Position numbers and translations under genes: made by a program | Assembly: GCF_003970925.1 (NCBI RefSeq) | Contig: NZ_RWJF01000001.1 | Span: forward strand, 552,501-616,500 | Reading direction: 5' to 3' | DNA length: 64,000 nt | DNA from: Sphingomonas ginkgonis | Lineage (GTDB): Bacteria; Pseudomonadota; Alphaproteobacteria; Sphingomonadales; Sphingomonadaceae | Notes under the pieces: generated by a model | Seen by the model: the letters and a program-made list of their open reading frames with translations, nothing else | What the model was told of the DNA's origin: nothing | The model's database searches: none | Part shown: in pieces, positions 1-64,000 of the stretch | Layout: the number at the start of each line of letters is the position of its first letter | How positions within the stretch are numbered: the first letter of the stretch is position 1

Positions 1-31
1 CCTCCCCATGCGCGCAGCATAGGCAGGCTGA

Positions 32-39
32 ATACGTAT
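32..39. promoter_or_regulatory. Possible operator palindrome upstream of the starch-locus receptor
   Basis: The 8-base perfect palindrome ATACGTAT lies in an AT-richer patch about 118 bases before the receptor start. LacI-family repressors of sugar loci bind palindromes centred on CG, and this one is. No regulator gene is visible because the window begins here. I see no convincing -35/-10 pair. The assignment is an inference from position and symmetry alone. Confidence 0.2.
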
Positions 40-156
40 GTATAGCGACCGGCCCGGTTCCCCAGCCGAAAAGCCTTGATAATCATGCACGTGAGAAGCG
101 CGGGTTCGCCGTGCCAATGGCTCGTGGCCGATGCGGCCAGGGAGAGGGGATCAAGA

Positions 157-3030
157 ATGCTGACGAACAAGACGCGTATCGGCCTGGCGCTGGCCGTGAG
201 CCCGATGGCGCTGATGGCGGCGACTCCGGCAGTGGCGCAGAGCACCACCGCGCCCGCCACGCCGCAGCCGACCGGGCCGCAGACCGGCGAGACTCCGGAC
301 CAGACTCCGTCGCCGAGTGCGGCGCCCAAGGGTGCCGACAACACCGCCGAGAACAGCCCGGCGGACAATGCGATCGTCGTCACCGGCATCCGCGCGTCGC
401 TCGCCGCGTCCGAGCGGATCAAGAAGAACAATCCGGTCATCGTCGAGGCGATCTCGGCCGAGGACATCGGCAAGCTTCCCGACGTGTCGATCGCCGACTC
501 GCTGGCTCGCCTGCCCGGCGTGACCGCGCAGCGTCTCGAGGGCCGCGACCAGCGTCTCTCCATCCGCGGCCTCGGTCCGGACTTCGGCGTGACCCTCCTC
601 AACGGTCGCGAGCAGGTCACCGTCGGCGACAACCGCGGCGTCGAATACGACCAGTATCCGTCGGAGTTCTTCCGCAACGTCGTCGTCTACAAGTCGGCCA
701 ACGCTTCGGTCGTGCCGTCGGGCATTGCCGGCACGGTCGATCTCCGCACCCTTCGGCCGCTCAATGAGAAGCCGACCCTGGCCGTGCAGCTGCGCGGGCA
801 GATGAACAGCCATAAGAGCCTCAACCCGGAGGTGAAGCGGACCGGCTATCGCGCGTCGGGCACTTATGTCGACCGCTTCGCGCACGACACGATCGGCGTT
901 GCGATCGGCGTCTCGACCATGACCCAGCCGACGCAGAACGAGCGCTACAACGCTTGGGGCTTCCCGAACTCGACCGCGACCGGCGGCAACCTGCTGCTCG
1001 GCGGTGCCAAGCCCTATGTCGAGTCGAGCAAGCTGCAGCGGACCGGCGTGGTCGGCACGCTCGAGTTCAAGCCGAGCGATCGCTGGCACACCACGCTCGA
1101 CGTGCTCTACTCCAAGTTCAAGGAGACCCAGTACCTGCGCGGGATCGAGTTCCCGATCGCGCCGGACTGGGGTTCGAACGCCACCATCACCAACTACACT
1201 GCGTCGAACGGCCTGGTGACCGATGCGACGGTGAGTGGTGTGGTTGGGGTGGTCCGCAACGACTATAATCGCCGCAACGCCAATAATTTCTCTATCGGCT
1301 TCAACAACGTCGTGTCGCTGACCGACCGCGTCCGCTTCACCCTCGACGAGAGCTGGAGCCGCGCCAAGCGCACCGACTTCCTGCTCGAGAACTATACCGG
1401 CACCGGCTACAACCAGAGCGGCGCCAAGGACACGATCCACATCAGCCAGAACAGCGACGGCACGTTCGACATCGTCCCGACGCTCAACTACGGCAACGCG
1501 TCCAACCTCGTCATCACCGACCCGCGCGGCTGGGGCTACAACGGCACCGAGGCGGTGGTCCAGGCGGGCTTCCTCAACCGGCCGTCGTTCAAGGACGACC
1601 TGAAGTCGATCCGCGCCAGCCTCGACGGCGATCTCGACGGCTTCTTCAACAAGTGGGAAGTCGGCGCGGTCTACTCGCGGCGTTCGAAGACGTCGTCCTA
1701 TTCGTCGGCGTTCCTCTGCCCGAAGGACGGCAACCCGAGCTGCACCGTGTCGAGCGGCACCGCGCTGTCCGCCCCGATCCCGCAGGACGCAATCGTCGGG
1801 ACCGTTCCGCTCGCCTACCTTGGCGTGCCGAGCATGATCGCGCTCAACCCGCTCTACCTCTACAACAACGTCTATGACGCGGCGCCGGACAACCGGCCCG
1901 ACAGCCTGGCGCGCGACTACAACGTCACCGAGAAGGTGCTGACCGGCTACGCGCAGATCAACATCGACTCGCGTCTCGGCGCGATCCCGGTGACCGGCGC
2001 GATCGGCGCCCAGGTCGTCCATTCCGACCAGGGCTCGAGCGGCTTCACCTCGAGCTTCTCGGCCGGCCCGCCGCCGGTCGTCACCGTCGCGACCATCGAC
2101 GGCGGCTCGAAGTATACCGACTTCCTGCCGAGCGCGGCGCTGGCCTTCCAGGTCGTTCCATCGGGCTTCCTGAAGCTCGGCGTCAGCAAGACGATGATCC
2201 GGCCGCGGCTCGACCAGGAGCGGGTGACCTCGGTGGTGAGCTTCAACGCTGCCAACATCGGTCGCTACGACCCGTCGCTGTTCCCCGTGTTCAGCGCCTA
2301 CGGCGGCAACGCTCAGCTGAAGCCCTACAAGTCGCTCAACTTCGACGGCTCGGCGGAATATTATTTCCGCAAGGGCGGCTATGTCTCGCTGAGCGCCTAC
2401 TACAAGCGGCTGACCAACTACGTCGATCCTAACCGCAGCTTCGCGTTCGACTTCGCGCCCTATGCGGCGCTGCTGGATCCGGCGACCCGCGCGCTGGTCC
2501 AGGGCAAGACGGTCGGGCTCGTTTCCGGACCGGCGAACGACGGCAAGGGCCACATCCTCGGCCAGGAGCTGACGGTCTCGCTGCCCTTCTCGAACTTCGT
2601 CCCGGCGCTCGACGGCTTCGGCTTCTTCGGCTCGATCGCGCATGTCTCGAGCAAGGTGCGCTATGCCAGCCAGCCGACGCCGATCGATATCCCGGGTCTG
2701 TCGAAGTATGTCGGCACCGCCGAGGGCTATTTCGAGAAGCACGGGTTCCAGGCGCGGGTGAGCTATCGCTATCGCAGCAAGTTCATCGGCGAGGTTGCCG
2801 GCCTTTCCGCGACGCCGACCTTCCGTACCGCCAAGCCCGAGGGCATCCTCGATGCGCAGGTCGGCTACGAGTTCCAGGGCGGCTTCATGCACGGGCTGTC
2901 GATCACGGCGCAGGCCAAGAACCTGACCAACCGACCGTTCGTCACTTACGAGAACGACGATACGCGCCGGGTCATCGACTATCAGAAGTATGGCCGGGAC
3001 TATTATCTGACCCTCGCCTACAAGTTCTGA
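157..3030 (+). CDS. TonB-dependent receptor, starch/maltodextrin-locus type
   Basis: Outer-membrane active transporter of 957 residues, energised by TonB/ExbBD. The N-terminus is a signal peptide ending near PAVAQ, followed by a Pro/Thr-rich linker, a TonB-box-like stretch (AIVVTG) and a plug domain with the IRGLG motif and LLNGRE. The remainder is a beta-barrel ending in the terminal Phe expected for outer-membrane insertion (LTLAYKF). I chose the ATG at 157 because it gives a clean signal peptide behind a purine-rich GGGAGAGGGG Shine-Dalgarno region; the frame stays open further upstream. It resembles the Xanthomonas/Caulobacter TonB receptor family used for carbohydrates. Two GH13 enzymes downstream suggest that it imports maltodextrins, which is an inference. 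Confidence 0.93.
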   Translation: MLTNKTRIGLALAVSPMALMAATPAVAQSTTAPATPQPTGPQTGETPDQTPSPSAAPKGADNTAENSPADNAIVVTGIRASLAASERIKKNNPVIVEAISAEDIGKLPDVSIADSLARLPGVTAQRLEGRDQRLSIRGLGPDFGVTLLNGREQVTVGDNRGVEYDQYPSEFFRNVVVYKSANASVVPSGIAGTVDLRTLRPLNEKPTLAVQLRGQMNSHKSLNPEVKRTGYRASGTYVDRFAHDTIGVAIGVSTMTQPTQNERYNAWGFPNSTATGGNLLLGGAKPYVESSKLQRTGVVGTLEFKPSDRWHTTLDVLYSKFKETQYLRGIEFPIAPDWGSNATITNYTASNGLVTDATVSGVVGVVRNDYNRRNANNFSIGFNNVVSLTDRVRFTLDESWSRAKRTDFLLENYTGTGYNQSGAKDTIHISQNSDGTFDIVPTLNYGNASNLVITDPRGWGYNGTEAVVQAGFLNRPSFKDDLKSIRASLDGDLDGFFNKWEVGAVYSRRSKTSSYSSAFLCPKDGNPSCTVSSGTALSAPIPQDAIVGTVPLAYLGVPSMIALNPLYLYNNVYDAAPDNRPDSLARDYNVTEKVLTGYAQINIDSRLGAIPVTGAIGAQVVHSDQGSSGFTSSFSAGPPPVVTVATIDGGSKYTDFLPSAALAFQVVPSGFLKLGVSKTMIRPRLDQERVTSVVSFNAANIGRYDPSLFPVFSAYGGNAQLKPYKSLNFDGSAEYYFRKGGYVSLSAYYKRLTNYVDPNRSFAFDFAPYAALLDPATRALVQGKTVGLVSGPANDGKGHILGQELTVSLPFSNFVPALDGFGFFGSIAHVSSKVRYASQPTPIDIPGLSKYVGTAEGYFEKHGFQARVSYRYRSKFIGEVAGLSATPTFRTAKPEGILDAQVGYEFQGGFMHGLSITAQAKNLTNRPFVTYENDDTRRVIDYQKYGRDYYLTLAYKF

Positions 3031-3037
3031 TGCGTAG

Positions 3038-3080
3038 CGGCGGTCGCCCTCGCGGGCGGCCGCCGTCCAGCTTCGGACGG
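3038..3080 (+). other. Intercistronic hairpins between receptor and halogenase genes
   Basis: Directly after the receptor stop, 3038-3049 pairs with 3054-3065 over 12 base pairs (one G-U) around a TCGC loop. A second stem, 3063-3068 with 3075-3080, shares three bases with the first, so the two compete in part. No T-run follows, so this is not a classic intrinsic terminator. It may limit read-through or protect the receptor mRNA end, allowing high receptor and lower enzyme expression from one operon. Only the pairing is seen; the role is inferred. Confidence 0.5.
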
Positions 3081-3124
3081 CTCATGCCCGGCCATCCACC
3101 TCGGCCGTCGGCAGGAGATTGGAC

Positions 3125-4639
3125 GTGAACCCCAACCCGACCCAGACCAGGATCGCGATAATCGGCGGCGGGACCGCCGGCTGGATGTCGGCGGCATTGC
3201 TGTCGAACTTCGTCGCGGGCGGGGACTTCCGGATCGAGCTGGTCGAGAGCGAGGCCATCGGGACGGTTGGCGTCGGCGAAGCCACGATTCCGCAGATCAA
3301 CCTCTACAACCAGGCGCTCGGGATCGACGAGGACGAGTTCCTCGCGGCGACCCAGGGCAGCTACAAGCTGGGCATCGAGTTCGTCGACTGGAGCCGGCGC
3401 GGCCACCGCTACATGCACGCGTTCGGCGAGGTCGGGCGCGACATCGGAGTCGTTCCCTTCCACCATTATTGGCATCGCGCTCGCGAGCTCGGGCTGGCCG
3501 GCGAGCTTGCCGCCTATTCGCTCAACGAGACGGCGGCGCGGGCGGGGCGGATGCAGCGCGGGCCGCTCAAGACCACCAACGTCGTCCCGCCGATGCCCTA
3601 CGCCTTCCACTTCGACGCGTCGCTGTACGCGGCCTACCTGCGCCGTCTCGCGGAGCAGCGCGGCGTCGTTCGCCGCGAGGGACGGATCGTCTCGGTCGAG
3701 CGCGACGGCGAGAGCGGCGACGTCACCGAGGTCCGGCTCGAGAGCGGAGAGGCGATCGCCGCCGATCTCTTCCTCGACTGCTCGGGCTTCCGCGGACTGC
3801 TGATCGAGGAAACACTGTCGACCGGCTTTCATGACTGGTCGAACTGGCTGCCGTGCGACCGCGCCCTCGCGGTTCCCTGCGCAGCGGCGGCGGAGCTGAC
3901 GCCCTACACCCGCTCGACCGCGCTCGAAGCGGGCTGGCAGTGGCGCATCCCGCTCCAGCACCGGACCGGCAACGGGCATGTCTACTGTTCCGGCTTCACC
4001 AGCGACGAGGCGGCGGCCGAGCTCCTGCTCGCGGGACTGGACGGGGAGGCGCTCGCCGAGCCGCGGCCGCTGCGCTTCACCGCCGGGATGCGGCGCAAGG
4101 CTTGGAACCACAATGTCATCGCGGTCGGTCTCGCTTCGGGCTTTCTCGAGCCGCTCGAGTCCACCTCGATCCACCTCGTCCAGTCGGCCTTGTCGCGGCT
4201 GGTGAAGATGCTTCCGCGCGGCAAGGGGGACGCGGCGGTCGCGGCAGAGTTCAACCGCCAGGCCGCGGAGGAATATGAGTCCATCCGCGACTTCATCATC
4301 CTCCACTACAAGGCCACCGAGCGCGACGACAGCGCCTTCTGGCGGCACTGCGCGGCGATGCCGATCCCCGACAGCCTTGCCGAGCGGATCTCGCTGTTCC
4401 GCGAGGCCGGCCACATCTTCCGCCGCGGCGAGGAGCTGTTCACGGTGGTCGGCTGGCTCCAGGTCCTCGTCGGGCAGGGCGTCCTTCCCGCGTCGCACCA
4501 TCCGCTCGCCGACCATGTCGAGCCGGCCGACCTCGAATCCTACATGCAAACCTTCGAGGCGCTGATGCGGCGGGAGGCGGCGCAGATGCCGCGTCACGCC
4601 GACTTCATCGCCCGCCATGGAGCCGCTCAAGCCGCATGA
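3125..4639 (+). CDS. Flavin-dependent (tryptophan) halogenase-family protein 1
   Basis: A 504-residue FAD protein of the tryptophan halogenase family (PF04820). The FAD-binding GGGTAGW motif is at residues 14-20, a lysine equivalent to catalytic Lys79 of PrnA is at Lys81 (SYKLGIEF), and the WxWxIP signature is at 271-276 (WQWRIP), nearly the same position as in PrnA. The GTG at 3125 is preferred because AGGAG at 3113-3117 gives a 7-base spacing; an in-frame TTG at 3119 is too close. The stop overlaps the amylase start. The intact motifs suggest a working flavin enzyme, but its position in a starch operon makes a tryptophan substrate doubtful. The substrate is unknown. Confidence 0.9.
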   Translation: MNPNPTQTRIAIIGGGTAGWMSAALLSNFVAGGDFRIELVESEAIGTVGVGEATIPQINLYNQALGIDEDEFLAATQGSYKLGIEFVDWSRRGHRYMHAFGEVGRDIGVVPFHHYWHRARELGLAGELAAYSLNETAARAGRMQRGPLKTTNVVPPMPYAFHFDASLYAAYLRRLAEQRGVVRREGRIVSVERDGESGDVTEVRLESGEAIAADLFLDCSGFRGLLIEETLSTGFHDWSNWLPCDRALAVPCAAAAELTPYTRSTALEAGWQWRIPLQHRTGNGHVYCSGFTSDEAAAELLLAGLDGEALAEPRPLRFTAGMRRKAWNHNVIAVGLASGFLEPLESTSIHLVQSALSRLVKMLPRGKGDAAVAAEFNRQAAEEYESIRDFIILHYKATERDDSAFWRHCAAMPIPDSLAERISLFREAGHIFRRGEELFTVVGWLQVLVGQGVLPASHHPLADHVEPADLESYMQTFEALMRREAAQMPRHADFIARHGAAQAA

Positions 4640-6429
4640 TGTCCCTGCTCGCCTTTGCCGCGGCCAGTCTCGCTTCGCCGCCGGCGCCCGACTATCGCGC
4701 CCGTCTGCCGCAGGACGAGGTCATCTACTTCCTCCTGCCCGACCGGTTCGAGAACGGCGACCCGCGCAACGATCGGGGCGGCTACAAGGGCGGGCGGCTA
4801 CAGACCGGGTTCGATCCGGCGGCGCGCGGGTTCTATCATGGCGGCGACCTCAAAGGCCTGACCCGCCGGCTCGACTATATCCAGGGGTTGGGCGTCACCG
4901 CGATCTGGGTCGGGCCGATCTTCGTCAACAAGCCGGTGCAGGGTCCTCCGGGGCAGGAGAGCGCAGGCTATCACGGCTACTGGATCACCGACTTCACGCG
5001 GGTGGATCCGCATCTCGGCACCAACGAGGACTTCGCCCGCCTGGTCGAGGCGGCGCACGCGCGCGGGATGAAGGTCTACATGGACATCATCGCCAACCAC
5101 ACCGCCGACGTGATCAAGTATCGCGAATGCGAAGCGGCGCGGAGCTGCCCGTTCCGCTCGGTCGCCGACTACCCCTACCAGCGCCGCGGCGGCATCGCGG
5201 GAGCGCCGATCAACCCGGGGTTCGCCGGCGAACAGGAGCTGAGCGCGGCCAACTTCGGGCGGCTCACCAAACCTAGCTACGCCTATGACGTGTTCGTCCC
5301 CAAGGGCGAGGAGCACGTCAAGAAGCCGGACTGGCTGAACGACCCGCTTTTCTACCACAACCGCGGCGATTCGACCTTCGAGGGCGAGAGCGTCACCACC
5401 GGCGATTTCAGCGGGCTCGACGACCTGTTCACCGAGAACCCGCGGGTGGTCGCCGGCATGATCGACATCTACGGCAACTGGATCGACCGGTTCGGGATCG
5501 ACGGTTTCCGGGTCGATACCGCGCAGCATGTGAACCCGCAGTTCTGGGCCGCCTTCGTGCCGGCGATGACCGAACGCGCGAGGGTGCGGGGCATCCCCAA
5601 CTTCACGGTGTTCGGGGAAGCCTTCACCCAGGAGATGGACCCGGCGCACACCGCCGTCCACACGCGGGTCGACCGCTTCCCCGCCATGCTCGACTTCCCG
5701 TTCGCCGTGGCGGTGATCGACACGGTGGCGCGCAACAAGGGGACCAGCGAGCTCGCCCGCCTGTTCCGCGCCGACCCCATCTACGACGGCGGGGCGAAGG
5801 GAGCGCAGCAGCTGCCGACCTTCCTCGGCAACCACGACGCGGGCCGCTTCGCCATGTTCGTCCGCCAGGCCAACCCGCAGGCGAGCGACGCCGAGCAGCT
5901 GGCGCGCGTCGAGCTGGGCTATGCGATGCTGCTGACCCTGCGCGGCGTGCCGACCATTTACTCGGGCGACGAGCAGGGCTTCGCCGGCACCGGCGGCGAC
6001 CAGTCGGCGCGCCAGGACATGTTCGCGAGCAAGGTGGCGGAGTACAACAGCGACAGGCTGGTCGGGACGACCGCGACCACCGCTCGCGCCAACTTCGACA
6101 CCCGCCACCCGCTGTACCGCGCGATCGCGGCGCTGGCGAAGATCCGCAGCGCCAGTCAGGCGCTGCGGCGCGGACTGCAGACGATCCGCTTCGCCGCCGA
6201 CAAGCCGGGGTTGTTCGCGGTATCGCGGTTCGATCCCGACGACGGCCGCGAGACGCTGCTGCTGTTCAACACCTCGGGCCAGCCGCTCACCCAGAACGTG
6301 ACCGTGGAGACCCGCTCCGCCGCGTTCTCCGCCGCGGTCGGCCCCTGTCCCGCCCGCGCGCAAGCCCCGGGCAGCGTTCGCGTCACCCTGCCGGCGTTCG
6401 GTTATGCGGTCTGCCATGCAGCACGCTGA
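4636..6429 (+). CDS. GH13 alpha-amylase/cyclomaltodextrinase family enzyme, exported
   Basis: A 597-residue glycoside hydrolase family 13 enzyme that should hydrolyse alpha-1,4-glucans. The catalytic triad is visible: nucleophile Asp294 (GFRVDT), acid/base Glu328 (FGEAF) and transition-state Asp401 (GNHDAGRF). Region I is IIANHT. The short hydrophobic N-terminus (LLAFAAASLASPPAP) looks like a signal peptide, which suggests the periplasm or outer surface. The ATG at 4636 overlaps the preceding TGA, so translation is probably coupled. It likely shortens dextrins imported by the receptor at 157 and feeds the glucosidase downstream. Exact bond specificity cannot be read from the sequence. Confidence 0.92.
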   Translation: MMSLLAFAAASLASPPAPDYRARLPQDEVIYFLLPDRFENGDPRNDRGGYKGGRLQTGFDPAARGFYHGGDLKGLTRRLDYIQGLGVTAIWVGPIFVNKPVQGPPGQESAGYHGYWITDFTRVDPHLGTNEDFARLVEAAHARGMKVYMDIIANHTADVIKYRECEAARSCPFRSVADYPYQRRGGIAGAPINPGFAGEQELSAANFGRLTKPSYAYDVFVPKGEEHVKKPDWLNDPLFYHNRGDSTFEGESVTTGDFSGLDDLFTENPRVVAGMIDIYGNWIDRFGIDGFRVDTAQHVNPQFWAAFVPAMTERARVRGIPNFTVFGEAFTQEMDPAHTAVHTRVDRFPAMLDFPFAVAVIDTVARNKGTSELARLFRADPIYDGGAKGAQQLPTFLGNHDAGRFAMFVRQANPQASDAEQLARVELGYAMLLTLRGVPTIYSGDEQGFAGTGGDQSARQDMFASKVAEYNSDRLVGTTATTARANFDTRHPLYRAIAALAKIRSASQALRRGLQTIRFAADKPGLFAVSRFDPDDGRETLLLFNTSGQPLTQNVTVETRSAAFSAAVGPCPARAQAPGSVRVTLPAFGYAVCHAAR

Positions 6430-8038
6430 CGTCGCGCGCTCGCGGCTCGCCGCCACGGCGCCGGAGCCCTGGTGGAAGGGCGCCGCCATCTACCAGATCT
6501 ATCCGCGCAGCTTTGCCGACAGCAACGGCGACGGCATCGGCGACCTGCCGGGGATCACGGCGCATCTCGGCCATGTCGCCAGCCTCGGCGTGGACGCGAT
6601 CTGGATCTCGCCCTTCTTCACCTCGCCCCAGAAGGATTTCGGCTACGACGTCGCCGACTATCGCAGCGTCGACCCGATCTTCGGCAGCAACGGCGACTTC
6701 GACCGGCTGATCGCCCGCGCGCACGCGCTGGGATTGAAGGTCATGGTCGACCTCGTCTTCTCGCATACGTCCGACGAGCATGGCTGGTTCAAGGAGAGCC
6801 GGGCGAGCCGCGACGGCGACAAGGCCGACTGGTACGTCTGGGCGGACGCAAAGGACGACGGCTCGCCTCCGACCAACTGGCAATCGGTGTTCGGCGGTCC
6901 GAGCTGGACGTGGGACGCGCGGCGCGGCCAATATTATCTGCACAATTTCCTGCGCGAGCAGCCGCAGCTGAACGGGCACAACCCGGAGGTGCAGAACGCG
7001 CTGCTCGACGTCGTTCGCTACTGGCTGGAGAAGGGCGTCGACGGCTTCCGCTTCGACGCGATCAACTTCGCGATGCACGACCCCGAGCTGCGCGACAATC
7101 CGCCGGCCGCGCCGGGGGGCAAGCGGACCAGGCCGTTCGATTTCCAGGAGCAGATTTACAACCAGTCGCATCCCGACATCGTCCGCTTCATCGAGCGGCT
7201 TCGCTCGCTGATCGACGCCTATGACGGCCGCTTCGCCATGGCGGAGGTCGGCGGCAAGCGGGCGATCGAGGAGATGCACCAGTTCACGCGCGGGGGCACG
7301 CGGCTGAACAGCGCCTACGGCTTCGACTTCCTCTATGCCGAGCAGCTAACCCCGGCGCTGGTCGCGGCCTCGGCGGCGGCTTGGCCGGACGCTCCCGAGA
7401 CCGGCTGGCCAAGCTGGGCCTTCGAGAACCACGATGCCCCGCGCGCCGTCTCGCGGTGGGTCGCGGCGGATCAGCGCGACAGGTTCGCGCGAACCAAGAT
7501 GCTGCTGCTGGCGTCGCTCCGGGGCTCGATCATCATCTACCAGGGCGAGGAACTGGGGCTGACGCAGGTCGATGTTCCGTTCGAACAGCTGCAGGATCCG
7601 GAAGCGATCGCCAACTGGCCGCAGACGCTGAGCCGCGACGGCGCGCGCACGCCGATGCCGTGGAGTGCCGACGCTCCCCACGGCGGCTTCACCGAAGGTC
7701 GGCCCTGGCTTCCGCTCGGTCCCGATCACCGCGATCTCGCGGTCGACCGGCAGGAGAAGGCGCCGGGCTCGATGCTCGCGGCGACCCGGAGGGCGCTTGC
7801 GCTGCGGCGGCGCCATGCCGCGCTGCGCACTGGCACGCTGACCATCCTTGAAGCCGGCGAGCAGCTGCTGCGTTTCGAGCGCGAGGAAGGCGACCAGCGG
7901 CTCCGCTGCACCTTCAACCTCAGCGATCGGGACGCCCCACGCAGAACCGCGTCGGGAACCGTGATCGCCAGCGCCGGGGAAGTCGGGACCGACCGGCTTG
8001 GCGCCTATTCGGCGGTGATCGAGGACGTGTCCCGGTGA
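6416..8038 (+). CDS. GH13 alpha-glucosidase (oligo-1,6-glucosidase-like)
   Basis: A 540-residue GH13 enzyme opening with the typical WWKGAAIYQIYPRSF and DGIGDLPGI motifs of alpha-glucosidases and trehalose/isomaltose hydrolases. The catalytic residues are Asp214 (GFRFDA), Glu277 (MAEVGG) and Asp340 (FENHDAPR). No signal peptide is seen, so it probably acts in the cytoplasm on oligosaccharides made by the exported amylase. I chose the ATG at 6416; another in-frame ATG lies at 6404. Both lie inside the end of the amylase gene and neither has a clear ribosome site, which suggests coupled translation. Confidence 0.9.
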   Translation: MQHADVARSRLAATAPEPWWKGAAIYQIYPRSFADSNGDGIGDLPGITAHLGHVASLGVDAIWISPFFTSPQKDFGYDVADYRSVDPIFGSNGDFDRLIARAHALGLKVMVDLVFSHTSDEHGWFKESRASRDGDKADWYVWADAKDDGSPPTNWQSVFGGPSWTWDARRGQYYLHNFLREQPQLNGHNPEVQNALLDVVRYWLEKGVDGFRFDAINFAMHDPELRDNPPAAPGGKRTRPFDFQEQIYNQSHPDIVRFIERLRSLIDAYDGRFAMAEVGGKRAIEEMHQFTRGGTRLNSAYGFDFLYAEQLTPALVAASAAAWPDAPETGWPSWAFENHDAPRAVSRWVAADQRDRFARTKMLLLASLRGSIIIYQGEELGLTQVDVPFEQLQDPEAIANWPQTLSRDGARTPMPWSADAPHGGFTEGRPWLPLGPDHRDLAVDRQEKAPGSMLAATRRALALRRRHAALRTGTLTILEAGEQLLRFEREEGDQRLRCTFNLSDRDAPRRTASGTVIASAGEVGTDRLGAYSAVIEDVSR

Positions 8039-8057
8039 GCAGGGGCGTGCCGCTCAG

Positions 8058-9587
8058 GTGAGCGGGGGCGCGCCGCCCAGCATCTGCATCCTCGGCGGGG
8101 GAACCGCGGGATGGATGGCGGCCTGCCTGCTCCAGCAGCGCTGGGGCAGCCGGGGCACCCGGATCACGTTAATCGAGAGCAGCGCCATTCCCATCATCGG
8201 GGTTGGCGAAGGCTCGACTCCCCAGCTGAAGGCCTTCTTCGATGCACTGGGAATCGCCGAGCGCGAGTGGATGCCGCGCTGCCATGCCACCTACAAGACG
8301 GGCATCCAATTCCGCGGCTGGTCCGACCGGCCCGGCTTCGACCAGTATTTCCACCCGTTCCCGACCGCGCTGGATGTCCACACCGCGGGCGACTTCTTCC
8401 ATCATTGCCGGCTTCGGCGGCTCGGCGTCGATGTTCCGGCGCACCCGGACCTGTTCTTCCTCCCGGCCCGCCTCGCCGCCGCCGCGAAGGCGCCGCTCCC
8501 GGCCGCCGATTTCCCGTTCGACACGAGCTACGGCTACCATTTCGACGCCGCCTTGATGGGCAGTTTCCTGCGGGAGGTGGCGACCTCGCGCGGGGTCGTC
8601 CATGCCGATGCTCGAATCGTCGAGACCGTTCTGGCGCCCGATGGCGATGTGGAAGCGCTGCTGGGGGACGATGGGCGCCGGTTCGAGGCCGACCTGTTCG
8701 TCGACGCCAGCGGCTTTCGCGCACTGATCCTCGAAGGCGCCCTTGGCGAGCCGCACCGGAGCTTCGCGGAGAACCTGTTCAACGACCGCGCGGTGGTCGC
8801 TCCGACACCACTTCCCGCGGAGGGTCCGGGGGTATGCACCCGCAGCACGGCCCTGTCGGCGGGCTGGGCCTGGCACATTCCGCTCACGAGCCGCATCGGC
8901 AACGGTTACGTCTATTCGTCGCGCCACTGTTCCGACGAAGCGGCGGCGAGCGAGTTCCGGAGCCATGTCGGGCTGGCTGCCGACGCGGAGGTCCGCCATC
9001 TCGAGATGAAGGTCGGCCGGCTGGAGCGCAGCTGGGTCCGCAACGCGCTGGCGGTGGGGCTGGCGCAGGGCTTCGTCGAACCGCTCGAGGCGACCGCGCT
9101 GCACGTTGTTCTTGCGACAGTTGAGGATTTCATCGCCGCGTTCGAGCAGGAGGGAGCCACTGACCGGACACGGGCCGACTTCAATCGCGGCTGCGCGTCC
9201 CGCATCGAGGGTATCCGCGACTATATCGTCGCCCACTACCGGGCCGCGCCCCGCGGCGACACCCGCTACTGGCAGGAGGCGACCGGCCATGACCAGCTGT
9301 CGGACAGCCTGAAAGCGCTCTTCACCTGCTGGTTCACCGGCCGGGACATGGTCGAGGAAATCGACCGGCAGGGCATTGCTGCTTACTATCCGGCGATCAG
9401 CTGGCACTGCCTGTTCGGCGGCTATGGCAATTTCCCGTCCGTGCTGAGCCCGGTCCCGGACAACGTCCGGGCCGCCGACATGGCCAGGGTCGAGCATTTC
9501 CTGACCGCGTGCGCGGGTCACTATCCCGCTCACTCCGCGGCGCTGGAAAGGCTCGATCGAGCCGAGCGGGTTGGTTCGCCTGGCTAG
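8058..9587 (+). CDS. Flavin-dependent (tryptophan) halogenase-family protein 2
   Basis: A 509-residue paralogue of the protein at 3125. It has GGGTAGW at residues 13-19, the PrnA-Lys79-like lysine at Lys80 (ATYKTGIQF) and WxWxIP at 270-275 (WAWHIP). The GTG start at 8058 follows the glucosidase stop by 19 bases and has a G-rich stretch (AGGGG at 8041-8045) upstream. It is the last gene of the starch operon, and its end overlaps the end of the convergent efflux lipoprotein gene by four bases. Two divergent copies in one locus suggest two substrates or a two-step role, which is inference. Confidence 0.9.
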   Translation: MSGGAPPSICILGGGTAGWMAACLLQQRWGSRGTRITLIESSAIPIIGVGEGSTPQLKAFFDALGIAEREWMPRCHATYKTGIQFRGWSDRPGFDQYFHPFPTALDVHTAGDFFHHCRLRRLGVDVPAHPDLFFLPARLAAAAKAPLPAADFPFDTSYGYHFDAALMGSFLREVATSRGVVHADARIVETVLAPDGDVEALLGDDGRRFEADLFVDASGFRALILEGALGEPHRSFAENLFNDRAVVAPTPLPAEGPGVCTRSTALSAGWAWHIPLTSRIGNGYVYSSRHCSDEAAASEFRSHVGLAADAEVRHLEMKVGRLERSWVRNALAVGLAQGFVEPLEATALHVVLATVEDFIAAFEQEGATDRTRADFNRGCASRIEGIRDYIVAHYRAAPRGDTRYWQEATGHDQLSDSLKALFTCWFTGRDMVEEIDRQGIAAYYPAISWHCLFGGYGNFPSVLSPVPDNVRAADMARVEHFLTACAGHYPAHSAALERLDRAERVGSPG

Positions 9588-11002
9588 CGGCCCGGTTCGA
9601 TCGGGATGAGCTCAAGCGAGCTGTCGGCGCCGAGCGCACGGTAGAGGTCGACCGTGTTGGTGGCGGCGGCCAGCTGGACGGCCACTTGCGACCGCTGTGC
9701 CGTGTAGTAGCTGCGCTGTGCGTCGAGCACGTTGAGGAACGGGTCGATGCCGCCGCGGTAGCGCGCCTGGACCAGCCGCAACGTCTCGGCGCTTGCTCCC
9801 ACATTGGCGCGGCTGGCGCGCTGCCGCTCGCCGATCGTGCCCTGCGTGGCGAGCGCGTCGGCCACCTCGCGGAAGGCGGACTGGATCGCCTGCTCGTAGC
9901 TGGAGAGGAGGGCCTGGCGTTGCGCCTCCGTCTGCCGCACCCGGGCGCGCGTCGCCCCCGCGTTGAAGATGGGATAGGTGATCCCTGCCCCCGCGGAGGC
10001 GCTGAACGCGCTGCCGCTGAACAGGCCGGTGAGCGCAGTGCTGGCGAGCCCCAGCAGGCCGGTGAGCGAAATGTCGGGGAACAGCGCGGCCCGCGCGGCG
10101 CCGATCTGAGCGTTGGCGGCGCGCAGATTATACTCCGCCTGGAGCACGTCGGGCCGGCGCAGCAGGACGCGGCTGTCGAGCCCGGCGGGGAGCGGGACCA
10201 GGGTCCGGTTGGCATCGGCGATCGAGTTCTGCAGCAGCCGCACATCGATCGGCGCGCCGACCAGAAGCTGCAGCAGATTGATGTCCTGCGCACGGTTGGT
10301 CCGCTGCAGCGCGGCGTCGGCGCGGGCGGTTTCGAGCACCTGCTGGGCCTGGAGCAGGTCGGTCCGCGGCGCGATCCCGCCGCGCAGCCGCAGGTTGGTA
10401 ATGCGGACGCTATCCTGCGCGATGGCGACGGTTTGCTCGGAAATGGCGAGCAGCGTCGAGTCCGCGGCATATTCGGCCCACGCCTGAGCGATTTGCCCGA
10501 CCAGCGCGAGGCGCGTGGCGCGAGCGGCGGCGGCCGTCGCGAACAGCCGGTCCTGATCGGATCGGGTCAGCGAGCGAAGCCGTCCGAACAGGTCGAGGTC
10601 GTAGGAGACGCCGACGTTGGCGCCGAAGCTGCTCTGGAAGCCGCCGCCGCTCGCCCGCGAACCGCCATTGAAGCTCTCGCGCGCGGACCCGCTGGACGTC
10701 ACCTCCGGCAACTGGTTGGCGCGGGTGATCCGCACCTGCGCCCGCGCCGCTTCCACGTTGTACAGTGCCGTGCGCAGGTCGCGGCTGTTGCGAAGTCCCT
10801 GCGCGATCAGGGTTTGCAAACCCGGATCGACGAACAGCTGCGCATAGGTGACGGCCGGAAGCGTGGCCTCGCTCGAACGCAGATAGGGGTCGCCGACCGG
10901 CCAGCTGGCCGGGACCGGCAGCGCCGGCTGGTTCAGCGTCGGCTCGAGGGTCGCGCAGCCGGCGGCGGCCAGCATGACGAACGGCGCCAGCCTCCTCATC
11001 AT
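9584..11002 (-). CDS. RND efflux outer-membrane channel lipoprotein (NodT/OprM family)
   Basis: A 472-residue TolC-like outer-membrane factor, the exit duct of the tripartite pump encoded just upstream. The N-terminus is a lipoprotein signal with the lipobox cysteine at Cys16 (MLAAAGC). Two related outer-membrane-efflux repeats follow, each rich in Ala/Gln/Arg helices (VEAARAQV, QAQQVLETARADAAL, FREVADALATQ). The ATG at 11002 overlaps the pump stop codon, so translation is coupled. The length is normal for the family. The substrate range cannot be inferred. Confidence 0.93.
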   Translation of the reverse strand: MMRRLAPFVMLAAAGCATLEPTLNQPALPVPASWPVGDPYLRSSEATLPAVTYAQLFVDPGLQTLIAQGLRNSRDLRTALYNVEAARAQVRITRANQLPEVTSSGSARESFNGGSRASGGGFQSSFGANVGVSYDLDLFGRLRSLTRSDQDRLFATAAAARATRLALVGQIAQAWAEYAADSTLLAISEQTVAIAQDSVRITNLRLRGGIAPRTDLLQAQQVLETARADAALQRTNRAQDINLLQLLVGAPIDVRLLQNSIADANRTLVPLPAGLDSRVLLRRPDVLQAEYNLRAANAQIGAARAALFPDISLTGLLGLASTALTGLFSGSAFSASAGAGITYPIFNAGATRARVRQTEAQRQALLSSYEQAIQSAFREVADALATQGTIGERQRASRANVGASAETLRLVQARYRGGIDPFLNVLDAQRSYYTAQRSQVAVQLAAATNTVDLYRALGADSSLELIPIEPGR

Positions 11003-14000
11003 GCCGTGGCCTCCTGCGCCGGCGGTCGGCGACGAAAATGCTCGCGGACATATTTCAGCCCGTCGCGAACGCCGCGGCGGACCACCACGAAGAAGAGCGG
11101 GATGTAGAAGATTGCGAGCAGGGTCGCGGTCAGCATGCCGCCGATCACCGAGGTACCGATCGCGATCCGGCTGTTGGCGCCCGCGCCCGTCGACAGGGCG
11201 AGCGGCATCACGCCGAAGATGAAGGCGAAGCTGGTCATCAGGATCGGGCGGAGCCGAATCCGTGCCGCCTCCCGCGCGGCATCGATGACGCGCTTGCCCT
11301 GCTTCTCCGCCTGCTCGGCAAACTCGATCATGAGGATGGCGTTCTTGGCCGCCAGGCCCATCGTCGTGAGCAGACCGATCTGCAGATAGACGTCGTTCTG
11401 CAGCCCGCGCAGAGTCACTGCGAAGACCGCGCCGACCAGCCCAAGCGGGATCACCAGCAGCACCGCGACCGGGATGGTCCAGCTCTCGTAGAGCGCGGCG
11501 AGGCAGAGAAAGACGACGAGCAGCGACAGGCCGTAGAGCAGCGGCGCCTGACCCGAGGAGAGCCGTTCCTGGTAGGAGACGCCGGCCCAGGCGATCGAGG
11601 TGCCGGGAAGCGCGCCGGCGAGCTTGGCGATCTCGTCCATCGCCTCGCCCGAGCTCACGCCCGGCGCGGGCTGGCCCTGGAATTCGAAGGCACTGACCCC
11701 CTCGAAGCGGGAAATGCTGCTCGGCGCAACGCTCCAGCCGGTGCGGGCGAAGGCGGAGAAGGGTGCCATCTGCCCGTCCGAGCCGCGGACGTACCATTGG
11801 CCGAGCGCGGCCGGATCGGAGCGGTAGGGAGCGTCGCCCTGCACATAGACACGCTTGACCCGCCCCTGGTCGACGAAGTCGTTGACGTAGCGACCACCCC
11901 ACGCGGTCGAGAGGGTCGTGTTGACGTCCCCCTGGTTGAGCCCGAGCGAGGTCAGCCGGTTCTCGTTGACGTCGATCTTGAGCGTCGCGACGTCGGGAAG
12001 GTCGCTGAGGCGGACCCCCGTCAGCTTGGGATTGGCATTGGCCTGGGCGAGCAGCTGGTCGCGCAGGGCGACGAATCGGTCGCGCGGCATGCCGCTGCTG
12101 TTCTGCAGCTCCATGGTGAAGCCGTTCGACTGGCCCAAGCCGCGGACCGCGGCGGGAACCGTGGCGAACACCTGTGCATCGCGGATGCCGCGGAAGGCGC
12201 TCGACATGCGCTGGACGATCGCGTCGGCGGTATTGTCCTTGCCGGGGCGATTGTCCCAGTTGACGAAGTTGAGGAAGCCCTGCCCGGTGTTCTGACCGAC
12301 GGCTCCACCGCCACCACCGCCGCCGGCGACGAGGAAGGTGGTCTGGACATTCTTCGCTTCATGCTTGCGGAGATAGTCGGAAATCTGGTCGCGCACCGCG
12401 AGCGTGCGGTCAAGGGTCGCGCCCGGCGGGAGCCGGAACTGGATCTGCGCCGCACCCTGGTCCTCCGTCGGCAGGAAGCCGGTGGGCAGCCGGAAGAAGA
12501 GCAGCGCGAGAATCGCGCACAGGACAGCGTAGATGATCAGGAACAGCCACTTGCGGTCGATCACCCGGACCACGCCATTCTCGTAGCGATCGATGGTGCG
12601 GTCGAAGGTCCGGTTGAACCAGTTCTGGCCGCGATGGACGAAGCGGCCGATCGCCGGCGCACGGCGGTCAAGCCAGCCGTAGCTCGGCTGCTCGCCTTTC
12701 GGTGTCGGCGCCTTGAGCAGCGTCGCGGTCAGCGCCGGGCTGAGCACCAGCGCCACCAGCACCGAGAGGATCATCGCCGAGATGATCGTCAGCGAGAACT
12801 GCTTGTAGATGACGCCGGTGGAGCCGCCGAAGAAGGCCATTGGCAGGAATACGGCCGACAGCACGAGCGCGATGGCGACGAGTGCGACGGTGATCTCCTG
12901 CATCGACTGGAGCGTGGCATCGCGCGCCGACATCCCGGGATTTTCTTCCATCAGCCGCTCGACATTCTCGACCACCACGATCGCGTCGTCGACCAGGAGG
13001 CCGATGGCGAGCACCAGCCCGAACAGGGTCAGCGTGTTGATGGTGAAGCCGGCCAGGTAGAAGATGGCGAAGGTCCCGAGCAGGACGACCGGGACGGCGA
13101 TCGCCGGGACCAGCGTGGCGCGCCAGCTCTGGAGGAAGACGAACATGACGATCACGACGAGGACAATCGCCTCGATCAGCGTCTTCACGACCTCGCGGAC
13201 CGACAGCTTGATGAAATCGGTGGTGTCGTTGGCGTAGGCGTATCTCAACCCTTCGGGGAAACCGCCCGACAGCCGCTGGACCTCGGCCTTGACCAGTTCC
13301 GCGGTCTTCAGCGCGTCGGCGCCCGGCGCGAGCGACAGCGCCATGCCCGAGCCCGGGTGGCCGTTGATCTTGATGATGGTGCTGTAGTTTTCCGAGCCAA
13401 GCTCGACCCGGCCCACGTCGCCGAGGCGGACCACGCCGCCATTGTTGTCCGCCTTGACGACGATCGCCTTGAACTGCTCGGGCGTCTGCAGACGCGACTG
13501 GGCGGTGACGGTCGCGTCGAGCATCTGCCCGCGCGGGGACGGCGTGCCGCCCACCTCGCCCGCCGCGACCTCGGTGTTCTGCGCGGTGATGGCGTTGATC
13601 ACGTCGCTCGGCATCAGCGAGAAGGCGGCGAGGCGGGACGGGTTCAGCCAGATCCGCATCGCGTGCGGCGCGCCGAACACGTTGACGTCGCCAACCCCGG
13701 TCACTCGCGACAGCGGATCCTGGATGTTGGACGCGAGATAGTCGGACACGTCCATGTTGGTGCGCTGGTCGGTCTCGTCATACACGCCGACGAGCAGGAG
13801 GAAGTCGGGGTTCGACTTGGTGACCGTGACGCCCTGCTGCTGGACCTGCGTGGGCAGCCGGGTGATCGCCTGCTGGACCTTGTTCTGGACCTGAACCTGC
13901 GCGATGTCCGCGTTGGTGCCCTTGCTGAAGGTCGCGGTGATGCTGACCGACCCGCGCGAGCTCGACTGCGAGCTGAAGTAGAGCAGCCCGTCGATTCCCG

Positions 14001-14211
14001 TGAGCTGCTGCTCGATGATCTGGGTGACGCTGCTTTCAAGCGCGCTCGCCGAGGCGCCGGGATAGGTCGCGCGGATGTTGATCGTGGTCGGTGCGATGTC
14101 CGGATATTGTTCGATCGGAAGGCCGCGGATCGCGCCGATGCCCGCGAGCATGACGATGATGGCGAGCACCCAGGCGAGGATCGGGCGATCGATGAAGATG
14201 CGCGAGATCAA
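10999..14211 (-). CDS. RND multidrug efflux transporter (AcrB/MexB, HAE1 family)
   Basis: A 1070-residue proton-driven inner-membrane pump. It starts with the family hallmark IFIDRPILAWVLAI and shows twelve expected membrane segments in two halves with large periplasmic loops. The proton-relay residues are present: the Asp pair in GLLVDDAIVVVEN (TM4) and the Lys in GLAAKNAILMIEF (TM10). The start codon is TTG at 14211, embedded as TTGA across the adaptor stop. No better start gives this conserved N-terminus. It works with the adaptor at 14208 and the channel at 9584. Substrates such as drugs, bile salts or dyes are not predictable here. Confidence 0.95.
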   Translation of the reverse strand: MISRIFIDRPILAWVLAIIVMLAGIGAIRGLPIEQYPDIAPTTINIRATYPGASASALESSVTQIIEQQLTGIDGLLYFSSQSSSRGSVSITATFSKGTNADIAQVQVQNKVQQAITRLPTQVQQQGVTVTKSNPDFLLLVGVYDETDQRTNMDVSDYLASNIQDPLSRVTGVGDVNVFGAPHAMRIWLNPSRLAAFSLMPSDVINAITAQNTEVAAGEVGGTPSPRGQMLDATVTAQSRLQTPEQFKAIVVKADNNGGVVRLGDVGRVELGSENYSTIIKINGHPGSGMALSLAPGADALKTAELVKAEVQRLSGGFPEGLRYAYANDTTDFIKLSVREVVKTLIEAIVLVVIVMFVFLQSWRATLVPAIAVPVVLLGTFAIFYLAGFTINTLTLFGLVLAIGLLVDDAIVVVENVERLMEENPGMSARDATLQSMQEITVALVAIALVLSAVFLPMAFFGGSTGVIYKQFSLTIISAMILSVLVALVLSPALTATLLKAPTPKGEQPSYGWLDRRAPAIGRFVHRGQNWFNRTFDRTIDRYENGVVRVIDRKWLFLIIYAVLCAILALLFFRLPTGFLPTEDQGAAQIQFRLPPGATLDRTLAVRDQISDYLRKHEAKNVQTTFLVAGGGGGGGAVGQNTGQGFLNFVNWDNRPGKDNTADAIVQRMSSAFRGIRDAQVFATVPAAVRGLGQSNGFTMELQNSSGMPRDRFVALRDQLLAQANANPKLTGVRLSDLPDVATLKIDVNENRLTSLGLNQGDVNTTLSTAWGGRYVNDFVDQGRVKRVYVQGDAPYRSDPAALGQWYVRGSDGQMAPFSAFARTGWSVAPSSISRFEGVSAFEFQGQPAPGVSSGEAMDEIAKLAGALPGTSIAWAGVSYQERLSSGQAPLLYGLSLLVVFLCLAALYESWTIPVAVLLVIPLGLVGAVFAVTLRGLQNDVYLQIGLLTTMGLAAKNAILMIEFAEQAEKQGKRVIDAAREAARIRLRPILMTSFAFIFGVMPLALSTGAGANSRIAIGTSVIGGMLTATLLAIFYIPLFFVVVRRGVRDGLKYVREHFRRRPPAQEATA

Positions 14212-15440
14212 CCCGCCGACCCTCCGCCACCGCCCTGTCCGGCGCCACCGCCACCGCCAGCGCCCCCGCCGCGGCCTCCCTTGCCACCCGCGCCCGGCGC
14301 GCGCGGGATCAGCCGTTCGGGCGTGCTGGCCGGCACGGCACGAACCGCCATCCCGTTCTTGAGCCCGTTGGTGCCCTGCGTGATGACCTTGTCGCCTTTG
14401 TTCAGGCCACCCTTGACCACCCAGTAGCTCTGGTAGGTGCGGGTCGCGTCGACGACCCTGCGGACGGCCTTGCCGCCCGGCCCCACGACGAACACGGCCG
14501 CCTTGCCACCGAGATCGCGGACGATGGCCTGCTGCGGGACAAGGAAGACATTGTTGTCGATGGCCTGGGTGAAGATCGCCGAGGCGAACATGCCGGGCAT
14601 CAGCAGACCCTTGGGATTGGGGAAGCGCGCGCGGAGCGTGACCGTCCCGGTCGTCTGGTCGACGGTGACCTCGTTGAACTGGACCGTGCCGGTATAGCCA
14701 TAGTCGCTGCCGTCATCGAGCTTGAGCCGCACCTGGGTGCTGCCCGGCGAGACGCCGCCGACCATCAGCTCACGGCGCAGCGTCAGCATGTCCGCGCTGG
14801 ACTGCTGGATGTCGACGTAGATGGGGTCGGTGTTCTGGATCACCGCGAGCGGGCTGGCCTGGCTGGCGGTGACGAGCGCGCCGACCGTGAACAGGGAGCG
14901 GCCGATATGGCCGCTGATCGGCGCCGGGATGCTGGTGTAGCGGAGGTTGATGCGCGCCGTGCGCAGCGCCGCGGCATTCTGCGAGACCTGCGCCTGCGCC
15001 TGGCGGGCCTGCGCAGCGGCGTCGGTATAGTCCTGCTGCGAGATGGCCTGCATCTGCGCCAGCGGGCGATAGCGCGCGGCGCGGGTCTGTGCCGCCGAGG
15101 CGGTCGCCTGCGCGGCCGAGAGGTTGGCGGAGGCTTGGTCGGCCGCCGCCTCATAGATGCTGGGATCGATCTGGTAAAGCGGCTGGCCGGCGCGGACGTA
15201 GCCGCCCTCGGTGAACAGCCGCTTGCGGACGATTCCGTTGACCTGCGGCCGGACTTCGCTGGTCTGGAAGGCGCTGGTGCGTCCGTCGAGCTGGGTCAGC
15301 AGGGGGACGCTGGTCGGGCTGACGACCACGAAGCCCACCTGGGTCGGGCCACGCTGGCGGCTGCTGGATTCCTTCGACGCGCCGGAACAGCCGGCGGCAA
15401 CGCCAGCGAGCAGGAAGATGGTGAGGGTGCGACTCAGCAT
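14208..15440 (-). CDS. RND efflux periplasmic adaptor (AcrA/MexA family), Gly-rich tail
   Basis: A 410-residue membrane-fusion lipoprotein bridging pump and outer-membrane channel. The signal ends in the lipobox VAAGC with Cys18. The middle holds the lipoyl/barrel-sandwich half-motifs flanking an Ala/Gln-rich hairpin (about residues 100-170), then the beta-barrel domain. I chose the ATG at 15440, which gives the signal peptide; the frame is open beyond it. The last 30 or so residues are almost pure Gly with a few Ala/Lys/Arg/Gln, an extension absent from E. coli AcrA. First gene of the three-gene operon. No regulator gene of the TetR or MarR type is adjacent. Confidence 0.92.
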   Translation of the reverse strand: MLSRTLTIFLLAGVAAGCSGASKESSSRQRGPTQVGFVVVSPTSVPLLTQLDGRTSAFQTSEVRPQVNGIVRKRLFTEGGYVRAGQPLYQIDPSIYEAAADQASANLSAAQATASAAQTRAARYRPLAQMQAISQQDYTDAAAQARQAQAQVSQNAAALRTARINLRYTSIPAPISGHIGRSLFTVGALVTASQASPLAVIQNTDPIYVDIQQSSADMLTLRRELMVGGVSPGSTQVRLKLDDGSDYGYTGTVQFNEVTVDQTTGTVTLRARFPNPKGLLMPGMFASAIFTQAIDNNVFLVPQQAIVRDLGGKAAVFVVGPGGKAVRRVVDATRTYQSYWVVKGGLNKGDKVITQGTNGLKNGMAVRAVPASTPERLIPRAPGAGGKGGRGGGAGGGGGAGQGGGGGSAG

Positions 15441-15640
15441 GGTGCGCGACTTAGGGGAGCCGGAAGGAGGCAGACAGATGAGACGCTCCACCACTGGTCG
15501 AAAGGTTGACGCTGTTCGTCCGCATTCAAAACTGGCGGTCGAGCACGCCAAACGCGGCCTGCTTCACCCGCGTTCCGACCAAAGCGGCGGTTTCGTCAGG
15601 CGGATGTAATCTGAGAGACCGGGCCAGCCGGGCTAAGCTG
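15441..15640. other. Intergenic region upstream of efflux operon
   Basis: About 200 bases between the adaptor start and the 3' end of tRNA-Phe, both on the minus strand. It must contain the efflux promoter and the end of the tRNA transcript. I see no convincing operator palindrome or T-rich hairpin in it and no supported small gene. Confidence 0.5.
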
Positions 15641-15716
15641 TGGTGCCCAGGGACGGGGTCGAACCGCCGACACTGCGATTTTCAGTCGCATGCTCTACCA
15701 ACTGAGCTACCTGGGC
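15641..15716 (-). tRNA. tRNA-Phe (GAA)
   Basis: A 76-base cloverleaf on the minus strand. The acceptor stem GCCCAGG pairs with CCTGGGC, the D-arm is GCTC...GAGC, and the anticodon loop CTGAAAA carries GAA. The T-loop is GTTCGAC, and CCA is encoded at 15641-15643. It lies 41 bases downstream of yacG on the same strand, as in many sphingomonads, and may be processed from that transcript. Confidence 0.97.
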
Positions 15717-15757
15717 CCACCGTCGCGCAAGCCTGGGCCGCGCCGGGAAGCGCTCCC

Positions 15758-15946
15758 CTAATCGTGCTCAGGGCCGCTGTCCAGCCCGGGATCAGCCGGC
15801 GGGCCCGGAATCCGGTATCCCTCGCCAAGCCATTGCAAGAGGTCGCGGTCCTTGCACCCGCGGCTGCAGAACGGCGCATGCGCGGGTTCGGCGGGCTGTC
15901 CGCACAGCGGGCAGGGCTTGGACTGGGTGGAGGGCGAACGGCTCAT
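15758..15946 (-). CDS. yacG: DNA gyrase inhibitor YacG, zinc-finger protein
   Basis: A 62-residue protein with the YacG zinc-binding pattern CPLC (Cys12, Cys15) followed by CSRGC (Cys27, Cys31) and the conserved RDLLQWL helix plus YRIPG. In E. coli YacG binds the gyrase B subunit and blocks DNA binding. The tail is Pro/Asp-rich, as usual. It lies between the PYP-like gene (32-base gap) and tRNA-Phe. Its usual alphaproteobacterial neighbour, the RNase E/G gene, is displaced about 2.7 kb upstream by the two-gene sensor insertion. Confidence 0.92.
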   Translation of the reverse strand: MSRSPSTQSKPCPLCGQPAEPAHAPFCSRGCKDRDLLQWLGEGYRIPGPPADPGLDSGPEHD

Positions 15947-15978
15947 CGGCCGCTAGATGGTCGGGCAGGGCGGCGAAC

Positions 15979-16365
15979 TCAATGCTCGCGCTGCATGAAC
16001 AGCCAGTATCCGCCCGCCGCGGCCGGCTGGACCCGGACCCGCAACTCGCGGTCGCGGTCCGAGAAATCGCCGACGAAGCCGAACTCGATGTCGAGATCGC
16101 CGCGCTTCCGGGCGGCCTCGATGCGGCCGACGAAGCGGTCGTTGTTCATGCAGGGTGCGACGTCGAGGAAGAAGCGGCGGCCGAGCGCGGGACGCGAGCC
16201 GTAGCCGGAGAGTTTCGCCTCGCTCCGGCTGAACAGCTGGACGACGCCCTCGTCGTCGAGGCGGATGACCCCGAACGGCAGTTCGTCGATCACGTCGGTG
16301 CCGAGCTGCTCGACCTTTTTCGCCAGATCCGGATCGTCGAAATCAGGGGGAATCGTTGTCGACAT
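15979..16365 (-). CDS. Photoactive-yellow-protein-like PAS protein
   Basis: A 128-residue single PAS domain protein that aligns without gaps to Halorhodospira photoactive yellow protein through the core from Gly40 to Cys72. Cys72 in FFLDVAPC matches PYP Cys69, which carries p-coumaric acid. Glu49 matches Glu46, Phe45 replaces Tyr42, Ser53 replaces Thr50 and Tyr55 replaces Arg52. The C-terminal GGYWLFM matches DSYWVFV. The gene start overlaps the end of the histidine kinase gene by 23 bases, which suggests one signalling unit. I infer a blue-light sensor or a derived redox/ligand sensor. No tyrosine ammonia lyase or coumaryl ligase is in this window, so chromophore supply is unproven. Confidence 0.75.
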   Translation of the reverse strand: MSTTIPPDFDDPDLAKKVEQLGTDVIDELPFGVIRLDDEGVVQLFSRSEAKLSGYGSRPALGRRFFLDVAPCMNNDRFVGRIEAARKRGDLDIEFGFVGDFSDRDRELRVRVQPAAAGGYWLFMQREH

Positions 16366-18556
16366 GGCGGGCGCCCTCCGATGGCTCGGTGAACAGAATC
16401 ACGCCGACAAGATGCGATACCCGAATGCTGTCCGCCGCGAAGGGGAGGACCAGGCGGTCGATGCGGATTGATTCGCCGCCCATGCGGAAGCGCGCCCAGT
16501 CATATTCCGGGGCGAGCGTGGCCTGGCAGCGGCGGTAAGCGCCGCTCATCGAGCCGAACAGATCCTCATCGCCGATCGCGAGCGGCAATCCGTCCAGCGG
16601 ACGGCCGAGCCGGCGCTCCAGTGCTTCGCCGAGCCGGTCGACGCGCACCTTCGCCTCGGGCGTGCCCGGTTCGACCGTGCAGAACATCATCTCGTCCAGC
16701 GCCAGCCCGTCGACATCAAAGTCGTCGAGGGACGGAAGACGACGCGTCCCGCGGATTGCCGCCCAGCGCTCATAGGCGAGCCGCAGCCGGTCGTCGCGCA
16801 GATGGCGGACCAGTCGCGGCGGCTCGAGCGGGCCACCCGACAACCGCTTCGCCGACCCCGCCGGCAGCCGGCCGAGCGCCTCGAGCACGTGGAGCGAGAG
16901 CTCCTCCGGGGTGAACGGCTTGACCAGCATCAGCCCGGCGGCCGGGTCCAATGCCTCGGCCAGCGCGCTGGCGAACAATACCGGCAGGTCCTCGCGATCA
17001 TGGCGGAGATGGCGCGCGAGATCCGGGCCTTCCATTCCGGGCATCGCGATGTCGGTCAGCAGCAGGTCGATCGGATTGAGCGCGGCGTAGGCGAGCGCTG
17101 CCGGCCCGTTGCGCGCCTCCCGGACCTGATAACCCTGGTCGCGCAGCAGCTCCGCCGTGATCGCGCGCACCTGATCGTCATCGTCGACCAGGAGGATGGT
17201 GGCATTGCCCTGCAGCTCCGAGGGGACCGCGACGCGCGTAACGTCGGTCAGCTCGACCGCGCTGGGCGGCAGCAGGATCGACACGGTTGTCCCCTGCGCG
17301 AGCGTGCTTCGCATCTCCACCAGGCCGCCTGCCGTGGCGGCAAAGCTGTGGACCTGCGCCAGGCCGAGCCCAGTGCCCGCGCTCCCCTTGGTGGTGAAGA
17401 AGGGCTCGCGGGCCCGCTCCAGCACATGCTCGCTCATCCCGATGCCGCTGTCGGTTACACTGATCCGGACCCGGCCGTCGCGATCATTGGCAGCACGGAT
17501 CGCGAGCACGCCGGGCGTCGGCATGGCGTCGCGGGCGTTGATCGCCAGGTTGAGCAGGGCGACGTCGAGCTGATGCGGGTCGGCGAGCACCGGCTGGCAG
17601 TCCTCGGCGACCATCAGCGAACAGCGATGGCGGCGGCCGATCGCGTGGCAGAGCATCGTTTCCAGCGGGGGGAGGACGTCCTGCAGGCGCAGCACCCGCG
17701 GTCGGACCGGCTCGTGCCGGGCGAAGGACAGCATCTGCCGGACGATCGCGCCGGCACGGTCGCCCGCGCGGTGGCCCTGCTCGATGACGAAGCGTAGCTG
17801 CTCGTCGCCGACCCGCTTGCCGAGAATGGCGAAGGCACCCTGCACGGCCGCAAGGACATTGTTGATGTCGTGGGCGACCCCGCTCACGACCTGGCCGAGC
17901 GCCTCCATCTTCTGCGCCTGGAGCAGCAGGTCCTGCGCGGCCTCGCGGCTTGCGGTCTCCTCGGTGAGCTCCTGGGCGATCAACTGGAGGGAACGGGTGC
18001 GCTGCTCCGACTCCGCCTCGCGGCTGGCGCGCGAGCGGCGCAGCTCCAGTTCGGTCATCACCTGGCGGGCAAGCAGTTCCAGAAGCCGCGCCTGGCGCGG
18101 GAGAAGCCCGGTCGGGCGCGGTTCCCGGTCGGCGACGCAGAGCGTGCCGAGCGCATAGCCGTCATCCGTCTCGAGGCACACGCAGGCGTAGAAGCGAAGG
18201 CCGTGACCGGTCACCAGCGGGTGCCGGGAGAAGCGCTCGTCACCGTTGAGGTCGGGGACGGCGAAGGATCCTGCCGCCTGAACCGCGTGGGCGCAGATGG
18301 AGGGGGCGAACGGCCAATGGTCGCGGCCGAGACCGACTTCGGCCTTGATCCACTCGCGCCCGTCGCCGACCAGATTAAAGGCCGCAATCGGGGTGTCGCA
18401 GAAGTCGGCGGCGAGTTCGACGATGCGGTCGAACACCGGTTCGCGAGGCGTGTCGACGAGGAAGTAGCGCTCCAGCGCCGAAAGCCGGGCCTGCTTGTCC
18501 CGGCCCGGCGCTTCCGTACGCTCATACCGATGGGAAACCGTTGCGGTCTCGCTCAT
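16343..18556 (-). CDS. Hybrid sensor histidine kinase: GAF-HisKA-HATPase-REC-PAS_5
   Basis: A 737-residue cytoplasmic hybrid kinase with no membrane segment. Domains in order are: GAF (about 28-170); a coiled linker; HisKA with phospho-acceptor His229 (GVAHDINN); HATPase with the N-box LAINARDAM, DSGIGM and GTGLGLA; a receiver (about 452-560) with Asp502 (LLTDIAMPG) and Lys546; and a C-terminal PAS_5-like domain (about 605-735, starting RLPSLDDFD). The receiver followed by PAS_5 is an unusual order. The ATG at 18556 has a GAGGG region upstream. The overlapping PYP-like gene may supply its input, which is an inference. The GAF shows no obvious bilin site. Confidence 0.88.
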   Translation of the reverse strand: MSETATVSHRYERTEAPGRDKQARLSALERYFLVDTPREPVFDRIVELAADFCDTPIAAFNLVGDGREWIKAEVGLGRDHWPFAPSICAHAVQAAGSFAVPDLNGDERFSRHPLVTGHGLRFYACVCLETDDGYALGTLCVADREPRPTGLLPRQARLLELLARQVMTELELRRSRASREAESEQRTRSLQLIAQELTEETASREAAQDLLLQAQKMEALGQVVSGVAHDINNVLAAVQGAFAILGKRVGDEQLRFVIEQGHRAGDRAGAIVRQMLSFARHEPVRPRVLRLQDVLPPLETMLCHAIGRRHRCSLMVAEDCQPVLADPHQLDVALLNLAINARDAMPTPGVLAIRAANDRDGRVRISVTDSGIGMSEHVLERAREPFFTTKGSAGTGLGLAQVHSFAATAGGLVEMRSTLAQGTTVSILLPPSAVELTDVTRVAVPSELQGNATILLVDDDDQVRAITAELLRDQGYQVREARNGPAALAYAALNPIDLLLTDIAMPGMEGPDLARHLRHDREDLPVLFASALAEALDPAAGLMLVKPFTPEELSLHVLEALGRLPAGSAKRLSGGPLEPPRLVRHLRDDRLRLAYERWAAIRGTRRLPSLDDFDVDGLALDEMMFCTVEPGTPEAKVRVDRLGEALERRLGRPLDGLPLAIGDEDLFGSMSGAYRRCQATLAPEYDWARFRMGGESIRIDRLVLPFAADSIRVSHLVGVILFTEPSEGARHVDNDSP

Positions 18557-18632
18557 CGCCTCTTGTCCCTCGCCGAAGCAGATAGCGCCGCTTTGAGCTA
18601 AGTTCCAGCCGATAACGTCAGTGTAACGAGGC

Positions 18633-19571
18633 CTAGGCCAGTTCCGCCCGGCCGATCTTGAGCTCGGGCGCGGCGACCAGCTGCACGGCTCCGCCGCGCT
18701 GCCGGGCGAGGAGCGCCAGGAGGTCGGGTCGGGTCTCCAGCCAGTGCACGATGCCCGGATAGGCGCGGATGGTGAGGACGCCCGAGCCCTGCACCGCTCG
18801 ACGGAGCAGCGCCCGTGCCTCGAATCCGGAGCGGTCGGCGGCATGCTCGAGGAGCGAGGCACGGCGACGCGGGCGGACCAGCTGGAGGAAGCCGAAGCCG
18901 TTCACCGCGGTTCGCTCGAACGGCTTCGGCAGCGCGTCGTCGAGGGCGGCGGCGACCAGCTGGCGTTCGGCCTTGCCCGTCACCGTCGGAAAATCGATCC
19001 CGATCGAGCCGCCGATCCCGAGCCGGCGAATGGCCCTGGCTGCGGCGGTCGCGGCTTCCTTGGCCAGCGAGAGCGGAGGCAGCGTTCCGTCGACGTCGAT
19101 CAGGGTCATCGCCGGCGTGAGATGGAGGCGCAGCTCCCCGCCGGGAAAGCGGACGATCCCGCTCCGCGCCTCCTCCAGCAGATCCGACCAGCCGAGTCCT
19201 TCGAGTTCGTCGGTCGGCGCGGGAAACACGAGGGTGCGTGCGGGCGACGGCGGCTCTTCGGTCGGTCCGCCGGCGTCAGCAAGGGCTGCGAGCGGGCGCT
19301 TCCAGGCTTCCGGTCCGGGGATGGTCTCCCGGGTCACCTCGATCGTGCAGGCCGCGCCTTCGCTGAGCACCCCGGCGCCGCGCGGCAGGAGATATTCGGC
19401 GGCACCGGCTTGGGCGAGCGCGGGAACGCCGCACCTCCGCAAGCGGGCTGGGAGGAGCGTTCCGGCGCGCACCACGCCGGGAAGGTCGATCCGCGCCTCG
19501 ATGATGGTACCGCGTTCGACGAGCACGGCCCGGTCCTCGCCCAGGCCATGCTCGACCAGCCACTCAGGCAA
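18633..19571 (-). CDS. Short RNase E/G-family ribonuclease
   Basis: A 312-residue protein carrying the RNase E/G catalytic core. Asp159 in LIDVDG and Asp193 in GGSIGIDF match the two metal-binding aspartates of RNase E. It lacks the long C-terminal scaffold and the Zn-link CPxC region, and it is shorter than E. coli RNase G (about 490 residues). The start is TTG at 19571, inside the maf gene with an 8-base overlap. Its position after maf is the standard alphaproteobacterial order. The truncated architecture leaves open whether it processes RNA as a dimer. Confidence 0.82.
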   Translation of the reverse strand: MPEWLVEHGLGEDRAVLVERGTIIEARIDLPGVVRAGTLLPARLRRCGVPALAQAGAAEYLLPRGAGVLSEGAACTIEVTRETIPGPEAWKRPLAALADAGGPTEEPPSPARTLVFPAPTDELEGLGWSDLLEEARSGIVRFPGGELRLHLTPAMTLIDVDGTLPPLSLAKEAATAAARAIRRLGIGGSIGIDFPTVTGKAERQLVAAALDDALPKPFERTAVNGFGFLQLVRPRRRASLLEHAADRSGFEARALLRRAVQGSGVLTIRAYPGIVHWLETRPDLLALLARQRGGAVQLVAAPELKIGRAELA

Positions 19572-20136
19572 GGGAGTGTCCCGCGGCCTTGAGCAGGTGG
19601 CGCGTCTCGGCGAGCGGCAGGCCGACGACGTTGGAATAGCTACCGCTCATGTGGCGGACATAGACCTCGCCATAGCCCTGCAGCGCGTAGCCACCGGCCT
19701 TGCCGCGCCACTCGCCATGCCCGGCATAATGGTCGATCTCCTCGGCGGACAGGCGCTTCATGGTGATGATCGTCTCGACGACGCGGGTCCGCAGCGTCTG
19801 GCCTGAAGCGGCCAGCGCGACCCCGGTCATGACCCGATGGCGGCGTCCGGAGAGGAGCGCCATGCAGGCGCGCAGGGTCTCTTCGTCCTCGACCTTGGGC
19901 AGGATCCGCCGGCCGACGGCGACCACTGTGTCGGCAGCCAGTACCAGCGCCTCGGGCTCGCGAGCGGCGACGACCGCCGCCTTCTCGGCGGCGAGGCGCA
20001 GCGCATGGTCTCGTGGGAGCTCGCCGGCAGGCACGCTCTCGTCGATGTCGGCGGGAAGGACGGCGTCGGGAACGACGCCGATCCGGGCCAGCAGATCGAG
20101 CCGGCGCGGGCTGGCCGACGCGAGGACCAGCCGCAT
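19564..20136 (-). CDS. maf: Maf-family nucleotide pyrophosphatase
   Basis: A 190-residue Maf/YhdE-type house-cleaning pyrophosphatase that hydrolyses non-canonical or selected nucleoside triphosphates to monophosphates. It starts with the signature LVLASASPRRLDLL and has the catalytic base Asp69 in LAADTVV and the late GSYSNVVGLPL motif. It overlaps infA upstream by one base of the stop and the RNase gene downstream by 8 bases, so all three are probably translated from one message. Confidence 0.94.
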   Translation of the reverse strand: MRLVLASASPRRLDLLARIGVVPDAVLPADIDESVPAGELPRDHALRLAAEKAAVVAAREPEALVLAADTVVAVGRRILPKVEDEETLRACMALLSGRRHRVMTGVALAASGQTLRTRVVETIITMKRLSAEEIDHYAGHGEWRGKAGGYALQGYGEVYVRHMSGSYSNVVGLPLAETRHLLKAAGHSLA

Positions 20137-20384
20137 CAGCCTTGCGGGCCGGGGCCCCCGCGACCGGGCATGAAGCGATAGGTGATCCGGCCCTTGGTCA
20201 GGTCGTAGGGCGTGAGTTCGACCAGTACCTCGTCCCCGGTGAGAACGCGAATGCGGTTCTTGCGCATCTTGCCGGCGGTGTGGCCGAGGATTTCATGACC
20301 ATTCTCGAGCTCGACGCGGAACATGGCGTTGGGCAGCAGTTCGACCACCCGGCCGCGCATCTCGAGAAGTTCTTCCTTGGCCAT
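20136..20384 (-). CDS. infA: Translation initiation factor IF-1
   Basis: An 82-residue OB-fold protein that binds the ribosomal A site during initiation. The sequence [30 protein letters not shown] and [12 protein letters not shown] is the canonical IF-1 core. A ten-residue Gly/Pro-rich tail ([10 protein letters not shown]) extends past the usual end at YRF. It leads the infA-maf-RNase cluster. Confidence 0.97.
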
Positions 20385-20530
20385 GAAATTCCTTTGCGTG
20401 AGAAAAGCCGCGCTCCCTTAGCGACACGGGACCGTTATGGAAAGCGTCGTGCGCTGGATGCGCGAAGAGAGCCGCGCACAGGCGGCTCGTCGTGCTGTGT
20501 ATCTGGGATGTGCGATCCGGCGGTACAAGG

Positions 20531-20569
20531 GCAAAGAAAGGCCCCGCCGCGGACGTGCCGGGCGGGGCC
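20531..20569 (-). terminator. Intrinsic terminator of hppA
   Basis: On the minus strand, GGCCCCGCC pairs with GGCGGGGCC (20561-20569 with 20540-20548) and is followed by TTTCTTTGC. This sits 25 bases after the hppA stop, which separates hppA transcription from infA. Confidence 0.8.
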
Positions 20570-20593
20570 AGACTGGTCCGGATCTGAAGAGGA

Positions 20594-22729
20594 TCAGCCG
20601 GTGACGATCGAGCCCCCACCCGCCAGCGCCGCGAGCAGCAGCAGCGCGACGATGTTGGTGATCTTGATCATCGGGTTGACGGCGGGGCCGGCGGTGTCCT
20701 TGTAAGGGTCGCCGACGGTGTCGCCGGTGACCGCCGCCTTGTGCGCCTCCGAGCCCTTGCCGCCGAAGTTGCCGTCCTCGATGTACTTCTTGGCATTGTC
20801 CCAGGCGCCGCCGCCCGAGGTCATCGAAATGGCGACGAACAGGCCCGAGACGATCACCCCGAGCAGCAGCGCGCCGAGCGCGGCGAGGCCGTTGTCGCGG
20901 CCGCCGACCAGTCCGATCACGAAGTAGACGACGATCGGCGCCAGCACCGGCAGCAGCGAGGGGATGATCATTTCCTTGATCGCGGCGCGGGTGACGAGGT
21001 CGACCGTGCGGGCGTAATCGGGCCGCGACGACCCGTCCATGATCCCGGGATTGTCGCGGAACTGGCCGCGGACCTCCTCGACGACGGCGCCGCCGGCCCG
21101 GCCCACCGCGGTCATCCCCATCGCCCCGAACAGATAGGGCAGCAGGGCGCCGAGCAGCAGCCCGACGATGACGTACGGATTGGACAGGCTGAACAAAGTG
21201 TCGAGGTTGGCCGACACGCCGATCTGCGCCCCGAACTCGCGCAGGTCGGCGGTGTAGGCGCCGAACAGGACGAGCGCGGCGAGCCCGGCCGAACCGATCG
21301 CATAGCCCTTGGTGACCGCCTTGGTGGTGTTGCCGACGGCGTCGAGGGCGTCGGTGCGGTGGCGCACCTCTTCCTCCAGCCCCGCCATCTCGGCGATGCC
21401 GCCGGCATTGTCGGTGACCGGGCCATAGGCGTCGAGCGCGACCACCATGCCGGCGAGCGCGAGCATCGCCGAGGCGGCGTAGGCGACTCCGAGGAAGCCG
21501 GCGAGCTGGAAGGAGACGATCAGCCCGACGACGATCACGATGGTCGGGAGCGCGGTGGATTCGAGGCTGATCGCGAGCCCCTGGATGACGTTGGTGCCGT
21601 GGCCGGTCTGGCTGGCGGCGGCGATCGACTTGACCGGACGGAAGTTGGTCCCGGTGTAATATTCGGTGATCCAGACGATGAGCGCGGTAACGGCGAGGCC
21701 GACCATGCTCGCCCAGACGAGGTTCATGACCGGGAAGCTGGTTCCGGCCGCGGTGCTGACGGTCTGGCCGAGGTTGCCGTCGAAGGCGTACCAGGCGGCC
21801 CCGAAGATGGCGACCGCGCCGAGCAGCGTGGTCGTCCAGAAGCCCTTGTAGAGGGCGCCCATGATCGATTCCTTGGCGCCGAGCTTGACCATGTAGGTGC
21901 CGATGATCGAGGTGATGATGCAGACGCCGCCGATCAGTAGCGGCAGCGTCATTACCGGCAGCAGCAGCGGCGAGCCCTTCAGCGCCAGTGCGACCGAAAC
22001 CATGGTGATGCCGACGGTGACGACATAGGTTTCGAACAGGTCCGCGGCCATGCCGGCGCAGTCGCCGACATTGTCGCCGACGTTGTCCGCGATCACGGCC
22101 GGGTTGCGGGGGTCGTCTTCGGGAATTCCGGCCTCGACCTTGCCGACGAGGTCGGCGCCGACGTCCGCGGCCTTGGTGAAGATGCCCCCGCCGAGCCGCG
22201 CGAAGATGGAGACGAGGCTGGCGCCGAGCGCCAGCGCGGTCAGCGCGGTGACGACCGGACGCGCGTCGGGCGCATAGCCGAGCGGGACGACCAGCACGTA
22301 GAAGAGGACGGCGATGGCGAGCAGCGCCAGCCCGGCGACGAGCATGCCGGTGACGGCGCCCGAGCGGAAGGCGACGGTGAGACCCTTCTGGAGGCCGCTG
22401 CGCGCCGCTTCCGCGGTGCGGACGTTGGCGCGGACGGAGATGTTCATGCCGATGAAGCCGGCGGCGCCCGACAGCACCGCGCCGGTGACGAAGGCGATGG
22501 CAGAGAGGCCGCCGAGGAACAGGAAGACGAGCGCGGCGACGATCACGCCGACGATCAGGATGGTGGTATATTGGCGACGGAGATAGGCCGCGGCGCCTTC
22601 CTGGATCGCGGTCGCGACCTCGATCATGCGCGCGTTGCCGGCGGGTGCACGCAGCACCTGCTGGCTGGTGACGATGCCATAGAGCACGGCGATGACGCCG
22701 CACACGATGGCGATGAGTACGAGATTCAT
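20594..22729 (-). CDS. hppA: Proton-translocating membrane pyrophosphatase
   Basis: A 711-residue integral membrane protein with about 16 helices that couples pyrophosphate hydrolysis to H+ pumping. The catalytic loops are visible: [11 protein letters not shown] and [18 protein letters not shown]. The [10 protein letters not shown] motif carries Lys and Thr at the positions that separate potassium-independent from potassium-dependent (Ala/Gly) enzymes, so I call it the K+-independent subtype. The length is normal. It is probably transcribed after thiL or from its own promoter in the 113 bases before its start. Confidence 0.95.
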
Positions 22730-22850
22730 CGGTGAACAACCCCCTCCCAGACGGTGGAGCCGTTCATCCGCGACCGGTGAACGGCCTTACGAAACGGGGG
22801 GAGCCTAGCGGCGAAACGGCCGCTGTCCAGCGCCTTGGGTGAAGGTTGGA

Positions 22851-22937
22851 TTAATGGACGGCAAGCGCCGTCAGCATGCCGCACACCAGACCGGCGGCGG
22901 CGAAGGCGAACTGGCGAAGGCTAAGCGAAATGCTCAT
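22851..22937 (-). CDS. Possible 28-residue single-helix membrane peptide
   Basis: The ATG at 22937 lies within the last codons of thiL, in another frame, and opens a 28-codon frame ending in TAA at 22851. The product has a short polar start and one hydrophobic helix (FAFAAAGLVCGMLTALAV), compatible with an inner-membrane peptide. It lies between thiL and hppA in the same direction, and its 17-base overlap with thiL would allow coupled translation. There is no homology I can recognise, and chance occurrence is quite possible at this length. Confidence 0.35.
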   Translation of the reverse strand: MSISLSLRQFAFAAAGLVCGMLTALAVH

Positions 22938-23856
22938 GACCGAGACGCTCCGGCAGGGGCACCGGCTCGCCGTCGTCGGTCAGGTGAATGCCCATCCCGT
23001 CGGTCAGCGATCCGACTGCGGCCATTCTCGTCCCTTCGGGTAAACAAAGCGTTGCGTTCGGGTCCACGCCGGCGGGGAGCGCGCAGAGCAGCGCATAATC
23101 GTCGCCCCCGGTCGCCGCGAACAGCCGGGCGTCGAGGCCGGCCCCGCGCTCCGCGACGAAGCTGGTGCTGAGCGGGAGCGTGTCGAGCGCGATGTCGGCG
23201 CCGCAGCCGCTGGCATCGGCGAGGCGCGCGGCGTCGAGCAGCAGGCCGTCGGACACGTCCATCATCGCGTTGGCCACCCCCGCCAGCGCCCGGCCGGCGG
23301 CGAGCTGCGGGATCGGGCGGCGGTAGACGTCGACGAGCGGTCCTTCCGCCTTGGTGTCGCGGCGCAGGCAGTCGAGCCCCGCGGCGCTGTCGCCGAGCAC
23401 GCCGGCGACCCACAGCCGATCGCCCGGCCGCCCCCCGCCGCGCGAGGGGGTGCGCGCGCCCGCCCGGCCGAGCACCGTCAGCCCGAGCACGCGCGGCGCC
23501 CCGTCGGGAAGCGCGATCGTGTCGCCGCCGAGCAGCGGCAGGCCGTAGCTCTCGCAGGCGGCGTGGAAGCCGCGCAGGAACCGTTCCTCCCATTCGCTGT
23601 CGCCGCGCAGGGTCAGCGACAGGAGCGCGCCGGCCGGGGCCGCGCCCTTGGCGGCGAGATCGGACAGGTTCACCGCGGCGAGCTTCCAGCCGACGCTGTC
23701 GGGCGGATCGTCGGGCAGGTAGTGGACCCCCTCGGCGATCGTGTCGTGGCTCAGCACCAGCCCGTCGAGCAGCGCGGCGTCGTCGAGCAGCCCGCGTGCC
23801 GCCGGGTCGGTCGCCAGCGGGCGAAGCGCCGCGAGGATCTGCTGTTCGCCGCTCAT
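22921..23856 (-). CDS. thiL: Thiamine-monophosphate kinase
   Basis: A 311-residue enzyme making thiamine diphosphate from thiamine monophosphate and ATP. The PurM-like fold is recognisable: the DDAALLDG and SHDTIAEGVHY metal/ATP sites, the NLSDLAAKGA motif, and GGDTIALPDG. A short segment (PSRGGGRPGDRLWVAG) matches the family linker. In alphaproteobacteria thiL usually sits next to nusB; here a divergent esterase separates them. It starts only 51 bases from the esterase start on the other strand. Confidence 0.93.
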   Translation of the reverse strand: MSGEQQILAALRPLATDPAARGLLDDAALLDGLVLSHDTIAEGVHYLPDDPPDSVGWKLAAVNLSDLAAKGAAPAGALLSLTLRGDSEWEERFLRGFHAACESYGLPLLGGDTIALPDGAPRVLGLTVLGRAGARTPSRGGGRPGDRLWVAGVLGDSAAGLDCLRRDTKAEGPLVDVYRRPIPQLAAGRALAGVANAMMDVSDGLLLDAARLADASGCGADIALDTLPLSTSFVAERGAGLDARLFAATGGDDYALLCALPAGVDPNATLCLPEGTRMAAVGSLTDGMGIHLTDDGEPVPLPERLGHEHFA

Positions 23857-23907
23857 GCGGCGGGTAAGGGGCTGCGGATGGTCACCGAGGCCTTATAGAC
23901 CCAAGCC

Positions 23908-24876
23908 ATGACCCGCTTGAAAGCCCTGTTCGCCCTGCTCCTCTCGATCGTCGCCGGTCCGGCGCTGGCGACGACGGACGACCCCTCCGCGATGGTACCG
24001 GCGGTGAGCGAGGGGCGGGTGGTGACCTGGCCGTCGCTCGACGGGGGCGCAGCGGGCCGGATGACGGTCTGGGTCTGGCTCCCGCCCGGCTACGACGCCC
24101 GCCGGGGCGCGCGCTACCCGGTGCTCTACATGCACGACGGCCAGAACCTGTTCGACCGCCGGCTGACCAAGTTCGACCAGGTCTGGGGGCTCGACCAGGC
24201 GATCCCGCGGATGGTCCGGCAGGGGGACCTCCGCGCCTGGATCGTAGTCGGGGTGCAGAGCCCGCGCTCGCGCTACGACAGCCTGTTCCCGGCCAAGCTG
24301 TTTCCCCTGCTCTCGCCGGGGTTCCGCAAGCGGGTGAGCGAGCTCGACAGTGGTGATCCCAAGGGGCCGCTCGCCGGCGACGACTATCTCCGCTTCCTGG
24401 TCGGCCAGGTGAAGCGGCGGGTCGACCGCGAGTTCCGGACCTTGCCCGGGCGCGAGGACACGGCGGTGATGGGCTCGTCAATGGGCGGGCTGATGAGCTT
24501 CTATGCGTTGGCGGAATATCCGGAGGTGTTCGGCCAGGCCGCCTGCCTGTCGATGCACGTCGCGCTCGCCAGCCCGACCGAGAAGGGGGTGGACCATGCT
24601 TCGGCGGCGGTCGAGGTGGCCGACGTGTTCCGGCGCTACCTGCGGCAGAGCCGGATGCGGCCGGGCATCAACCGGCTCTACATCGACCATGGCAGCAAGA
24701 CGCTCGACGGGAGCTACGGGCCCTATACCGACCGGCTCGTACCGGTGCTGGAGGCGGCCGGATGGCGCGCCCCGAACTTCATGTTCCGCACCTTCAGCGG
24801 AGCCGAGCACAACGAGACGGCGTGGCGCGAGCGGGTCGACATCCCACTCGCCTTCCTCGATCGCCGCGATCCTTAG
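23908..24876 (+). CDS. Exported alpha/beta-hydrolase esterase (esterase D/Fes family)
   Basis: A 322-residue protein with a signal peptide (LLSIVAGPALA) and an alpha/beta-hydrolase fold of the PF00756 putative-esterase family. The nucleophile Ser191 is in GSSMGG. Later candidates are Asp in YIDHGSKTLD and His in SGAEHNETAW. The YMHDGQNLF motif is typical of siderophore-esterase-like and feruloyl-esterase-like members. It is likely periplasmic. It lies divergent to thiL and convergent to nusB, alone in its transcription unit. The substrate is unknown. Confidence 0.85.
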   Translation: MTRLKALFALLLSIVAGPALATTDDPSAMVPAVSEGRVVTWPSLDGGAAGRMTVWVWLPPGYDARRGARYPVLYMHDGQNLFDRRLTKFDQVWGLDQAIPRMVRQGDLRAWIVVGVQSPRSRYDSLFPAKLFPLLSPGFRKRVSELDSGDPKGPLAGDDYLRFLVGQVKRRVDREFRTLPGREDTAVMGSSMGGLMSFYALAEYPEVFGQAACLSMHVALASPTEKGVDHASAAVEVADVFRRYLRQSRMRPGINRLYIDHGSKTLDGSYGPYTDRLVPVLEAAGWRAPNFMFRTFSGAEHNETAWRERVDIPLAFLDRRDP

Positions 24877-24897
24877 AGCCGCCGCGGTCGCGCGCGG

Positions 24898-25350
24898 TCA
24901 GTCGCCGCGGACCGTCTTGGCGATGCTGTCGAGAAGGCCGTTCACGAACGCCGCTTCCTTCTTGTCGTAGAAGGCGTGGGCGACGTCGAGATATTCGCTG
25001 ATGACGGTGCCGACCGGAACGTCGCGGCGGGCCATCAGCTCGTAGGCGCCGGCGCGCAGGATGGCGCGCATCGGGCGGTCGAGCCGCTCGAGCTTCCAGC
25101 CTTCGGCGAGGCGACCCGCGATGGCGCCGTCGATCTCCTCGCGGCGGGCGAGCGCGCCGCGGACGATGTCGTCGAAGAAGTCGACCTCGGCGTCGTGATA
25201 CTCGGCGCCCTCGATCGTCGCGCCGAGCCGGTGGTGGTGGAATTCGTGGAGGAGCTGGGGCGTGGCGGTGCCCTCCATCTCCTGCTGGTAGAGCGCCTGC
25301 ACCGCGGCGAGGCGCGCCGCCGAGCGGGTCTTGGATCGAGTCATGGTCAT
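24898..25350 (-). CDS. nusB: Transcription antitermination protein NusB
   Basis: A 150-residue all-helical RNA-binding protein of the rRNA antitermination complex, which pairs with NusE/S10. It has the Arg-rich N-terminus RSAARLAAVQALYQ and the conserved C-terminus EYLDVAHAFYDKKEAAFVNG. The ATG at 25350 overlaps the upstream hydrolase stop codon as ATGA; a second in-frame ATG is at 25344. Essential housekeeping translation thus appears coupled to an alpha/beta-hydrolase gene. Confidence 0.95.
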   Translation of the reverse strand: MTMTRSKTRSAARLAAVQALYQQEMEGTATPQLLHEFHHHRLGATIEGAEYHDAEVDFFDDIVRGALARREEIDGAIAGRLAEGWKLERLDRPMRAILRAGAYELMARRDVPVGTVISEYLDVAHAFYDKKEAAFVNGLLDSIAKTVRGD

Positions 25351-26258
25351 GGCGCGCCGCCTAGCCCCGCATCATGGCCAAGGAAAGGCGCGAGGACCGC
25401 GGCGACCCGCACGCCCGCCTCCCATGGGGCGAAGTGGCCGACACCGTCGAGGCGGGCGATGGCGAGCTCGTCGACCAGCGTGTCGAGGCCGTCGAGCTGG
25501 ACCGGGAGCAGCGCCTTGTCGCGCATCCCCCAGACGACCAGCACCGGGACGTGGATCCGCGGGAAGGCGCGGAGGAGGAAATCGGGGAGGGGCACGGTGA
25601 GCCCGGGCGGCGGGACCATCACCGCGCTTGCCCGGTACCAGTTGAGCATGGCGGTGAGCCCGCCCGGCTGGGACCATTCGGCGATGTACTGCGCGCGTTC
25701 GGCGGCGGGGATGATGGCGAGGTCGACATGGCCGGCGAAGCTCTTGTCGAAGAAAGTATCGAACCCCATCCGCTCGACCGCCTGCTCGAACCCGGGGGTG
25801 CGGAAGGCGGTGATGTATTGCGAGGCGGCGCGCTGCGCCTCGTCCTCGACGAGGCTCTTCTGGAAGACGACCGGGTGCGGCGCGTTGACGACGGCGAGGC
25901 GGGTGAGCCGCGGGTCGCCCTTGATCGCCGCCGCCCAGGCGATCGCCCCGCCCCAGTCGTGCCCGACCAGCGCGAAGCGGTCGATCGAGAGCGCGTCGGC
26001 GAGCGCGAAGATGTCGGCGACCAAGGTCTCGGCCTTGTAGGCCTCGACCTCCTGCGGGCGGTCGGACCCGGCGAAGCCGCGCTGGTCGGGCATGACGAGC
26101 CGGAAGCGGTCGCGCAGCAGCGGCGCGACGACCCGCCAGGTGCGGTGGCTCTCGGGGAAGCCGTGGAGGAGGATGACCGGCGGCGCGTCGGCCGGGCCGT
26201 CGAGCGCGACGTTGAGGGTCACGCCGGTGGACAGGGGCAGGCGGCGGAACTCGGTCAT
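25347..26258 (-). CDS. Alpha/beta hydrolase, epoxide-hydrolase/haloalkane-dehalogenase-like
   Basis: A 303-residue soluble hydrolase. HGFPESHRTW supplies the oxyanion hole, the nucleophile elbow is GHDWGGAIAW with Asp (epoxide-hydrolase type rather than Ser), and GVGHFAPWE carries the catalytic His. An acid residue in VVWGMRDKAL completes the triad. The Asp nucleophile points to epoxide or halide substrates, and the adjacent GST gene fits electrophile detoxification. The ATG at 26258 overlaps the GST stop and the stop overlaps the nusB start. Confidence 0.88.
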   Translation of the reverse strand: MTEFRRLPLSTGVTLNVALDGPADAPPVILLHGFPESHRTWRVVAPLLRDRFRLVMPDQRGFAGSDRPQEVEAYKAETLVADIFALADALSIDRFALVGHDWGGAIAWAAAIKGDPRLTRLAVVNAPHPVVFQKSLVEDEAQRAASQYITAFRTPGFEQAVERMGFDTFFDKSFAGHVDLAIIPAAERAQYIAEWSQPGGLTAMLNWYRASAVMVPPPGLTVPLPDFLLRAFPRIHVPVLVVWGMRDKALLPVQLDGLDTLVDELAIARLDGVGHFAPWEAGVRVAAVLAPFLGHDAGLGGAP

Positions 26259-26956
26259 TCGGCGTCGAGCTCGGGATAGTGGCGGAAGATGCCGTTCTCG
26301 TTGAAGGGGAGGCGGCGGTCGCTGTGGAGATAGTCCTGCAGCTCGGGCAGGGCGGCGACCCGGTCGCGCAGCGCGACGACGCCGGGCACGTCCTTCTCGA
26401 CCGCGCCCATGCGGCGGGGGAAAGCGTAGCGGAGGCCCTCGACCAGCTGGAACAGCGAGAGATCGGCGAAGCTCCACTTCGACCCCGCGAACCACTCGCG
26501 GCCGGCGAGGGAGCGCTCGAAATAGCCGAGGAACTTGGGGATGCGGTCGCGCCGGAAGCCCTCCGCCGCGCGCGCCGCCTCCGCCTTCTGCTTCTCGTAG
26601 GTCTCCATCAGCGCGACGGGATGGTGGATGTTGTGCACCTCCGCCACGGCGTCGGCGATCGTCAGCTGGAGCTGGATCAGCCACAGGTCGGTCGGCAGGT
26701 CGCCGGCGCCGAGCCCGTGGCGGTCGCCGAGCCAGGCACAGATGTGCGGCGCCTGCGCGATGCAGAAGTCGCCGTCGACGAGGTAGGGCGGAGCGAAGGG
26801 CTCGCGCTCGCCACGGCTCGCCAGGTCCTTCATCAGCGCTTCGGCACCCTCCTCGCGGGCGCGATCGCGGTAGGGGATGCCGCCCGCCTCGAGCACCAGC
26901 CGGACGAACTCGCCGCGGCCGGGGATGGTCGGCCAGTACCACAGGTCATAGGTCAT
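26255..26956 (-). CDS. Glutathione S-transferase family protein
   Basis: A 233-residue protein with the thioredoxin-like N-terminal GST domain (DLWYWPTIPGRGEFVRLVLEAGG) containing the Tyr/Trp/Arg arrangement seen in alpha/mu/sigma-type GSTs, and an all-helical C-terminal domain (WSFADLSLFQLVEGL). It lies between a pirin gene (19-base gap) and the hydrolase gene (4-base overlap). Likely glutathione conjugation of electrophiles; the substrate is unknown. Confidence 0.87.
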   Translation of the reverse strand: MTYDLWYWPTIPGRGEFVRLVLEAGGIPYRDRAREEGAEALMKDLASRGEREPFAPPYLVDGDFCIAQAPHICAWLGDRHGLGAGDLPTDLWLIQLQLTIADAVAEVHNIHHPVALMETYEKQKAEAARAAEGFRRDRIPKFLGYFERSLAGREWFAGSKWSFADLSLFQLVEGLRYAFPRRMGAVEKDVPGVVALRDRVAALPELQDYLHSDRRLPFNENGIFRHYPELDAE

Positions 26957-26975
26957 CGGCGGCGCCTTTCGTCGG

Positions 26976-27878
26976 TCAGGGATAGCTGACGGTCAACGGC
27001 ACTTCGGGCAGCGGTATCCATTCGTCGTCGTCGGACGGCGGCAGCGCGAACTCGCCGGCGCGCCATGCCCGCTTCGCCTCGTTCAGCCGCTCGCGGCGGG
27101 AGGAGACGAAGTTCCACCAGACGATCCGCTCCCCGTCCATCGGCGCGCCGCCGCACAGCATCAGCCGCGCGCCGCCGAGCGAGCGGAGCACCGGCCGGGT
27201 GCCGGGGGCGAGCAGCGCCAGCTCCATGACGCCGAGCTCGAAGCCGTCGACATTGGCGTCGCCGCTCATGAGGTAGACCGCGCGCTCGTCGGCCTCGCGG
27301 TCCAGCTCGAGCGAGGCGCCCGGGGCAAGGTCGATCGCGGCGTAGAGGGTCGCCGAATGCTGGGTGACAGGCGAGCGGGCGCCATGGGCCTCGCCCATGA
27401 TCAGGCGGAGCGACACGCCCTCGCCCTCGAGGTGGGGGAGGTCGCCGGCGGCGACATGCTCGAAGGCCGGGGCGAGCTCCTCCTTGTCCTGCGGCAGCGC
27501 GAGCCAGGTCTGGATCCCGTCGAGCGCGGGTCCGGCGGCGCGCTGGTCGGCGGGCGACCGCTCGCTGTGGGTGATCCCGCGACCGGCCGTCATCAGGTTG
27601 ACGGCGCCGGGCTCGATCCGCTGCAGCGTGCCGAGGCTGTCACGATGGTCGATCGCGCCGTCGAACAGGTAGGTGACCGTCGCCAGGTTGATGTGCGGGT
27701 GCGGCCGGACGTCGATCCCCTCGCCGGCCCCGAGCCGCGCCGGACCCATCTGGTCGAAGAAGATGAAGGGCCCGACCATCGTCCGCTCCCGGTGCGGGAG
27801 CGTCCGGTGAACCTTGAAGCCGCCGAGGTCATGCGTGACGGGCTTTAGCACCTGCAGGAGAGGATTGTCGTTGATCAT
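26976..27878 (-). CDS. Pirin family protein
   Basis: A 300-residue bicupin. The N-terminal cupin holds the metal motif PHPHINLATVTYLFDG and the conserved RGITHSERS. The C-terminal cupin is recognisable from GEAHGARSPV onward. Bacterial pirins bind Fe and some show quercetinase activity. The ATG at 27878 overlaps the bolA stop, so the two are likely co-translated. The downstream neighbours are GST, hydrolase and nusB. Confidence 0.92.
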   Translation of the reverse strand: MINDNPLLQVLKPVTHDLGGFKVHRTLPHRERTMVGPFIFFDQMGPARLGAGEGIDVRPHPHINLATVTYLFDGAIDHRDSLGTLQRIEPGAVNLMTAGRGITHSERSPADQRAAGPALDGIQTWLALPQDKEELAPAFEHVAAGDLPHLEGEGVSLRLIMGEAHGARSPVTQHSATLYAAIDLAPGASLELDREADERAVYLMSGDANVDGFELGVMELALLAPGTRPVLRSLGGARLMLCGGAPMDGERIVWWNFVSSRRERLNEAKRAWRAGEFALPPSDDDEWIPLPEVPLTVSYP

Positions 27879-28159
27879 TCGCCCGGCGCCTTCGCCTGGA
27901 TTGCCAGCGCGTGAACGCGTTCGTGCATCAATTCGGCCAGGGCTCGATAGACGAGGCGCTGGCGTTCGACGCGGTTCTTGCCGGCGAAGGCGAGGCTTTC
28001 GATGGCGAGGGTGAAGTGGGATTCGCCGCGCGAATCGTGGCCGGCGTGGCCGCGATGGAGCTCGCTGTCGTCGCGCAGCGACAGGATGGTGGGGGCGAGC
28101 GCCGCTTCGAGGCGGCGACGTATCTCGGTGGCGACCGGGCCGGTGGATTCGCTGTCCAT
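27875..28159 (-). CDS. bolA: BolA family protein
   Basis: A 94-residue stress-linked protein that in other bacteria partners with monothiol glutaredoxins in Fe-S and iron handling. It shows the helix-turn-helix-like class II KH fold: RRRLEAAL, then GHAGHDSRGESHFTL with the conserved His and Ser, and NRVERQRLVYRAL. I chose the ATG at 28159; another in-frame ATG lies at 28168. It leads the minus-strand chain bolA-pirin-GST-hydrolase-nusB and is divergent from the hypothetical/J-domain pair, its usual neighbours. Confidence 0.92.
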   Translation of the reverse strand: MDSESTGPVATEIRRRLEAALAPTILSLRDDSELHRGHAGHDSRGESHFTLAIESLAFAGKNRVERQRLVYRALAELMHERVHALAIQAKAPGE

Positions 28160-28195
28160 GCCGCCCATATAGGCCGGCTGGCACGACGAGGAAGA

Positions 28196-28708
28196 ATGGA
28201 CATCAGGATCACCAAGGGCGAGCGGAGCGATCGGCTGGACGCGGTGCGGCCGGACGGCTCGCGCCTGTCGTTCGAGTTCCCGAAGAAAGGCCCGGTGCCG
28301 CACGACGCGGTGCACCTGCTGGTCGAGCGCGCGTTCGGGTTCGGACAGGGCTTCTGGGGGCTGGTGGCGGCGGGCCGCTCGCCCGGCGCAGTCGGAGAGA
28401 TGGCCAAGGCCGGCGGGCATGCCAGCGCCAAGCGGGCGGCGGAGCCCGACCCGGCGATCGTCCCGGTGGTGCAGGCCGAGCGGATCGTCGAGGCGTTCGA
28501 GGCGGACCTGTGGTCGGGGAGCAGCGGCGACGTTGCCGGAATCGCCGCCATGGCGCGCAGCGGCTGCGAGGCCTCGCTGGTCCCGGTGCCGCTGCTCCCG
28601 CTCGACACGCTCGAGCAGGTCCGGCGCGAGCTGGCCGGGTTCCAGCAGGCATGGGCGGCGTTGCCGACCGGGGAAGGAGTCGACCTCCGCTGGGAGACGC
28701 CGGCGTGA
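28196..28708 (+). CDS. Conserved-looking hypothetical protein, 170 residues
   Basis: I do not recognise a family. The protein is soluble and acidic with an opening beta-rich segment (DAVRPDGSRLSFEFPKKG), a central HDAVHLLVERAFGFGQGFWG region and a Leu-rich C-terminal part (LEQVRRELAGFQQAW). The ATG at 28196 has GAGGAA upstream. Its TGA overlaps the GTG start of the J-domain gene, so the two are probably made together. It lies divergent from bolA with 36 bases between starts. Confidence 0.75.
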   Translation: MDIRITKGERSDRLDAVRPDGSRLSFEFPKKGPVPHDAVHLLVERAFGFGQGFWGLVAAGRSPGAVGEMAKAGGHASAKRAAEPDPAIVPVVQAERIVEAFEADLWSGSSGDVAGIAAMARSGCEASLVPVPLLPLDTLEQVRRELAGFQQAWAALPTGEGVDLRWETPA

Positions 28709-29277
28709 AGCGGCCGCATTTCCACGGCCGGGTCGAGGGCGCCGCGGAGCGCTGCGCGGTGCCGGGATGCGAGGAGCCGGGCGAGTTCAAGGCGCCCCTC
28801 ACCGCGTCCAGCTTCAATGGCCCCGGGCAATGGCGCTGGCTCTGCCTCGCGCATGTCCGCGAGCATAACCAGACCTACAATTACTTCGCCGGGATGAGCC
28901 CGGAGGAGATCCAGGAAGCGCAGTCGCCGACCGCCGGCTGGGACCGGTCGACCCGCGTCTTCGCCTATGGGCCCGGCGGCGATCCCGGGCCGGCGTGGGG
29001 CGACTTCAAGGACCCGCTCGACGCCATTTCGGCGCGGTTCCGGCCGGCCGGTCCGCCGCCGCGCCGCTCGCGCTTCAGCGGCGAGGAGATGCATGCGCTG
29101 GACGTGCTCGGCCTCGACGAGGAGAGCGATCTGCACGCGGTGCGCAAGCGCTACTCGGAGCTGGTCCGGCGCTACCATCCGGATCGCAACGGCGGCGACC
29201 GGCGGCATGAGAAGCAGCTGCGCGAAGTGATCGACGCCTGGCAGCGGCTGCGCCAGGCGCGGGCGTTCGCGGCCTAG
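28705..29277 (+). CDS. J-domain protein with N-terminal Cys pair
   Basis: A 190-residue protein with a C-terminal J-domain (about 134-186). The essential HPD motif is at His158-Asp160 in RRYHPDRNGG, so it should stimulate an Hsp70. The N-terminal part has Cys17 and Cys22 (CAVPGC) and a later WLCLAHVREHN, which may form a zinc-binding knuckle. The GTG at 28705 overlaps the stop of the previous gene. In alphaproteobacteria this J-protein normally sits between bolA and cobS; here cobS is about 4.9 kb further on. Confidence 0.88.
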   Translation: MKRPHFHGRVEGAAERCAVPGCEEPGEFKAPLTASSFNGPGQWRWLCLAHVREHNQTYNYFAGMSPEEIQEAQSPTAGWDRSTRVFAYGPGGDPGPAWGDFKDPLDAISARFRPAGPPPRRSRFSGEEMHALDVLGLDEESDLHAVRKRYSELVRRYHPDRNGGDRRHEKQLREVIDAWQRLRQARAFAA

Positions 29278-29918
29278 TCGCGGTCGGGCGCGCCGAGCGG
29301 GAAATAGGAACGGTAGGGGCGGGCCTGCTCGACCGCCCGCGCGACCGCGGGATGGGCGAGCAGCCGCCGGCGGTAGCCGAGCAGCCGCGGGCGCCGGTCG
29401 CCGATCGGCTCGACCCAGTCGGCGTAGAAGAGCGCCGGGGCAGCGGCACAGTCGGCCATCGTGAAGGTCTCGCCGACTGCCCAGCCATCTGAGGGCAGCT
29501 CGCCTTCCAGCCAGTCATAGGCCGCGCGCAATCTGGCGAGCGCCTGCTCGACGCCGTAGGGGTCGCGCCGATCTTCCGGCCGCAGCGCATTGCCGACCGG
29601 CACCGTCGCCCGGTCCATCACCCGCTGGTCGAACACCCGGTCGAGGAACCGGACTCGGAGGCCGGCGTCGCCGTCCGGGATCCATCGGTTGGGACCCGGA
29701 TGGCGGCGCTGAAGATGCTCGATGATGATCGAGCTTTCGGCGACGACCTGGCCCTCGTCGACGAGGAGCGGGAACTGACCGAACGGCGCCAGGGCGGCGA
29801 ACTCGGGGCCATGCTGCTCGACCGAGCGAAACTCGAAGTCGGTGCCGTCCGCCCACAGGGGGATCAAAGCCTTCCAGGTGTAGCTGCTGAACGGGTGGCC
29901 GTAGAGGACGAGGCTCAC
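29274..29918 (-). CDS. Glutathione S-transferase family protein
   Basis: A 214-residue GST with the N-terminal thioredoxin fold (LYGHPFSSYTWKALIPLW; Ser at the usual catalytic position) and PLLVDEGQVVAESSII giving the cis-Pro and Glu/Ser glutathione-binding residues. The helical C-terminal domain ends in an RPYRSYFP tail. It is the last gene of the seven-gene operon that begins at 33390. It overlaps the DHFR-like gene by four bases, and its end overlaps the J-domain gene on the other strand. Confidence 0.88.
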   Translation of the reverse strand: MSLVLYGHPFSSYTWKALIPLWADGTDFEFRSVEQHGPEFAALAPFGQFPLLVDEGQVVAESSIIIEHLQRRHPGPNRWIPDGDAGLRVRFLDRVFDQRVMDRATVPVGNALRPEDRRDPYGVEQALARLRAAYDWLEGELPSDGWAVGETFTMADCAAAPALFYADWVEPIGDRRPRLLGYRRRLLAHPAVARAVEQARPYRSYFPLGAPDRD

Positions 29919-30637
29919 CAGCGGTCCTCCGCCATCCGCTGCTGGCGCGCGACCTCGCGATTGCTGGTGGTCTCGGGGCCGGCCCAGCCCTGTTCGACCG
30001 CGCCCCCGGGCTCGTAGGTGGCGATCACCGCGCCGGAACGGGTCACCTGATGATCGACGAGCTTGAGCGCCTCGGCGGGGGTGCCGTCTCCGAACAGGCG
30101 CTTGCCCCGGCCGAGGACGACGGGGAAGGTCATCACGGTCAGCCGGTCGAGCAGCCCGGCCTCGAGCAGCGGCGGGTAGAGGGTCGAGCTGCCCTGGATG
30201 AGGAGGTCGGGACCCTCGCCAGCGCGCACGGCGCGGAGCTCGTCGAGGCTGGCGAGACGGTGGCTGTTGGACCAGCCGAGGTCGGGCGAGCCGCGGGTCA
30301 GGACATATTTGTCGGCGCGGGTGAAATCCTCGCCCATCTGGATCGCGGCGAGCTCGCCATCGTCCTTCCCCATGCGGTCGAACACCTCGCCGAATCCGCT
30401 GGTCTCGCCGCCGACATAGGGCCAGTAGGCGGCGAAGATCTCGTAGGTGCGGCGGCCGAGCAGGAGGGCATAGTCGCGGTCGAAGAAGTGGCCGATCGCC
30501 TGCCCGACCTCCTCGTCGAAGAACTGCGCGAGCCAGCCGCCATGGGCGAAGCCGCCGGTCGGGTCCTCGGTCGGGCCGCCGGGGGCCTGCATGACCCCGT
30601 CGAGCGACAGGAAGACGCTGGCGAGGATGTTACGCAT
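29915..30637 (-). CDS. Dihydrofolate reductase/RibD C-terminal-like family protein
   Basis: A 240-residue member of the RibD_C/DHFR-like superfamily. It shows the N-terminal ASVFLSLDGVMQAPGG, LLLGRRTYEIFAAYWP (nucleotide-binding), LIQGSSTLYPPLL and PVVLGRGKRLFG motifs. These proteins probably use NAD(P)H, but the substrates are mostly unknown. The C-terminus (after ATYEPGGAV) is an extra tail of about 30 charged residues. It overlaps neighbours on both sides in the operon (8 and 4 bases). Confidence 0.88.
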   Translation of the reverse strand: MRNILASVFLSLDGVMQAPGGPTEDPTGGFAHGGWLAQFFDEEVGQAIGHFFDRDYALLLGRRTYEIFAAYWPYVGGETSGFGEVFDRMGKDDGELAAIQMGEDFTRADKYVLTRGSPDLGWSNSHRLASLDELRAVRAGEGPDLLIQGSSTLYPPLLEAGLLDRLTVMTFPVVLGRGKRLFGDGTPAEALKLVDHQVTRSGAVIATYEPGGAVEQGWAGPETTSNREVARQQRMAEDRW

Positions 30638-31133
30638 CGGCGGGCTGCTCGCCGCGCGCGGCGGCTTCGATCGTGGCGACGTCGATCTTCCGCATCCGGT
30701 TCATGGCGTCGAACACCCGCCGGGCGACCGCCGGGTCGGGATTGGCATTGCCCTCGAGCAGGACGCGCGGGGTGATCTGCCAGGAGAAGCCCCAGCGGTC
30801 CTTGCACCAGCCGCATTCGCTCTCCGCGCCGCCGTTGCCGACGATGGCGTCCCAGTAGCGATCGGTTTCGGCCTGGTCCTCGGTGACCACCATCATGCTG
30901 ACCGCCTCGTTGGGCTTGAAATAGGGGCCGCCGTTCAGCCCGGCGAAGGCGCGGCCGAAGACGGTGAACTCGACGAGCAGCTCGTCGCCCTTTGCGCCGG
31001 AGGGATAGTCGCCGGGCGCGGCCATGGCCGAGCCGACCCTGCTGTCGGGGAAGGTGCGGGCGTAGAACTCCGCCGCCTTCCGCGCCTCGCCCTTGTCGAA
31101 CCACAGGACGGTGACGAGCTTGCTGTCGGTCAT
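30630..31133 (-). CDS. PhnB-like VOC family protein
   Basis: A 167-residue member of the PhnB/3-demethylubiquinone-methyltransferase-like branch of the vicinal-oxygen-chelate superfamily. Recognisable segments are TVLWFDKGEARKAAEFYA, FAGLNGGPYFKPNEAVSM and CGWCKDRWGFSWQITP. The catalytic function of this branch is poorly known. A Lys/Arg/Asp tail closes the protein. It lies 10 bases after the two-domain VOC gene and overlaps the DHFR-like gene. Confidence 0.88.
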   Translation of the reverse strand: MTDSKLVTVLWFDKGEARKAAEFYARTFPDSRVGSAMAAPGDYPSGAKGDELLVEFTVFGRAFAGLNGGPYFKPNEAVSMMVVTEDQAETDRYWDAIVGNGGAESECGWCKDRWGFSWQITPRVLLEGNANPDPAVARRVFDAMNRMRKIDVATIEAAARGEQPADA

Positions 31134-31143
31134 CCGCTTGCTC

Positions 31144-31929
31144 CTACTTGCCGCCGACGAGCGCGAACTCGGCGCCCTGCGGGTCGCGTCCGAGCAGGAT
31201 CCAGCTGCCGCCGGGGACCTCGTGCGGACCCATCGTCGGTGTGCCGCCCTGCGCTTCGACCGCCGCCTTGGCGCGCTCGATGCTGTCGACGCCGATGTAG
31301 TAGCGCCACGCCGGCGGCTGCCCGCCCATGGTGCCGCAGGTGGCGCCGAAGCGCAGGTCGTGATGGTCGAGGAAATGGTAGCCGCCGAGCTCGCCCATCG
31401 GCATCGTGTCGTGGTTCACCCAGCCGAGCAGCGGACCGTAGAAGTCGAGCGCCGCCTGAGGATCCGAGGTCGAAAGCTCGTTCCAGTTCACCCGGCCCTT
31501 GGCGTCGACCGAGAAGACGTCGCTGGTCGCGTCGGGATCGCCGCCGGGCGGGGTCGGCTTCATCACGTACAGGACGGCGCCCTGCGGGTCGGCGATCAAC
31601 GCCATTCGGCCGATCCCCTCGACCGACCAGGGCGGCATGATCGTGTGCGCGCCCCTGGCGGTCGCCGCCTCGACGAACTTGTCCACGTCGTCGACCCCGA
31701 CATAGCCGAGCCAGGTCGGCTTCGCGCCTTGGTCCTGCATCGCCTGATCGAGCTTGAGGATGCCGCCGGCGTTGCCGCCGTCGCCGCGCCGGATCATCCG
31801 GTAGTCGAGCTCGCCGGCCGGCTTCGGCTCGATGTCCCAACCAACGACCGCGTCGTAGAAGGTCTTCGCGCCCTCGGGATCGGGGCTCATCAGCTCATAC
31901 CAGATGAAGCTTCCGTGCGGGTTACCCAT
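31144..31929 (-). CDS. Two-domain VOC (glyoxalase-like) protein
   Basis: A 261-residue protein with two consecutive VOC modules (about 5-125 and 145-260). Each starts with a WYELMSPDP/WNELSTSDP strand and ends with DPQGA. Such proteins bind a divalent metal and handle small hydrophobic electrophiles or antibiotics; the exact substrate is unknown. Its start overlaps the end of the DUF1428 gene by 8 bases, which indicates coupled translation. Confidence 0.9.
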   Translation of the reverse strand: MGNPHGSFIWYELMSPDPEGAKTFYDAVVGWDIEPKPAGELDYRMIRRGDGGNAGGILKLDQAMQDQGAKPTWLGYVGVDDVDKFVEAATARGAHTIMPPWSVEGIGRMALIADPQGAVLYVMKPTPPGGDPDATSDVFSVDAKGRVNWNELSTSDPQAALDFYGPLLGWVNHDTMPMGELGGYHFLDHHDLRFGATCGTMGGQPPAWRYYIGVDSIERAKAAVEAQGGTPTMGPHEVPGGSWILLGRDPQGAEFALVGGK

Positions 31930-32284
31930 TGCTCTTCTCCAGCACTACCAGGGGTGTGAAGCCCCCGAAGATCATCCGCTTGCCGTCGAACGGCACCGCG
32001 ATCGCCATCAGCTCGGGGCTCTCCATCATCTTGGCGAACGCCTTGTCGCGGGTCGCCTTGTCGGGCCACTCGATCCACGAGAAGCAGACCGTCTCGCCCT
32101 CCTGGCGGTCGACCGAGCGATAGAAGTCCGTCTGCTTGCCCTCGGGTACGTCCTCGGCCCAGCATTCGACGATGCGCAGCGCGCCCTCGTCGATCAGCAG
32201 CTGATCGGCCTTCCGGGCATGGTCGATGAAGGCCTGCTTGTCGCTGGTCTTCACCGGGATCACGAAACCGTCGACATAGCTCAT
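31922..32284 (-). CDS. DUF1428 family protein
   Basis: A 120-residue small alpha/beta protein of the DUF1428 (YbaA-like) family, recognised from MSYVDGFVIPV, CWAEDVPEGKQTDF and FDGKRMIFGGF. No enzymatic role is established for the family; it is often found near VOC and SRPBCC proteins. The ATG at 32284 overlaps the upstream GST stop and the end overlaps the next gene. Confidence 0.9.
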   Translation of the reverse strand: MSYVDGFVIPVKTSDKQAFIDHARKADQLLIDEGALRIVECWAEDVPEGKQTDFYRSVDRQEGETVCFSWIEWPDKATRDKAFAKMMESPELMAIAVPFDGKRMIFGGFTPLVVLEKSNG

Positions 32285-32949
32285 GCGGCTACCTCCTGGT
32301 CGTTGTACAAGGCGAGCTGGTCGGCCAGCGCGCGCTGAAAGGCGGGGCGCTCGCTGCCCCGGGCGCGGTAGGAGTCGAGCGCGGGATAGTCGGCCAGCAG
32401 CCCGCCCTCGCCGCCGAGGATGCGCAGCACGGTCACCATCAGCAGGTCGCCGACGGTGAAGCGCTCGCCCTCCAGCCACATGGAGTCGCCGAGCCAGTCG
32501 GAGAGACGCTGGAGCTTGCCGCGAAGGAACTGCTCAGCGCCGGGCTTGCGCAGCCTCGCCCATTCCTCGCCGGGGTAGAAGGTGTCGAGCGTCGCGAAGT
32601 TCATCAACGCGGGTTCGACGCTGTTCAGGGCGGCGTAGCACCACTGGATCGCGCGCGCCCGGGCGGTGGGATCGCGGGGCAGGAGGCGCTCGTCCTTCTC
32701 GCCGAGATACTGGACGATGGCGCCGCTCTCGAACAGCTGCACTTCGCCCTCGCGCAGGCAGGGCACCTGGCAGAAGGGCTGGTCGCGCTCATAGCCTTGC
32801 GGCGGCGGCCCGATCAGCCTGAGGCTGTAGTCGAGCCCCAGTTCCTCGAGCGCCCAGCGGACCCGAAGGTCGCGGACCTGCCCGCGGGCGAAGGGAGGAA
32901 CCCATCCGAAGGTGGTGAGCTCGATGGGAGCATCCGGTGAGATCGGCAT
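32281..32949 (-). CDS. Glutathione S-transferase family protein
   Basis: A 222-residue GST. The N-terminal domain contains FARGQVRDLRVRWALEELGL, PFCQVPCLREGEVQLFESGAIVQYL with the glutathione-binding Glu-Ser, and the C-terminal domain has the usual FTVGDLLMVTVL motif. It is the second gene of the operon, three bases after the first VOC gene. It probably conjugates or isomerises small electrophiles together with the VOC proteins; this is inferred from context. Confidence 0.88.
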   Translation of the reverse strand: MPISPDAPIELTTFGWVPPFARGQVRDLRVRWALEELGLDYSLRLIGPPPQGYERDQPFCQVPCLREGEVQLFESGAIVQYLGEKDERLLPRDPTARARAIQWCYAALNSVEPALMNFATLDTFYPGEEWARLRKPGAEQFLRGKLQRLSDWLGDSMWLEGERFTVGDLLMVTVLRILGGEGGLLADYPALDSYRARGSERPAFQRALADQLALYNDQEVAA

Positions 32950-32952
32950 GGC

Positions 32953-33390
32953 TCAGGCGGCCTCGGTCTGGTGAGCGCCCTTGGCGGCGAAATCCGGGTC
33001 CATCCACATCGGCTCCCACTGGTGCCCGTCGGGATCCTCGAACAATCGCCCGTACATCGGCGCGCCTTCCCGCTGGCCCTGCGTCGCCGGATCGACCGTG
33101 CCGCCCGTCCGACCCGCGGCCTCGGTGATGCGGTCGACCTCATCCGGGCTGTCGCAGGAGATGCACAGCAGCATCTGGCTGGTGGTGCGCGGCTCGGCGA
33201 TCGGGCGGCTGGTGAAATTGGAGTAGAAGCCGTGGCTCAGGAGCATGACGGAAATGGTGTCGCTCAGCACCATCATGGCCGCCTGATCGTTGCTGAACTT
33301 GGGCTCCTTCCGGAGCCCCAGCGCCTCGTAGAAGCGGACCGATCGCTCAAGGTCCGTCACCGGCAGGTTCACGAAAATCATCCGGGGCAT
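32953..33390 (-). CDS. VOC family protein, operon leader
   Basis: A 145-residue single-module glyoxalase/bleomycin-resistance-like protein: MIFVNLPVTDLERSVRFYEALG at the start, MLLSHGFYSNF in the middle and GRLFEDPDGHQWEPMWMD at the end. The ATG at 33390 is preceded by GGAG at a good spacing. It is the first of seven tightly packed genes and faces the HxlR-type regulator across 62 bases, so it is likely under that regulator's control. Confidence 0.9.
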   Translation of the reverse strand: MPRMIFVNLPVTDLERSVRFYEALGLRKEPKFSNDQAAMMVLSDTISVMLLSHGFYSNFTSRPIAEPRTTSQMLLCISCDSPDEVDRITEAAGRTGGTVDPATQGQREGAPMYGRLFEDPDGHQWEPMWMDPDFAAKGAHQTEAA

Positions 33391-33417
33391 TTTTGTCTCC
33401 CACTCGACTCGACGCCC

Positions 33418-33444
33418 TTGAAGCATGGCTGCGGCAGTTATACT
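33418..33444 (+). promoter_or_regulatory. Candidate promoter of the HxlR-type regulator
   Basis: TTGAAG (33418-33423) and TATACT (33439-33444) are separated by 15 bases, shorter than ideal. Transcription would start near 33451, only a couple of bases before the GTG at 33453, giving a nearly leaderless mRNA. The same short region must hold the divergent operon promoter and an operator. Confidence 0.3.
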
Positions 33445-33452
33445 TTGCAACC

Positions 33453-34130
33453 GTGAAGTCAGAAAAACTAACCAAGAGGATCTACGACGACGCCTGTGGG
33501 ACCGCCCATGGGCTGGAGCTGATCGGAGAACGCTGGTCGCTGCTGATCCTGCGCGAGCTGCTGCTGGGGCCCCGCCGCTTCACCGGGCTGAAGCGCGACC
33601 TGCCGGGGATCAGCGCCAACGTGCTGACCCAGCGGCTCGCGGAGCTGGAGGGCAAGGGGCTGGTTCGTCGCTCGAAATTGCCGCCGCCCGCATCGATCCA
33701 GGTCTATGCGGCGACCGAGTGGGGGCTGGAGGCGGAGCCGGTGATCGCCGAACTGGGCCGATGGGCGGCGCGAAGCCCGCGCCACGATCCCACTTTGCCG
33801 CTGTCCCCCGTGGCGATCATGATCAGCTTCCGCGCGATGATGGACCGCGGCGAGGCGGCCGCGCTTGCCGGCACGATCGGGTTCCGCTTCGGCGACACCG
33901 CCTACGTCGGGCGGCTCGACAGGGGTGCCTTCCCGGTGCGCCGCGACGATCCGGCCGGGGCGGACGCCGTTGTCACGGCGAGCCCGGAACAGCTCGCCGC
34001 GGCGGCCTATGGCGGGGCTCCGCTGCCGGACGGAGCGGTCGAGGGAGACAAGGCGCTGGTCGAGCGTTTCCTGTCGCTCTTCTCGCTTCCTCCCAAAGCC
34101 GTGGTTGAGGCGGAAAGCGCTTCTCCCTAA
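33453..34130 (+). CDS. HxlR-family transcriptional regulator with SCP2-like C-terminus
   Basis: A 225-residue protein. Residues about 10-100 are a winged helix of the HxlR type (LELIGERWSLLILRELLLGPRRF, LPGISANVLTQRLAELEGKGLV). The remaining 110 residues look like the sterol-carrier-protein-like extension found in some HxlR regulators and could bind a hydrophobic ligand. I chose the GTG at 33453, which gives the usual short N-terminus; an upstream TTG at 33393 is also open. It likely controls the divergent detoxification-type operon. It ends 9 bases before cobS. Confidence 0.88.
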   Translation: MKSEKLTKRIYDDACGTAHGLELIGERWSLLILRELLLGPRRFTGLKRDLPGISANVLTQRLAELEGKGLVRRSKLPPPASIQVYAATEWGLEAEPVIAELGRWAARSPRHDPTLPLSPVAIMISFRAMMDRGEAAALAGTIGFRFGDTAYVGRLDRGAFPVRRDDPAGADAVVTASPEQLAAAAYGGAPLPDGAVEGDKALVERFLSLFSLPPKAVVEAESASP

Positions 34131-34139
34131 GGCGAATTC

Positions 34140-35144
34140 ATGACCGACCTTCCCAACGCCAGTCCCGAAAGCCGCGCCGAAACCCTGCTCGCCAGCCCCG
34201 ACAAGCTGGTGAAGGTCAGGGATGCGTTCGGCATCGACAGCGACATGGAAGTGCCGGCTTTCTCCGAGGCCGACGAGCGGGTGCCGGACCTCGATCCCGC
34301 CTATGTGTTCGATCCCGACACGACGATGGCGATCTGCGCCGGCTTTGCTCGCAACCGCCGGGTGATGGTCCAGGGCTATCACGGCACCGGCAAGTCGACC
34401 CATATCGAGCAGGTCGCGGCCCGGCTGAACTGGCCGTGCATCCGGATCAATCTCGACGCCCACATCAGCCGCATCGACCTCGTCGGGCGCGACGCGATCG
34501 TACTGCGCGACGGTCAGCAGGTGACCGAGTTCCGCGAGGGGCTGCTGCCGTGGGCGCTGCAGCACCCGGTCGCGCTGGTGTTCGACGAATATGACGCCGG
34601 CCGGCCGGATGTGATGTTCGTCATCCAGCGCGTGCTGGAGGTCGAGGGCAAGCTGACCCTGCTCGACCAGAACCGGGTGATCCGGCCCAATCCCTTCTTC
34701 CGGCTGTTCGCGACGACCAACACGATCGGGTTGGGCGACACGACCGGGCTCTACCATGGCACCCAGGCGATCAACCAGGGCCAGATGGACCGCTGGAACA
34801 TCGTCACCACGCTGAACTACCTGCCCGCGCAGGTCGAAGCGCAGATCGTGCTCGCCAAGTCGGGCGAGTATGACAAGGCGGACGGGCGACAGACGGTCGA
34901 GAAGATGATCAAGGTCGCCGACCTGTCGCGCCAGGCCTTCATCAACGGCGACATTTCGACCGTGATGAGCCCGCGGACGGTGATCAGCTGGGCGCAGAAC
35001 GCGCTGATCTTCGGGGACGTCGGATTCGCCTTCCGGGTCAGCTTCCTCAACAAGTGCGACGAGGCGGAGCGGCCGCTGATCGCCGAGATGTACCAGAGGG
35101 TGTTCGCAAGCGACCTGCCCGAGAGCATCGCCGCCCGCGCCTGA
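34140..35144 (+). CDS. cobS: CobS-like AAA+ subunit (cobaltochelatase family)
   Basis: A 334-residue AAA+ ATPase, with Walker [10 protein letters not shown] near residues 79-87 and Walker B ALVFDEYD. It matches cobaltochelatase CobS, which with CobT powers cobalt insertion by CobN in aerobic cobalamin synthesis. No CobN is in this window. Sphingomonad-type genomes commonly keep cobS/cobT beside bolA and rpmB, so a different role is possible. It starts 9 bases after the HxlR gene and is separated from cobT by a protease gene on the other strand. Confidence 0.92.
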
Positions 35145-35152
35145 CACGAAAA

Positions 35153-35181
35153 ATCCCGCCGGCGCCCGGGGCCGGCGGGAT
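35153..35181. terminator. Bidirectional terminator between cobS and the M10 protease
   Basis: ATCCCGCCGGC (35153-35163) pairs perfectly with GCCGGCGGGAT (35171-35181) over 11 base pairs around a 7-base loop. On the minus strand it is followed by TTTTT, so it is a good intrinsic terminator for the protease gene. On the plus strand the tail is CCTTCTTC, weaker but usable for cobS. Confidence 0.8.
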
Positions 35182-35198
35182 CCTTCTTCAGCGGCTCG

Positions 35199-36803
35199 TC
35201 AGATGTGCAGCACGAGTTGGTCGGGCTGCAGCGACGGCGCGCCCTGAAGCACGACCGCGAAGTCGGCGACGGAGTCGCCGTTAAGGTCGGCCGACAGCGT
35301 GCCGTTGATGTAGTTGACCTCGCCGGCATGCCCGGTGAAGCCCGACGAGGCGATGTAGTGCAGGTTGTTGCCGAGGCCGCTGAGGTCGATCCGGTCGTCC
35401 TGCGTCAGGTCGGTGATGAGATCGCCGATCTCCGCCTTGTCGAACAGGAAGGTGTCGTGACCGGCGCCGCCCGTTAGCGTGTCCTTGCCCAGTCCGCCGA
35501 CCAGCAGGTCGTCCCCGCCGAAGCCGCGGAGGACGTCATCGCCCGCCATGCCGTAAAGCCGGTTGGCATCGTCGTTGCCGAAGATGAGATCGCGCGCGGA
35601 GCCGCCGATCGCGTCCTCGATGTGGGTGCCGTACGCAATCGCGAAGTTCTGGTACTCGGTCGTCTTGATCCCCGTGACGCCGGTGTCGGCCGCGATGCTG
35701 TTGGCGTTGGCGTTCATGAAGGAAGCGCCGGTGGCATTGACCTGGGCCTGGCTGACCGGCGCGAAGGTCTCGCCCGACAGGGTGGTGAGTTCGGCCCGGG
35801 TGGCGTTGATCGCCGCCAAGGTCGGGATGGCCCCGCCGATCGAGCTGAACGAGCCCGGATGCAGGTCGATGAACTGCGAGACGGTGAAGCCCGACAGGTC
35901 GATCGTGTCATGCCCGGCCGCGTCGTAGACGGCGAGATACGGGAAGGGGTTGTGGGTAAAGTCGAATACGTCGTTGCCCGCGTTGGCGTGGAACCCGTAG
36001 ATGGTGTCGCCCGCGCGGGTGGTCGGATCCGCGCCGTATTTCGACTGGATCGTCAGGATGTCGTGGACCAGCGGCGTCTGCGGATAATCGTTGAGGAACG
36101 ACGACCAATTGATCGTCCGGGCCCCGGTGTTGTTCGACCCCCAGTAGGACATGATCGTGTACTGCATGCTGTCCTGCGCGTACTCGGCGTAGTTGGCATA
36201 GGTCAGGTCCAGGTTCGGATCGTAATTGTAGGCACCAGGGTGCGAGAGGCCGAGCGTGTGTCCGAGCTCGTGGACCAGCGTGGTGGTGCCGTAGCCGCCG
36301 TAGCTGAACCATTTGTTCGTCCAGTTGCCGGCCGCCGCATTGTTGGGGTCGGCGGTGAACACGTCGCTCTGAAACTTCCAGCCCTGGTGACCCGGATAAT
36401 AGGCATAGGCCTGAGCCGGATCGAGCGAGTTGGCGAAGACGATGTCGGCGCCGAGGCCGTTCACCTCCTTGAAGCTCTGCGGGATCAGATCGTCCCACAG
36501 CTGCACCGAGGCGCGCGCCGCATCCTGCTGCGCGGACGAGTAGGACGACAGACCGAAGCCGGCGGTGAAGCCGAAGTTCTTGTTGTTGTACATGCCGACG
36601 AGATGATCGAGCGTCAGGAAGGTGTAGGTGATCACCCCGTTGGACGCCTTGAGCTCCGGCCCGGCATCGATGTGATCGATGACCTGGTTGAGCGTCGCCA
36701 CCGGCTTGCCGCGGTACGTGGCGCCGGGGAACTGGTCGAGATTGAAGTCATGGGTCGATGTCAGACTGTCATCGATCCCCATCATCGGACGCTTGGGCAA
36801 CAT
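35199..36803 (-). CDS. M10 (serralysin-like) metalloprotease with RTX repeats
   Basis: A 534-residue secreted zinc protease. The motif HELGHTLGLSHP places the zinc ligands at His178, His182 and His188 with Glu179 catalytic; the Met-turn is at Met218 with Tyr220. RTX nonapeptide repeats (GMAGDDVLRGFGGDDLLVGG) lie at about 400-450 and bind Ca2+. No signal peptide is present, as expected for type I secretion, but no secretion genes are nearby. About 50 residues (roughly 330-382, Ala/Thr/Asn-rich) look inserted between the FIDLHPGSFSSIGG strand and the AIGGSARD repeat start. GGGAGGA precedes the ATG. Confidence 0.93.
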   Translation of the reverse strand: MLPKRPMMGIDDSLTSTHDFNLDQFPGATYRGKPVATLNQVIDHIDAGPELKASNGVITYTFLTLDHLVGMYNNKNFGFTAGFGLSSYSSAQQDAARASVQLWDDLIPQSFKEVNGLGADIVFANSLDPAQAYAYYPGHQGWKFQSDVFTADPNNAAAGNWTNKWFSYGGYGTTTLVHELGHTLGLSHPGAYNYDPNLDLTYANYAEYAQDSMQYTIMSYWGSNNTGARTINWSSFLNDYPQTPLVHDILTIQSKYGADPTTRAGDTIYGFHANAGNDVFDFTHNPFPYLAVYDAAGHDTIDLSGFTVSQFIDLHPGSFSSIGGAIPTLAAINATRAELTTLSGETFAPVSQAQVNATGASFMNANANSIAADTGVTGIKTTEYQNFAIAYGTHIEDAIGGSARDLIFGNDDANRLYGMAGDDVLRGFGGDDLLVGGLGKDTLTGGAGHDTFLFDKAEIGDLITDLTQDDRIDLSGLGNNLHYIASSGFTGHAGEVNYINGTLSADLNGDSVADFAVVLQGAPSLQPDQLVLHI

Positions 36804-37019
36804 CGCGCAAATCCTCCCTCAGGATTATTGGTCAGTAGGTCCTTCGGTAATGGTCCGCCGAGCCGAACCGGAAGGGTGGCGGTACCGGAAGGATCCCACA
36901 CCCCTCCGAGACACAGGAACAAGGCTGCAACCGCCGGCGGCATTTGTCAAAAGATGGTTATGGCGAGAAGTTAGCAGGGACCTTTGCGCGGCGTCGGCGT
37001 TCTCCGTAAGAGCCTGATG
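36804..37019. promoter_or_regulatory. Divergent promoter region of the protease and cobT
   Basis: 216 bases between two divergent starts. It must hold a minus-strand promoter for the protease and may hold one for cobT, which the protease insertion separated from cobS. I see no clear -35/-10 pair or strong palindrome. Confidence 0.4.
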
Positions 37020-38837
37020 ATGAGCAAGCCGGAGCCTCTCGACGCCTTCCGCCGGGTGCTGACCGGCGCCGCCCGCGCGATCGCGCGGGATGCCGAGGTC
37101 GAGGTGGTGTTCGCCTCCGAGACTGCGCCCGCGTCGGGGAAGACGGCGCGAGTCGCGTCACCCGGGCCGGGGCTGCAGCCGCGGCTGGTAGCGGAGGCGC
37201 GCGGTGCGGCGGACGCGACGGCGCTCCGCCTTCGGCATCACGACGCGGCGGTGCACCGCCGAGGCGCGCCCGCCGACCCCGAGGCCCGGGCGGTGTTCGA
37301 TGCGCTCGAAACGGCGCGGGTCGAAGCGCTCGGGGCACGGTCGATGGGCGGGGTTCGCGCCAATCTCGCGCAGCTCGCCGAGGCGCGGGTGCGCGGCGAC
37401 GCGATCACGCGGGCCCGAAGCGCGGAGGAAGTGCCGCTGGCGACCGCGATCGGGCTCATCGCGCGCGAGCGGCTGACCGGCGACTCGGCACCCGAGGCGG
37501 CCAGCGCCGGTCTGGCGCACGTCCGGCCATGGATCGAGGAGCGCGCCGGCACCGACCTGGACGCGCTGGCGCTGACGCTCGACGACCAGTCGGCCTTCGC
37601 CCAGCTCTCGCGCCAGCTGTTGCAGGACCTCGAACTGGTCGACGCCGACGAGCCGGCCGAGGAGACGCCCGAGCAGGGCGGCGAGGAAGACCAGCAGGAC
37701 GAGGGGCAGGACGAGCAGGCGCAGGACGAGAGCGACGACAGCGCGTCCTCGGCGCAGCCCGAGATCCGCGGCGAGCCCGAGCGCGGCGAGAGCGAGGAGC
37801 AGCTCGACTATGAGGCGGAGGAGCTCGACGGCGACGACAGCGAGATGGGCGAGGACGGCGACGAGAGCGCCGCCCCACGCTCCAATCGCCGCTCGCACGA
37901 GCCCGAGCTGACCGGCGACTATCGCGCCTGGACGACCCGCTTCGACGAGGTGGTCGAGGCCGAGGACCTGTGCGACGAGGACGAGCTGGCGCGCCTCCGG
38001 ACCTATCTCGACCAGCAGATGGCGAGCTTGCAGGGCGTGGTGACGCGGCTCGCCAATCGGCTGCAGCGGCGGCTGATGGCCAAGCAGGCGCGCAGCTGGG
38101 ACTTCGACCAGGAGGAAGGGCTGCTCGACGCCGCGCGGCTGGCCCGGGTGGTGGTCTCCCCGGGGCACTCGCTGAGCTACAAGGTCGAGCGCGACACCGA
38201 GTTCCGCGACACGGTCGTCACCCTGCTGATCGACAATTCCGGATCGATGCGCGGGCGCCCGATCTCGATCGCGGCGATCAGCGCCGACATCCTCGCCCGG
38301 ACGCTCGAGCGTTGCGGGGTGGCGACCGAGATCCTCGGCTTCACCACCCGGGCGTGGAAGGGCGGGCAGAGCCGCGAGGCATGGCTGAGCGAGGGCCGGC
38401 CGCCCAATCCAGGGCGCCTCAATGACCTTCGCCATATCGTCTACAAGCGTGCCGACGAGCCCTATCGCCATGCCCGGCGCAATCTCGGGCTGATGATGCG
38501 CGAGGGGCTGCTCAAGGAAAATATCGATGGCGAGGCGCTGCTGTGGGCGGCGCAGCGGCTGCTCGCCCGTTCGGAAGACCGGCGCATCCTGATGATCATC
38601 TCGGACGGCGCGCCGGTCGACGATTCGACGGCGAGCGCCAACGGCGGCTCCTACCTCGAGAAGCATCTGCGCGAGGTGATCGGCTGGATCGAGAACCGCA
38701 CCCCGATCGAGCTCAGCGCGATCGGCATCGGCCACGACGTGACGCGCTACTACAATCGTGCGGTCACGATCATGGACGCCGAGGCGCTAGGGGGAACCCT
38801 GATCGGGCAGCTCGCCGGGCTGTTCGAAGCGCAGTGA
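37020..38837 (+). CDS. cobT: CobT-like von Willebrand A protein (cobaltochelatase family)
   Basis: A 605-residue partner of CobS. The N-terminal half is helical, followed by a very acidic Glu/Asp/Gln linker (about 215-295) and a C-terminal VWA domain with the MIDAS motif DNSGSM at Asp405. Together CobS and CobT form a chaperone-like ATP-driven complex on CobN. ATG codons lie at 37017 and 37020; I took the second, after AAGAG. In relatives cobS and cobT are adjacent; here the protease gene splits them. A hairpin follows the stop. Confidence 0.92.
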
Positions 38838-38864
38838 GGCCGAACCGGCGGCCCAGAAAACAGT

Positions 38865-38894
38865 GGGCCCGGCACTGTTACCGGTGCCGGGCCC
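38865..38894 (+). terminator. Hairpin downstream of cobT
   Basis: GGGCCCGGCAC (38865-38875) pairs perfectly with GTGCCGGGCCC (38884-38894) around an 8-base loop, 27 bases after the cobT stop. No T-run follows (CCCTCGTTA), so it may terminate weakly or stabilise the mRNA end. Confidence 0.5.
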
Positions 38895-38964
38895 CCCTCG
38901 TTACGCGACGCGAGGGTTTCTGAGTGGACGGGCGACAGGGGAAAGCCCGTCCGACAAACCGGGT

Positions 38965-39951
38965 ATGACCGATTCGTCATTGACCCCACCTGAACGCAAG
39001 TCGCGGAATTTGTTAAGGAAATTCTTTGCTACCGTCGCTGGCGCGGCCGTTCTCGGCTTCTACTGGCTGGCGGTCGCCGACCCGGTCGCGGATCCGCGCG
39101 GCCCCGATCATGCCGCGGCGGTGCGGTTCCGCGCGGTCCATCTGACCGCCGACCGCGGGAACGAGGTGGCGCTGCTCGGCGCCTGGTCGGTGAAGGTGGA
39201 CGATCGGCGCTGGGGCGGCGAATCGGCGCTCGTGCTCGACGGCGGACGCCTGCTGGCGCAGTCGGACTTCGGGGTCCTCACCAGCCTTCCCCGGCCGGGT
39301 CAGACGGGCCCGGCCGTCGTCCACTCGCTGGATCTGGTCGACGGCGATCCGGCGGCCAAGCGCGACCGCGACAGCGAGGCGCTGGTCCGCGACCCGGACG
39401 GCCGTGGCTGGTGGGTCGGGTTCGAGAACCGCCACGCGGTCGCGTTCTACGACCGGAATTGGACGCAGCGCTGGCGGTTGCGACTGCTGAAAACCGGGTG
39501 GTCCAAGAACCGCGGGATCGAGGCGCTGCTCGCCGAGCCCGGACGGCTGACCGCGATCAGCGAGGACGCGACCGAAGTGCTGACGATCGTGGGCTCGAAG
39601 GTGACGCGCGCGCGGTTGCAAGGCAGCGGCGGCTATCTGATCTCGGATTCGACCCGGCTGCCCGATGGCCGAATCGTGGTGATCCTCCGGCGCCTGACCC
39701 CACGGGGCTTCGACAATGCGCTGGGCTGGCTGGTCCCGGACGGGGCGGGGTGGCGAGTGCGGCGGTTTGCCGTGCTGCCGGGAGGCCCGTTCGACAATTA
39801 TGAGGGAATCGCAGCAGAGCCGCTGCCGCAGGGGGCGGCGCGGCTCTGGCTGATCAGCGACAATGACGCCTTCCGCTGGCGGCGGACGCTGCTGATCGCG
39901 CTCCGGCTCGCGCCGGCACCGGAAGTCCGGCCGCGGCCAACCCGCCGGTGA
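38965..39951 (+). CDS. Membrane-anchored esterase-like/phytase-like beta-propeller protein
   Basis: A 328-residue protein with one N-terminal hydrophobic segment (VAGAAVLGFYWLAV) that acts as signal or anchor. It then has a propeller-type domain of the esterase-like activity of phytase family (PF13449): GGESALVLDGG, RDSEALVRDPDG, RGIEALLAEPGRL, DNYEGIAAEP and LWLISDND. The function is unclear; most likely periplasmic hydrolysis of a phosphoester or carboxylester. The ATG at 38965 follows GGGT. Its place between cobT and rpmB is conserved in sphingomonads as I recall them. Confidence 0.85.
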   Translation: MTDSSLTPPERKSRNLLRKFFATVAGAAVLGFYWLAVADPVADPRGPDHAAAVRFRAVHLTADRGNEVALLGAWSVKVDDRRWGGESALVLDGGRLLAQSDFGVLTSLPRPGQTGPAVVHSLDLVDGDPAAKRDRDSEALVRDPDGRGWWVGFENRHAVAFYDRNWTQRWRLRLLKTGWSKNRGIEALLAEPGRLTAISEDATEVLTIVGSKVTRARLQGSGGYLISDSTRLPDGRIVVILRRLTPRGFDNALGWLVPDGAGWRVRRFAVLPGGPFDNYEGIAAEPLPQGAARLWLISDNDAFRWRRTLLIALRLAPAPEVRPRPTRR

Positions 39952-39969
39952 ACTGCCCCGGCGGCTCGC

Positions 39970-40254
39970 TTAAGCGGCGGTCTTCTTGACGATCTCGCGC
40001 TTCAGGCGGCGCACGCGTAGCGACAGCTTCTCGTCGCTGGTCTTAAGCAGCCAATTGTCGAGGCCGCCGACATGCTCGACCGAACGCAGGCCGTGGGTCG
40101 AAACGCGCAGCTTGACGCCTTCGCCCAGCGTGTCGCTGATCAGCGTGACGTTCTGCAGGTTGGGCAGGAAGGTCCGCTTGGTCTTGTTGTTGGCGTGGGA
40201 AACATTGTTACCCACCTGCCGGCCCTTGCCGGTCAGCTCGCAAACGCGCGGCAT
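39970..40254 (-). CDS. rpmB: 50S ribosomal protein L28
   Basis: A 94-residue ribosomal protein with the standard start [24 protein letters not shown] cut short here as family signature (first 20 residues canonical), RTFLPNLQ and [13 protein letters not shown]. Alphaproteobacterial length. It is convergent to the phytase-like gene with an 18-base gap containing part of a CCGCCGG/CCGGCGG stem (39942-39964) that may end both transcripts. Confidence 0.97.
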
Positions 40255-40406
40255 CGCTTCAATCCTGGTTTCGGTTGAGGGCGCATGCGCCCGGAAAGCG
40301 CCGGCCCCTAGCCGGGCCCGCTCCGAAGGTCAACCGGGGAGCCGTGCAACCGGCCCGAAAACGGCGCGTTGGCTTGGGAAACGAGAACCATAGAGGAGCA
40401 GCGTTC

Positions 40407-40712
40407 GTGCGCGCCATCCTGTTTATCCTGATCCTGGCCATCCTGATCCTGATCGGCCTGTTCGCGACGGGGCTTCTGCACCTCCAGCAGACCCGCCCCG
40501 CCCAGCTTCCGTCGGTCAGTTCGAACGGCACGTCGGTGACAACCCGCGGCGGTCAGACCCCGGCGTTCGACGTCGAGACCGGCAAGGTGGTGATCGGCAG
40601 CAAGCCGGCGACGGTGAAGGTGCCGGCCCTAACGGTCGAGCGTGGCGGCCAGCCGGCCGGCAACGGCGCGACCACGTCGACGACCACCACCACGACCACC
40701 AACGCGCAGTGA
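40407..40712 (+). CDS. Small membrane-anchored protein with Thr-rich tail
   Basis: A 101-residue protein of unknown function. The N-terminus is one hydrophobic helix (AILFILILAILILIGLFATG) placing the remainder in the periplasm. The rest is low-complexity and polar, ending in a run of Thr residues. The GTG at 40407 has AGGAG at 40394-40398 with an 8-base spacing, which is strong support. It lies divergent from rpmB and 37 bases before tadA, so it may share the tadA message. Confidence 0.75.
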   Translation: MRAILFILILAILILIGLFATGLLHLQQTRPAQLPSVSSNGTSVTTRGGQTPAFDVETGKVVIGSKPATVKVPALTVERGGQPAGNGATTSTTTTTTTNAQ

Positions 40713-40749
40713 TTCGCCACGGCGGCCGCCTTGTTCTAGGCGGCTCGCC

Positions 40750-41202
40750 ATGGCTTTTCCGCTTCCTGGACCGATGCGCCGCGCGCTCGCGCTGGCGGAC
40801 GAGGCAGCGGATTGCGGCGAAGTGCCGGTCGGCGCGGTGATCACCCGCGGCGGCGAGATGATCGCGGAAGCCCGAAACGCCATGCGCGAGGGCAGCGACC
40901 CGACCGCCCATGCGGAGATCGTCGCGCTTCGCCGAGCCGCAGCGACGCTGGGCACGTCGCGGCTCGACGACTGCACATTGTGGGTGACGCTCGAGCCCTG
41001 TGCGATGTGCGCGGCGGCGATCGGGCTGGCGCGGGTCGAGGCGCTTCGCTTCGCCGCCGAGGACCCCAAGGGCGGCGCCGTGCTGCACGGGCCACGGCTC
41101 TACGCGCAGCCGACCTGCCATCATCGGCCCGACGTGCTGTCGGGCATCGGCGAGGAGGAAGCGGCCGCGCAGCTGCGCGCCTTCTTCGCCGCGCGCCGCT
41201 GA
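40750..41202 (+). CDS. tadA: tRNA-specific adenosine deaminase
   Basis: A 150-residue zinc deaminase converting A34 to inosine in tRNA-Arg(ACG). The active site is complete: His54-Ala-Glu56 and the PCxxC motif with Cys84 and Cys87 (LEPCAMC). The end ALRFAAEDPKGGAV is typical. The length is slightly below E. coli TadA. The ATG at 40750 is the only start giving the normal N-terminus. Confidence 0.95.
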   Translation: MAFPLPGPMRRALALADEAADCGEVPVGAVITRGGEMIAEARNAMREGSDPTAHAEIVALRRAAATLGTSRLDDCTLWVTLEPCAMCAAAIGLARVEALRFAAEDPKGGAVLHGPRLYAQPTCHHRPDVLSGIGEEEAAAQLRAFFAARR

Positions 41203-41248
41203 ACTTGCGGCAAGGCACAAGACAGGCCAAAGAGCATCGATCACGCCC

Positions 41249-42586
41249 ATGAGCGCGCACCTCCTCCCATTTCCCTGGCTCGACCTCGCGCTGATCGTCG
41301 CGCTCGTCGCGCTTAACGGCGTGCTGTCGATGAGCGAGTTGGCGATCGTCTCCGCGCGCGAGGCGCGGCTGAAGGCGATGGCCAACAATGGGAGCACCGG
41401 CGCCGCCTGCGCGATCACGCTTGCGTCCGATCCCGGTCGGTTCCTCTCGACCGTGCAGACCGGGATCACGCTGATCGGGATTCTCGCCGGCGCCTATTCC
41501 GGCTCGACGCTCGGCGAGCCGGTGTCGCAGCGGCTCCAGCTGCTCGGGATCGACACCGAGCTGGCGCACAAGCTGGGGTTCGGGCTGGTGATCGTGGTCA
41601 CCACCTACCTCAGTCTCGTCGTCGGCGAGCTGGTGCCCAAGCAGTTCGCGCTGCGCAGCCCAGAGCCGATCGCGGCGGTGATGGCCCGCCCCATGCTGTG
41701 GCTGTCGAAGATCACCGCGCCGTTCGTCTGGGTGCTCGACCGGACCAGCGGGCTGGTGTTCCGGCTGCTCGGGCTCAACCGCGAATCGCAGAACCAGGTC
41801 ACCGCCGAGGAGCTTCACCTGGTGGTCGCCGAAGCGCAGAGCGCGGGCGTGCTCGAGGAAAGCGAGCGGGCGATCATCTCCGGCATCGTCCGGCTGGCCG
41901 ACCGCCCGGTGCGGGAGGTCATGACCCCGCGCACCGACGTCGACTGGGTGGACGTCGATGCTTCCGCCGATGACGTCCGCGCGGCGATCGCCGACACGCC
42001 GCACAGCCGGTTGCCGGTGGCCGAAGGCTCGGTCGACAAGATCGTCGGGGTAGTCCAGCTGCGCGACCTGCTGCTCGCCGAGTTCGAAGGGCGCGAGATC
42101 AACCTGCGGGCGCTGGCGCGCTCGGCGCCGGTCATTCCCGACCTGATGGACGCCATGGATGCGCTCGCTGTGCTGCGCCAGGCCGAGGTGCCGCTGGCCC
42201 TGGTCCATGACGAGTATGGCCATCTCGACGGGATCGTCACGCCGGGGTCGATCCTGGCGGCGCTCGCGGGCGCCTTCGCCAGCGACGTCGAGGACGAGGA
42301 CCCGCCGCTCGTCGAGCGCGAGGACGGCAGCTATCTCGTTTCCGGCGCCGCCAACGCCGACCTGCTCCGCGACCGGCTCGGTATCCGCATGGACGAGGAC
42401 CGCGACTTCACCACCGTTGCCGGCTTCGCCCTGTCGGTCCTGAAGCGCATCCCCGAGACGGGCGAGCGCTTCGCCCACGACGGGTGGAGCTTCGAGATCG
42501 TCGACATGGATGGGCGCAAGATCGACAAGCTGATCGCGGCGCCGGTGCGTCGCCGCGCGGTGGAGCAGGAACCGGCGGAAGCCTAG
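41249..42586 (+). CDS. CNNM/CorC-type hemolysin-family membrane protein
   Basis: A 445-residue protein. The N-terminal CNNM domain (about 1-195) has four hydrophobic segments including NGVLSMSELAIVSAREARL and VVGELVPKQFALR. Two CBS domains follow (about 215-335; REVMTPRTDVDWVD and LALVHDEYGHLDGIVT), then a C-terminal CorC/HlyC domain. Members are linked to Mg2+/Co2+ transport and resistance rather than true haemolysis. The frame is open upstream into tadA, but the ATG at 41249 gives the family N-terminus. Confidence 0.93.
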   Translation: MSAHLLPFPWLDLALIVALVALNGVLSMSELAIVSAREARLKAMANNGSTGAACAITLASDPGRFLSTVQTGITLIGILAGAYSGSTLGEPVSQRLQLLGIDTELAHKLGFGLVIVVTTYLSLVVGELVPKQFALRSPEPIAAVMARPMLWLSKITAPFVWVLDRTSGLVFRLLGLNRESQNQVTAEELHLVVAEAQSAGVLEESERAIISGIVRLADRPVREVMTPRTDVDWVDVDASADDVRAAIADTPHSRLPVAEGSVDKIVGVVQLRDLLLAEFEGREINLRALARSAPVIPDLMDAMDALAVLRQAEVPLALVHDEYGHLDGIVTPGSILAALAGAFASDVEDEDPPLVEREDGSYLVSGAANADLLRDRLGIRMDEDRDFTTVAGFALSVLKRIPETGERFAHDGWSFEIVDMDGRKIDKLIAAPVRRRAVEQEPAEA

Positions 42587-42619
42587 GCCGGGTCGCGGCG
42601 CCGGCCAAGGACTGCCGCC

Positions 42620-43156
42620 TTAAAGTTTGCCGAAGCGGGCCTCGAAGCCGTCCTGGTCGCCGCGCGAGAGATAGTCGGCCTGCTGCGGAATCTGGTCGCG
42701 GGTGAGCCGGCCGCGGAACGCGCCCAGCTCGGCATCGAGGTTTTCCAGCTGGTCCGGCGTCAGCGCGGCGATCTGCGCGAAGCGGGTCAGACCCTTGTCA
42801 TTGAGCATGGCGGCGAGCTTGGGGCCGACACCCTTCATCCGCTGCAGATCGTCTGGCGGGCCGTCGGCGTTGGGCAGGTTGTCGTGGACCCGCGCGCCGA
42901 CGAAGTCGCCGGCGATGTCGCTCGTCGCCGCCGCCATCTCGTCGGCGATGCCACGGCCTTCGTGAGCGGTCCGGGTCATGGTCGGTGCCGCGGGTGGCGG
43001 CGTCTCGCGGGCGACCTGCTGCATGTGCGGGCGCGTCGGCGCGCTGTCGGTCAGCTCAACCTTCTGGCGGGGCCGGAAGGCGATCATTCCCACGATCACG
43101 CCGATCGCGACGCAGATCAGGATGATCGGCCAGTAGGTCGACAGCAGTTCGCTCAT
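42620..43156 (-). CDS. Membrane-anchored protein with helix-hairpin-helix domain
   Basis: A 178-residue protein. One N-terminal transmembrane helix (PIILICVAIGVIVGMIAF) is followed by a Pro/Ala/Thr linker. A helix-hairpin-helix module at about 105-165 (MKGVGPKLAAMLNDKGLTRF) resembles the predicted 5'-nuclease/ribosomal-L21-fused HhH proteins (COG3743). HhH modules usually bind DNA, but no nuclease domain is seen here. It is the last gene after purD; its ATG overlaps the 39-residue frame's stop. Confidence 0.8.
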   Translation of the reverse strand: MSELLSTYWPIILICVAIGVIVGMIAFRPRQKVELTDSAPTRPHMQQVARETPPPAAPTMTRTAHEGRGIADEMAAATSDIAGDFVGARVHDNLPNADGPPDDLQRMKGVGPKLAAMLNDKGLTRFAQIAALTPDQLENLDAELGAFRGRLTRDQIPQQADYLSRGDQDGFEARFGKL

Positions 43157-43272
43157 TCTTCGGTTCCTCGATAATCGTACGTGCGGCGGTGATAGGCAGC
43201 GAGCCAGGCGATGAACAGGCCGGCGCCGTAGCCGACCAGCCCGAGCCCGCAGGCTTCAACGAACAGCGGCAT
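43153..43272 (-). CDS. 39-residue small membrane protein
   Basis: The ATG at 43272 opens 39 codons ending in a TGA that overlaps the next gene's ATG (ATGA). The product has a Gly-rich hydrophobic helix (GLGLVGYGAGLFIAWLAAY) followed by a charged tail HRRTYDYRGTEE. The tight fit between two supported genes and the stop/start coupling argue that it is real. I do not recognise a family. Confidence 0.65.
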   Translation of the reverse strand: MPLFVEACGLGLVGYGAGLFIAWLAAYHRRTYDYRGTEE

Positions 43273-43588
43273 CGGTGCGACCCTCCTCGACGGGAACAGA
43301 GCGGGGATCCCAGCTCGTGGCGGCGACGCCGGGGATCAGGTTCATGATCCGGACCAGCTCGCCACGCTGGAAGTCGTCGGCCGGGCCGGACAGCACCAGT
43401 TCGCGCCGCAGCGGCGAGCGGCGGATTCCCGCGTGAACCACCGGCATCTCGTTCGCCTTGAGCTCGGCGGCGGCGCGGGCCTCGAGGTCGTGCGCGACCC
43501 GTTCGCCGCCGATCGCCAGATGATAGAGGAGGGTCACCGCCACGGTCCCGGCGGCGCCGAGCCAGAGGGTGCGCGAGCGGTGCGTCAT
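43256..43588 (-). CDS. Small membrane-anchored BON-like protein
   Basis: A 110-residue protein. The N-terminal hydrophobic helix (TLWLGAAGTVAVTLLYHLAI) is followed by about 75 residues with a BON-like alternation (SPLRRELVLSGPADDFQRGELV, then MNLIPGVAATSW). BON folds bind membranes or phospholipids. The ATG at 43588 overlaps the purD stop. The end overlaps the 39-residue frame by 17 bases, making a coupled chain purD-BON-like-small protein-HhH. The domain call is tentative. Confidence 0.72.
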   Translation of the reverse strand: MTHRSRTLWLGAAGTVAVTLLYHLAIGGERVAHDLEARAAAELKANEMPVVHAGIRRSPLRRELVLSGPADDFQRGELVRIMNLIPGVAATSWDPRSVPVEEGRTDAAVR

Positions 43589-44847
43589 GCCTCGGCCCTC
43601 GCCAGCTCGCGCCAGCCGATGTCGCGGCGGCAGAAGCCATCCGGAAAGTCGATCTGGTCGATCGCCCGATAGGCGCGGGCCTTGGCATTGGCGAGCGTGT
43701 CCGCGCGGGCGGTCACCGCCAGTACCCGGCCCCCGGCAGACAGCAGCGCGCCGGAGCCGTGGCGGGCGGTGCCGGCGTGGAACACCGTCACGCCGGGTAC
43801 CTGCTCGGCCGTGTCGATGCCGTCGATGGGACTGCCCCTGCGGGGCGTGCCGGGATAGCCGTCCGCCGCCATCACCACCGTCATCGTCACCTCGTCGCTC
43901 AGGGTGACCGGCTGCGCGTCCGCGAGACGTCCGGTCGCCACCGCGAGCAGCAGTTCGGCGACGTCGCCCTCCAGCCGCGGCATGATCGCCTCACATTCCG
44001 GATCGCCGAACCGGACGTTGTATTCGATCAGCTTGGGGCCGCCAGCGGTCAGCATCAGACCTGCGTAAAGCACGCCGCTGAACGGCGTTCCCGCGGCGGC
44101 CATGGCGCGTACGGTCGGTTCGACGATTTCCTGCATCGCGCGGACCTCCAGCTCGGGCGAGAGGACCGGCGCGGGGGAGTAGGCGCCCATGCCACCCGTG
44201 TTGGGCCCGGTGTCGCCCTCGCCGACCCGCTTGTGATCCTGCGCGCTGGCGAGCGCCACGACGGTTTCGCCGTCGCACAGCGCAAACAGGCTCGCCTCCT
44301 CGCCGTCGAGGAACTCCTCGATCACCAGAGGTCCGCCCTCGGCCTCGCGCACCGCCTGCTCGGCTTCGGCGCGGGTCGCGGCGACCGTGACACCCTTGCC
44401 CGCGGCGAGACCATCGGCCTTGATCACGACGGGGAGTGAGAAGCGGTGGAGCGCGTGGAGCGCTTCGTCCACTCCTTCGACGCGGACATAGTCGGCGGTC
44501 GGAATCGCCTCGCGCCGGCAGAGGTCCTTGGTGAAGCCCTTGCTGCCCTCGAGCGCGGCGGCCGCGGCTGACGGACCGAAGACCGGGATGCCGGCGGTGC
44601 GGCAGGCATCGGCCACCCCGGCCACCAGCGGCGCCTCGGGACCGACCACGACCAGGCCGATCTCGTGCGCCCTCGCCAGCGCCACGACGGCCTCGCGGTC
44701 GGTCGGATCGATGGCGACGCAATCGGCCCAGCGTGCTATGCCGGGATTGCCGGGCGCGGCGAGCAGCGTCTCGCAACTCGGCGATTGTCTCAGCCGCCAC
44801 GCCAGCGCATCCTCGCGCCCGCCCGACCCCAAGAGCAGGATATTCAT
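43585..44847 (-). CDS. purD: Phosphoribosylamine-glycine ligase
   Basis: A 420-residue ATP-grasp enzyme, the second step of purine synthesis (glycinamide ribonucleotide synthetase). It shows [58 protein letters not shown] and [25 protein letters not shown] precedes the ATG at 44847. The start codon overlaps the xseA start on the other strand by two bases (CATG), an uncommon arrangement. Confidence 0.97.
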
Positions 44848-46252
44848 GGCCTTCCCCGACAGTGACAGCGCCGGCCTGTTAGCCGAGGCGCGGCAGGGCG
44901 ACAACGCGCCCTCGCTCAGCGTCTCCGAGCTGGCTGGCGCGCTCAAGCGGTCGGTCGAGAGCGCGTTCAGCCATGTTCGGGTGCGTGGCGAGATCTCCGG
45001 CTTCAAGCGGCACAGCTCGGGCCACTGCTATTTCACGCTGAAGGACGACAATGCCTGTCTCGACGCGGTGATCTGGCGGTCGGGCGCGGGGGCGCTGGCG
45101 TTCCGCCCGGAAGACGGGGCGGAGGTGATCGCAACCGGCAAGCTCACCACCTATCCCGGCCGATCCAAGTACCAGATCGTCGTCGAGCGCATGGAGCTGG
45201 CCGGAGAGGGGGCGCTGATGGCGCTGCTCGAACGGCGGCGCAAGGCGCTGGCAGCGGAGGGGCTGTTCGACGCCGGACGCAAGCGCCCGCTGCCGTTCCT
45301 GCCGAAGGTAATCGGCGTGGTGACCAGCCCGACCGGCGCGGTCATCCGCGACATCCTGCACCGGCTGGCCGACCGCTGCCCGACGCGGGTGATCCTGTGG
45401 CCGGTGCCGGTGCAGGGGGAGGGATCGGCTGCGAAGGTAGCTGCCGCCATCCGCGGCTTCCCGGCGCTGGAGCCTCGTCCCGACCTGTTGATCGTCGCGC
45501 GCGGCGGCGGATCGATCGAAGATCTCTGGGCCTTCAACGAGGAGGAAGTGGTGCGCGCCGCGGCAGAGTGCCCAATCCCGCTGATCAGCGCGGTGGGACA
45601 CGAGACCGATACCACCCTGATCGACTTCGCCTCGGACCTGCGCGCGCCGACGCCGACAGCCGCCGCTGAGCACGCCGTTCCTGTCCGGGCCGACCTCCTT
45701 GCGCACCTCGACGAACTGGCCGCGCGCAAGAAGCGCTGTCTGACCCGCCGGTCGGAGCTGGCGCGCGAGCGGCTGGCGCTCACCGCCTGCCGCTTTCCCG
45801 AGCCTGCGGCCCTGCTGGCGTCCCCTCGCCAGCAGTTCGACGAGCTTGGCGACCGGCTGCCGCGGGCGCTTGGCGCACGCGCGGGGCATGCGCGGGCGGA
45901 CATGAACCTGGTCGCTGGCCGGCTTCGCCGCGAGCTGGTCGACAACAAGCTGGCGCGCCTGTCGGACCGCCTCGCCGCCACCTGGAAGATGGCGGGCCTG
46001 GTGCATCCCGAGCGGCCGCTGTCGCGCGGGTTCGTCCGCGTCACCGACCGCGACGGCCGGACCCTGACCCAGGCCGAAGACGCGCGGGCGGCCGGCGCGC
46101 TTGCGCTGCGGTTCGGCGACGGCTTGGTCGAGGCGACGGTCGACGGTTCGGCCGAAGCAGCCTCAGCGCCGCCGCCGCGACGGGTTGAGCGGAAGCGGGG
46201 CGCCACCTATGTCCAGCCCCAGCCCGGACTGTTCGACGGCGGAGACGAGTGA
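44846..46252 (+). CDS. xseA: Exodeoxyribonuclease VII large subunit
   Basis: A 468-residue subunit of exonuclease VII. The order is an N-terminal OB-fold ([14 protein letters not shown]...VRVRGEIS), the catalytic domain with [27 protein letters not shown] and [13 protein letters not shown], then a coiled-coil region and a C-terminal tail. The ATG at 44846 has AGGA at 44836-44839; the frame is open far upstream but antisense to purD. It is followed after four bases by the DUF2093 gene, a known alphaproteobacterial pairing. Confidence 0.96.
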
Positions 46253-46256
46253 GACG

Positions 46257-46457
46257 ATGTTGATGAGCGGGCGTGGCCGCGAGGCCAAGATCCACTATCT
46301 GCCGGGCACCTTCCGGCTGCTGTCCGACGGCGACCATGTGCGCTGCGCCATCACGGGCGCGGTCATCCCGCTGGAGCAGCTGCGCTACTGGAGTGTCGCC
46401 CGCCAGGAAGCATACGCCGACGCCGCCGCGAGCCAGGAAGCCGAACGGCGGGGCTGA
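46257..46457 (+). CDS. DUF2093 domain protein
   Basis: A 66-residue protein matching the DUF2093 family: REAKIHYLPGTFRLLSDGDHVRCAITG, given here in shortened form (KIHYLPGTFRLL), and IPLEQLRYWSVARQEAYA. The function is unknown. It regularly follows xseA in alphaproteobacteria. The ATG at 46257 lies four bases after the xseA stop, with GAGTGAGA upstream as ribosome site. Confidence 0.92.
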   Translation: MLMSGRGREAKIHYLPGTFRLLSDGDHVRCAITGAVIPLEQLRYWSVARQEAYADAAASQEAERRG

Positions 46458-46467
46458 TCGTCCACCA

Positions 46468-46989
46468 TCAGCGGGTACGGAGGAACTTCACTCCCGGCTG
46501 CCCGGCCACGCTGACGTAGTAGCTTCCGAGCGCCCCGCGCTTGATCACCACCTTGTCTCCCCGACGCGGGCTCATCACGATGCTGTTGTTGGCATCGTTC
46601 TGGCTCCAGGTGGCGCCGTCCTCCAGCAGCAGCACATAGCCGCCGTCGCGGTTGGACGAGACCGCCGCGACCTTGCCGTCGATCTGCTTGACGTCTTCCC
46701 CGCCGAAGAAGGGCAGGTTGAGCCCGGCGAAGCCGAACCCTTTCCGGTTGACCTCGCGGATGCCCTCGCGGTCGATCACCACGACGTCCTTCTTGGCTAC
46801 GGCCGCGGACATCGCCGAAGTTTCGGTGTCATAGCATGCGAGGCGAGCCGCCGTGTCGGTAACCGAGCGGCAGGCGAGCAGCCGGGCCAGCGCCGCGGGG
46901 GGACGATCCGGATCATTCCGCGATCGCGCCGTCGCCGAACCGGCGAGCAACAGGGTTCCCGCAACCGCAGCCAATATCCCGTTCCGCAT
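46468..46989 (-). CDS. Exported hypothetical protein
   Basis: A 173-residue protein with a signal peptide (ILAAVAGTLLLAGSATA). The mature part starts with a CRSVTDTAARLACYD motif, which puts two cysteines close together and is also seen in several periplasmic proteins of unknown function. It then has a beta-rich domain with VIKRGALGSYYVSVAG near the end. GGAGG lies upstream of the ATG at 46989. The gene is divergent from the second TonB receptor with 228 bases between them. No function is assigned. Confidence 0.8.
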   Translation of the reverse strand: MRNGILAAVAGTLLLAGSATARSRNDPDRPPAALARLLACRSVTDTAARLACYDTETSAMSAAVAKKDVVVIDREGIREVNRKGFGFAGLNLPFFGGEDVKQIDGKVAAVSSNRDGGYVLLLEDGATWSQNDANNSIVMSPRRGDKVVIKRGALGSYYVSVAGQPGVKFLRTR

Positions 46990-47217
46990 TCCCCGCCTCC
47001 AGCCTTCCCAGTCACCGCTTGATGGCGCTCCCCTTGATCGCGGGCAAGAAGATTGCTGTTGCAAATAGGTGACATCGCTGCAGCAAGATGGTGCGATCGG
47101 GGGGAGACGCGTTGCCAGCCGCTTCACCCTTCTTCTATTCAGCGCCCCTGTACAGCAAGTCCCATTGCTGCGCGACGGCTGGGCCACGCAGTCCGGTCAC
47201 TTAAGGGGAAGACATTT
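46990..47217. promoter_or_regulatory. Divergent promoter region before the second TonB receptor
   Basis: 228 bases between divergent starts, AT-richer around 47049-47080 (TTGCTGTTGCAAATAGGTGAC). It holds a likely receptor leader ending in AAGGGGA before the ATG. I do not see a clear Fur box or other named operator. Confidence 0.4.
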
Positions 47218-50200
47218 ATGAAGCCAAGTTTCCGCCAGTGGCTGCTCTCGACCACGCTGGTCGTTGGCACCAGCCTGACGGCGTCGGCTGCCTATGCGCA
47301 GACCGCGCCGACCACGCCGACCCAGAATCCGCCGGACAGCGCTGGCGTTCCCACCGCCCCCGAAACCACCGCGCCGCAGGAAGGTCAGACGACCGTCCCG
47401 TCGACCAATGCGCAGGGTCGCCCGGTCGCTGAGAACCAGGACATCGTCGTCACCGGCTCGCGCATTCCGCAGCCGAACCTGACGTCGGCCAGCCCGGTCA
47501 CCGTGGTCACCGCGCAGGAAGTCAAGCTCCAGGGCACGACCCGCGTCGAGGATCTCGTCAACTCGCTGCCGCAGTCGTTCGCGGCGCAGGGTTCGAACGT
47601 CTCGAACGGCTCGACCGGTACGGCGACCGTCAACCTCCGTGGTCTCGGCTCGAGCCGCACGCTGGTGCTGGTCAACGGCCGTCGCCTGATGCCGGGTGAT
47701 CCGCGTTCGCCGGTCGCCGACATCAACTTCATCCCGTCGGCGCTGATCAAGCGCGTCGACGTCCTCACCGGCGGTGCCTCGTCGGTCTATGGTGCGGACG
47801 CCGTCGCCGGCGTCGTCAACTTCATCATGGACACGACCTTCACCGGCATCCGCGTCGAGGGCCAGGTCAGCACGTTCAACCACGACAACCGTGCCGGCAA
47901 CAACATCATCGGCGCCCTGACCGCCCGCAACTTCGCTTATCCGAAGGGCATGACGACCGATGGCCTCGCGCAGGACATCTCGGTCGCCATGGGTGCGTCG
48001 TTCGACGACAACCGCGGCCATGTCACCGGCTACTTCACCTATCGCAAGCAGGACGCCATCCTGCAGGCGGACCGCGACTACTCGGCGTGCGGCCTTTCGG
48101 CCAACACCGATGCGCAGGTGACCTCGCTGGGCCGCCTCTACAGCTGCGGTGGTTCCGGCACCTCGGCGAACGGCACCTTCCAGCTGTTCAGCCCGACCTT
48201 CGCCTCGCGCGGCGTGTTCCAGGTCGGCCCGAACCGGACCTTCATCGCGGGCTCGACCCCGTTCAACTTCGCGCCGTACAACTACTACCAGCGGCCGGAC
48301 GAGCGGTACACGGCTGGCGTGTTCGCTGATTACGAGATCAGCCCCGCCTTCAAGCCGTACATGGAAGCCATGTTCATGGACGACCAGTCCATCGCCCAGA
48401 TCGCCCCGTCGGGTGACTTCGGCAACACCAGCTTCCTGAACTGCGACAACCCGCTCCTGTCGGCACAGCAGCGCTCCGTCGTCTGCGCCCCGGGCCTGAC
48501 CTACACCAACGCCAACGGCGTCGTGGGTTCGAACGTCGTCATCCTTCGCCGTAACGTCGAGGGCGGCGGCCGTCAGGACGACCTGGAGCATACGGACTAC
48601 CGGATCGTCGGCGGCATGCGCGGCGACATCACCCGCGGCCTGTCGTACGACGCGTCCTACCAGTTCGGTAAGACGATCCTGGCCGAGACCTACCTCAACG
48701 ACTTCTCGATCACGCGCCTCGGCCGTGCTCTCGACGTGGTCGCCAACCCGGCCGGCGGCGCTCCCGTCTGTCGCTCGGTCCTGAACGGTCTCGACCCGAA
48801 TTGCGTCCCCTACGACATCTTCGGCACCGGAAGCGTTACGCCGGCGGCGCTGAACTATCTCCAGACCCCGGGCTTCCAGCGTGGCAACACGCAGGAGCAG
48901 GTTGCCAACATCAACTTCACCGGCGAGCTCGGTGAGTATGGCATCAAGAGCCCCTGGTCGGAGCGTGGCCTCGGCCTCAACGTCGGTGCCGAGTACCGCA
49001 AGGAGAAGCTGGTCCTGAACACGGACCAGGCGTTCACCACCGGCGACCTTGCCGGTCAGGGTGGCGCGACCATCGGCGTCAGCGGCCAGTTCCACGTCCG
49101 CGACCTCTTCGCCGAGGTCCAGGTTCCGATCGTCAGCAACTCGTTCTTCTACGACCTGAACGTGAGCGGCGGTTACCGGAACTCGAAGTACTATGTCGCC
49201 GGGAATTCCTTTTCGACCGACACCTACAAGCTCGCGGCCGAGTTCGCTCCGGTCCGTGATGTCCGGTTCCGCGGCAGCTACAACCGTGCGGTCCGCGCAC
49301 CGAACATCGTCGAGCTCTTCTCGGCTCAGTCCGTCGGCCTCGCCGGCGTGACCGATCCGTGCGCGGGTGCGGCAGTCGGCGGCCTGGTCAACGGCTTCAC
49401 CGCTGCGCAGTGCGCCCTTACCGGCGTGACGGCGGCCCAGTTCGGCAACGTCCCGGAGAACCCGGCGTCGCAGTACAACGGCTTCACCGGCGGTAACCCG
49501 AACGTCTCGCCGGAGAAGGCGGATTCCTACACGCTCGGCGTGATCCTCCAGCCGCGGTTCATCCCCGGCCTGGCGGTCACCGTTGATGGGTTCGACATTC
49601 GCGTGAAGAACCTGATCGGCACCATCGGTGTCGACACGATCCTCTCGCAGTGCCTGACCACCGCGGATCCGTTCTTCTGCAGCCGCATCCACCGCGACCA
49701 GTTCGGCTCGCTGTACCTGACGCCGAACGGCTACACGGTCGACACCAACACCAACGTTGGTGGCCTCAAGACCCGCGGCATCGACGTCAACGGCAGCTAT
49801 GCGCGTCGAATCGGCGGCCTCGGCAACCTCAACCTGAGCTTCGTCGGGACCTACCTCGACAAGCTCGAGGTGAACCCGCTGGCGGACATCCGCTACGACT
49901 GCGCCGGCTTCTTCGGCGTCCAGTGCGGCACGCCGAATCCGAAGTGGCGGCACAAGTTCCGGGTCGGCTTCACCCTGCCGAGCGGCATCGGTCTGTCGGG
50001 TCAGTGGCGCTACTTCAGCCGCGTTCGCAATGACGCGCTCAGCAGCGACACGGATCTGGCCGGCAGCAGCCGTCAGGGCAACAACAAGCTGAAGGCCCAG
50101 AGCTACTTCGACCTGGCGCTCCAGGCGAAGATCCAGGATCACTTCAACTTCCGCATCGGCGCGAACAACATCCTCGATAAGGCCCCGCCGGTTGCGGGCA

Positions 50201-50301
50201 GCCAGATCGTCGGTGCGCCGTTCGGTAACGGCAACACCTACCCGCAGGTGTACGACTCGCTGGGTCGCTACCTGTTCGCCGGTGTCACCGTCGAATTCTA
50301 A
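47218..50301 (+). CDS. TonB-dependent receptor 2
   Basis: A 1027-residue outer-membrane receptor. It has a signal peptide ending in SAAYAQ, a Pro/Thr/Gln-rich linker, a TonB-box-like DIVVTGSRI, a plug with NLRGLGSSRTLVLVNGRR and DVLTGGASSVYGADAVAGVVNF, and a long barrel ending in VTVEF. Several Cys pairs in the loops suggest disulphides. The ATG at 47218 follows AAGGGGA. It resembles the large sphingomonad receptors with Asn/Gly-rich loops rather than siderophore receptors. The substrate is unknown. It is followed by a strong terminator and a TPR/hydroxylase gene. Confidence 0.94.
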   Translation: MKPSFRQWLLSTTLVVGTSLTASAAYAQTAPTTPTQNPPDSAGVPTAPETTAPQEGQTTVPSTNAQGRPVAENQDIVVTGSRIPQPNLTSASPVTVVTAQEVKLQGTTRVEDLVNSLPQSFAAQGSNVSNGSTGTATVNLRGLGSSRTLVLVNGRRLMPGDPRSPVADINFIPSALIKRVDVLTGGASSVYGADAVAGVVNFIMDTTFTGIRVEGQVSTFNHDNRAGNNIIGALTARNFAYPKGMTTDGLAQDISVAMGASFDDNRGHVTGYFTYRKQDAILQADRDYSACGLSANTDAQVTSLGRLYSCGGSGTSANGTFQLFSPTFASRGVFQVGPNRTFIAGSTPFNFAPYNYYQRPDERYTAGVFADYEISPAFKPYMEAMFMDDQSIAQIAPSGDFGNTSFLNCDNPLLSAQQRSVVCAPGLTYTNANGVVGSNVVILRRNVEGGGRQDDLEHTDYRIVGGMRGDITRGLSYDASYQFGKTILAETYLNDFSITRLGRALDVVANPAGGAPVCRSVLNGLDPNCVPYDIFGTGSVTPAALNYLQTPGFQRGNTQEQVANINFTGELGEYGIKSPWSERGLGLNVGAEYRKEKLVLNTDQAFTTGDLAGQGGATIGVSGQFHVRDLFAEVQVPIVSNSFFYDLNVSGGYRNSKYYVAGNSFSTDTYKLAAEFAPVRDVRFRGSYNRAVRAPNIVELFSAQSVGLAGVTDPCAGAAVGGLVNGFTAAQCALTGVTAAQFGNVPENPASQYNGFTGGNPNVSPEKADSYTLGVILQPRFIPGLAVTVDGFDIRVKNLIGTIGVDTILSQCLTTADPFFCSRIHRDQFGSLYLTPNGYTVDTNTNVGGLKTRGIDVNGSYARRIGGLGNLNLSFVGTYLDKLEVNPLADIRYDCAGFFGVQCGTPNPKWRHKFRVGFTLPSGIGLSGQWRYFSRVRNDALSSDTDLAGSSRQGNNKLKAQSYFDLALQAKIQDHFNFRIGANNILDKAPPVAGSQIVGAPFGNGNTYPQVYDSLGRYLFAGVTVEF

Positions 50302-50324
50302 GCTAAGACTCTACGACAAGAAGG

Positions 50325-50361
50325 CGGCGGATCTCCCTCGGGAGGTCCGCCGTTTTCTTTT
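50325..50361 (+). terminator. Strong intrinsic terminator after TonB receptor 2
   Basis: A 12-base-pair stem (50325-50336 with 50341-50352, one G-T wobble) with a CTCG loop is followed by TTTTCTTTT at 50353-50361. It lies 23 bases after the receptor stop and just before the hydroxylase gene. Confidence 0.92.
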
Positions 50362-50387
50362 GTGGTCGGCTTGTGCATTCTGCGCGG

Positions 50388-51539
50388 ATGCAGGCATCCG
50401 AATCGGTGGAAGTGCTGGCCGATCGCGCGGCCGCGGAAGGGCGGTTTCCGGAGGCAGTCGCGCAATTGGAACGGCTGTCGGCAGAGCGGCCGGACGATCA
50501 GGGCGTTTGGCTGAAACTGTCGGCCATGCTCCGTGCGACCGGGCAGCTCGAGGCAGCGTTGTCCGCGATCGACCGGTCGCTGGCCTTGTCGCCGCTCGAC
50601 TTCTCGGCGCTGCTCGCTCGTGCCTTCCTGCTCGAGAAAATGGGGCAAGTCGGGGCGGATCAGGCGTTTACCTTCGCGATCGCGCAGGCGCCGGACGAGG
50701 AACAGCTGTCGCCAGCCATCCGCAAGGCGCTAGCGCACGCCAGGAGCCGGGCGTCGACCTACTGGCTGGAAATGCAGCAGAAGTTATGTCGGCTGCTTCC
50801 CCCCGACCTCGACGGGGCCGGGGCACGCCGCGCAGAGCGGCTCATCGGCAATGTTACCCGCCAGACCAAGCCGTTCGTCCAGCAGCCTACCCACTTCAGT
50901 TATCCCGAGCTCCCGACGATCGAAGTGCACGATCGGGAGCGCTTCCATGGACTGGAGGCGATCGAGGCAGCGACCGCCGACATTCAGCGCGAATTCGATG
51001 CGCTGGTCGCAAGCCGCGGCGCTGAGCTCGTCCCTTACATCCAGTACCCTGACCAGGTGCCGCTCCGGCAGTGGGAGGCGCTCAACCGCAATAAGGCGTG
51101 GTCGGCGCTTCACCTGCTGAAGAATGGTGAGCGGGTCGGAGCCAACGCGGACCTCTGCCCGCGGACCATGGAGCTGCTCGCCTCGCTGGACCAGCCCGAC
51201 GTTCCGGGCGCCTCCCCCAACGCTCTCTTCTCGCTGCTGGCGCCACGGACGCGCATTCCGCCACATACCGGCGTGGCGAACACGCGGCTCGTGTGTCATC
51301 TGCCGCTGATCGTTCCGCCGCGCTGCGGGTTTCGGGTGGGAGCGACCGAGCTCGAGTGGGAAGTCGGGCGGTGTTTCGTCTTCGACGACACGATCGAGCA
51401 TGAAGCCTGGAACGACAGCGACGCACTTCGGGTCGTGCTCATCTTCGATCTCTGGGTCCCGGACCTGACGAGTGCCGATCGCGCCGTCGCGCGGGCGGTG
51501 ATTGTCGGATCGGGGGGCATGGGAACCGAGGCGCTGTGA
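50388..51539 (+). CDS. TPR plus aspartyl/asparaginyl beta-hydroxylase protein
   Basis: A 383-residue protein. Residues about 1-120 are TPR-like helices. The C-terminal half matches aspartyl/asparaginyl beta-hydroxylase (PF05118), an Fe(II)/2-oxoglutarate oxygenase: His293 in PPHTGVANTRL and His338 in FDDTIEHEAW, 45 residues apart, mirror the His679/His725 pair of human AspH, and the Arg in LRVVLIFDLW should bind 2-oxoglutarate. As in AspH, a Gly replaces the usual iron-binding Asp. It lies just past the receptor terminator, so it probably has its own start or depends on read-through. Confidence 0.88.
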   Translation: MQASESVEVLADRAAAEGRFPEAVAQLERLSAERPDDQGVWLKLSAMLRATGQLEAALSAIDRSLALSPLDFSALLARAFLLEKMGQVGADQAFTFAIAQAPDEEQLSPAIRKALAHARSRASTYWLEMQQKLCRLLPPDLDGAGARRAERLIGNVTRQTKPFVQQPTHFSYPELPTIEVHDRERFHGLEAIEAATADIQREFDALVASRGAELVPYIQYPDQVPLRQWEALNRNKAWSALHLLKNGERVGANADLCPRTMELLASLDQPDVPGASPNALFSLLAPRTRIPPHTGVANTRLVCHLPLIVPPRCGFRVGATELEWEVGRCFVFDDTIEHEAWNDSDALRVVLIFDLWVPDLTSADRAVARAVIVGSGGMGTEAL

Positions 51540-51597
51540 TCCGGCCTGTCGGGCCGGTCCACCTTGGCTTAAGTCGCGTTGGTAAGGGAGAACGACG

Positions 51598-51864
51598 ATG
51601 AAGCTTGTTCAGTTGGTCACTGCGCTGGCAGTTGCGGCAGCCGTGCCGTCGGGCGCCCAGACGGTCGATGCTCCCAAGCCCAAGCCGCAGCGAGACCCCA
51701 ATCGCATGATCTGCGAGCGGATCGAGGAGCTGGGTTCGCGACTGGCGGCGCGGAAGGTCTGCATGACCGCTGCGCAATGGGCCGAACAGCGCCGCCAGGA
51801 TCGCGATGTCGTCGACCGACTTCAGCAGTCGCACTGCTCGGGGACGGGCGGCGAGGTCTGCTAA
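51598..51864 (+). CDS. Small exported Cys-containing protein
   Basis: An 88-residue protein with a signal peptide (VTALAVAAAVPSGAQ) and a mature part of about 67 residues with four Cys (in MICERIEEL, KVCMTA, SHCSG and the last residue). It likely forms disulphides in the periplasm. AGGGAGAA precedes the ATG. Similar small proteins are common in sphingomonads, function unknown. It ends 12 bases from clpB, convergent. Confidence 0.75.
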   Translation: MKLVQLVTALAVAAAVPSGAQTVDAPKPKPQRDPNRMICERIEELGSRLAARKVCMTAAQWAEQRRQDRDVVDRLQQSHCSGTGGEVC

Positions 51865-51876
51865 GCCAGGGGCGGC

Positions 51877-54483
51877 TCAGGCTGCTTGGGCCTGGGCCGC
51901 CGTCGACGCCGGTTCGATCCGAAGTCGTCCATCGCCTTCGTCGACATGGACGACGTCGCCATCCCGCACCTTGCCCGCAAGGATGGCGTCGGCGAGCGGG
52001 TCCTGCAGATATTTCTGCACCGCGCGCTTGAGGGGGCGGGCGCCGTAGACGGGATCATAGCCGACTCGACCCAGCCACGCCCGCGCCGCGGCGCTGAGAT
52101 CGAGGCGGATTTTGCGGTCCTCGAGCAGGCGTCCAAGCCGCGCGACCTGAATCTCGACGATCGGCCCCATGTGTCCGGCCGACAGGCGGTGGAAGAGGAT
52201 GATCTCGTCCAACCGGTTGAGGAACTCGGGCCGGAAGTGGGCGCGGACCACCTCCATCACCTGCGGCTCGGCCTTGTCGACCGGCTCGTCCTCGCCGAGG
52301 CTCGCCAGATACTGGCTGCCGAGGTTCGAGGTCAGGATGATGATGGTGTTGGTGAAGTCGACGGTGCGGCCCTGGCCGTCGGTCAGCCGGCCGTCGTCGA
52401 GCACCTGGAGGAGGACGTTGAACACGTCACCGTGCGCCTTCTCGACCTCGTCGAACAGCACGACCTGGTAGGGCCGGCGGCGGACCGCCTCGGTCAGCAC
52501 CCCGCCTTCCTCGTAGCCGACATAGCCCGGCGGCGCGCCGATCAGCCGCGACACCGCGTGCTTTTCCATGAACTCGCTCATGTCGATGCGGACCATCGCG
52601 GTCGGGTCGTCGAACAGGAATTCGGCGAGCGCCTTGGTCAGTTCGGTCTTGCCGACGCCGGTCGGCCCGAGGAAGAGGAAGGAGCCGAGCGGGCGGTTGG
52701 GGTCTTGGAGCCCGGCGCGGGCGCGGCGGACCGCGGCGGAGACGGCCTTCACCGCATCCTCCTGGCCGATCACTTTGGCGCCGATCGCGCTTTCCATGGC
52801 GAGCAGCTTCTCGCGCTCACCCTCCATCATCCGCTCGACCGGGACGCCGGTCCAGCGACTGACGACCGCAGCGATGTCCTGGTCGGTGACCTCCTCGCGG
52901 AGCATCGCACCCTGGCTGGCGGCCTGCGCCTCGGAGAGCTGCTTCTCGAGCCCCGGAATGCGCCCGTAGGCGAGCTCCCCCGCCTTGGCGAGGTCGCCCG
53001 AGCGCTGCGCCTGCTCGAGCTCGATCCGCGCGGTATCGAGCTGTTCCTTGATCCTGGCCTCGCCGGCGATCTTGTCCTTCTCCGCCTGCCAGCGGGCGGT
53101 CAGCTCGGCCGACTGCTGCTCGAGGTTGGCGAGGTCGCCTTCAAGGCGCGACAGCCGGTCCCTTGACGCGGCGTCCTGCTCCTTCTTGAGCGCCTCGCGC
53201 TCGATCTTGAGCTGGATGATCCGCCGGTCGAGATTTTCAATCTCCTCGGGCTTGGACTCGACCTCCATCCGCAGCCGCGAGGCGGCCTCGTCCATCAGGT
53301 CGATCGCCTTGTCCGGAAGGAAGCGATCGGAAATGTAGCGATTCGACAGCGTCGCCGCCGCGACCAGCGCCGCGTCGGTGATCCGCACGCCGTGATGGAG
53401 CTCGTACTTCTCCTTGAGCCCCCGCAGGATCGAGATGGTGTCGGGGACGGTCGGCTCGCCGACGAACACCGGCTGGAAGCGACGTTCCAGCGCGGCATCC
53501 TTCTCGACATGCTTGCGATATTCGTCGAGCGTCGTCGCGCCGATGCAATGGAGCTCGCCGCGCGCCAGAGCCGGCTTCAGCAGGTTGGACGCGTCCATCG
53601 CGCCCTCGCCCTTGCCGGCGCCGACCAGCGTGTGCATCTCGTCGATGAAGAGGATGATGTCGCCAGCGGCGCCCTTCACCTCGTCGAGCACGCCCTTGAG
53701 CCGCTCCTCGAACTCGCCGCGATATTTCGCCCCGGCGATCAGCGCGCCCATGTCGAGCGACATCAGCGTCTTGTCCTTGAGGCCGTCCGGAACGTCGCCG
53801 TTGGCGATGCGCAGCGCCAGCCCTTCGGCGATCGCGGTCTTGCCGACGCCGGGCTCGCCGATCAGCACCGGATTGTTCTTGGTCCGGCGCGCGAGCACCT
53901 GGATGGTGCGGCGGATCTCCTCGTCGCGGCCGATGACCGGGTCGAGCTTGCCGTCGTGGGCGGCCCGGGTGAGGTCGCGGGCGAAGCGCTTCAGCGCGTC
54001 ATAGCGGTCCTCGGCGCTCTGCGTATCGGCGGTGCGACCGCCGCGCAGCTTGTCGATCGCGGCATTCAGATTCTGCGGGGTCACACCCGCGCGCTGAAGC
54101 GCGTTGCCGACGTCGCTGCCCTTGGCGAGCGTCATGGCGAGCAGGATGCGCTCGACCGTGACGAATGCGTCGCCGCTCTTCTTGGCGACTTCCTGCGCCT
54201 GGTCGAGGATCCGAATGGTGTCGCCGTCGAGCGCCGGCGCGCTGCTCGCGCCCGAGCCGGTGACGGCGGGGATCCTGGCCGTCAGCGCATCGACCTCGCG
54301 CCGCGCTGCCTGGGCGTCGCCGCCAGCCGCGTTGATCAGCCCGGCCGCCATGCCCTGCTCGTCGTCAAGCAGCGCCTTCAGCAGATGCGCCGGGGCGATC
54401 CGCTGGTGATGCTCGCGCACCGCAATGGTCTGGGCCGCCTGAAGAAATCCGCGGGCGCGTTCGGTAAGCTTGTCGAAGTCCAT
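51877..54483 (-). CDS. clpB: ATP-dependent disaggregase ClpB
   Basis: An 868-residue Hsp100. It has the N-terminal repeat domain ([16 protein letters not shown]), NBD1 with Walker A GEPGVGKT and the pore loop [11 protein letters not shown], the long coiled-coil middle domain (about 410-530), and NBD2 with Walker A GPTGVGKT and VGYEEGG. It works with DnaK/DnaJ to rescue aggregated proteins. The ATG at 54483 follows GAGGGG. A candidate sigma-32 promoter lies just upstream. Confidence 0.97.
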
Positions 54484-54504
54484 GTCAGCCCCTCTCTTGG
54501 GGTG

Positions 54505-54534
54505 AGATGTAGTGTTGCCCATGAGCAACACAAG
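54505..54534 (-). promoter_or_regulatory. Candidate sigma-32 promoter of clpB with internal palindrome
   Basis: On the minus strand CTTGTG (54534-54529) and CTACATCT (54512-54505) are 16 bases apart. This partly matches the heat-shock pattern CTTGAA...CCCCATNT, with the -10 agreeing at four informative bases. Between them lies a perfect inverted repeat, GTGTTGC-6-GCAACAC (54512-54531). Expected transcription start is near 54498. The palindrome could be an operator. Confidence 0.45.
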
Positions 54535-54546
54535 TGGGAGCAACCC

Positions 54547-55314
54547 CTATTTGGACGGGCTGCCTCCACCGCTTCCCGGAAGCGGCGCGAGCGGGTCACC
54601 CGGCACGGGCGCCGTCAGGGGGGCGGCGCCCGGCAGCACGGCCAGCGCGGGCGGCGCGACGTCGTTGGCGTGCGCCAGCTCCCAGCTCCGCGCGCAGGCC
54701 GTCGTGCCCTCGTCGTTGCGGCCCCAGGTGCGGAACTTGGTGCTGTCCACATGGAAGCGCATCTTGGTGTAGAAGCCCAGGCCAACGCCGTAGCGCTGTC
54801 CCGCGACCGCGTGGCTTGCGCACAGACGCTGCATCATCGCGCCGCGATTGATCGCCGCGAGCGGCACCAGGTCGACCGCCGAGAAGTGGAGGTGAGCGCT
54901 TTCCTTCGCCCCCAGCGCGCAGCGGTTGAGCGTCGCGTTGCGGTAGGCGGACACCGCCTCGACCTGCCCGACCGCGGGGACCACGTCGTCGCGGACGTAA
55001 CGCAGGGTCTGCACGATGTTCGGCCATTCGCCGGTGGGCGGAACCTCGAACGGCTGCGCGCCGCACTTGGTCCAGTCGGTGGCGGTCCGCAACAGCTGCC
55101 AGGTCGGCACGACATAGGCGACGCCAGCGCTGGTCAGATAGTTGTGGAAGGCCGTCACCGCCGGCATCCGGGTCGGGTCGGCGAAGACCCACGAGCGATA
55201 GCCGTTCGCGTCCTGCCCCGGCGTGATATAGTCGGCCGCCGGGTCCCACGCCGCCGGGGCGGGCAGGATCGGCGAGGCCTGAATCATCAGCAGCAGGGCG
55301 GCAACGGCACTCAT
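54547..55314 (-). CDS. Exported M15-like zinc peptidase (DD-carboxypeptidase-like)
   Basis: A 255-residue protein with a signal peptide (AALLLMIQASPILPAPA). The core has VSAYRNATLNRCALGAKES, SAHLHFSAVDLVP and MRFHVDSTKFRTWG. This matches the M15 pattern SGYR...N...G...SxHxxGxAxD plus a final HxD, so the zinc ligands should be His, Asp and His. Likely peptidoglycan peptide cleavage in the periplasm. A Pro/Gly/Ser-rich tail ends the protein. The ATG at 55314 gives the signal; the reading frame continues upstream without support. Confidence 0.8.
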   Translation of the reverse strand: MSAVAALLLMIQASPILPAPAAWDPAADYITPGQDANGYRSWVFADPTRMPAVTAFHNYLTSAGVAYVVPTWQLLRTATDWTKCGAQPFEVPPTGEWPNIVQTLRYVRDDVVPAVGQVEAVSAYRNATLNRCALGAKESAHLHFSAVDLVPLAAINRGAMMQRLCASHAVAGQRYGVGLGFYTKMRFHVDSTKFRTWGRNDEGTTACARSWELAHANDVAPPALAVLPGAAPLTAPVPGDPLAPLPGSGGGSPSK

Positions 55315-55377
55315 CCGGCGGAGTCTACTCCATATCCGGCGCTTGAAAAGGCGCCGCGGCCTTCCCAAACCAACAGC

Positions 55378-55692
55378 ATGTCTCAACCGATCCATGTCGA
55401 CCTGCCCCACACGCTGGGGCGCGAGGAAGCCAAGCGGCGCATCGCCGCCAACCTGCACAAGCTGCAGAACCACATCCCTGGCGGCGCGGAGGTCAGCAGC
55501 GACTGGGCCGGCGACCGGCTCGACATGACCATCGCGGCGATGGGCCAGGCGGTCGACGCGCAACTCGGGGTGGAAGATCGGTTCGTCCGGGTGAACATCG
55601 TCCTCCCCGGTCTGCTCGGCATGTTCGCCAAGCCGATCGAGGCGGCACTGCGCGCCAAGGGGAGCGATCTTCTGCTGGAGGACAAGCGCTGA
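55378..55692 (+). CDS. Polyhydroxyalkanoic acid system family protein
   Basis: A 104-residue protein of the PHA_gran_rgn family (TIGR02610/PF09650): HVDLPHTLGREEAKRRI at the start, a middle beta-strand pair around DWAGDRLDMTI and LPGLLGMFAKPIEAAL at the end. Often found with PHA genes, but no phaC/phaP is near. It is probably a single-gene unit, since the next gene starts 57 bases later with its own ribosome site. Confidence 0.85.
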   Translation: MSQPIHVDLPHTLGREEAKRRIAANLHKLQNHIPGGAEVSSDWAGDRLDMTIAAMGQAVDAQLGVEDRFVRVNIVLPGLLGMFAKPIEAALRAKGSDLLLEDKR

Positions 55693-55749
55693 GCTTGCAC
55701 TTGCGCTGATCGGGACTAGCCTCTCGGCTCGACCAAGAAGGAGAGGCCG

Positions 55750-57063
55750 ATGCGGCACGTCGCGGTGATCGGTTCGGGACCGGCGGGCTTCTATACCGCC
55801 GAGGCGCTCGTGAAGGCCTATGGCGCGGGCGCGCGGATCGACATTCTGGACCGGCTGCCGGTCCCCTACGGGCTGATCCGCTTCGGGGTCGCGCCAGACC
55901 ACCAGTCGATCAAGGCCGTAGCCAAGCGCTACGAGAAGGTCGCGCTGGAGAAGAGCGTGCGCTTCCTCGGCAACGTCCATCTGGGGGCCGACGTGTCGGT
56001 CGAGGAGCTGCTCCACTTCTACGATGCGGTGGTGCTGGCGACCGGCGCGCCCCATGACCGCCGCCTTGGTATCCCCGGCGACGACCTGCCGGGCGTGATC
56101 GGCTCGGCCGCCTTCGTCGGCTGGTACAACGGGCATCCGGACCACGCCGAGCTCAAGCCGCGGCTCGACGGGACCCATGCAGTGGTCGTCGGGAACGGCA
56201 ATGTCGCGCTGGATGTCGCCAGGATCCTCGCCAAGACGGAAGCGGAATTCGCCGGCTCCGACATCGTCGACCATGCGCTCGCCGCGCTGCGCAGGTCCTC
56301 GATCCGCAGAATCACCATTCTTGGTCGTCGCGGTCCCCACCAGATCGCGATGACCCCGAAGGAGCTGGGCGAGCTCGGCCATCTTGGCGAAGCGGTGCCG
56401 CTGGTGGAGCCGGGCGACCTGCCGCTGCCCGACAGCGATGGCCCGCTCGAGCCGGGCCAGCGCAAGTCGGTCGCCCTGCTTCGCGAATTCGCCGCGAACC
56501 CGCCGGACGGTTCCAAGCCGAAGACCATCGCCTTCGACTTCTTCGCCAAGCCGCTGGCGATCGAGGGGATTGGTCGGGCCGAACGGGTCCGGGTGGAGCG
56601 AACCGCGCTGAGCGCGGACGGGCAGGCCAACGGCACCGGCGAGACCTATGAGCTGGCCGCCGACCTTGTCGTCAGTTGCATCGGCTACCAGAGCCCGGCG
56701 ATCCCGGGCGTCCCCTACGACGACCGGCTTGGGCGCTTCCCCAACGACCATGGCCTGGTTGCCGAGCGGCTGTGGAGCGTCGGCTGGGCCCGCCGCGGCC
56801 CCACGGGCACGATCGGGACCAATCGCCCCGATGGGCAGGAGGTCGCCGAACAGATCGCCGCCGCCTTCCCGCCGGGTGGCGCTGCCAGCGGCCGCGAGGG
56901 CGGTGCGTCGCTGGATCGGCTGCTCGCCAGCCGCGGCTGCGACCCGCTGGTGTTCGCCGACTGGCAGAAGATCGAAGCGGCGGAAGCCGCCGCGGCGCGT
57001 TCGGGCAGCCCGCGCGAGAAGCTGGTCAGGGTCGAGGAGCTGCTCCGCGCCGGCGGCCGCTGA
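55750..57063 (+). CDS. Adrenodoxin-reductase-type ferredoxin-NADP+ reductase
   Basis: A 437-residue flavoprotein of the FprA/adrenodoxin reductase family. FAD site VIGSGPAGFYTAEAL at the start, then RLPVPYGLIRFGVAPDHQ, NADPH site VVGNGNVALDVARIL, LGRRGPHQIAMTPKEL and the late WARRGPTGTIGTNRPDG. It moves electrons between NADPH and ferredoxins, for instance for P450s or Fe-S assembly. AAGGAGAGG precedes the ATG. No ferredoxin gene is adjacent. Confidence 0.92.
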   Translation: MRHVAVIGSGPAGFYTAEALVKAYGAGARIDILDRLPVPYGLIRFGVAPDHQSIKAVAKRYEKVALEKSVRFLGNVHLGADVSVEELLHFYDAVVLATGAPHDRRLGIPGDDLPGVIGSAAFVGWYNGHPDHAELKPRLDGTHAVVVGNGNVALDVARILAKTEAEFAGSDIVDHALAALRRSSIRRITILGRRGPHQIAMTPKELGELGHLGEAVPLVEPGDLPLPDSDGPLEPGQRKSVALLREFAANPPDGSKPKTIAFDFFAKPLAIEGIGRAERVRVERTALSADGQANGTGETYELAADLVVSCIGYQSPAIPGVPYDDRLGRFPNDHGLVAERLWSVGWARRGPTGTIGTNRPDGQEVAEQIAAAFPPGGAASGREGGASLDRLLASRGCDPLVFADWQKIEAAEAAAARSGSPREKLVRVEELLRAGGR

Positions 57064-57165
57064 GCTCGCGAAAAGCGCTTCAGGACAGGGTTGCGCTCCG
57101 CCGCGCCCCCGCCTAAAGACCGCCCCGCCTTGGCTCTCGCGGCGCACGCCGCCGCGGGTTCCGGT

Positions 57166-57242
57166 CGGGGAGTAGCTCAGCCTGGTAGAGCACTGTCTTC
57201 GGGAGGCAGGGGCCGGAGGTTCGAATCCTCTCTCCCCGACCA
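57166..57242 (+). tRNA. tRNA-Pro (CGG)
   Basis: A 77-base cloverleaf. Acceptor CGGGGAG (57166-57172) pairs with CTCCCCG (57232-57238), A discriminator, CCA encoded at 57240-57242. The anticodon stem CTGTC/GGCAG frames the loop TTCGGGA with anticodon CGG. The T-loop is GTTCGAATC. Confidence 0.97.
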
Positions 57243-57275
57243 TTTTCTTGAGCGCGTCACGCTCCGCGCGGCGGC

Positions 57276-58766
57276 CTAGCCGGCCGGCGGGTGCTTTTGC
57301 CCTTCCGACATTTTCAAGACCGCCTGCCATGCCGCGAGGCGTGTCGCTCGGGCCTGATCGTCGGGGCGGGGATCGAAGCGGCGGGTTGGCGGGAGCATGG
57401 CGCGGGCTTCGTCGAGCGAGGTGTAGAGGCCGGCGCCGACCGCTGCGAGCATCGCGGCACCGCGAGCGGTGGTTTCCACGTCGTCGGGTCGGGTTGCGGG
57501 AAGGTTCAGCATCGCGGCGAGGTCCTCGGCGAGCCAGTTGTTGGCGCTCATGCCGCCGTCGAGCCGGATCTCATCCCATGCCGCGCCGGTCCTGGCGAAG
57601 GCGTCGGCGAGGTCGACGCACTGGTGCGTGATGGCCTCCAGCGCGGCTCGAACCAAATGGGCGCGGGTCGAGGCGAAGGTTAGTCCGGCGAAGACGGCGG
57701 TCGCCGCGGGGCGCCAGTAGGGCGCGCCAAGACCGGCGAGCGCCGGCAGCAGGGTAACGCCGCCGCTGTCCTCGACCGACCGCGCCAGGGCTTCGCTTTC
57801 GCCAGCGGTACCGAGCAGGCCAAGATTGTCGCGCAGCCACTTGATCAGGCTTCCCGCGACGAAGATCGATCCTTCCAGCGCGAAGCGGCGGTCGCCGCCG
57901 ATGTCGGTCAGGATCGTGCCGAGCAGCCTGCCGGGATCGGTGGGCCGCGAAGAGCCCAGGCTGGTGAGCGCGAAGGCGCCGGTTCCGAGCGTCAGCTTGG
58001 TCTGCCCGGGCGCGTTGCAGCCCTGGCCGACGGTGGCGGACTGCTGGTCGCCGATCATCGCGGTGATCGGGATGGCCTGCCCGAACCAGCGCCTGTCGGT
58101 GAGGCCGATGTGCTCGGTGTTGCCGACGATGGCCGGGAGCGATGCGCGCGGAACGGCGAGGAGGTCGCACAGCGCATCGTCCCAGTCTCGCCCGTCGAGG
58201 TCGAGCAGCATGGTCCGGCTGGCGTTGCTGGCATCGCTGACATGGGTGCCGCCGGTCAGCTTCCAGGCGAGCCAGCTGTCGACCGTTCCGAGCGCCAGCC
58301 ACTCCCCGGCCGCGGCGACGTCCGGTCGAGCGGCGAGCCAGGCCATCTTGGTGCCGGAGAAATAGGGATCGAGTAGCAAGCCGGTGCGCGCCTGCACCCA
58401 AGGCTCGTGACCGGCCTCCCTGAGAGCGGCGCAACGGTCGGCGGTGCGGCGATCCTGCCAGACGATCGCGCGGTGCAACGGGCGACCGGTCCGGCGATCC
58501 CAGGCAACGACCGTCTCGCGCTGGTTGGTGATGCCGATCGCGGCAATGCCGCCCGCGCCGCCGGCCTGCTCGACCATCGCCCGGCCGCAGGCAAGCGTGG
58601 CTTGCCAGATCTCCTCGGCGTCATGCTCGACGAGGCCGGGCGCCGGGTAGTGCTGGCTGATCGGGAGCGCGCGCGAGCCGAGCACCGCGCCGTCGAGCCG
58701 ATAGAGGATGGCCCGGGTCGAGCTGGTGCCCTCGTCGAGCACGAGGATCAGCGGATCGTCGCTCAT
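57276..58766 (-). CDS. glpK: Glycerol kinase
   Basis: A 496-residue FGGY kinase that phosphorylates glycerol to glycerol 3-phosphate. Signatures: LVLDEGTSSTRAILY at the N-terminus, IGITNQRETVVAWDRRTG, IVWQDRRT, GDQQSATVGQGCNAPGQ and the C-terminal DGGMSANNWLAEDLA. The ATG at 58766 is chosen; a further in-frame ATG lies upstream (MAEARPRAM). No glpF, glpD or regulator is in the neighbourhood, so regulation is not visible. Confidence 0.95.
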   Translation of the reverse strand: MSDDPLILVLDEGTSSTRAILYRLDGAVLGSRALPISQHYPAPGLVEHDAEEIWQATLACGRAMVEQAGGAGGIAAIGITNQRETVVAWDRRTGRPLHRAIVWQDRRTADRCAALREAGHEPWVQARTGLLLDPYFSGTKMAWLAARPDVAAAGEWLALGTVDSWLAWKLTGGTHVSDASNASRTMLLDLDGRDWDDALCDLLAVPRASLPAIVGNTEHIGLTDRRWFGQAIPITAMIGDQQSATVGQGCNAPGQTKLTLGTGAFALTSLGSSRPTDPGRLLGTILTDIGGDRRFALEGSIFVAGSLIKWLRDNLGLLGTAGESEALARSVEDSGGVTLLPALAGLGAPYWRPAATAVFAGLTFASTRAHLVRAALEAITHQCVDLADAFARTGAAWDEIRLDGGMSANNWLAEDLAAMLNLPATRPDDVETTARGAAMLAAVGAGLYTSLDEARAMLPPTRRFDPRPDDQARATRLAAWQAVLKMSEGQKHPPAG

Positions 58767-58809
58767 GGCGCGAGGCCGCGCTTCCGCCATCGCCGGTCGC
58801 GGAGGGCGT

Positions 58810-59370
58810 TCACAACCGCCCGGCGACCCGGGCGACCTGGCGGCCGACCAAGTCCAGCTGGTCGAGCACCGCCGGATCGAGGCAGCCGCCGCCAGCGGTG
58901 AACGTGTCGGGTCCGACCTTGAGCGCGGCGCCGAACGGCGTCGGCCAGCCCCGCAGGGCATGCGCGATGGTGCGTAGCGTCGTCATCCCGCTGTTCGCCG
59001 CCTGGTGCCCGAAAGCGGTGACGATCAGGCCGACGGGGCGCCCGTGAAGATAGGGGCGGCGATCGGCCGCGAGCTCCTCGAGATAGTCGATCGCGTTCTT
59101 GACGAGGCCGGAAACGGTGCCGTGATAGCCGGGGCTGGCGAGCAGCACGCCGTCGGCGTCGCGGATCGCGGCGATCAGCTCGGCGCCGTCGCTGGCCGAC
59201 CAGTGCGGCCCCCGATAGTGGGGGAGCGCCGCCATGTAGGCGCCATCGAACGTGCTCACCTCGGCGCCCTCGTCGCGCGCGGCGGCGGCGGCGGCGGCGA
59301 GCGCGAGTTCGGTGCTGCTGCCGGGCCGGATCGTTCCGCCGATGGCCACGATCCTGGGTGCCTTGCTCAT
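58810..59370 (-). CDS. NADPH-dependent FMN reductase family protein
   Basis: A 186-residue flavodoxin-like protein: IVAIGGTIRPGSSTELAL binds the FMN phosphate, LLASPGYHGTVSGLVKNAIDYLEEL is the family signature, and VTAFGHQAANSGMTTLR follows. It reduces FMN or quinones with NADPH. Flavin reductases can supply reduced FADH2 to flavin halogenases, but the halogenase genes are 50 kb away, so that link is only a possibility. Confidence 0.9.
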   Translation of the reverse strand: MSKAPRIVAIGGTIRPGSSTELALAAAAAAARDEGAEVSTFDGAYMAALPHYRGPHWSASDGAELIAAIRDADGVLLASPGYHGTVSGLVKNAIDYLEELAADRRPYLHGRPVGLIVTAFGHQAANSGMTTLRTIAHALRGWPTPFGAALKVGPDTFTAGGGCLDPAVLDQLDLVGRQVARVAGRL

Positions 59371-59616
59371 CCTTCGCTTATCTCCACTCGCATCTTGGGC
59401 CGCCGCGTCGCGCCGAACCCGCCTGCCGGAATCGGCCGAGCGGACGGGCACGCTGCTGTCCTTGCTCAATCGGGCGCTCGTTTCCAGTCCGCCGGGCCTG
59501 TCGCCGGCCGTTGCGGACGGATCGTCGCTTGCGCTTCGCAGGACGCAGCGGCAGGCACCGCGGCTCTTGCCCGGGCCAAGCGCGCCTCGCGAGCCGGCCT
59601 GCCTCGAGGAGATGTG
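59371..59616. promoter_or_regulatory. Divergent intergenic region
   Basis: 246 bases between the FMN reductase and aldo/keto reductase starts. It should hold both promoters. Open frames cross it but they are extensions of shadow frames. I see no strong hairpin or named operator. Confidence 0.4.
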
Positions 59617-60522
59617 ATGAGCGACCTGCCCTTTCCGCCAGCCACCCTGCCGCTCGGACCGGGCGGGCCGCCGGTCTCGCCCCTGGCGTGGGGCATGTGG
59701 CGCCTGGCGGGCTCGCGCGAGGAAGCGGCGGTGCTGGTCCATGCCGCGCTCGATGCCGGGCTGACCTTGCTCGACACCGCCGACATCTACGGCTTCGACG
59801 GACGGGACGGCTTCGGCAACGCGGAGGTGCTGCTCGGCGAGGTGCTCGCCGCCGATCCCGGGCTGCGGACGCGCATGGTGCTCGCGACCAAGGGCGGCAT
59901 CCGGCCGCCGCTGCCCTACGACCAGAGCGGCGCCTACCTCGCCAGGGCGATAGACGCGTCGCTCCGGCGCCTGCGGGTCGAGCGCATCGATCTCTACCAG
60001 ATCCACCGTCCCGACATCCTGGCGCACCCGCAGGAGGTCGCCCGTACGCTGGAGGAGGCGGTCGCGGCGGGGAAGATCGACCGACTCGGCGTCTCGAACT
60101 TCACGCCGGCGCAGATCGAGACGCTGAAGCACTTCCTCACGGTCCCGCTCGCCACGACCCAGCCGGAGATCTCGCCGCTGCGCATCGATTGTTTCGAAAA
60201 TGGCGAGTTGGATCAGGCGCTCCGGCTCGGGCTTCGGCCGCTGGCCTGGTCGCCGCTTGGCGGCGGGCGGCTGATCGATCCCGAGGACGAGCGCGACCGC
60301 GCGGTGGCCGCTGCGTTGGACGAGGTCGCGCAGGCGCACGGCGTCGCCCGCAGCGTGGCGGCGCTCAGCTGGCTGATGGCACATCCGGCCGGAATCATCC
60401 CCATCGTCGGATCTCAGAAAGCCGAGCGGATCCGCGAAGCGGCGGAGGCGCTGCGCGTGCGCTGGACTCGCGAGCAATGGTACGCGGTGCTGGTCGCAGC
60501 GCGCGGAGAGAAGCTGCCGTAG
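59617..60522 (+). CDS. Aldo/keto reductase family oxidoreductase
   Basis: A 301-residue (beta/alpha)8 NADPH oxidoreductase. The catalytic tetrad is visible: Asp and Tyr in LLDTADIYG, Lys in VLATKGG and His in LYQIHRPD. The NADPH-binding end IIPIVGSQKAERIREA is typical of YdhF/YcsN-like members. AGGAG at 59607-59611 supports the ATG at 59617. The substrate is unknown. It lies divergent from the FMN reductase gene. Confidence 0.92.
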   Translation: MSDLPFPPATLPLGPGGPPVSPLAWGMWRLAGSREEAAVLVHAALDAGLTLLDTADIYGFDGRDGFGNAEVLLGEVLAADPGLRTRMVLATKGGIRPPLPYDQSGAYLARAIDASLRRLRVERIDLYQIHRPDILAHPQEVARTLEEAVAAGKIDRLGVSNFTPAQIETLKHFLTVPLATTQPEISPLRIDCFENGELDQALRLGLRPLAWSPLGGGRLIDPEDERDRAVAAALDEVAQAHGVARSVAALSWLMAHPAGIIPIVGSQKAERIREAAEALRVRWTREQWYAVLVAARGEKLP

Positions 60523-60567
60523 CGGCGGCCGGGTGCGGGCGCTGTGCGTGACAAGTCAGCCACTTTC

Positions 60568-60593
60568 GGAACCGGAACGACTATCCGGCGGTT
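60568..60593 (+). promoter_or_regulatory. Candidate EcfG (general stress) promoter
   Basis: GGAAC (60568-60572) is followed after 17 bases by GGTT (60590-60593), close to the alphaproteobacterial EcfG pattern GGAAC-N16/17-CGTT, with one mismatch in the -10. A glycine-zipper lipoprotein downstream is a plausible stress gene. The leader would be about 100 bases. Confidence 0.3.
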
Positions 60594-60703
60594 TGATCGG
60601 GCGAGCCGCTGCCGCTTTGCGACGGGCTCGAACGACCATCGAAGGGCGTCGAGAAGGGCTGACGCGACAGCTTCTTGAACGCTCACCCTTGAGGAGGGCT
60701 GTC

Positions 60704-61141
60704 ATGAAGAAACTTGCGCTGCTTGCCATCTCCGCCGCCGCGGCCGCCGTCAGCGGTTGCGCCTACGACACGTACGGGCCGAACGACGGCGGCTGGGGCT
60801 ACTATGATCGTGGCTACTACACGCAGTACGGAAGCTACGACTATGATCGTCCCGATCCGCGCTACAACGGCTATTACGCTGACCGTTACTACCGCGAGGA
60901 TCCCCGCTACCGCGAGCGTCAGCTGAGCTACGACGACCGCGTCTATGTCGGCAACGACGGCCGCTACTACTGCCGCCGCTCTGACGGCACGACCGGGCTG
61001 ATCGTCGGCGGGATCGCCGGCGGTGCGCTGGGCTCGATCATCGCGCCGGGCGGTGCGAAGCCGCTGGGCGCGGTGCTCGGCGCGATCGCCGGCGGCGCCG
61101 TCGGCACCTCGGCCGACCGCAACCGCGTGACCTGCCGCTAA
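60704..61141 (+). CDS. Glycine-zipper lipoprotein
   Basis: A 145-residue outer-membrane-type lipoprotein. The signal ends in the lipobox AVSGC with Cys19. The mature part opens with a Tyr/Asp/Arg/Gly-rich low-complexity stretch of about 65 residues, has a short Cys-containing DGRYYCRRSDG segment, and ends in a two-helix glycine zipper (GLIVGGIAGGALGSIIAPGG, then GAVLGAIAGGAVGTSAD). This resembles 17-kDa surface antigen/RcnB-like envelope proteins. GAGGAGG precedes the ATG. Confidence 0.88.
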   Translation: MKKLALLAISAAAAAVSGCAYDTYGPNDGGWGYYDRGYYTQYGSYDYDRPDPRYNGYYADRYYREDPRYRERQLSYDDRVYVGNDGRYYCRRSDGTTGLIVGGIAGGALGSIIAPGGAKPLGAVLGAIAGGAVGTSADRNRVTCR

Positions 61142-61147
61142 CCGGCT

Positions 61148-61173
61148 GGGCGCCGCTCCCGGGAGCGGCGCCC
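61148..61173. terminator. Perfect 26-base palindrome after the lipoprotein gene
   Basis: 61148-61173 is a perfect inverted repeat with 13-base arms, GGGCGCCGCTCCC and its complement, beginning six bases after the stop. It would form a strong hairpin, but no T-run follows. Likely an mRNA end or Rho-dependent termination aid. Confidence 0.5.
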
Positions 61174-61276
61174 GACTGGCCACCATTGCTGTGGCCGAAT
61201 TGCAGCGCCCCGCGAAATTGATCGGTGGTTATTAACTGCAATTGAATCTTAGGTTTTTCCCGCTCAACTTGCGCGG

Positions 61277-61759
61277 GTGAACCCTGTTTCCGAGCATGAA
61301 ACCAAGCTGGTCGCCGCCCTCGCCTGGCGGGCGACCTGCCTTCGCCTGTTCGTCGAGCTGGAGCAGCTCGTCGACGAGGCGCTGAACGCGCTGACCCCGG
61401 CTCGCCAGCGCCGGCGCCGGCTCGGCAACCGCGAGCTGCGCGCGCGCTTCGCGCTGCTCCAGGAGCGGGTCGCCACGCGCCCGTTGACCGTCTACGTCCG
61501 CTCCGCCCGCAACGCGCTCGCCGCGCTCGAGCCGCTGCTCGACTGGCGCGGGCAGCTTCTCTACGGCGAGGCGTCGGTCTGGCACGGCCGCAAGGGCCAG
61601 TGGCTGATCACCATTCACATCGAGGCCGCGAACGACGGCAGTCCGGTACGCTGGCACGCCATCCCCTTTGACGAGGCCGAGCGGCTCGAGGCCGAACTCG
61701 GCGACGGGGTCGAGCGGCTGCGCCGACGCCTCGCCTCGCTCGACGAGCTCGCCGCCTAG
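61277..61759 (+). CDS. Hypothetical helical protein, 160 residues
   Basis: A cytoplasmic protein of unknown family. It is rich in Leu, Ala, Arg and Glu with long helices (LFVELEQLVDEALNAL, LRARFALLQERV) and one beta-rich middle segment (GQWLITIHIEAAN). The GTG at 61277 lacks a clear ribosome site, so the start is uncertain. It ends with a four-base overlap against the convergent aldolase-family gene. Confidence 0.6.
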   Translation: MNPVSEHETKLVAALAWRATCLRLFVELEQLVDEALNALTPARQRRRRLGNRELRARFALLQERVATRPLTVYVRSARNALAALEPLLDWRGQLLYGEASVWHGRKGQWLITIHIEAANDGSPVRWHAIPFDEAERLEAELGDGVERLRRRLASLDELAA

Positions 61760-62571
61760 CTCGCGAACGCGGGGTCGAGCCGGTACGCCTTGCGCAGCAG
61801 CGCGGGCCAGGCGAGATAGTTGGCGGCGACCTTGAGGCCGGTCGCGCCCTGCTGCGCGGTGATCTCCGGCGAGCCCTGCGGGGGGCGGTTGAGCCGGTCG
61901 CCGGCGGACAGCGCCAGCACCTGCGCCTCGCAGGCCCGCTCGAGGAAATAGATCTTGATGAAGGCTTCGCCGATCGTCTCGCCGACGCTGAGCGTGCCAT
62001 GGTTGCGCAGCAGCATGACGCCATGACTGCCGAGATCGGCGACCAGCCGCTCGCGCTCGTCGAGGTCGACCGCCACGCCCTCATAGTCATGGAAGGCGAG
62101 ATCGCCGCCGACCAGCATCGCGGTCTGGGTCAGCGGCAACAGCCCCTCTTCGTGCGCGGCGACCGCCTGGCCGTGCGGCGTGTGGAGGTGGATGACCGCC
62201 TGCGCATCCTCGCGCGCCATGTGGATCGCGGAGTGGATGGTGAAGCCGGCGGGATTGGTGATGAAGGGCGTCGGATCGACCGGATTGCCGTTGGTGTCGA
62301 CCTTGACCAGCGAGCTGGCAGTCACTTCCTCGAACATGAGGTTGTAGGGGTTGAGCAGGAAGTGGTGCTCGGGCCCGGGGATGCGCACCGACATGTGGGT
62401 GAAGATGAGATCGTCCCAGCCGTAGTGGGCGATCAGCCGGTAGGCGGCGGCGAGATCGACGCGGAGCTTCCACTCCTCCTCGCCGACCTTCCCCTCCAGG
62501 CTCGGGATCTCGACCTCGCCGGGCGTGGCGAGGCGCTCCATCCCGCGGTTGATGTTGTCGACACGGTTCAT
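61756..62571 (-). CDS. Class II aldolase/adducin family protein
   Basis: A 271-residue zinc enzyme of the fuculose-1-phosphate aldolase/adducin head family. The motifs are YGWDDLIFTHMSVRIPG, the metal site VIHLHTPHGQAVAA and LLRNHGTLSVGETI. Members include aldolases, epimerases and decarboxylases; no substrate can be assigned. The ATG at 62571 overlaps the maiA stop, so it is co-translated with maleylacetoacetate isomerase, suggesting a catabolic role. Confidence 0.88.
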   Translation of the reverse strand: MNRVDNINRGMERLATPGEVEIPSLEGKVGEEEWKLRVDLAAAYRLIAHYGWDDLIFTHMSVRIPGPEHHFLLNPYNLMFEEVTASSLVKVDTNGNPVDPTPFITNPAGFTIHSAIHMAREDAQAVIHLHTPHGQAVAAHEEGLLPLTQTAMLVGGDLAFHDYEGVAVDLDERERLVADLGSHGVMLLRNHGTLSVGETIGEAFIKIYFLERACEAQVLALSAGDRLNRPPQGSPEITAQQGATGLKVAANYLAWPALLRKAYRLDPAFAS

Positions 62572-63224
62572 GCCATCTTCTCCTTGGCCCCAATCTCTCG
62601 GGCAACGTCGGGGTGGGCGGCGGCGACGGCGGGCAGGGCGAGGCAGCTCGCCTCGACCCGCGCCAGCGTCGGATAGGGAGCGAGCGGCACGTCGAAGCGC
62701 CGCGCATTGTAGAGCTGGGGCACGAGGCAGATGTCGGCGAAGCCGATCTCGTCGCCGGCGAGGAAGCGGCCGGCACCCGGCGCCGCCATCGCTTCCAGCG
62801 CGGCGAGCCCTTCGCGCACCCAGTGGCGATACCATTCGTCGGCGGCTTCCTGCGACTGGCCCAGCTCCCCCTTGAGATGCCGCAGCACGCGCAGATTGTT
62901 GAGCGGGTGGATGTCGCAAGCGACCACCAGCGCCATCGCCAGCACATGGCTGCGCGCCGCCGGGTCCTTGGGGACGAACGGCGGCTGCTCGTGGCGGGCG
63001 TCGAGATAGTCCATGATCGCCAGGCTTTGGACGAGGCGGTGGCCGTCGATCTCGAGCATCGGGACGAGGCCCTGCGGGTTCTCGGCGCGCCACGCCTCCG
63101 ATCGCTGGTCGCCGGCGGCGAGGTCGACGACATGGGTGTCGAAGTCGACGCCCTTGAGGTGCAGGGCGATGCGGACGCGATAGCAGGCGGAGGAGCGCCA
63201 GTAATCGTGGAGCAGCGGTTTCAT
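62568..63224 (-). CDS. maiA: Maleylacetoacetate isomerase (zeta-class GST)
   Basis: A 218-residue zeta GST that isomerises maleylacetoacetate to fumarylacetoacetate using glutathione, in tyrosine/phenylalanine breakdown. The zeta signature SSACYRVRIALHLKG is present, with NPQGLVPMLEIDG and QSLAIMDYLD. Upstream and downstream homogentisate-pathway genes are not visible in this window. The ATG at 63224 gives the canonical N-terminus. Related GST folds could have another substrate. Confidence 0.88.
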   Translation of the reverse strand: MKPLLHDYWRSSACYRVRIALHLKGVDFDTHVVDLAAGDQRSEAWRAENPQGLVPMLEIDGHRLVQSLAIMDYLDARHEQPPFVPKDPAARSHVLAMALVVACDIHPLNNLRVLRHLKGELGQSQEAADEWYRHWVREGLAALEAMAAPGAGRFLAGDEIGFADICLVPQLYNARRFDVPLAPYPTLARVEASCLALPAVAAAHPDVAREIGAKEKMA

Positions 63225-63498
63225 CGCGCGCGAACGGTCCGAAGAGTCACAGGGTCGAGCCGCGTCGCCAGGTTCGGTGCGGCACGAAAGGTCCCAATGG
63301 TCACAGTGTCGCGCTTCTTCACGGGAGACGAGACGGGCCGCTGGGACCGGCGCGCTGCCTGCGGATCTTCCTGCCGGTGCGCAGTTGTGGCCCGGTGCCA
63401 CTGCCAAGAGGCGGCAGGACTCGTCTGGGATGCGCTCGGTTCGCTCGTCGCCATGCCCGCGTGAATGCCACAGGTGGGGCGCGGTAGGACAGGCCAAA
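63225..63498. other. Intergenic region, no gene seen
   Basis: 274 bases between maiA and the thioesterase gene, both on the minus strand. A long open frame crosses it as an extension of maiA but has no support. I see no strong terminator. It should contain the maiA promoter. Confidence 0.4.
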
Positions 63499-63897
63499 TC
63501 AGCCGAGGAAGGGGGCGATCACCGCCTCGGGCACGCGCAGCGGGCGGCCGCTCGCCCGGTCGAGGATCGCCCATACCGTCAGCGCGCGGACCCGCGGTTT
63601 CCCATCCGCGCCGGTGAACTCCATGTGGCGGTCGAAGCGGGCGCCGCGCGGAGCCTCGCCGACCCAGGTCCGCGCGGTCAGCACGTCGCCGGGCAGCGCG
63701 GCGCGCAGATAGTCGATCTCGTGGCGGACCACGACCCAGATATAGGCAGCGTCGTGCGCCGGGTCGGCGACGCTCCGCCAGTGGGCGACCGCGACGTCCT
63801 GGATCCACTGCACCCAGACCGCATTGTTGACGTGGCCGAGCTCGTCGATGTGGTCGGGGGTGGCGGTGATGGTGGCGGTGAAGACGGGGCGGGTCAT
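63499..63897 (-). CDS. Acyl-CoA thioesterase, hot-dog fold (4HBT family)
   Basis: A 132-residue thioesterase of the YbgC/4-hydroxybenzoyl-CoA type. HIDELGHVNNAVWVQW carries the active-site Asp and the helix signature, followed by VVVRHEIDYLRAALPGD. It hydrolyses an unknown acyl-CoA. Its ATG overlaps the stop of the gene entering from the window edge (ATGA), so it belongs to an operon continuing past 64000. Confidence 0.9.
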   Translation of the reverse strand: MTRPVFTATITATPDHIDELGHVNNAVWVQWIQDVAVAHWRSVADPAHDAAYIWVVVRHEIDYLRAALPGDVLTARTWVGEAPRGARFDRHMEFTGADGKPRVRALTVWAILDRASGRPLRVPEAVIAPFLG

Positions 63898-64000
63898 GTG
63901 GCAGGTGTCGCGAAGGCCGGGCCGATACCGGTCGCGGCGATGAACCCGTCGAGGGCGGCCTTGCCGTCGGGATGCCCCTTGTCGAGCAGGTCGGCGATGG
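63894..64000 (-). CDS. C-terminal fragment of a gene running off the window
   Basis: Thirty-five codons plus stop enter from the window edge on the minus strand. The visible end reads ADLLDKGHPDGKAALDGFI and closes with PAFATPAT. It overlaps the thioesterase start as ATGA. I cannot assign a family from this length. Confidence 0.6.
   Translation of the reverse strand, partial: IADLLDKGHPDGKAALDGFIAATGIGPAFATPAT

Follow-up and report, generated by a model that had tools for sequence, protein, structure and literature searches.

The window, a 64,000-nucleotide stretch of Sphingomonas ginkgonis DNA, carries at 15979..16365 (minus strand) a gene for a real, divergent domain of the photoactive yellow protein (PYP) family, which overlaps the gene of a hybrid histidine kinase in a pairing that is conserved in other genomes. 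Light sensing by this 128 aa protein (P0002) is likely, as predicted from its sequence, and in our judgement there is about an even chance that it acts in trans on the kinase, as a sensor subunit made separately, with a pocket that most likely takes p-coumaroyl. How single-domain PYPs relay their signal is described as an open question in the main texts of two surveys of the family (PMC9664959; PMC12826048), and in the present case a soluble PYP comes with a conserved partner whose gene overlaps or adjoins its own.

A divergent member of the PYP family

The open reading frame is present as originally reported, and alignment with Halorhodospira PYP, whose numbering is used for pocket positions, bears out the substitutions described for it, namely Phe for Tyr42, Ser for Thr50 and Tyr for Arg52, together with the retention of Glu46 (Glu49 in the window protein, codon at 16219-16221, minus strand) and Cys69 (Cys72, codon at 16150-16152, minus strand). 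The FFxDVAPC motif and the C-terminal YWxF are likewise retained. The PYP model TIGR02373 matches the protein with an E-value of 4e-24, whereas the general PAS S-box model reaches only 0.0015, so that the comparison of PYP and PAS profiles proposed earlier comes out in favour of PYP, but the 85 bits obtained fall below the curated equivalog cut-off of 143.05. As this model finds only ca. 20% of PYP homologues according to the survey's main text (PMC9664959), such a score excludes a canonical PYP and not membership of the family. By the definition of Xing 2022, a PYP homologue bearing Cys69, the window protein is a PYP; by the combination of Glu46 and Tyr42 it also belongs, with the Glu present and position 42 occupied by the permitted Phe, a residue found in ca. 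9% of family members in the main texts of both surveys (PMC9664959; PMC12826048).

The AlphaFold2 model of the protein (pLDDT 91.6), suggested as a structural check, has solved PYPs as its top matches, and its best 40 Foldseek matches are all PYPs or PYP-derived proteins. That the protein is instead an ordinary PAS domain which has converged on PYP, as a generic PAS match (PF00989, E 8e-7) might suggest, is highly improbable and was rejected on the TIGR02373 score, the Foldseek matches and its position among PYPs in the tree described below. The two grounds named at the outset for abandoning the identification, best matches to ordinary PAS domains and a cysteine that is not conserved, were both looked for and did not arise.

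By sequence, Halorhodospira PYP, the comparison first chosen, is homologous (1kou, E 9e-16; 26% identity over 124 columns), but the closest solved relative is the PYP domain of Ppr from Rhodospirillum centenum (1MZU, E 9e-20; 37% over 110 columns), itself part of a histidine kinase. The window protein resembles single-domain Halorhodospira PYP in size, fold, Cys69, Glu46 and the VAPC segment, while Tyr42, Thr50, Arg52, Phe96 and Met100 of the latter are changed. With the Ppr domain it shares the fold, Cys69, Glu46, Ser50 and Phe98; Ppr differs in possessing Tyr42, Arg52, Phe96 and Met100 and in the fusion of its PYP to phytochrome and kinase, as set out in the survey's main text (PMC9664959). 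The exchanges of Phe96 for Gly and Met100 for Asp, the most distinctive changes in the pocket, escaped the original prediction.

A hybrid kinase gene overlapping the PYP gene

Directly upstream of the PYP gene lies the kinase gene (16343..18556, minus strand; P0044, 737 aa), the stop of which falls inside the PYP gene and gives the 23-base overlap noted earlier. GAF, HisKA, HATPase_c and Response_reg all score above their Pfam cut-offs, in the claimed order: an N-terminal GAF input domain (18047..18445, minus strand, coordinates converted from protein positions; PF01590, E 1.6e-11), a HisKA and HATPase_c core (17264..17899, minus strand; PF00512 and PF02518; H-box VAHDINN, GTGLGL) and a receiver domain (16892..17197, minus strand; PF00072, E 2.4e-21; LLLTDIAMPG and VKPF motifs). 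The domains and catalytic motifs of a hybrid histidine kinase are thus all in place, with 6 of 6 motif patterns present, and no 19-residue hydropathy window reaches 1.6, so that by hydropathy the kinase is soluble, in line with the cytoplasmic kinase that was proposed. Several strict motif patterns missed the relatives' spelling, and conservation was taken from an alignment of 18 kinases, where His229 and Asn340 are invariant; the receiver aspartate, present in the window kinase, is not among the 90%-conserved columns.

The PAS_5 domain claimed for the C-terminus (16373..16828, minus strand) is the part of the architecture that is not detected in the window kinase itself: PF07310 yields no Pfam match there, and a first search with this region returned only itself. 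Its assignment as a divergent PAS_5-like domain comes from relatives, with PF07310 matching 8 of 12 aligned C-terminal members at E-values up to 1 (best 2.6e-5) and hhalign relating the C-terminal group to a PAS_5 protein of genome G439 (prob 99.4). The AlphaFold2 model of the full kinase is weak (pLDDT 68, residues 1-155 below 50); in it the C-terminal strands and helices follow one another much as in PAS domains, with middling confidence.

Among 82 genomes from the family of genome G348, a PYP match at E 1e-15 is found in 19 and a PYP of the same clade as the window protein in six, these being all five of one genus and G439. In each of the five genomes of the Skermanella group, which includes the putatively named S. 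aerolata, S. pratensis and S. mucosa, a homologous hybrid kinase gene lies directly upstream of the clade PYP gene, the two genes overlapping by 4 bases in four genomes and lying 2 bases apart in S. aerolata, and the two-protein unit suggested by the overlap in the window is thereby upheld. These kinases are 40-43% identical to that of the window through the C-terminus, starting from before HisKA in four cases and from HATPase in one, which is cut at a contig end. In the four uncut kinases the place of GAF is taken by Cache-like and PAS inputs (the Cache matches being below the Pfam cut-off), and what they have in common with the window kinase is HisKA-HATPase-REC and the C-terminal domain. 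A different arrangement is seen in G439, where the PYP gene follows, after 6 bases, a 229-aa open frame with PAS_5 as its sole confident domain (45 bits), making PAS_5 the element that both arrangements share. Such a swap between fused and free PAS_5 points to a single contact of the PYP.

Starting from the kinase side, a search of 385 genomes of the class, with G439 at its centre, yielded 14 matches spread over 10 genomes. Only the top two, those of G348 and G439, lie within 1.5 kb of a PYP; a Skermanella relative in the search model favoured G348 by construction, an advantage that G439 did not share. The other 12, among them a second PAS_5 match in G439 itself, have no PYP that close. PAS_5 in general is therefore not tied to PYP, but the version in question seems to be. 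Across 27 kinases with a window-type C-terminus, PYP linkage is seen for five, the other 22 being uncheckable; three of the five are linked by locus, and two, both metagenomic, by contigs identical in length to those of PYP matches (11338 and 49512). Kinase genes upstream of pyp, as here, appear in Dohmen 2025, with HisKA in 8 operons and HATPase in 9 (PMC12826048, Table 2), whose sections on kinase-pyp operons describe neither a REC-PAS_5 C-terminus nor this pocket signature, though its supplement may list some of these genes.

The pair alone fills ca. 2.7 kb between two genes of the minus strand that we take, from their translations and the loci of the genus, to be a yacG-like zinc protein gene (15758..15946) and the ribonuclease E/G-like rng (18633..19571). 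In 17 of the 19 same-genus loci fetched, from 40 other genomes, yacG adjoins rng, and the loci of the two exceptions end soon after rng or begin inside it; by parsimony, the kinase-PYP pair is an insertion and not a loss elsewhere. A tRNA-Phe(gaa) gene (15641..15716, minus strand) stands beside the yacG-like gene and is also close to rng in 17 of the 18 loci scanned from the genus. Just past it, at 9584-15551 (minus strand), is an RND efflux cluster, presumably of adaptor, pump and outer-membrane factor as judged by eye from the translations.

Such an origin raises the question of whether the pair is an orphan in its host, that is, a horizontally acquired apo-PYP without chromophore beside a kinase that responds to nothing but its GAF input. 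The clade is rare: 385 genomes drawn from the class gave only the window genome and G348, and among 298 genomes of the window organism's own family only the window genome has a member, G599 having a distant clade-C-like PYP. Neither a chromophore ligase nor a tyrosine ammonia-lyase was found in the window genome (see below), which together with the rng-yacG adjacency is what an orphan would lead one to expect. We nevertheless consider this unlikely, as the PYP reading frame is intact, its start lies within the kinase gene, a ribosome-binding-like GGAGG (16375..16379, minus strand, likewise within the kinase gene) precedes the ATG by 9 bases, and at all tabulated pocket positions the residue is one common in the clade. 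In GC content the insert does not stand out from its flanks, which says little since relatives may be equally GC-rich. A plasmid search returned 12 records, none with at least 60% identity.

Pocket residues and the G96/D100 clade

Pocket residues were compared across 42 search-match proteins, the PYPs of fetched genomes and two PDB sequences. The window PYP holds Phe42, Glu46, Ser50, Tyr52, Phe62, Cys69, Met70, Phe92, Gly96, Phe98, Asp100 and Trp119. In a tree of 84 rows and 128 columns, with five rows that we label clade-C-like as outgroup and with L028 left out as coming from the same genome as L001, 46 sequences including the window protein form one side of a branch of 99/95 support, recovered in 98% of 200 bootstrap trees. 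This group, which we name the G96/D100 clade, comprises 40 of the 42 search-match proteins and six from genomes, and stands beside canonical and Ppr-like PYPs, apart from the five clade-C-like rows; its inner forks are unsure owing to the few columns and some long-branched rows (L031, P0041 and others).

Counted as sequences, some of them nearly identical and so not independent events, Glu46, Ser50 and Gly96 occur in 46 of 46 members, Cys69, Met70, Phe98 and Trp119 in 45, and Asp100 and Phe92 in 44. The constancy of the cysteine supports the original assignment to the PYP family with its chromophore-binding residue kept. Outside the clade neither Gly96 nor Asp100 is seen in any of 38 rows. Position 42 is Tyr in 31 members, Phe in 13, His in one and Cys in one, and position 52 is Tyr in 30, Arg in 7, Phe in 6 and Ser in 3. 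The new subclass that had been suspected is accordingly distinct on the tree, but it is not defined by the residues first singled out: Phe42 (13/46, with 9 changes on the tree) was rejected as its mark and Tyr52 is found in only 30/46. Its signature is instead Ser50, Met70, Gly96, Phe98 and Asp100.

Comparison with the published clades gives a similar picture of separation. In clade C of Xing 2022, mostly from Burkholderiales, Phe96 is likewise not conserved, but Phe92 and Trp119 are lost and Met100 is kept (PMC9664959, main text), whereas the present clade retains Phe92 and Trp119 and is without Met100; membership of clade C was rejected on these grounds and on the tree. Our clade-C-like rows have Met70 in 4/5, Met100 in 3/5 and Phe96 in 1/5. 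We infer that the G96/D100 clade is separate from clades A, B and C as these are presented in the main texts of the surveys, with a tree that has no known clade B row. In those main texts Phe96 is given as conserved in only 56% of PYPs (PMC9664959; PMC12826048) and the word Skermanella is absent from both, as are "Gly96" from that of PMC12826048 and "PAS_5" and "Sphingomon" from that of PMC9664959. Literature searches on PYP with Sphingomonas, Sphingomonadales or Sphingomicrobium, with Skermanella, with PAS_5 and with apo or hybrid forms returned nothing on the clade in titles and the starts of abstracts.

One member of the clade, P0041, lacks the cysteine segment, with Thr-Gln-His replacing the residues before Cys69, while Gly96 and Trp119 are kept; it is possibly a natural apo-PYP. 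Two further PYPs, L011 and L012 (genomes G019 and G151), carry Gln46; each is part of a long open frame, and the small draft genomes that encode them gave no strong match for the PYP-type CoA ligase.

Chromophore supply and a proposed signalling route

The genome of the window organism, in 2 contigs and rated 100% complete, was searched for the usual chromophore supply, and it is the sole genome searched for tyrosine ammonia-lyase (TAL). Its one match in the aromatic ammonia-lyase family lies above the NCBIfam HutH equivalog cut-off (655 bits against 539) with hutI nearby, and was rejected as a TAL; no tyrosine-type enzyme was found. For the PYP-type p-coumaryl-CoA ligase (TIGR02372) the best match is only 55.7 bits, in a 713-aa frame. 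The genome checks suggested at the outset thus came out negative on both counts, in contrast to Halorhodospira PYP, which has both enzymes. In 16 distinct genomes of the 30 in which a PYP was found (G385 and G460 being one genome, counted once), the ligase search gave 12 with a match of at least 266 bits; the model's own cut-off of 334.7 was not used as a criterion because only one of the 12 passes it. A strong match is missing from four: the window genome, the 170-contig draft G439, and the small drafts G019 and G151 with their Gln46 PYPs. In the window genome and G439 the sole PYP found is of the G96/D100 clade. Furthermore, where the Skermanella group is concerned, all five genomes have their ligase gene close to another PYP (within 2 kb) and not to the clade PYP.

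This pattern is the main reason for entertaining the possibility that the clade has abandoned p-coumarate, keeping the fold and the Cys/Glu pocket to bind another small molecule, or to sense redox state or electrophiles through the Cys thiol, and reporting this to the kinase. The replacement of Phe96 by Gly throughout the clade, the Tyr or Phe at position 52 in 36/46, the cysteine-less P0041 and the redox reuse of PYP proposed for methylobacterial Ppr (PMC9664959, main text) would all fit such a change. Cys69, Glu46 and Ser50 are, however, jointly near-invariant, as p-coumarate binding would lead one to expect; only two genomes have this clade alone, one of them the 170-contig draft; and G019 and G151 also lack a strong ligase match, yet their PYPs are of another kind. 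The absence of a ligase is in itself weak evidence, given that, according to the main text of the 2025 survey (PMC12826048), a ligase is present in only 32% of pyp operons and a TAL in 5%. Nine AMP-binding genes are present in the window genome, and general acyl-CoA ligases might serve. Five of the nine were scanned with NCBIfam: L071 exceeds the cut-off for an exosortase-associated ligase, L076 that for a fatty acyl-AMP ligase and L075 that for a long-chain acyl-CoA ligase (its best score, for methylthiopropionyl-CoA ligase, being below cut-off), and L073 and L074 have no above-cut-off match among the 25 listed. A general ligase taking p-coumarate may still exist. The small numbers, and the frequency of published operons without a ligase, lead us to hold the loss of p-coumarate as a tentative reading, clearly less probable than its retention. 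In its broadest form, a further deep PYP clade marked by Ser50/Met70/Gly96/Phe98/Asp100 would signal through a PAS_5 adaptor, kinase-fused or free, separated from the p-coumaroyl-CoA ligase pathway and either sensing another ligand or having its chromophore loaded otherwise, a picture that we likewise regard as possible, though less likely than not. The apparent lack of ligase bears on whether every Cys-bearing PYP is a photoreceptor.

Under the preferred reading, of a p-coumaroyl-bearing sensor subunit, the group would most likely still be attached to Cys72, Glu49 serving as proton donor, and could derive from p-coumarate that is taken from the environment and activated by a general acyl-CoA ligase. 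The signalling state of the PYP would then alter phosphorylation of the kinase or its receiver, probably by docking at the C-terminal PAS_5-like domain beside the receiver, and would supplement what the kinase itself receives at its N-terminus, through GAF in the window and Cache/PAS in Skermanella. A blue-shifted protein is expected from Ser50, which trends to blue shift, and slow recovery from the Gly96 and Asp100 exchanges, since mutations of Phe92 and Phe96 are reported to slow the photocycle, that of Phe96 in Halorhodospira PYP, and Met100 is proposed to act in reisomerization in the main texts of the surveys (PMC9664959; PMC12826048). Slow recovery would fit gene regulation better than fast phototaxis. 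The Gly96/Asp100 pocket is accordingly a natural experiment on residues thought to govern photocycle speed; searches on PYP with M100A or with F96, M100 and isomerization found no paper, and that on Met100 with recovery only the two surveys.

Ligase genes do occur close to PYP genes of other kinds. The clade-C-like PYP of G599 (L053), a member of the window organism's family, has a PYP-type CoA ligase match ca. 1.4 kb downstream. On a single plasmid, putatively of Indioceanicola profundi (NZ_CP030128.1; G438, L060), a canonical PYP, a clade-C-like PYP and a CoA ligase above the TIGR02372 cut-off are encoded within ca. 4 kb.
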